Origin: a virus
Virus record (IMG/VR): IMGVR_UViG_3300032291_001456
Span: 1 to 20,043 of that record
Reading direction: 5' to 3' (one strand)
DNA: 20,043 nucleotides
Below the pieces are notes generated by a model. The model was given only the letters and a program-made list of their open reading frames with translations. It was not told the origin of the DNA and searched no databases. Both the position numbers and the translations under genes were made by a program. Within the stretch, counting starts at the first letter, position 1. Every line of letters starts with the position of its first letter. This document shows positions 1-20,043 of this stretch, piece after piece.

Positions 1-137
1 AACTCCCTTCCTACTTTATACTCAGCAGCGATACTATCTACTGCTAAATCTAACTTGCCTCTCAATTCTTGTTGCTGTGCTGATGTTAAATGAAACATCA
101 TCTCGTTAGTTAGTTCTGCTTTCCATACTACTGGCAT
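1..137 (-). CDS. Hypothetical protein, C-terminus beyond the left edge
   Basis: This leftward reading frame starts with ATG at 137-135 and runs off the window after 45 codons. The visible protein begins MPVVWKAELTNEMM and continues with a Gln/Glu-rich, probably helical stretch (SAQQQELRGK). The start is supported by a good Shine-Dalgarno sequence, GAGAGGATAA, ending five bases upstream; nearly the same leader precedes other genes of this operon. It lies 58 bp downstream of the 88-residue gene, so it is probably the next gene of the same leftward transcript. I recognise no family, and too little is visible to suggest a role. Confidence 0.6.
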   Translation of the reverse strand, partial: MPVVWKAELTNEMMFHLTSAQQQELRGKLDLAVDSIAAEYKVGRE

Positions 138-195
138 TGTTTATCCTCTCTTTTAATGTTAGTGAGCAGTTTCAAGTCATGCTCAGGACAGATTG

Positions 196-462
196 TTAGG
201 GTTGAAAGATTACATCTACATAACCGTTTAGGCGGTAGTCTGTAGCAAGTAATCCTTTCTTACCTGTAAGGTGCTTGTATGTGCCGTCTCCTAGTGAGAC
301 CCACATTGACTTAGCCTTGAAGCGGTTCTGCACTTCTTTAGCCTTGACGATAGTGCCCTTAGGCATGTGGTCTGACGAAGCTGCAGGAATGTTGGCCTCT
401 AGTTCGTCAGCGATGATACGGATTTCCTCAACTAAGTTGAAGAGTGTTGATGTTGTGGACAT
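196..462 (-). CDS. Hypothetical protein, 88 aa
   Basis: A short gene of the leftward operon, starting with ATG at 462 behind GAGAGGTAAC. The N-terminal third (residues 1-30) is predicted helical, with alternating hydrophobic and acidic residues (LVEEIRIIADELEA). The remainder (about 35-88) looks like a compact beta domain rich in Gly, Lys and aromatic residues (MWVSLGDGTYKHL, GYVDVIFQP). It has no Cys, no membrane segment and no catalytic motif that I recognise. It lies 51 bp downstream of the glutamine amidotransferase gene, with an inverted repeat in the gap. The helix followed by a small beta domain could mediate protein contacts, but that is only a guess from composition. Confidence 0.6.
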   Translation of the reverse strand: MSTTSTLFNLVEEIRIIADELEANIPAASSDHMPKGTIVKAKEVQNRFKAKSMWVSLGDGTYKHLTGKKGLLATDYRLNGYVDVIFQP

Positions 463-487
463 TTGTTACCTCTCGTGTTGGTGTTAC

Positions 488-510
488 TCTGTATACACTT
501 TGCATACAGA
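488..510. repeat. Inverted repeat TCTGTAT-N9-ATACAGA
   Basis: Perfect 7-bp arms lie at 488-494 and 504-510 around a 9-bp spacer, in the 51-bp gap between the amidotransferase gene and the 88-residue gene. No T-run follows on either strand, so it is not an obvious intrinsic terminator. It could be an operator or an mRNA hairpin separating the two cistrons. Confidence 0.4.
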
Positions 511-513
511 ATG

Positions 514-1347
514 TTAGTATGCGAACAAGTCGTAGTCTCTACGAGTTGTCCATTTAGCAGTGCTTGGAGTGTAGCACATACAGTTATGCACTACATCTGA
601 GCAGTCGAAGCATAGCGTACATGTTGGACAGTAGTATGGATTATCACTAAGGTCTACAATTTCTAAGCAATACGGACATAGTTCGTCAAGCTCTGAGTCA
701 TCTAAGACTTCAGTAACATCTCCCCACTTTGATACAGTATCGTATTCATTATAGGTAGTGAGTACTGCTGGCTTGGTGTAGGTAGTGCGCTTGTGACTCT
801 GATTAGACCACCAGATACCTTCGTTATCCCATGTACCTAAGTTCTCATTGACTAGGTACATAGGATACTTGGCGGTGGTACTGGTCGTGAGTATAGCAAT
901 CTTACTACCACTAGCCCACTTGGAAATCATGAGCCAAATAGTATCATCATCTAGTGCATTGACACCACCCAGTTTGGGTAGCGTGTCCTCTGCAAAGACT
1001 CGTGTGTCTGAACGGCGGTCGCCGTGTGGGATAGCAACATCTAACACACCATTGTGTGCTAGGTATGTGCCTTCATCATCACCGACTTGGAATGGGTGAC
1101 AATTCTGTTCGTTCTTTACACCATGTGTGGCGTATCGTGCATGCCACATGGCATAGCCGTTAGGATACTGCGCTCGCAGCTCCATGAAACGCTTGATAGA
1201 TTTCTTTGCAGACATACTGCGCTCTGAGATAATCTTATCACCAGCGTGTATTGCGAAGCCAAAGCCATGCGGATTAGCGCAAGCACCAGCGTGCAAGTCT
1301 GATTTACTTGGTGTGGAGTTTGGCTCACACACTACGAGTATGCACAT
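514..1347 (-). CDS. Class II (Ntn-type) glutamine amidotransferase with C-terminal Cys-rich zinc-binding tail
   Basis: Predicted to hydrolyse glutamine and pass ammonia to a partner ligase. The protein starts Met-Cys, so Cys2 is the expected N-terminal nucleophile after Met removal. Family motifs follow in order: NPHGFG (25-30), HARYATHG (69-76), NCHPF (82-86), AHNGV (97-101) and SDT (113-115), matching the glutaminase pocket of GATase-2 enzymes. Residues 1 to about 180 form this domain. The tail (about 224-258) holds eight Cys (CPYC, CPTC, CFDC, CMC) and probably binds zinc; such a tail is unusual for the family. The start has a strong AGAGAGGATACT leader. The amidoligase gene ends only 10 bp upstream, so the two are almost certainly co-transcribed and probably work together. 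The substrate cannot be read from sequence. A stand-alone Ntn amidohydrolase is the main alternative. Confidence 0.88.
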   Translation of the reverse strand: MCILVVCEPNSTPSKSDLHAGACANPHGFGFAIHAGDKIISERSMSAKKSIKRFMELRAQYPNGYAMWHARYATHGVKNEQNCHPFQVGDDEGTYLAHNGVLDVAIPHGDRRSDTRVFAEDTLPKLGGVNALDDDTIWLMISKWASGSKIAILTTSTTAKYPMYLVNENLGTWDNEGIWWSNQSHKRTTYTKPAVLTTYNEYDTVSKWGDVTEVLDDSELDELCPYCLEIVDLSDNPYYCPTCTLCFDCSDVVHNCMCYTPSTAKWTTRRDYDLFAY

Positions 1348-1357
1348 AGTATCCTCT

Positions 1358-2662
1358 CTATGCTTCCATTAGTTGTCGGTTAGTTATACTTGTGCTTGCA
1401 ATCTTAGGCAAGCGTGAGTATAGGTCAGGGTATAGTCCATTGTTATCTCTGACATAATCAGCGAACCAATCCCATGTGAGTGCGCCTAGTTTAACATCAT
1501 CTAAGCGTAACTCTCTCGTGTATTCGACTATTGCTTGTGTTAGGTCTAACGCGGATAGCACCCCGCTAGGGTTCATAGTACCCCTAAAGAAGCGCAGCTC
1601 CAGCGTATCCCTGTTCTGTGTATTGACCGCAGAGTATCTCTCTGAGGAGTTGCGTTGTGGATTTCCTACCTTGTGCTTGAAGGACATGACTGGCTTGTCA
1701 TACTCATCAAACTTATAGCAATCATTAAAGCGTGCGAAGTCGGTCTTACGACCCGCAAACTTCATCATCATCTCACTATTGTGATAGATGAAAGCGATAA
1801 AGCGGTGCGTGTGTGCCCCGCTATTGAACCCTGCGCGACTCACATGAATGTGCAGTCCGCAAGTCGTGGTATCCCATGACCTAGCGTAGTGGTCTATACG
1901 CAGTTTATCTATGGTAGTCCATAGTAACTTAGAGTTATCTCTGTACTCTGTATGAGAGTGTGGTTGAGTAACTAACTCGAAGCCTGAGTATCCGTCTCGA
2001 CCTATACTAGCGTCAGATTTAAGGATAGCGATAGGGTCGAGTGCAGTAGAAGCAAACCTTGCAGCTTCTTGCAGTCCGTCACTACCACTTCTAATCTCCA
2101 TCTCTAACTCGAAGCCCATGTACACACCCTTGCTGGAGTGACCCTTGAAGGTGAGGTTAGGCTTGCATGAGTAGTTGTGGATAAAGCCACGACAACCGCA
2201 AGGCTGGCGTACGCTACCGCTACCACCGCTACACTCGCACTCGTTACCATTCATGCGGTACTCGTCACAGTCCTCACAATAGTAACACTCTGACTCGTAG
2301 CAAGACTCGCAGTAAGTACTATCCTCTACATAGTAATTAGACCAGTAGTCAGGATAAGACTCACTACAACCTTCGCAGTAGAATGTATTGTTCTCATAGC
2401 ATGGAGTACACCATTGACCACGACCGATTGTGTGGGTGTCGTCTCTGTGTGTAGTAGTCGAACAATTCTCACAGTAAATGGCACACTCTGAGCAATAGAT
2501 ACTATCGTCATTAGTTAGTGCATCATCATTAGCCATGAGAGCGTTGCACGACTCGCAATAGAGTGTGCAACCTGCACACACTATGTCGCCGTCGTCCATT
2601 GTGCGTTGCTCGTCCTCGGGAATTACACCCGAACAGAACGCGCAGTTTATCTCATCAGACAT
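1358..2662 (-). CDS. Amidoligase-superfamily (COOH-NH2 ligase) protein with N-terminal zinc-ribbon array
   Basis: A 434-residue protein in two halves. Residues 7 to about 166 contain at least ten closely spaced Cys pairs (CAFC, CAGC, CESC, CSEC, CENC, CTPC, CEGC and others), as in tandem treble-clef or zinc-ribbon modules. Residues 180 to about 390 match the glutamine-synthetase-like amidoligase family: GFELEME (183-189), a KSDASIGRDG segment followed by GFELVTQP (227-234), CGLHIHVS (268-275) and TLELRFFRGT (353-362). In that family the Glu and His residues bind metal and ATP, and the enzymes join a carboxylate to an amine. The gene starts behind GATAGGTAAG and is followed 10 bp later by the amidotransferase. 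The pair suggests glutamine-dependent amidation or peptide ligation; the zinc array may bind the target. Host cell-wall peptide, a phage protein or a small metabolite are all possible substrates. Confidence 0.8.
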   Translation of the reverse strand: MSDEINCAFCSGVIPEDEQRTMDDGDIVCAGCTLYCESCNALMANDDALTNDDSIYCSECAIYCENCSTTTHRDDTHTIGRGQWCTPCYENNTFYCEGCSESYPDYWSNYYVEDSTYCESCYESECYYCEDCDEYRMNGNECECSGGSGSVRQPCGCRGFIHNYSCKPNLTFKGHSSKGVYMGFELEMEIRSGSDGLQEAARFASTALDPIAILKSDASIGRDGYSGFELVTQPHSHTEYRDNSKLLWTTIDKLRIDHYARSWDTTTCGLHIHVSRAGFNSGAHTHRFIAFIYHNSEMMMKFAGRKTDFARFNDCYKFDEYDKPVMSFKHKVGNPQRNSSERYSAVNTQNRDTLELRFFRGTMNPSGVLSALDLTQAIVEYTRELRLDDVKLGALTWDWFADYVRDNNGLYPDLYSRLPKIASTSITNRQLMEA

Positions 2663-2676
2663 AGGCTTACCTATCT

Positions 2677-2868
2677 CTATACTCTAGCGGGCTTTCCGCT
2701 AGTGTGGTTGTCAATAATAGCATTGGCAATCTTAGAACGCAGCTCCTCGGTCTCTATTACTAGAACCTTAAAGCCGTTGCGTTGGTGTGTATCTTGCGTT
2801 TGGCGTAGTGCCATGCGAATGACCTCAACCTCTCTAGGTGTGAGGTCTAATAGTAGATTATCGGACAT
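2677..2868 (-). CDS. Hypothetical protein, 63 aa, translationally coupled
   Basis: I start this gene at ATG 2868 (MSDNLLLDLTPREVEVIR) rather than at the in-frame ATG at 2916. The later start follows GGTAAG and overlaps the end of the 41-codon gene by 11 bases (ATGTCCGATAA), a typical coupling arrangement; the earlier ATG has no Shine-Dalgarno sequence. The protein is mostly helical and charged, and ends in a Lys/Arg-containing tail. The LTPREVEVIR stretch recalls the start of a LuxR-type HTH, but the rest does not continue that motif. Small helical proteins of this kind are common in actinophage early operons. Function unknown. It precedes the amidoligase gene by 14 bp. Confidence 0.6.
   Translation of the reverse strand: MSDNLLLDLTPREVEVIRMALRQTQDTHQRNGFKVLVIETEELRSKIANAIIDNHTSGKPARV
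2684..2702. repeat. Perfect hairpin at the end of the 63-aa gene
   Basis: CTAGCGG (2684-2690) and CCGCTAG (2696-2702) form a 7-bp stem with a 5-base loop. It lies within the last codons of the 63-residue gene and just upstream of the amidoligase ribosome binding site on the leftward transcript. No T-run follows, so it is more likely an RNA processing, stability or attenuation element than a terminator. Confidence 0.45.
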
Positions 2869-2983
2869 TCTTACCGATAATCTCTCGAATTGTGTGCGAG
2901 ATTTCCTCGTTAGCATGGCGGTCTGCCATAGCCTTACGAAATGCGTAAAGCATGGTTGGATTGAGATTGTTATCGTGCTTCAT
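2858..2983 (-). CDS. Micro-gene, 41 aa hypothetical protein
   Basis: ATG at 2983 and TAA at 2860-2858 define a 41-residue protein beginning MKHDNNLNPTMLYAFR and ending IREIIGKNVR. A GAAGG sequence lies just before the start. Both ends overlap neighbours in other frames: its first 14 bases overlap the end of the 46-codon gene, and its last 11 bases overlap the start of the 63-codon gene. This chained overlap on one strand is the main evidence that the frame is real. The composition is helical and basic at the C-terminus, with no membrane segment or Cys. No family recognised. Confidence 0.5.
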   Translation of the reverse strand: MKHDNNLNPTMLYAFRKAMADRHANEEISHTIREIIGKNVR

Positions 2984-3110
2984 AGTAGCCTTCGTATCTG
3001 CGCAGTCTGCGCTCTAATACATAGACTCTACGAAACGCAATTATCAGTATCGTGTTAAGCGAACCGATAGCAATTATGAGCGCGAATAAATCACTCGCGG
3101 ATAGTTGCAT
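2970..3110 (-). CDS. Small single-span membrane protein, 46 aa
   Basis: The frame runs from ATG 3110 to TAA 2972-2970, behind an excellent GAGAGGATACGCC leader. Residues 8-26 (LFALIIAIGSLNTILIIAF) form one clear membrane segment. The Arg-rich stretch after it (FRRVYVLERRLRRYEG) predicts the C-terminus in the cytoplasm. Size and topology would suit a small holin, antiholin, superinfection-exclusion or membrane-anchor protein, but the position in a non-lysis operon argues against a confident holin call. Its 3' end overlaps the 41-codon gene by 14 bases, so translation of the two is probably coupled. Confidence 0.6.
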   Translation of the reverse strand: MQLSASDLFALIIAIGSLNTILIIAFRRVYVLERRLRRYEGYYEAR

Positions 3111-3132
3111 GGCGTATCCTCTCTAGTCAATT

Positions 3133-3149
3133 TCATGCGGTTTGCATGA
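3133..3149. repeat. 6-bp hairpin next to the tRNA-like element
   Basis: TCATGC (3133-3138) and GCATGA (3144-3149) pair around a GGTTT loop. On the leftward transcript it lies between the tRNA-like element and the ribosome binding site of the membrane-protein gene. It may punctuate processing or influence initiation. Confidence 0.35.
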
Positions 3150-3151
3150 GT

Positions 3152-3194
3152 ACCCCGTAGAGGACTCGAACCTCTACCCTGCACCATGCGGGGT
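3152..3194 (-). other. tRNA-like T-arm plus acceptor-like stem (truncated tRNA or minihelix)
   Basis: On the minus strand a perfect T-arm is visible: AGAGG, the loop TTCGAGT, then CCTCT, giving the conserved GGTTCGAGTCC signature. It is flanked by ACCCCGC on the 5' side and ACGGGGT on the 3' side, which can form a 7-bp acceptor-like stem with one mismatch. Only 12 bases separate the 5' acceptor strand from the T-arm, so there is no room for D and anticodon arms, and no CCA follows. It is therefore not a functional tRNA gene. It may be a degraded tRNA, a tRNA-mimicking minihelix in the operon mRNA, or the 3' end of a host tRNA copied as an attachment-site core. No integrase is in view to support the last option. 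Confidence 0.5.
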
Positions 3195-3201
3195 CACTAA
3201 T

Positions 3202-3504
3202 CTAATTGTCGTCTAGGTGTATCGAACCCATTTCACGCATGAGTTTATCCATGCGTTCTTGCAGCTCGATAGCCTTGTGGTCTTGCGGGCGTACTGTGTG
3301 CGCTTGCTTGTGCTTGCGCTTACCTTGTGGCTTGTGTGGCTTACCCTTGCGAGCGCGTGGCTTGCGAGGTTTGGCGGGCGTGGCGGGAATAACTAAGGTT
3401 TCCCCGTTTGGTTTGGTTATGGTGATTTCACTAACACCATGCTTAGACTGTGCCCATGCGCGAGTAGCGCGGGGCTTGTGTGGCATGGTTACGAATGAAC
3501 CCAT
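3202..3504 (-). CDS. Lys/Arg/Pro-rich basic protein, 100 aa
   Basis: First gene of the leftward operon. The start at ATG 3504 follows GGAGATAAATC, which favours it over the in-frame ATG six codons downstream. Residues 1-40 are mixed, with a short beta-like segment (EITITKPNGETLVIPAT). Residues about 42-70 are extremely basic and proline-rich (KPRKPRARKGKPHKPQGKRK), and residues 75-95 are a charged helix (AIELQERMDKLMREMG). Such a disordered basic tract would bind nucleic acid non-specifically. No enzymatic motif, Cys or membrane segment is seen. As the promoter-proximal gene it is probably made in larger amounts than the distal genes. Function unknown. Confidence 0.6.
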   Translation of the reverse strand: MGSFVTMPHKPRATRAWAQSKHGVSEITITKPNGETLVIPATPAKPRKPRARKGKPHKPQGKRKHKQAHTVRPQDHKAIELQERMDKLMREMGSIHLDDN

Positions 3505-3536
3505 GATTTATCTCCATTTCTAGTCGGTTTGGTAAT

Positions 3537-3600
3537 GCGTGGATAGACGGGGGTTTCCCCCCGCCTACCCGCTAGATTATCCCCGCGCCTACAAGCGTGG
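3537..3600. repeat. Nested hairpins upstream of the leftward operon
   Basis: GCGTGGATA (3537-3545) pairs with TATCCCCGC (3578-3586) with one mismatch and encloses a GGGGG-TTT-CCCCC hairpin (3549-3561). Just to the right, CCGCGC (3583-3588) pairs with GCGTGG (3595-3600) around a 6-base loop if read as + strand RNA, where one pair is G-U. The two outer stems share 3583-3586, so they are alternatives. If leftward transcription starts further right, this lies in the mRNA leader of the 100-residue gene. No T-run follows. Confidence 0.45.
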
Positions 3601-3657
3601 TATTCGTCTAGGTTTATTTCAATTTATCGACTAGCGAAATTTATTACTCCCGTTCGC

Positions 3658-3800
3658 CATTCACCATGAAATCGGGTATCCTCATTCATGGAGAAATTGC
3701 AGACTAATTAGGTCTAAATTTCTAGGGTACGACTGCCTTTCACTACCGAGTGAAACAAGGTACTAATCGGATACCCGACTTTCCGCTTACTCGGTGAATG
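3658..3800. ncRNA. Candidate multi-stem structured RNA (or DNA) element
   Basis: Four perfectly complementary stems nest in order. Outer stem: CATTCACC (3658-3665) with GGTGAATG (3793-3800). Second stem, 10 bp: TCGGGTATCC (3672-3681) with GGATACCCGA (3769-3778). Inside it are two side-by-side hairpins: AGAAATT plus AGAC (3692-3704) with GTCT plus AATTTCT (3712-3723), and TTTCACT (3738-3744) with AGTGAAA (3749-3755) closed by the tetraloop ACCG. This gives a helix ending in a three-way junction, in a stretch without a gene. No G-U pair is needed, so the transcribed strand cannot be decided. It could be a phage noncoding RNA, a cis-acting leader of the leftward operon, or a cruciform-forming DNA site such as an origin. 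I match it to no known RNA family. Confidence 0.5.
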
Positions 3801-3886
3801 ACGCTTGCTCACCCTTACAAGACATAATTTAGGGCATGGGCCCGCGCATGTCAAACACCACTCACGCTCAACCCTAAAAATAGCTC

Positions 3887-3902
3887 TGTGATTTAGGTCA
3901 CA
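3887..3902. promoter_or_regulatory. CRP/GlxR-type operator, site 1
   Basis: TGTGA-TTTAGG-TCACA is a perfect match to the TGTGA-N6-TCACA consensus recognised by cAMP-receptor-family regulators, including actinobacterial GlxR/Crp. It lies 23 bp, centre to centre, from site 2, which has the same TTTAGG spacer. Confidence 0.65.
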
Positions 3903-3909
3903 CTTAGCT

Positions 3910-3925
3910 AGTGATTTAGGTCACA
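3910..3925. promoter_or_regulatory. CRP/GlxR-type operator, site 2
   Basis: AGTGA-TTTAGG-TCACA matches nine of the ten consensus positions of the CRP-family palindrome. It repeats the spacer of site 1 and lies just to its right. The pair could bind two dimers near the promoter region around 3980. Confidence 0.55.
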
Positions 3926-3968
3926 TTCTCATAATTCCCCGCGTGTCGGTTTGATTATCGCGGGCGGT

Positions 3969-4021
3969 TATGGTACGCGCCTATAATTCGGGCAATTCGG
4001 ACATTCCCTGTCCGTACCATA
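3969..4021. repeat. Long inverted repeat enclosing a TATAAT box and an inner hairpin
   Basis: TATGGTACG (3969-3977) is exactly complementary to CGTACCATA (4013-4021). Between them lie a perfect TATAAT (3982-3987), two direct copies of AATTCGG (3985-3991 and 3994-4000), and a smaller hairpin CGGAC (3998-4002) with GTCCG (4010-4014). No good -35 box is found 16-18 bp before the TATAAT, which would fit an activator-dependent promoter, but this is only suggestive. CRP-like sites 1-2 lie to the left and site 3 to the right. Confidence 0.45.
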
Positions 4022-4050
4022 GACGCGCCATAAGCGCAAGGGTTTAGCCA

Positions 4051-4066
4051 TGTGATTTAGCTCACA
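4051..4066. promoter_or_regulatory. CRP/GlxR-type operator, site 3
   Basis: TGTGA-TTTAGC-TCACA is a perfect consensus match with a slightly different spacer from sites 1-2. The AT-rich stretch just to its right contains CATAAT (4084-4089) and TATAAA (4098-4103), either of which could be a -10 element. Confidence 0.65.
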
Positions 4067-4117
4067 TAGTAGATTTCGTTTTGCATAATAGATAGGTATA
4101 AATAATCCCCGCTAATA

Positions 4118-4235
4118 CTGAGAGTTTGCTGAGAGATTACTGAGAGAGCCTAACCCTAGTGTGATGCAGGTCACACTTAGTAATGCTGAGAGTTTCCTGA
4201 GAAATTATTGTGTGCCCGCTGAGAAATTATTGTGT
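4118..4235 (+). repeat. Phased CTGAGAR direct repeats and a 17-bp tandem repeat
   Basis: CTGAGAG occurs at 4118, 4129, 4140 and 4186, and CTGAGAA at 4197 and 4219. Spacings are 11, 11, 46, 11 and 22 bp, so neighbouring copies lie on nearly the same face of the helix. The last two copies belong to an exact 17-bp repeat (4197-4213 and 4219-4235) with a 22-bp period. CRP-like site 4 lies in the 46-bp gap. Eleven-bp direct repeats are typical of OmpR/PhoB-family response-regulator sites; iterons for a replication initiator are the other main possibility. Confidence 0.6.
4160..4175. promoter_or_regulatory. CRP/GlxR-type operator, site 4
   Basis: TGTGA-TGCAGG-TCACA is a perfect consensus match embedded among the CTGAGAR repeats. 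Its spacer differs from the others, so the cluster is not simply a copied block. It shares the right flank CACTTAG with site 1. Confidence 0.65.
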
Positions 4236-4432
4236 CGGTGGATAGTCGGTAAATAGATAAATGAATAAAACACTTAACCGCTTTATAGATTTATCGACAA
4301 TTCATACCAACCCTAACCCTTTACCTTAGACTTAGACATTTTGACCCCAGATTGTTTAATACGAGTGGGGAGGTCGGATATAGTATCCCACAAAAAATTT
4401 CTGTTATATAATACTATAGCCCCCCTATATAT

Positions 4433-4451
4433 AGCCCTGACCAGGGCTTTT
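4433..4451 (+). terminator. Intrinsic terminator-like hairpin
   Basis: AGCCCT (4433-4438) and AGGGCT (4443-4448) form a 6-bp GC-rich stem with a GACC loop, followed by TTTT on the + strand. It lies about 190 bp before the terminase gene. It would therefore stop rightward transcripts that start in the operator region and insulate the structural operon. On the minus strand the run after the stem is AT-mixed, so rightward action is more likely. Confidence 0.5.
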
Positions 4452-4487
4452 AAAAATATATTGGTTTCAGTTGTTCGGTTTTACGAT

Positions 4488-4514
4488 TTGAACAGGTTAT
4501 CTTATATGTATAAT
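4488..4514 (+). promoter_or_regulatory. Candidate promoter of the terminase/structural operon
   Basis: TTGAAC (4488-4493) and a perfect TATAAT (4509-4514) are separated by 15 bp, shorter than the preferred 17. An alternative -10, TAATAA at 4511, gives 17 bp. This is the best sigma-70-like candidate between the terminator and the terminase start. The transcript would begin near 4521 and carry a structured leader of about 120 bases. Confidence 0.4.
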
Positions 4515-4524
4515 AATACATATA
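4503..4524. promoter_or_regulatory. Perfect 9-bp palindrome over the -10 box (operator candidate)
   Basis: TATATGTAT (4503-4511) and ATACATATA (4516-4524) are exact inverted copies around AATA. The palindrome covers the TATAAT of the candidate late promoter, where a bound dimer would block RNA polymerase. No phage repressor gene is in the window to pair it with. Confidence 0.45.
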
Positions 4525-4556
4525 CGGAGTCGCTCCGTTTAAGACTCCGCGACTCC
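4525..4556 (+). repeat. Mutually exclusive hairpins in the terminase leader
   Basis: Three stems compete for the same bases. CGGAG (4525-4529) pairs with CTCCG (4533-4537); CGGAGTC (4525-4531) pairs with GACTCCG (4543-4549); GGAGTCG (4526-4532) pairs with CGACTCC (4550-4556). They lie at the start of the probable terminase leader and are followed by a TATATATAAT-rich stretch. An attenuator, a weak terminator or a packaging-site structure would all fit. Confidence 0.45.
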
Positions 4557-4642
4557 TATATATAATATAATATATAATAATATGGGGAAGTTCTGCCGTT
4601 AATCGGCCAGCGTTAAATGACTGTAAATGATGGGGACAACTG

Positions 4643-6511
4643 ATGGGTAGAAAACCTGGGATTCAGAATATCCCTAAGCGCGAGGCGCAAGAGAAGGCCT
4701 TACAGCAACTGAGTCAGGGTAGCACAATTACCCAGGCTATGGCCTCCGTGGGCCGCTCAGACGTGGCATTCCGCCAATGGTCAGCAACTGACCCTGAGTT
4801 CAAAGCACGTGCCGAGGCTGCTCGCCTCGAGGGTAAGGGCATCAAGACTGACCTAAAGGAGTTGGGAGATATTTCCTTCCCCGACTTCTCTGAGCAGTTC
4901 CTAGACACTAAGCTCTTTGACCATCACCTTGACTGGGTAGACCTGATTGAGGGCCGTGAGCCCCGCTGGCTAGACCCAGCCATGACCTACGAGCCAGGTG
5001 CTGCCAACCGTGTACTAATTAACGTACCTCCTGAGCACGCCAAGTCCACAGTCATTACGACTAACTATGTCGTCTACAAGATTGTGACTAACCCCAACGC
5101 CCGCGTCATTATTGTATCCAAGACGCAGGGTATGGCCCGCAAGTTTCTTGGGGCAATCAAAACAAGACTTTCCCACCCAGCCTTCACCAAACTCCAAGTA
5201 GCCTTCGGGCCTAACGGGGGATATAAGGCGGACTCAACACAATGGTCTGCCGATATGATTTACCTGGGTACAGGACGCGACTCTGGCGAAAAAGACCCAA
5301 CGGTCCAAGCCCTAGGTATGGGCTCACAGATTTACGGTGCTCGCGCTGACCTGATTATAATCGACGATGCTGTCATGGGCTCAAACGCCCACGAGTGGGA
5401 AAAGCAGCTCGAGTGGATTCAAAAGGAAGTTATTACACGTCTTGGTAGACATGGTAAATTAATTATCGTTGGCACTCGAGTTGCACCAATTGACCTGTAT
5501 AAGATGCTACGTGACCCTCAACAGTGGTCTGGTGGCAAATCACCCTTTACTTACTTTGCAATGCCTGCCGTACTCCAGTTTGACGAGAAGCCTGATAACT
5601 GGAAGACGCTGTGGCCTAAGACCACAATGCAGGAAAACGAGATTGATGAGCCTGACGAAAATGGACTTTATCCGAAATGGGATGGACCCTCGCTCTTTAC
5701 GCGCCGCTCTGAAGTTGCGGCATCTGTCTGGGCTATGGTCTACCAACAAGAAGACGTCCAGTCCGATTCTATATTCTCGCCAACAGCAGTTGCAGGATGT
5801 GTTAACGGTATGCGAAAGCGTGGACCGCTTAAACCAGGTACTCCAGGCCACCCCTCCAGAGCAGGCTCGACCTACACAGTAATTGGTTTTGACCCTGCAG
5901 TATCTGGTCGTTCAGCATTTGTAGCTGTAACTCTTAACCGAGATGACAGCACAATCTATGTACTTGACTGCGTAAATATGTCAGACCCTACTCCTCAAAA
6001 GGAGAATGCTCTAATTCGTGAGTGGGTCGAGAAGTACCACCCTCAAGAGTTCCGCGTAGAAATTAACGCACACCAGAAGTACTACGCTATGGATACTGAC
6101 CTGCGTAACTATCTGGCTACCTATGGCTGCCAGTTAAATTCACATTTTACTGGTAAGAACAAGTGGGACACATCTTTTGGTGTAGCATCTATGTCTAGCC
6201 TTTTTGGTACTATACATGATGGTCGCTACCAAGACAACGGTCTAATCGAACTACCAAGTAACGAAGGCTCAGAGGGACTCAAGTCTCTTGTGCAGCAACT
6301 CATTACTTGGAAGCCAGATACTAAGAACCCTACTGACTGCGTGATGGCTTTATGGTTTGCTATCATTCGTATACGCGAATTAATGCAACAAGGCAGCAAG
6401 GTTGGTCAGTTCCAAAATAATCGCTGGGCAACCAGATACCAAAAGCAAAGCAGAATGTCATTGAACCTAGATGAAGCATTTGCTGAGCAATGGCAAGAAA
6501 CTTACAGTTAG
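4643..6511 (+). CDS. terL: Terminase large subunit (packaging ATPase and nuclease) with N-terminal HTH-like segment
   Basis: Motor and nuclease that packages DNA through the portal. Residues about 15-62 resemble the HTH region of small terminases and phage DNA-binding proteins (QGSTITQAMASVGRSDVAF, then TDPEFKARAEAAR). The ATPase domain follows, with a variant Walker A, PPEHAKST (129-136), Walker B LIIIDD (237-242) and the coupling motif VGTR (276-279). The RNase-H-like nuclease begins near 410 with GFDPAVSG (Asp417) and has a second acidic motif, VEIN (Glu473). At 622 residues it is longer than many TerL proteins because of the N-terminal part. The ATG follows GGGGAC. No separate small terminase precedes it, so the N-terminal segment may do that job. 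It is the first gene of the rightward operon. TerL is certain from motifs; the N-terminal role is inference. Confidence 0.93.
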   Translation: MGRKPGIQNIPKREAQEKALQQLSQGSTITQAMASVGRSDVAFRQWSATDPEFKARAEAARLEGKGIKTDLKELGDISFPDFSEQFLDTKLFDHHLDWVDLIEGREPRWLDPAMTYEPGAANRVLINVPPEHAKSTVITTNYVVYKIVTNPNARVIIVSKTQGMARKFLGAIKTRLSHPAFTKLQVAFGPNGGYKADSTQWSADMIYLGTGRDSGEKDPTVQALGMGSQIYGARADLIIIDDAVMGSNAHEWEKQLEWIQKEVITRLGRHGKLIIVGTRVAPIDLYKMLRDPQQWSGGKSPFTYFAMPAVLQFDEKPDNWKTLWPKTTMQENEIDEPDENGLYPKWDGPSLFTRRSEVAASVWAMVYQQEDVQSDSIFSPTAVAGCVNGMRKRGPLKPGTPGHPSRAGSTYTVIGFDPAVSGRSAFVAVTLNRDDSTIYVLDCVNMSDPTPQKENALIREWVEKYHPQEFRVEINAHQKYYAMDTDLRNYLATYGCQLNSHFTGKNKWDTSFGVASMSSLFGTIHDGRYQDNGLIELPSNEGSEGLKSLVQQLITWKPDTKNPTDCVMALWFAIIRIRELMQQGSKVGQFQNNRWATRYQKQSRMSLNLDEAFAEQWQETYS

Positions 6512-6519
6512 GATAAATC

Positions 6520-6828
6520 ATGGCACTACCAATTGCAGCATTAGTCGCAGCGGCAAGATTAGCCCGCGCCGCACAAGTAGCAACAAGAACTGCCTCTGGT
6601 ATTAAGACTGCCAAGACTGTAGAAAAAATTTATAAGGAAGGCTCTGCCTCTCCGATTGTAAGTGCTCCAACAAAAAGCCAATCACAGATTAATGCAGAAG
6701 GCATTGCTAAAGCAAGAGAAGCATTAAAGATGCCAGCTAAAGGAACTCCAGCTGCAAAGAATGCTGAAGAAGCACGCAAACGTGCAGCAGAAGCTCAGTT
6801 ATACAAAAGTAGAATTAAGGGTAAATAA
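6520..6828 (+). CDS. Small Ala/Lys-rich hypothetical protein between TerL and portal, 102 aa
   Basis: Starts at ATG 6520 behind AGGATAAATC, eight bases after the terminase stop. The N-terminus is an Ala-rich helix (LPIAALVAAARLARAAQ), too interrupted by Arg to be a convincing membrane segment. The rest is Lys/Ala/Glu-rich, probably helical or partly disordered, and ends in KSRIKGK. Its TAA overlaps the portal ATG (TAATG), so the two are translationally coupled. The position would suit a small head or packaging accessory protein, but I recognise no family and there is no Cys or catalytic motif. Confidence 0.65.
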   Translation: MALPIAALVAAARLARAAQVATRTASGIKTAKTVEKIYKEGSASPIVSAPTKSQSQINAEGIAKAREALKMPAKGTPAAKNAEEARKRAAEAQLYKSRIKGK

Positions 6829-8594
6829 TGGCATTATCAATCGAACAAGTTGCGGCAAGAGTCGAGAATCTTCGCTTCCGCAACGCTGAACGCGATGGTC
6901 GTAACCTCGACGTTCTTTCGGTCCGCAAGGGTAACATTGCATCTGTATATCCTGACTTCTTTCCAGATGGTGTAGATGCTAACGTAGTTGCAAACTTTAT
7001 TGACGTTGTCGCAAGCGACTTGTCAGAAGTTATGGCACCACTACCTGCAGTCAATTGTTCTGCAGCTAACTCTGTTTCAGATAGAGCACGTTCATTTGCA
7101 GACAAGCGCACACGTATTGCCTCTAATTATTTTTCACACTCTGACCTTGCAGTACATATGTACCAAGGTGCAGACTGGTACATCACTTACGGTTTCCTCC
7201 CATTCTTTATTGAATTGGATGAGGAAGCAAAGTTGCCGCGCATCCGCCTAGAAAACCCTGTGGGTGCTTACCCAGAATTCGACCGCTACGGACGCTGCAT
7301 TGCCTTTGCAAAACGCTACATGACATCTTTAGCGGAGTTAGTTGCATTATACCCTGAGTACGAATATTCCTTGTTAGGTGGCTATGGCTATAAGCAGGAT
7401 TTAAATACTCAAGTTGAAATGATTCGCTACTACGACAAAGACCAATCAGTCATCTACATTCCTACAAAGGATAACCTAGTACTATCACGTGCTAAGAATC
7501 CATTGGGTAAGATGATGGTTGTAGTAGCACGTAAGCCATCCATTGATGATGAACTACGCGGACAGTTTGACGACGTCCTTGGTATCCAGTTGCTTCGTAA
7601 TCGCTTTGCGTTACTTGCAATGGAAGCTGCAGAGAAATCTGTACAAGCTCCTATTGTACTTCCGCAAGATGTGCAGGAGTTGCAACTTGGTGGTGACGCT
7701 GTTATTCGTACAGCAAATCCAGCGGGCGTACGCCGTGTAGAACTTAATATTCCAGCAGGTGCATTCACTGAACAAACCTTGCTTGGTCAAGAATTGCGTG
7801 TTGGTACACGTTACCCTGAATCACGCACAGGAAACATCAGCGCATCAGTTGTTACTGGTCAAGGTGTGCAGGCCCTTATGGGAGCCTTTGATACACAGGT
7901 TAAGTCAGCGCAAGCAATCTTTGCATCAGCGCTACGCGATGTAATTCAACTTTGTTTCCAAGTTGATGAATTAATTTTCCCAGATGAAAAGACAATCCGT
8001 GGTGTAGACTCAGGTTCACCATACGAAATTACATACTCCCCTAAGAAGGACATCAAGGGTGATTACTCAGCCGATGTTCGTTATGGTATGTTGGCAGGAC
8101 TTAACCCTGCACAGGGACTTATCTTTATGCTGCAAGCACTTGGTGGTGGACTCATCTCCAAGGATATGGCAATGCGTGAACTTCCATTTACAGTTAACGT
8201 AACTCAAGAAGTAGAAAAGATTGAAATCGAAAGCATGCGTGCATCGCTTCTCGGTTCCATTAATGCACTCTCTCAAGCGATACCACAAATGGCTATGCAA
8301 GGCCAGGACGCTTCTGAAGTTGTGCGTCAGATTGCGGCTGTCATTAAGGCACGCCAAAAGGGACAGGCACTAGAGGACGTCATTGAAGAAGTCTTTACGC
8401 CGCAGCCGCAACCAGTTCCTCCTGCTGGAGCCCAACAAGCGGTTGAGCAACCGTCCCCTGTTCCCGCTGGCGTTCCAGCAGGAGGCGCTACACCTCAAAT
8501 TGAGGCAGCACCACCAGACATTATGAGTTTACTATCAGGTATTACTGGTAGTGGAAAGCCAACGGCAAGCGTTCGTTCAATGCGACGCATATAA
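6828..8594 (+). CDS. Portal protein
   Basis: The dodecameric ring at the capsid vertex through which DNA enters and leaves. The 588-residue length, the position after terminase, and the body of the protein fit portal families. An N-terminal alpha/beta region (about 1-200) contains DWYITYGFLPFFIELD and the ENPVGAYPEFDRYGR segment. A long helical middle (about 240-300) begins SIDDELRGQFDDVLG and leads to VLPQDVQEL. An acidic Pro/Gln-rich tail follows from about 520. The segment GNISASVVTGQGVQALMG near 340 resembles the portal region that precedes the crown helices. The AAGGG Shine-Dalgarno sequence lies inside the last codons of the preceding gene, and the ATG overlaps that gene's stop. A peptidase gene follows after 14 bp. 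The call rests on pattern and context, not on a diagnostic catalytic motif. Confidence 0.85.
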   Translation: MALSIEQVAARVENLRFRNAERDGRNLDVLSVRKGNIASVYPDFFPDGVDANVVANFIDVVASDLSEVMAPLPAVNCSAANSVSDRARSFADKRTRIASNYFSHSDLAVHMYQGADWYITYGFLPFFIELDEEAKLPRIRLENPVGAYPEFDRYGRCIAFAKRYMTSLAELVALYPEYEYSLLGGYGYKQDLNTQVEMIRYYDKDQSVIYIPTKDNLVLSRAKNPLGKMMVVVARKPSIDDELRGQFDDVLGIQLLRNRFALLAMEAAEKSVQAPIVLPQDVQELQLGGDAVIRTANPAGVRRVELNIPAGAFTEQTLLGQELRVGTRYPESRTGNISASVVTGQGVQALMGAFDTQVKSAQAIFASALRDVIQLCFQVDELIFPDEKTIRGVDSGSPYEITYSPKKDIKGDYSADVRYGMLAGLNPAQGLIFMLQALGGGLISKDMAMRELPFTVNVTQEVEKIEIESMRASLLGSINALSQAIPQMAMQGQDASEVVRQIAAVIKARQKGQALEDVIEEVFTPQPQPVPPAGAQQAVEQPSPVPAGVPAGGATPQIEAAPPDIMSLLSGITGSGKPTASVRSMRRI

Positions 8595-8608
8595 TCTAGG
8601 AGGGGACA

Positions 8609-9154
8609 ATGACTACGATTATTGGTGTTCAGCACGAAGACAAGTGTGTAATCGTAGCAGATAGTCGAATCAACGCTGCTGGTAAAGTTTACACTCATCC
8701 CGACATGATAAAGGCAGTTGAACGTGGAAGTTATATTATTTCTGGTGCTGGTAACTATCGTAGTTTGCAAGTGGTACTCCATGGGTGGACGCCTCCACTA
8801 GTTACAGTTAAGGCTAAAACAAACTTATACGAGTTTACAATTAACAAAGTAGTGCCATCACTTAAAGCGGCACTTACTGAAGCAGGGGTAGACTTTAATA
8901 AAACATCAGATGATGATGATAATAAATTTGAATTAAGTCTCCTATTAGGAATTAATGGAACTATCTTTGAGATAGATTCTGATTTCTCAGTTGGGATGAA
9001 CAACACAGGATTTTATGGTATTGGTTCTGGTGGTGACTTCGCAGTTGGAGCGCTACATGCAGGAACTACAATGCTAGATGCAATGCGAATTGCAGCACTT
9101 AACAATAACGAGACGGCTCCGCCGTTTCACATCTTTGAGCAATTTACTAAGTAG
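8609..9154 (+). CDS. Proteasome beta/HslV-type Ntn-hydrolase peptidase
   Basis: Predicted N-terminal-threonine peptidase. The protein starts MTTIIGV, so Thr2 becomes the N-terminal nucleophile after Met removal, as in HslV (TTIVSV). Asp18 in VADSR sits where HslV has Asp17, and Lys35 (DMIKAV) is the best candidate for the catalytic Lys33, with a one-residue shift. SGAGNYRS (45-52) and GIGSGGDFAVGA (137-148) match the HslV segments around GFAGG and IGSGG; the Ser of GSGG contributes to the active site. At 181 residues it is close to HslV length. No propeptide is present, so it should be active once Met is removed. An excellent AGGAGGGG precedes it. The gene lies between portal and head proteins, the usual place of a capsid maturation protease. 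Digestion of a host-made or tagged protein, or a lost activity, cannot be excluded. Confidence 0.8.
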   Translation: MTTIIGVQHEDKCVIVADSRINAAGKVYTHPDMIKAVERGSYIISGAGNYRSLQVVLHGWTPPLVTVKAKTNLYEFTINKVVPSLKAALTEAGVDFNKTSDDDDNKFELSLLLGINGTIFEIDSDFSVGMNNTGFYGIGSGGDFAVGALHAGTTMLDAMRIAALNNNETAPPFHIFEQFTK

Positions 9155-9162
9155 GAGGAAAC

Positions 9163-9612
9163 ATGGCTGAAAATCGTGGAGGAATGCGCCCAACAGCGCC
9201 GCAGAATAATCCTGCTAATGTTTCTGGTACTGGTGGAGCAGGTCAATCTGGACGTGTAGCATCAGGTTATTCTTATGGAATGAACAAGCAAATCAATGAG
9301 CAGGCAGCATCTGCTCCTCTTGCTAAGGTGGCAAAGACTGTAGCACGTCCAATGGATGTTGCACCATCACAACCACCGATTACAACTTTAACTGAACCAA
9401 CAATGAATCCTGATGAGCCAGTAACTGCTGGAATCAACATGGGTGCAGGTCCTGGTTCTGAGGCTCTAATGCTTCCAAGCAACGCTGATAACAATGCTGA
9501 GTTTAATAAGAGCATTGCATCATACTATCCAGTTTTAAGTTTTGTAGCATCCCGTCCTAATACATCAGCAGAAACTCGCAGAGCACTAGCAATCTTGATG
9601 AATGGCATTTAA
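9163..9612 (+). CDS. Gly/Pro/Asn-rich virion-associated hypothetical protein, 149 aa
   Basis: Starts at ATG 9163 behind AGGAGGAAAC, eight bases after the peptidase stop. Residues 1-40 are Gly/Asn/Ser-rich and probably disordered (ENRGGMRPTAPQNN, GYSYGMNKQ). Residues 50-110 are Pro/Thr-rich with repeated PxEP-like turns. The last 30 residues look like a conserved helical end (SYYPVLSFVASRP, then SAETRRALAILMNGI). Its TAA overlaps the ATG of the 1536-residue gene, which lacks its own Shine-Dalgarno sequence, so translation of the giant gene probably depends on this one. A linker, chaperone-like or head-associated role would suit, but none is shown by sequence. Confidence 0.65.
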   Translation: MAENRGGMRPTAPQNNPANVSGTGGAGQSGRVASGYSYGMNKQINEQAASAPLAKVAKTVARPMDVAPSQPPITTLTEPTMNPDEPVTAGINMGAGPGSEALMLPSNADNNAEFNKSIASYYPVLSFVASRPNTSAETRRALAILMNGI

Positions 9613-12600
9613 TGGATATCTGGAACCGCATTGGTGACCTTGCAAAAGGAACCAGAGACTGGGGTTTAGATGTTGGCCTTGCAATTGCATCTCCAGCAAA
9701 GTTTGCATGGGATATTGCAACTGCTCCCTGGAATGATAGAAAAGAATTTAATGGATTTCTTAGCACAGTAAAACAATCAACAATTGATTTGGCTAAGAAT
9801 GTTGCTCGACCAATTGGTGGAGTTCTTGGAGCAATTGAAGCAACTAACCGCAATCTTATTCGTGAACCTCTATCCGCTGTAACATTATTTGCACAGCGTG
9901 ACCCAAATATGGGTATCAGCGATTCATGGAAAAAAGCATGGGAAGCACGCAATGAAATTTCTTTTGGTCAGGCACTCAGTACACAACTAGGTGGGTCACT
10001 ATCTTTCTTGCCAGATGACTTGACTCCAAAGTTTATGGACTCTGACTTTGACATCTATGACGATAAGCAGCGTGAAGAAGCATTTTCTAATAGCCTAATG
10101 GGTAAAGTTGCTTCTGGTAGCATTGATACAATCGCGCAGTTTGCTGGCGATGTATCTATTGTTGGTGGAAAATTAATCGCTAGCAAGCGTGCTGCAGATT
10201 CTGCTAAAGATGCAATTATTGCGCTACGCGAAGTTCGCTCTGGCATTCCAACACAAAATAAGTTAGCAGACAAGTATAGCAGACTTGCTGAAGATTTTGC
10301 TAATAATGACATTGCTTGGGCACAGAATCACCCTTGGGTTAAAGGTAGTAACAATCAGGCTACAGTTTCATACTTGCTTGGAACCACCGCAACTAAAGAT
10401 GAAGCAATTAATACAATGCTTGCAGTCATGGGTGACAAGAGTGGCATAGACATGCTAGATGAATTACGTCGTCCCGATATTGTAGCACCACTGCGTATTG
10501 CTAATGGTGAGATGACAATGAGCGATTATAAGATTTTGCTCAATGAAGAATCTAAATTAATTGATGCAACAACTGATGATATGCTACAATTTGCTTTGCG
10601 TACACCTGAAGAAATTCAGGCTGACAGAGATTTTATTTCCGCATGGGCAAAGCACGACCGTTACGTTGATACGTTGCTTGGAGTTTCTGAAACACCAGCC
10701 GTCACAGAAGGTGTCGGTGGTTTATTCCAGGGCACTGGTCGATTCATCGCCACTGCTAACAGTCTTCCGTACCACTCAAATGCTGTAGCTGATGCAAAAC
10801 TTACAATGTACCAGCCAACACCGTTCCACAAATTGTACTACAAGGTAACTTGGGGACAAAAGGAACGTCCAAGTGGTGTCATCAACCTTAACGAGGGTGA
10901 CTCAATCCGCGAAGTAACAGCAGTTACTGACCGTTTGATTACATTGTCTAAGCCAGTGCCTACAAAAGGCGCAGCTTTTATCACTCGTTTACAAACTGGA
11001 ACGTTCACAACGCAAGATGCCTTGTCGTATGTAGAGCGTTACTCTCGTGCAACTACACCTGAAGCACGTGCTCGTGTCATTAATGACCTAGAGCAGACTG
11101 GCTACAGAATCATTGCTGCAAAAAACGGCATTTCTGCAGAAGACGCAGAACAACTTTTCTCATATCACACACAATTGCGCTCTGGTAAATTACGTGAATC
11201 CAAAGAAGAGGGATTCTTGTACGACCATGAACTTAATCAAATGATTAAGGTACCATTGTTTGAATCTCAAACAGCAAACTTTTTGCCAATTGCAGATTTT
11301 GACTCAATTGATGCAGTCATCAAGCAGAACGCCAGCTCACTTCGTGCAGTTGGTGGTAGCATCCACGACAAGATTGCAATAACATCTGACTTATGGAAGG
11401 CTGCAGTTCTTCTGCGCCTTGGATACCCTATCCGTAATGCTGCTGACTCACAGTTACGTATCTGGGCTACAGTAGGTGCTATGGCTTCTCTCCGTCACGC
11501 AGGTGAAGGAATGAGAAACCTAGTTGACAACACTAGAACTGCAAAGAATCGCATGGTTGACAACTACAATGCACCAGCAAAGATAGATTACAAAGCGCTC
11601 AAGGATGATTTACAAAAGAGTGGTTCAGAAATTGCACGCCTTTCAAAGGAAGTTGCAGAGCTTGAGACACGTGCTGCATTAGAGCCAGACAACGCTGACT
11701 TAATCGGTGAACTAGTCATAAAGCAAAAGTCACTAGATACAGCAAATGCTGTTTATGAGTCAAACAACGTAGCACTTACGAAGTTAGAGCAATCAAAGGT
11801 TGCTTCACGTAAGAAGCGCATCGGTGAGCAAGACATTGAACTTACATCAACCGTTGATAGCCCAGATGGAACTAAGTACACAATTTGGGGAGCCTTTGGC
11901 GGACCTAATGGTGGACTATTCCGTGAGCTCAACTCCTCACAAAAGACTTTCTACTCACTTATGGAAGACTACTCAACTATCTACGGTGCTAACGTAGCAA
12001 GTAAGGGTCGTGGTGCTGTACGTCCAGGAGACGTTAACTACTACCAAGAGTGGACAAATGCTATCAATGAAACATTTGCTAACGCTGCAGTTCCTCGTGG
12101 ACTTATGTCTGGCAAGAGTGTCGATGAGGTAGCAAAAGAACTAGCGGATAATAAAGAACTACGTGCACGTTTAGGTATTGCTCGTGCTGACTCATTAGAG
12201 TATGTAGTTACAGCACAAAAGTTCTTGGATAATTATATCCCTGATGGCTATGGTATTCGTGAGAAAATTATGTCAGCTCTCCCTGGTGAAGAATCTGGCA
12301 AGATTACAGAGGATTTTCTGCGCAACGCAGTACGTGACCCTAATGCACTCCCTATCGTGCATGGTCACCTACTAGATGCTAATATGAACCTCAAGCCACG
12401 TGCTATCTCTAGGCGTATCACATCATCATTGTTTAAGTATCTAGCACAGATACCTGAAGACAACTGGGCACGTCACCCATTGTTTATTGACTTATACGAA
12501 AAGTCTATTCAGAAGCGACTTGAGACAGCAGAGTTCTTAAAAGGTGGGACATTCACCCGTGAAGAGTTTGCTGACCTACAATATAAGTTAACTGCAGGTG

Positions 12601-14222
12601 CACGAGCAGATGCTCTTAAAGGTGTAAAGGGAATCCTTTATAACGTAGAACGTCGCTCTAATGCTGCACATATGCTACGCTTTGTATCACCATTTTTCTC
12701 CGCACAAGAAAATGCAATCAAGACATGGTTCAAGATTGGCATGGATAACCCTGCTATTCTTAACCGTGCTAATATTGTATGGAATGCACCTAACCGTGCA
12801 GGTCTTATTACAGATGAAAATGGTGAGCCAGTAGGTACAGATAACCCATTGAATTCTAATGATACAATGTGGTTGCCTATTCCTAAGGCATTAAAGAAGC
12901 TTCCTGTTATTGGAGAGGGACTATCATCCCTTGACCAGATAGGTATTAGCAAGAGAAGTCTAGATGTTATCTTCCAAGGTAACCCATTCGGTGTATCTGT
13001 TGGTCCATTTGCTGCTATTCCAGTAGCCAATGTACTTAAACTAAAGCCAGAACTATCTGAGGTTGTATCGTTTGCATTCCCATACGGACCTGATGCATCA
13101 CTAAATCAGTTCCTACCTACATGGATGCGTAACTCTTTGAAGGCTGTACAAGGCCTTAACAACGATGACTACGCTAAGACGTACCAGCTTATCTGGTTAA
13201 CAGAACAGCAGAAGGCACAAGAAGCAGGAACTCGCTACCTTACAGATGGTGAGATTAAGAAGAAGACTGATGCATTCTACAAGATGCGTGTAGCGGCTAA
13301 CTTAATCCTGCCATTTGCACCACAGTTTGAGAGTCCTTACCGATTCTATATGGACAAGTGGCGTGAGTACAGCCAGACCTATGGTCTAGGCGCAGATGCT
13401 AAGTTCCTTGAGGACTACCCAGAATACTTTGAGTTTGCTACATCTTTGTCTAAGAACCCTACAGGTTCACAGGCTACAATGGATGATGTGCAGAATGCTA
13501 AGCGTTACACAGACTTAATCGCTGATGTAAAAGGCGACAACTCATTCCTTATTGGTTTGATTACCAAGGGTTCAGGTGCTGCTAAGTACAATCCTACAGC
13601 ATATTGGTGGCAATCAGAAACATCTATCTCACCAGGAACGCCTGAGAAGTACCGTGGTAAGCAAGACCCTCAAGAAGCGCAGCAACAGAATGCTGCTCGT
13701 GAAGGTTGGGCTAAGTATCGCCGTGCTATGGCTGTTATCGATGCACACCTTGAGAAGCGTGGGCTTACATCACTACAACAGGCTGGTGCTGAAGACTTAT
13801 CTGCTGCAAAGCAGGCTATTATTCGACAGCTAGCATCTGAGATTGACCCAGTTAGTGGACAATCAACAGGCGCTCCTAGCGCATGGTATCAAGACTATCG
13901 TGACGTTGATGGTACAAAGGCTGCAAAGACCATTATTGGATTCAAGAAGATTCTTGGCAATGAGAAGTTTATGGCAGACAATGCTGATGACCCTACATGG
14001 AAGTCAGTTGCTGTGTACATGAAAGCACGTGATGCAGTAGCTGCAAGACTACGTGGCCGTCCATCTAATAACATTGATGCTAAGGAGAATGCAGACTTGC
14101 GTGTTATTCTTGACTACTATGTCAACCAGCTTAAGGCTGGCGACTTAGAGTTCGCTAACATCTACGACAGATTCCTATCACAGGATAGAATCTATGACAA
14201 ATATCTAGGTTCAGGACTATAA
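9612..14222 (+). CDS. Giant cysteine-free structural protein, probable internal virion/ejection protein, 1536 aa
   Basis: The largest gene, 1536 codons, with no cysteine at all. Most of it is helical. The N-terminal 100 residues hold amphipathic segments (IASPAKFAWDIATAPW, GGVLGAIEATNRN). A clear coiled coil spans about 657-740 (LKDDLQKSGSEIARLSKEVAEL). Near 1020-1050 the segment MLRFVSPFFSAQENAIKTWF recalls the polyvalent-protein-associated domains of large podovirus internal proteins. No lysozyme, protease or polymerase motif was found by eye. Size, lack of Cys and position between portal and capsid fit a protein carried inside the head and ejected with DNA, as T7 gp16 or N4 vRNAP are. A tape-measure role is less likely because no tail genes surround it. 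The start overlaps the previous stop. The C-terminus LGSGL contains the AGGA used by the next gene. Confidence 0.6.
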   Translation: MDIWNRIGDLAKGTRDWGLDVGLAIASPAKFAWDIATAPWNDRKEFNGFLSTVKQSTIDLAKNVARPIGGVLGAIEATNRNLIREPLSAVTLFAQRDPNMGISDSWKKAWEARNEISFGQALSTQLGGSLSFLPDDLTPKFMDSDFDIYDDKQREEAFSNSLMGKVASGSIDTIAQFAGDVSIVGGKLIASKRAADSAKDAIIALREVRSGIPTQNKLADKYSRLAEDFANNDIAWAQNHPWVKGSNNQATVSYLLGTTATKDEAINTMLAVMGDKSGIDMLDELRRPDIVAPLRIANGEMTMSDYKILLNEESKLIDATTDDMLQFALRTPEEIQADRDFISAWAKHDRYVDTLLGVSETPAVTEGVGGLFQGTGRFIATANSLPYHSNAVADAKLTMYQPTPFHKLYYKVTWGQKERPSGVINLNEGDSIREVTAVTDRLITLSKPVPTKGAAFITRLQTGTFTTQDALSYVERYSRATTPEARARVINDLEQTGYRIIAAKNGISAEDAEQLFSYHTQLRSGKLRESKEEGFLYDHELNQMIKVPLFESQTANFLPIADFDSIDAVIKQNASSLRAVGGSIHDKIAITSDLWKAAVLLRLGYPIRNAADSQLRIWATVGAMASLRHAGEGMRNLVDNTRTAKNRMVDNYNAPAKIDYKALKDDLQKSGSEIARLSKEVAELETRAALEPDNADLIGELVIKQKSLDTANAVYESNNVALTKLEQSKVASRKKRIGEQDIELTSTVDSPDGTKYTIWGAFGGPNGGLFRELNSSQKTFYSLMEDYSTIYGANVASKGRGAVRPGDVNYYQEWTNAINETFANAAVPRGLMSGKSVDEVAKELADNKELRARLGIARADSLEYVVTAQKFLDNYIPDGYGIREKIMSALPGEESGKITEDFLRNAVRDPNALPIVHGHLLDANMNLKPRAISRRITSSLFKYLAQIPEDNWARHPLFIDLYEKSIQKRLETAEFLKGGTFTREEFADLQYKLTAGARADALKGVKGILYNVERRSNAAHMLRFVSPFFSAQENAIKTWFKIGMDNPAILNRANIVWNAPNRAGLITDENGEPVGTDNPLNSNDTMWLPIPKALKKLPVIGEGLSSLDQIGISKRSLDVIFQGNPFGVSVGPFAAIPVANVLKLKPELSEVVSFAFPYGPDASLNQFLPTWMRNSLKAVQGLNNDDYAKTYQLIWLTEQQKAQEAGTRYLTDGEIKKKTDAFYKMRVAANLILPFAPQFESPYRFYMDKWREYSQTYGLGADAKFLEDYPEYFEFATSLSKNPTGSQATMDDVQNAKRYTDLIADVKGDNSFLIGLITKGSGAAKYNPTAYWWQSETSISPGTPEKYRGKQDPQEAQQQNAAREGWAKYRRAMAVIDAHLEKRGLTSLQQAGAEDLSAAKQAIIRQLASEIDPVSGQSTGAPSAWYQDYRDVDGTKAAKTIIGFKKILGNEKFMADNADDPTWKSVAVYMKARDAVAARLRGRPSNNIDAKENADLRVILDYYVNQLKAGDLEFANIYDRFLSQDRIYDKYLGSGL

Positions 14223-14223
14223 C

Positions 14224-15240
14224 ATGGCAACTACTGAAGAACTGCTCAAGCGTAAAAAGGAACTAACAAAGTTAATTTCTGATGCTGCTAAGGTTGACAT
14301 TACTGCAACTACTGCTGCTGCCCGCCTTGCATCTATGAAGGCTACCGAAGGCTGGCGTAAAGACCTAGCAGATGTTAACCGCCAACTAGCTGGTAAGCCT
14401 AAGACTGCACCTAAAAAAGAAAATGCAGCACCCCTTGATAAGGGTATTGTTATTGCATCCAACGCTCCAGTCGGTATCACAGATGACTTAGCAATGGACT
14501 TGAAGATAGCAACAGGACAAGACTTTAGTGACCCATCTATCTTCGTAGCAGGTGGCGTAGGAAGTACTGCATTCGTATATACTGGAGAAACAGAAAAGCC
14601 TACTGGTGGACTTGTAATGAAGAATGGCAAGCCAGTACCAACTGTAATTCCTACACTTAAACTAGCAACAACTATGGCAACCGATTTCTGGAATGACCAG
14701 GCTTTGCAGAGTAAGATTATCGGCGCGTACGCCGCCAAGGGTAAGAAGATTAGTACACTAGAAGCATATGGTCTATGGTCCAATCTAGTAACAACTGCAG
14801 CTACTATCTATCAAGGTGGACGTGGGCCTAAGATTACACCTTTGCAATTACTAACTGATTCATTAAAGTCAGTAGCTGGTGATGAGCCTACACTACCAAC
14901 TCGTGCCGTGTCTAAACTAGATAAGGCTAAGACATTCGATGCAATCGAGCAATGGGGGCTTGGCAAGGTTGGCGAAAAGTTAGATGATGCAACTAAACAG
15001 GAACTATTTGACCTACTCAACAAGGCTAACACTGGTACTCTTACTGAATACAAGAAGGTTAAGAACAAGAAGACAGGCAAACTAGAGAATGTACAGATTA
15101 CTTCTCCTGGTTTAACTGCTGAAGCATCAGAGGATATTGTCGAAAACAAACTTAAAGAACTAAAGCCAGAAGAATACGAACGTCGCAAGGCATTTGAGTT
15201 CAACAATGACCTTTATAAAATATTATCTGGAGGTCTATAA
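14224..15240 (+). CDS. Hypothetical virion protein, 338 aa, cysteine-free
   Basis: ATG at 14224 lies one base after the giant gene's stop, with AGGAC upstream inside that gene. Residues 1-60 are a charged helix (LLKRKKELTKLISDAAK). Residues 60-150 look like a mixed domain with a Gly/Thr-rich beta part (SIFVAGGVGSTAFVYTG). Residues 155-220 are helical (TDFWNDQALQSKIIGAYAAKG, then YGLWSNLVTTAATIYQGG). The C-terminal third is Lys/Glu-rich and helical. The protein ends LSGGL, whose codons carry the GGAGGT ribosome binding site of the next gene. No enzyme family recognised. The operon position and shared absence of Cys suggest a partner of the 1536-residue protein. Confidence 0.65.
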   Translation: MATTEELLKRKKELTKLISDAAKVDITATTAAARLASMKATEGWRKDLADVNRQLAGKPKTAPKKENAAPLDKGIVIASNAPVGITDDLAMDLKIATGQDFSDPSIFVAGGVGSTAFVYTGETEKPTGGLVMKNGKPVPTVIPTLKLATTMATDFWNDQALQSKIIGAYAAKGKKISTLEAYGLWSNLVTTAATIYQGGRGPKITPLQLLTDSLKSVAGDEPTLPTRAVSKLDKAKTFDAIEQWGLGKVGEKLDDATKQELFDLLNKANTGTLTEYKKVKNKKTGKLENVQITSPGLTAEASEDIVENKLKELKPEEYERRKAFEFNNDLYKILSGGL

Positions 15241-16097
15241 TGGCGCTTAATGCAGCTGATGCATCTGTAGCAGAACAGATTCAAATGATTCTTGCACTCA
15301 AGGCTACTGACCCAACCCTTGAGAAGGCATGGCAGGCATATCTTGCTGGCAAAATGGATGAGTTTCAAACACTTGTTCTTGCTAGCGACTTCTATCGCAA
15401 CAATAATGCTACTGCTCGTACACGTAAAACTGCACAGACCAGTCAACCTGGCGTATATGCTAAAGATTTAGATGCATACAAGATAGCAACAAAGAAACGT
15501 CTCATTCAGAATGGTGTTCAATGGACACCTGGAGTTGAGAAGCAAGTAGAACTTGGCTACCAGAATGGTATGACTGAGGACCAGGTAGACCAGTTAATCG
15601 TAAAGTCTGGCGCTATGGGTAAACTCGGTGGCAATACAATGAGCACCGTGTCTTCTTTGCAGAGTTATGCTAATGCATATGGAGTAGGTAATCTACTTAA
15701 CTCAGCTTACTGGGATACAAAGTCAACAGCATTATTTGCTGGAGATACTACAGCAGATGACATCATGAATGATATTAAGAATCTTTCAGCTAGCGCATAT
15801 CCTGCTTATGCTGATGGAATCAAGAACAATGTATCTTTATCTGCTCTTGCATCCAACGTTACATCTACTGTTGCTAACCTACTAGAGTTAGACCCAGACA
15901 CTGTAGACTTTAATAATCCTCTAGTTAAAAGAATCATGGGTTATATCAATCCTGCCACTGGCAAGCAAGAGGTAATGCCACAGTGGATGGTTGATAAGAC
16001 AGTCAAGAGTACAGATGATTGGCTATATACAAACAATGCACGCAACACTATTGACTCACTCACTACTAAAGTATTCAGCGATTGGGGATTGATGTAA
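15240..16097 (+). CDS. Hypothetical virion protein, 285 aa, cysteine-free
   Basis: ATG at 15240 overlaps the previous TAA (TAATG) behind a strong GGAGGT. Residues 1-55 are helical (ADASVAEQIQMILALKATDP, then WQAYLAGKMDEFQTLVLASDFY). The middle has short helices separated by Gly/Asn turns (ELGYQNGMTEDQVDQLIVKSG, MSTVSSLQSYANAYGVG). The end is DWLYTNNARNTIDSL, then FSDWGLM. The arrangement of short helices and the operon position resemble the next, 458-residue protein, so the two may be distant relatives or partners. I recognise no family. A role in the internal core of the virion, or in the head-tail connection, is an inference from context only. Confidence 0.65.
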   Translation: MALNAADASVAEQIQMILALKATDPTLEKAWQAYLAGKMDEFQTLVLASDFYRNNNATARTRKTAQTSQPGVYAKDLDAYKIATKKRLIQNGVQWTPGVEKQVELGYQNGMTEDQVDQLIVKSGAMGKLGGNTMSTVSSLQSYANAYGVGNLLNSAYWDTKSTALFAGDTTADDIMNDIKNLSASAYPAYADGIKNNVSLSALASNVTSTVANLLELDPDTVDFNNPLVKRIMGYINPATGKQEVMPQWMVDKTVKSTDDWLYTNNARNTIDSLTTKVFSDWGLM

Positions 16098-17473
16098 TGA
16101 GATACAATCCAAATTTAATGACAGTTGATGGTGGCGGTATGCCAAATAACCCAACACTAACTCCAGCGCAAATGCAGGCAGCAACTAGAAAACTAGGAGC
16201 AGGTCAGCCATTAACTGACGCAGAAAAGATTGCATTAGGCGTGCCAGTAAGTGTATCAGCAACTGTAAGTGAAGTACTTAGTGGACCAGTAGGGGAAGAT
16301 GACCCACGTTACTATACAGTAAAAGTTGGTTCAACTGGTAAGACATCTGCACAGTTGGCAGCATTTGAGAATGCTACTAATACTGCAAAGGTAATTAATG
16401 AAAATGCTACTGGAGTCACATCTACAGTTGACCCAATAACTGGCAAGATTACAACAGTAAAGAAGGCAGAGCCAACGCCTACCCCAGTGGTCACATCAAC
16501 ATATGTGCCACCACAAAATGTTGTTAATAATGTAACTGACCCAGCAGTACTTGCTTTAATTCAATCACTACAGTCTCAAATTGCTAACTTAACATCAGCC
16601 AATAATAGTGCAGCAGCACTGGCAGCCGCAGAGAAGAAAGCAGCAGCAGAGACTACACGCAGAAATGCTATTGAAGTTCTCACTGAGCGCTTCCAGCGCT
16701 ATGGTTTAGGAAGTCTTGTCAATAAGATTAAAGAACTAGCAATTGATGGTGCAACTGAAGCCACAATTACACTAGGCTTACAGGAGACTGAAGAGTACAA
16801 GACACGCTTCAAGGCTAACCAAGCACGTATTGCTAAGGGCTTAGCAGTTCTTAATCCTGGTGAATATCTTAACGTTGAAGATGGGTACCGTCAAGTACTC
16901 CGTGCCTATGGACTTAAGCAGTTTGATACTGATGACTATGTATCTCAGTTTATTGCTAACGATGTCTCTGCAGCAGAACTTTCTAATCGCGTAGTTACAG
17001 CAGTACAACGTGTACAGAATGCTGACCCTGCTATTCAGAAGCAACTGCGTGATTACTATGGTATCGGCCAAGCAGACCTAGTTGCTTATGTATTAGACCC
17101 TAACCAACAGTTCCAGAAAATTGAACGTCAGGTTGCAGCATCTGAAATTGGTGTGGCAGCAGCACGTCAAGGACTACAAGCTGGTGTATCTGTTGCTGAG
17201 CAACTTGCAGCACAGGGTGTTACACAAGCAGAAGCGCAGAAGGGTTACGCAACTATTGCAGACATCCTTCCAACTGCTGAGAAACTATCTGATATCTACG
17301 GCACAACTCTTGATAGTTACGGTCAGACAGAAGCTGAACAAGAAGTATTTAATAGCCTAGCATCAGCACAGCGTAAGCGCCAAAAACTCACACAACGTGA
17401 GATTGCAGCCTTTAGTGGTGCAGCAGGCACAAACAAAACAAGTCTTACGACATCAAGCGTAGGACAATTCTAG
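16097..17473 (+). CDS. Hypothetical virion protein with coiled-coil segment, 458 aa, cysteine-free
   Basis: I place the start at ATG 16097, which overlaps the previous TAA and follows GGGGAT at a usual distance; a TTG at 16082 would add five residues. Residues 1-45 are Pro/Asn-rich. Residues 60-150 are Thr/Val-rich, probably beta or disordered, with a PTPTPV linker near 138. A coiled coil follows (about 157-200, LIQSLQSQIANLTSANNS, then Ala/Glu/Lys-rich). The C-terminal 250 residues are short helices, including ERFQRYGLGSLVNKIKEL and EDGYRQVLRAYGL, and the end is Ser/Thr-rich. It is the last gene before a 117-bp gap. No enzyme family recognised. An internal virion or portal-associated role is inferred from the operon. 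Confidence 0.65.
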   Translation: MRYNPNLMTVDGGGMPNNPTLTPAQMQAATRKLGAGQPLTDAEKIALGVPVSVSATVSEVLSGPVGEDDPRYYTVKVGSTGKTSAQLAAFENATNTAKVINENATGVTSTVDPITGKITTVKKAEPTPTPVVTSTYVPPQNVVNNVTDPAVLALIQSLQSQIANLTSANNSAAALAAAEKKAAAETTRRNAIEVLTERFQRYGLGSLVNKIKELAIDGATEATITLGLQETEEYKTRFKANQARIAKGLAVLNPGEYLNVEDGYRQVLRAYGLKQFDTDDYVSQFIANDVSAAELSNRVVTAVQRVQNADPAIQKQLRDYYGIGQADLVAYVLDPNQQFQKIERQVAASEIGVAAARQGLQAGVSVAEQLAAQGVTQAEAQKGYATIADILPTAEKLSDIYGTTLDSYGQTEAEQEVFNSLASAQRKRQKLTQREIAAFSGAAGTNKTSLTTSSVGQF

Positions 17474-17590
17474 AATCCTGAACGGACCTATCGGCCCCGT
17501 CAGCGTAATAGACCGATAGTAGGAGCCAGCCAGTTTCCCCGAACTGAACTGTGGCCTGCGAACTAACAACGAATAGAAGGGTGGGTTGCT
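17474..17590 (+). promoter_or_regulatory. Structured leader before the scaffold/capsid genes
   Basis: This is the longest gap in the rightward operon. CTATCGG (17488-17494) pairs with CCGATAG (17513-17519). A second nested hairpin has GCCA (17525-17528) with TGGC (17552-17555) outside CAGTT (17531-17535) and AACTG (17542-17546). No T-run follows either, and no clear promoter is seen. It may mark an RNA processing or stability site, or a separate start that raises scaffold and capsid expression. Confidence 0.4.
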
Positions 17591-18064
17591 ATGAGCAACA
17601 ACTACTGGGACGACGAAGACGATGACCTCGATAACGAAACAGAAACACAAATGGATGGCAGTGACTTACTTAAAAAGTTACGCAAAGCCAAGCGTGCAGA
17701 CGAAAAGCGTATCAAGGAACTTACTGAGCAACTTGAGGGATTTTCCAAGGCGCAGCGTGAGTCTACCGTTAAGTCAGTACTAGAAAAGAAGGGTGTAAAC
17801 CAGAAGGCAGCACGTCTAGTCCTCAAGGATTTAGATGGTGATTTTTCAGAAGAGGCAGTATCGAACTGGCTAGACGAGAACGCTGACCTATTTGGTATAG
17901 AGGTATCACAAAAGCGTGATGAACAAAACCTTGCGACATTACGTCAGCAAGACATCATGACACAAGGTGCCGTTACACCAGACCGAGCACAGGACCTAGA
18001 ACAGCGCATGGACAATGCAGGTTCTATGGAAGAGTTAATCGCCCTGATGCAAGGACAACAATAA
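17591..18064 (+). CDS. Putative capsid scaffolding protein, 157 aa
   Basis: Scaffolds line the inside of the procapsid and leave before maturation. This protein fits by size, composition and position directly before the major capsid gene. Residues 1-25 are strongly acidic (YWDDEDDDLDNETE). A charged coiled coil spans about 25-60 (LLKKLRKAKRADEKRIKELTEQL). A middle helical domain (65-105) has a Lys-rich start (EKKGVNQKAARLVLKDLDGD) and an acidic continuation. The C-terminus is helical (AQDLEQRMDNAGSMEEL). It has no Cys. The ATG follows AAGGGTGGG. The capsid gene begins 32 bp later. Whether the Ntn peptidase upstream degrades this scaffold is an open possibility. Confidence 0.7.
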   Translation: MSNNYWDDEDDDLDNETETQMDGSDLLKKLRKAKRADEKRIKELTEQLEGFSKAQRESTVKSVLEKKGVNQKAARLVLKDLDGDFSEEAVSNWLDENADLFGIEVSQKRDEQNLATLRQQDIMTQGAVTPDRAQDLEQRMDNAGSMEELIALMQGQQ

Positions 18065-18096
18065 TCAATCGTTCATAGTCAAGGAGACTAATACAA

Positions 18097-19299
18097 ATGG
18101 CAAACGCATATACAGATACCTCGAGCACCTCGCTCGGTGGTTCAGTTGGCGGTGCTGGTCTCGTACAGAAGGCGTATGACCGCCTTCTCGAGTTCGCTCT
18201 CCGTTCAGAACCCCTAATTCGTTCTGTCGCAGATAAGCGCCCAGCAAAGCAAGCAATCCCAGGTTCAACAGTAGTTCTACAGAAGTACGTTGACCTAGAC
18301 ACAAAGACATCAACACTAACAGAGACAGTTGACCCAGATGCAGTAGCATTGTCAACACCAACATCTGTTACAGTGACACTTAACGAGTACGGTAACGCTG
18401 TACTTGTAACACGTGCGTTGGAACTATTCTCTCTAGCAGATGTAGACCCAGCAATCGCAAACATCATTGCATACAACCTAGCCGATTCTATCGACGTAGT
18501 TGCAATGAACACACTACGCTCAGGTTCAAACAACATCTACGCAGGTAACGCAACAGCAGTTGCTAACGTAGATGCAGCTGACACACTAGACTCAGCAGAC
18601 ATCCGCAAGGCTGTTGCTAAGCTACGTTCTAACAAGGCTAAGGGCCGTCGCGGAAACTCATACTGGGTTGGTATCCACCCACAGGTTTCACACGACCTTC
18701 GTGCAGAGACAGGCGACCTCGGATGGCGCTACCCACAGTCACAGTCTGCTTCAGAAGCAAGCAAGATTTGGGCTGGAGAAATCGGTGAGTACGAAGGCGC
18801 ATTCTTCGTAGAGTCACCACGTCTATACAACGCTAAGACTGGTGCAGACCAAACAGCACTAACAACAACAGCAGTAACAGTAGCAGGAACATCAGCAGGA
18901 TTCACATTCGGCGTTGCTTCATCATCTGTTATCGCATCTCGTGCAGAAGTTGGCGACAAGATTGCAGGAACAGGTATCGCTTCAGGCGCACTAATCACTG
19001 CTATCTCAACATCAGGTTCAACAACAACTATTACAGTTGACACAGCAAACACAGCAGCAGTAACAGTTTCAACAACTGTAACTGTAACTCCAGTAACACG
19101 TGTATTCAACACAATCGTTGCAGGTTCACAGGCAATGGCAGAAGCCGTAGCTGAAGAGCCACACGTAGTTATCGGTAACGTAACTGATAAGTTGATGCGC
19201 TTCCGCCCAATGGGTTGGTACGGCGTACTTGGCTTCGCAGTATACCGTGATGAGGCTCTATACCGAATCACATCAGGTTCATCAATCGCTGCTAACTAG
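18097..19299 (+). CDS. Major capsid protein, N4-gp56-like, with Thr-rich insert
   Basis: Main shell protein, expected to have the HK97 fold. Segments typical of the N4-gp56-like coat family appear in order: GSTVVLQKYVDL (57-68), a Val/Thr-rich strand leading into EYGNAVLVTRALEL (97-110), ADSIDVVAMNTLRSG (129-143), the IRKAVAKLRSNKAK helix (169-182), and YWVGIHPQVSHDLR (189-202) leading to WAGEIGEYEGAFFVESP (225-241). Residues about 247-334 break the pattern: a Thr/Ser/Val-rich, beta-predicted stretch with GTGIASGALITAISTSG that resembles Ig-like or decoration modules of phage proteins. The coat pattern resumes with VFNTIVAGSQAMAEAV. The protein is cysteine-free, 400 residues. GGAGA lies about 13 bases before the ATG. 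The family call is by eye. Confidence 0.85.
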   Translation: MANAYTDTSSTSLGGSVGGAGLVQKAYDRLLEFALRSEPLIRSVADKRPAKQAIPGSTVVLQKYVDLDTKTSTLTETVDPDAVALSTPTSVTVTLNEYGNAVLVTRALELFSLADVDPAIANIIAYNLADSIDVVAMNTLRSGSNNIYAGNATAVANVDAADTLDSADIRKAVAKLRSNKAKGRRGNSYWVGIHPQVSHDLRAETGDLGWRYPQSQSASEASKIWAGEIGEYEGAFFVESPRLYNAKTGADQTALTTTAVTVAGTSAGFTFGVASSSVIASRAEVGDKIAGTGIASGALITAISTSGSTTTITVDTANTAAVTVSTTVTVTPVTRVFNTIVAGSQAMAEAVAEEPHVVIGNVTDKLMRFRPMGWYGVLGFAVYRDEALYRITSGSSIAAN

Positions 19300-19316
19300 T
19301 AGTTAATTGACTGCTG

Positions 19317-19334
19317 GGCAGGGGCAACCCTGCC
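19317..19334 (+). repeat. 7-bp GC-rich hairpin with GCAA tetraloop after the capsid gene
   Basis: GGCAGGG (19317-19323) and CCCTGCC (19328-19334) enclose GCAA, a stable GNRA loop in RNA. No T-run follows; a second small hairpin (GTGG/CCAC) and the next gene's AGGAGGAG come instead. It more likely protects or processes the capsid mRNA than terminates it. Confidence 0.5.
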
Positions 19335-19362
19335 TGGTGGTGAGTCCACTAAAGGAGGAGTC

Positions 19363-19632
19363 ATGACAGATTACATCTTCGAGACACCAACAGTCGATGA
19401 AGGTTTTGAAGGAGTTCAACGACTCTTTACATTTTATAAATTAACACGTGGAATCAGTATCATCAGAGTTGATGGAACTTATCGTCAGGTTCGTTACCCA
19501 TACGATGGTGACCTTGACACTTACCAAGAAGTATATCTTGGTGGTAGCAAGTATACTGTAAACGAGGCAACTCGTGAGGCATTAATCAACGGAAACGTTG
19601 GAGTAACCACAGCAAACTTCACAGCAATATAG
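19363..19632 (+). CDS. Hypothetical protein after the capsid gene, 89 aa
   Basis: ATG at 19363 follows AAAGGAGGAGTC, one of the strongest ribosome binding sites in the window, which suggests abundant translation. The protein has an acidic N-terminus (FETPTVDEGFEG) and then a predicted beta-rich body (LTRGISIIRVDGTYRQVRYPYDGD, then YLGGSKYTVNEATREALINGNVG). The size, the beta content and a position right after the capsid gene would suit a head-decoration or head-completion protein, but no family is recognised. It has no Cys. The next gene starts seven bases later. Confidence 0.65.
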   Translation: MTDYIFETPTVDEGFEGVQRLFTFYKLTRGISIIRVDGTYRQVRYPYDGDLDTYQEVYLGGSKYTVNEATREALINGNVGVTTANFTAI

Positions 19633-19639
19633 GGGACAT

Positions 19640-20043
19640 ATGGGACACGAACACGCAAGCAAGGTTCTTGAGTGGGGATATAAGTTAGTAGATGGAGACA
19701 TGATTCCATACTCAGCATTATATGGGTGTGTGTATTGTGATGCTACATCAACTGAACCGTTCCCTGATGAGAATAATATCTTTATAGACCACACCAAGTG
19801 TGGACCTGATTGCTTTGGCTGTAAAGCCAGAGGACTTCAGATGAATACTGGCGATGCTAATAGTCAGCGAAATGCTCCACGTAAGCGTTTCGAAAGTGAA
19901 CTATCTGCTTACGCAAATGCAAAGGCCCAAGGTATACAACCTGGTGGTACAACAATGGAAAAGATTCGTGAGGCAGAACGTGCCTCCGAAGTATTGAATA
20001 AGCCGTATAACGCTGAATCAATGCCAGATGCAAAACACGTAAA
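19640..20043 (+). CDS. Cys-containing hypothetical protein, C-terminus beyond the right edge
   Basis: ATG at 19640 follows AGGGGACAT; 134 codons are visible and the frame is open at the window's end. Residues 28-62 hold a probable zinc site: CVYC, then HTKCGPDCFGC. Next is GLQMNTGDA, then a charged helical region (PRKRFESELSAYANAKAQG and MEKIREAERASEVLN). Similar short proteins with a CxxC...CxxC knuckle followed by a helical, Lys/Glu-rich part occur near head genes of actinophages; this is recollection, not a search result. It lies in the rightward operon, seven bases after the 89-residue gene. Function unknown; a structural or DNA-contact role is possible. Confidence 0.65.
   Translation, partial: MGHEHASKVLEWGYKLVDGDMIPYSALYGCVYCDATSTEPFPDENNIFIDHTKCGPDCFGCKARGLQMNTGDANSQRNAPRKRFESELSAYANAKAQGIQPGGTTMEKIREAERASEVLNKPYNAESMPDAKHV

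Follow-up and report, generated by a model that had tools for sequence, protein, structure and literature searches.

Which regulator reads a tight group of CRP-type palindromes in the control region of a phage, and on which transcript does it act? The question is raised by the window, i.e., the whole stretch of 20,043 bases that was analyzed, which corresponds to IMG/VR virus record IMGVR_UViG_3300032291_001456. Three perfect TGTGA-N6-TCACA palindromes are encountered here, at 3887..3902 (TGTGATTTAGGTCACA), 4051..4066 (TGTGATTTAGCTCACA), and 4160..4175 (TGTGATGCAGGTCACA), together with a one-mismatch copy at 3910..3925 (AGTGATTTAGGTCACA). A sequence search confirmed this set of sites and its non-coding location as described in the first-pass annotation, and in the whole record no perfect copy was found outside these three positions. 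All four palindromes lie within a 1.1-kb divergent intergenic region (3505-4642), left of the terminase gene, which is bounded by the start of a minus-strand ORF of 100 amino acids at 3504 and the start of terminase at 4643. Among the ORFs of at least 60 amino acids, a single one lies wholly within this region (74 amino acids, TTG start, 4341-4565) and one plus-strand ORF (3206-3523) intrudes 19 bases into it, and neither of these covers a palindrome. The chance level was 0.0007 perfect sites per shuffle, as determined from 3000 dinucleotide-preserving shuffles of 3505-4642. When up to two mismatches were allowed, no excess was detected across the window (12 sites observed versus 13.3 expected), indicating that the signal resides in the perfect and near-perfect sites.

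On the minus strand, sequence matching revealed a leftward promoter that consists of a -35 element TTGACA (3849..3854) and a -10 element TAAATT (3826..3831), separated by a 17-bp spacer and with a predicted start near 3819. The perfect palindrome at 3887 is positioned 32 bp upstream of this -35 element, which would place its center at approximately -75.5 relative to the predicted start, and the 3910 palindrome has a gap of 55 to the same TTGACA. Directly after the predicted start, a leader RNA of approximately 150 nucleotides is predicted to be structured (3655..3803, minus strand) on basis of the inverted repeats I1 and I4 and of folding, and this leader is largely alignable in L019, the one related locus that aligns across the whole region. 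For the minus strand of 3640-3819, a folding energy of -54.5 kcal/mol was obtained (z-score of -2.93), which was matched by 2 of 200 shuffles. The leftward gene set comprises the 100-amino-acid ORF (3202..3504, minus strand), which is the most promoter-proximal of the leftward ORFs that reach 60 amino acids and had no match in the family search, genes encoding an amidoligase-like protein (PF12224; 1358..2662, minus strand) and a class II glutamine amidotransferase-like protein (514..1347, minus strand), as well as small ORFs. By eye, a tRNA-like remnant is visible on the minus strand of 3130-3200, with acceptor-like and T-arm-like segments and the rest missing; ARAGORN called no tRNA in the window, and Rfam matches within 2900-4700 were found below gathering scores only.

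In the other direction, the gene for the terminase large subunit (4643..6511, plus strand), assigned by homology, is the first of a rightward structural operon that continues with genes for portal, an HslV-type peptidase, a scaffold-like protein, and the major head protein. Thirty bp downstream of the 4051 palindrome, a tentative candidate for a rightward -10 element, TATAAA (4097..4102, plus strand), is part of a GGTATAA element that is present in several relatives and may represent the rightward -10, and no accompanying -35 element was recognized. The 4160 palindrome is flanked by two arrays of CTGAGA direct repeats, the first with an 11-bp period (4118..4145, plus strand; repeats at 4118, 4129, and 4140) and the second at 4186..4224 (plus strand; repeats at 4186, 4197, and 4219). 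In the 1.9 kb upstream of terminase, CTGAGA-N5-CTGAGA was counted 53 times, in 20 of 80 sequences, and not once in 669 kb elsewhere. The repeats resemble what we take to be the box of an OmpR/PhoB-family response regulator, and no regulator for them was found in the open-access literature. Alignment moreover delineated a non-coding block (4471..4582) that is conserved among many relatives, including many that otherwise match little of the control region.

The distribution of the palindrome was determined in the best 80 of 595 IMG/VR terminase relatives (79-99% identity); the nearest named terminase records are OX376640/41 (78%), followed by Streptomyces phages (45%). Two of the 80 loci (L023 and L040), in which the start of terminase is missing, were left out of the counts. 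In the remaining 78 loci, the interval from -850 to -400 relative to terminase, 26.6 kb in all, contained 37 perfect sites, versus 3 in the other 697 kb (at -1401, -1475, and -1593), corresponding to densities of 1.39 and 0.004 per kb. With the window and phage E7 (OX376640) added, 45 perfect sites were located within 1.9 kb upstream of terminase and none in 669 kb elsewhere. The relatives thus concentrate the motif upstream of terminase and do not scatter it, in agreement with the assignment to a phage control region made in the first-pass annotation.

Upstream sequence of 900 bp or more was available for 59 loci; of these, 32 contain a perfect site and 38 a site with at most one mismatch, leaving 27 without a perfect site and 21 without any site at this stringency; the palindromes are common, though not universal, in terminase-related phages. 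Conservation of position, the lack of which the first-pass annotation had named among its refuting outcomes, is evident in L019, where perfect sites at -759, -595, and -485 correspond to those at -756, -592, and -483 in the window, and is incomplete across the relatives, of which the above 32 of 59 have a perfect site. In L019 the half-sites of all three palindromes are intact and their spacers have diverged, i.e., the half-sites are constrained and the spacer is free, as expected of an actinobacterial CRP/GlxR operator. The counterpart of the 3910 palindrome is lost in L019, and a TTGAGT is found at the position that matches the leftward -35 element of the window. Phage E7 contains exactly two perfect sites, both left of terminase. 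In E7 (L084; position 1435), L061, L043, and L067, the leftward genes harbor a second perfect site, which is followed 10 or 11 bp downstream by a TTGAC- or TTTACA-like -35 element.

Other motifs were noticed in the same regions. Among the 27 relatives that lack a perfect CRP site, 11 (L034, L045, L049, L051, L053, L059, L062, L065, L071, L073, and L079) show by eye different palindromes (such as CGTATAATACG or TGTATTAAATTAATACA), which precede a TTGAC promoter at -1.54 to -1.71 kb and look as if the regulator had been swapped. CGAAC-N4-GTTCG boxes were encountered 18 times upstream and not elsewhere (upstream regions of 18 of 80 sequences, e.g., L060, L067, and L074); they resemble actinobacterial LexA sites. 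Possibly, several host regulators dock in the control region. A search of 84,980 bacterial and archaeal genomes with six exact 8-residue patterns, by which divergent copies are missed, confirmed no terminase relative as a prophage.

The position of the palindromes relative to promoters was analyzed for 56 distinct sites (42 perfect and 14 with one mismatch, after removal of 5 duplicate rows from 61) in related and therewith non-independent loci. A strict promoter was defined as TTGACN/TTTACA-N16..19-TANNNT on the minus strand, at most 70 bp downstream of the palindrome. Such a promoter was found for 31 of the 56 sites, and these promoter-linked sites are invariably located upstream of the -35 element and never overlap it. 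The gaps amounted to 10 bp (12 sites), 21-22 bp (8 sites), or 31-32 bp (5 sites, with the window 3887 site at gap 32) in 25 of these 31 cases, a preference that is consistent with binding on one face of the helix. The six off-pattern gaps were 12, 16, 16, 16, 26, and 55 bp, and the three sites at gap 16 are the near members of tandem pairs of which the far member is at 32. No strict promoter was detected for the other 25 sites, which include the 4051 and 4160 palindromes of the window, the three sites of L019, and the two of E7. Downstream of the promoter, several relatives have a GGAG-like sequence and then an ATG.

A wider scan of IMG/VR for the CRP palindrome followed by a promoter at gaps of 4 to 34 bp yielded at least 120 stretches, with 80 loci and 93 matches among those listed; 2 of these 93 matches were too near an end, and removal of near-duplicates reduced the other 91 to 64. 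Among these 64 listed matches, gap 10 occurred in 21 (P = 5e-16 under a uniform null) and gaps 9-11 in 25, and phasing beyond gap 10 was weak (p = 0.054 without gaps 9-11; also p = 0.017). Of the 26 gap-10 loci listed, 3 share proteins of the clade at 60% identity or more and another 8 at no more than 24-32%. For the remaining 15, none of the 20 proteins tried gave a match, although some of these loci are short and might nevertheless be related. In locus L308 the promoter again precedes small ORFs, which it would transcribe in the direction leading away from a distant terminase; further on in this locus, a WhiB-like ORF was noted by eye on the opposite strand.

Three permuted palindromes, i.e., GATGT, TGGAT, and the reversed motif ACACT, served as controls. 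Their raw totals (67, 42, and 82 stretches) were not far below the total of at least 120 for the CRP scan. After removal of near-duplicates, gaps 9-11 were found in 1 of 26 matches for GATGT and 4 of 41 for TGGAT, without a peak at gap 10. For the reversed motif these gaps accounted for 14 of 40 matches, 13 of them at gaps 10-11, with outward extension of the stem in 12 of the 14; this motif looks like another real operator rather than a neutral control, and its peak at gaps 10-11 implies that position alone is not diagnostic of CRP. An intrinsic terminator hairpin was rejected as the nature of the gap 9-11 CRP matches, since 22 of the 25 had zero outward stem extension and none had a T-run. 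The pattern of CRP palindrome, gap of 4-34, and promoter was found in 1 of 394 Actinomycetes genomes, at gap 9, most of these genomes being from larger Actinomycetes in which the presumed GC-richness would also depress the chance occurrence of TTGACA-N17-TANNNT. By eye, this sole occurrence sits between a regulator-like ORF and a DnaK-like ORF.

The candidate regulator is to be sought in the host of this freshwater phage, which is probably a member of the acI actinobacteria, as judged from isolated phage relatives. OX376640 is Planktophila phage E7, which was isolated on 'Ca. Planktophila' LanE-43, a member of the Nanopelagicales (accessible text of PMC10202952). The probable actinobacterial host of the first-pass annotation is thereby supported. 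As host-like genomes, 42 small Actinomycetes genomes (1.0-1.6 Mb) were used, 4 of which were matched to the acI isolates IMCC25003, 26103, 19121, and 26077 (accessible text of PMC5301498). A GlxR homologue is encoded in 373 of the 394 Actinomycetes genomes and in all 28 of the small genomes tested, in the latter with 51-56% identity, an identical recognition helix (GASRETVNKALA), and a largely retained nucleotide pocket motif, GELSLFD.GPR. A CRP-family protein is thus present on the host side, and the designation of the palindromes as CRP/GlxR-type operators agrees with its recognition helix.

Elsewhere, ctaE-qcrCAB is a target of GlxR/Crp. Upstream of ctaE, 10 of 11 host-like genomes carry the core motif GTGA-N6-TCAC; these comprise all 7 genomes of a first set and 3 of the 4 acI-matched genomes, with the acI-matched genome G195 as the exception. 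The core motif was also observed at other places in host-like genomes, both inside and between genes. Only 7 of the 42 small genomes contain the perfect motif, whereas the reversed control has more (13 sites, spread over 10 genomes), and the core is likewise rare, with 336 occurrences versus 963 for the reversed control and a lower count in each of the 42 genomes. The opposite core bias was seen in a Speluncibacter genome (82:31) and in a Corynebacterium-like genome (29:15).

The first-pass annotation had suggested that the phage ties its transcription to the cAMP level or nutritional state of the host, and this link was weakened by the search for cyclases. Neither the class III cyclase family (PF00211) nor the CYTH family (PF01928) was detected in any of 17 host-like genomes, and both searches were positive in C. 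glutamicum; as judged from these two families, a capacity of the host to make cAMP was not found. A GlxR-type CRP is retained in the same 17 genomes despite the lack of a match to either family. That neither family was found speaks against a nutritional sensor, and for this reason CRP probably serves as a constantly available host factor and not as a sensor that depends on cAMP.

Taken together, the palindromes appear to be operators for the GlxR-type CRP of the host and not for a phage protein, with CRP bound at 3887 most likely activating the leftward promoter, a reading to which we assign a probability of roughly 0.62. It is very likely that host CRP binds the predicted operators. The arrangement of the sites is best read as activation of the leftward operon, because promoter-linked sites avoid overlap with the promoter and prefer certain distances. 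Host CRP would bind at 3887, aided by the 3910 site, 32 bp upstream of the minus-strand TTGACA, and would activate transcription of the gene set that runs away from terminase. This leftward operon would probably be early. Regarding the earlier proposal of control over early or late transcription, the 3887/3910 pair most likely acts on the leftward operon rather than on the late operon. The 4051 and 4160 sites, both of which adjoin CTGAGA repeats, may act on the opposite transcript.

The same sites could serve repression, with CRP silencing the leftward or rightward promoter until it is titrated by replicating phage DNA, which would create a switch coupled to copy number. The window has several sites, two of which (4051 and 4160) are not followed by a strict promoter, and the pir, dam, and recE promoters of phage T1 are repressed by host cAMP-CRP (accessible text of PMC6737242), which would fit such a switch. 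We nevertheless consider it unlikely, as the 31 promoter-linked sites stay clear of the -35 and -10 elements at 10 bp or more upstream, mostly at the three preferred distances, an arrangement that fits contact with RNA polymerase better. Titration by the phage, in which the sites are decoys that sequester host CRP and thereby alter expression of the respiratory ctaE-qcrCAB genes, would profit from the small number of perfect sites in host-like genomes and from the core motif before ctaE, since phage copies could outnumber these sites. Decoys neither need nor predict a preferred spacing to TTGACA, and many relatives have a single site or, in 27 of 59 loci, no perfect site at all, which makes this explanation highly improbable.

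Less probable again is a dimeric regulator encoded by the phage, unrelated to CRP, that reads the same palindrome. The substitute palindromes in 11 of 27 relatives are reminiscent of variable operators, and many window proteins match only families of unknown function; however, no PHROGs family with a regulator name was matched by any of the 18 window proteins scanned, the palindrome is identical to the Crp consensus of mycobacteria, a host-side regulator is present, and the transcription regulators named for E7 are WhiB and a sigma factor (accessible text of PMC10202952). Least probable is an architectural role, in which bending by CRP aids the structure of a replication origin or packaging site near terminase. 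The repeat-rich non-coding region, with its 11-bp CTGAGA repeats and conserved block, would suit such a role, whereas the preferred spacing to promoter elements does not, and neither does the second perfect site that E7 and three relatives have among the leftward genes, before another gene.

Beyond host CRP as activator of this leftward promoter, it is conceivable, as a tentative extension that we regard as rather doubtful, that phage groups with distant or no detectable kinship share a promoter type in which a consensus CRP site lies 10, 21, or 32 bp upstream of a consensus TTGACA-N17-TANNNT promoter for genes opposite terminase, and that cAMP-free CRP acts as a constant, high-affinity co-activator in acI hosts, which appear to lack the customary cyclases. 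If this were true, a regulator of host respiration would become an early-infection switch in very common freshwater bacteria, by means of a pattern that is almost absent from Actinomycetes chromosomes. The acI Nanopelagicales abound in freshwater all over the world, and a conserved promoter read by the host provides a testable handle on the start of infection by their phages. The gap rule, if confirmed, could locate leftward, probably early, operons in uncultured actinophages. Moreover, these findings bear on the geometry of CRP action in actinobacteria and on the role of CRP in those streamlined members in which neither of the two cyclase families was detected.

Compared with known systems, the sites resemble Actinomycetes GlxR/Crp operators in their 16-bp palindrome and in the recognition helix shared by host-like genomes, and differ from these in that they reside in phage DNA and prefer gaps of 10, 21, or 32 bp to TTGACA; a further difference is that the two cyclase families were not detected in the host-like genomes. 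For class I CRP promoters of E. coli, lac among them, the gaps are 17, 28, or 38 bp (17 in lac), with centers at -61.5, -72.5, and -82.5. The location at preferred distances upstream of the -35 element is common to both, but the register is not, as the gaps of 10, 21, and 32 bp would place the centers near -53.5, -64.5, and -75.5 from predicted starts, and for this reason the leftward promoter was not classified as a classical class I promoter. Promoters of lytic cyanophages carry sites for host NtcA, a CRP-family regulator, and PhoB, with a different motif, different hosts, and a nitrogen or phosphate signal. In M. smegmatis, the consensus of Crp1/Crp2 is TGTGA-N6-TCACA (accessible text of PMC12713383). 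No report of CRP sites in actinophage promoters was found in the open-access literature, including the accessible text of PMC8612146 and PMC6802176, in which CRP is not mentioned. The closest phages are the Planktophila phages LanE43AprE7, F5, and G2, actinophages of the same group with a terminase that is 78% identical, of which E7 has its two perfect sites in the same region; the first isolation of acI Nanopelagicales phages was reported only in 2023, and CRP sites are not mentioned in the accessible text of that report (PMC10202952). A functional parallel is the pir promoter of phage T1, which is likewise a regulatory phage promoter read by host CRP; in the T1 case, CRP-cAMP exerts repression on a lysis switch, with E. 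coli as the host, whereas the geometry determined here suggests activation of a leftward operon in actinophages (accessible text of PMC6737242 for T1).
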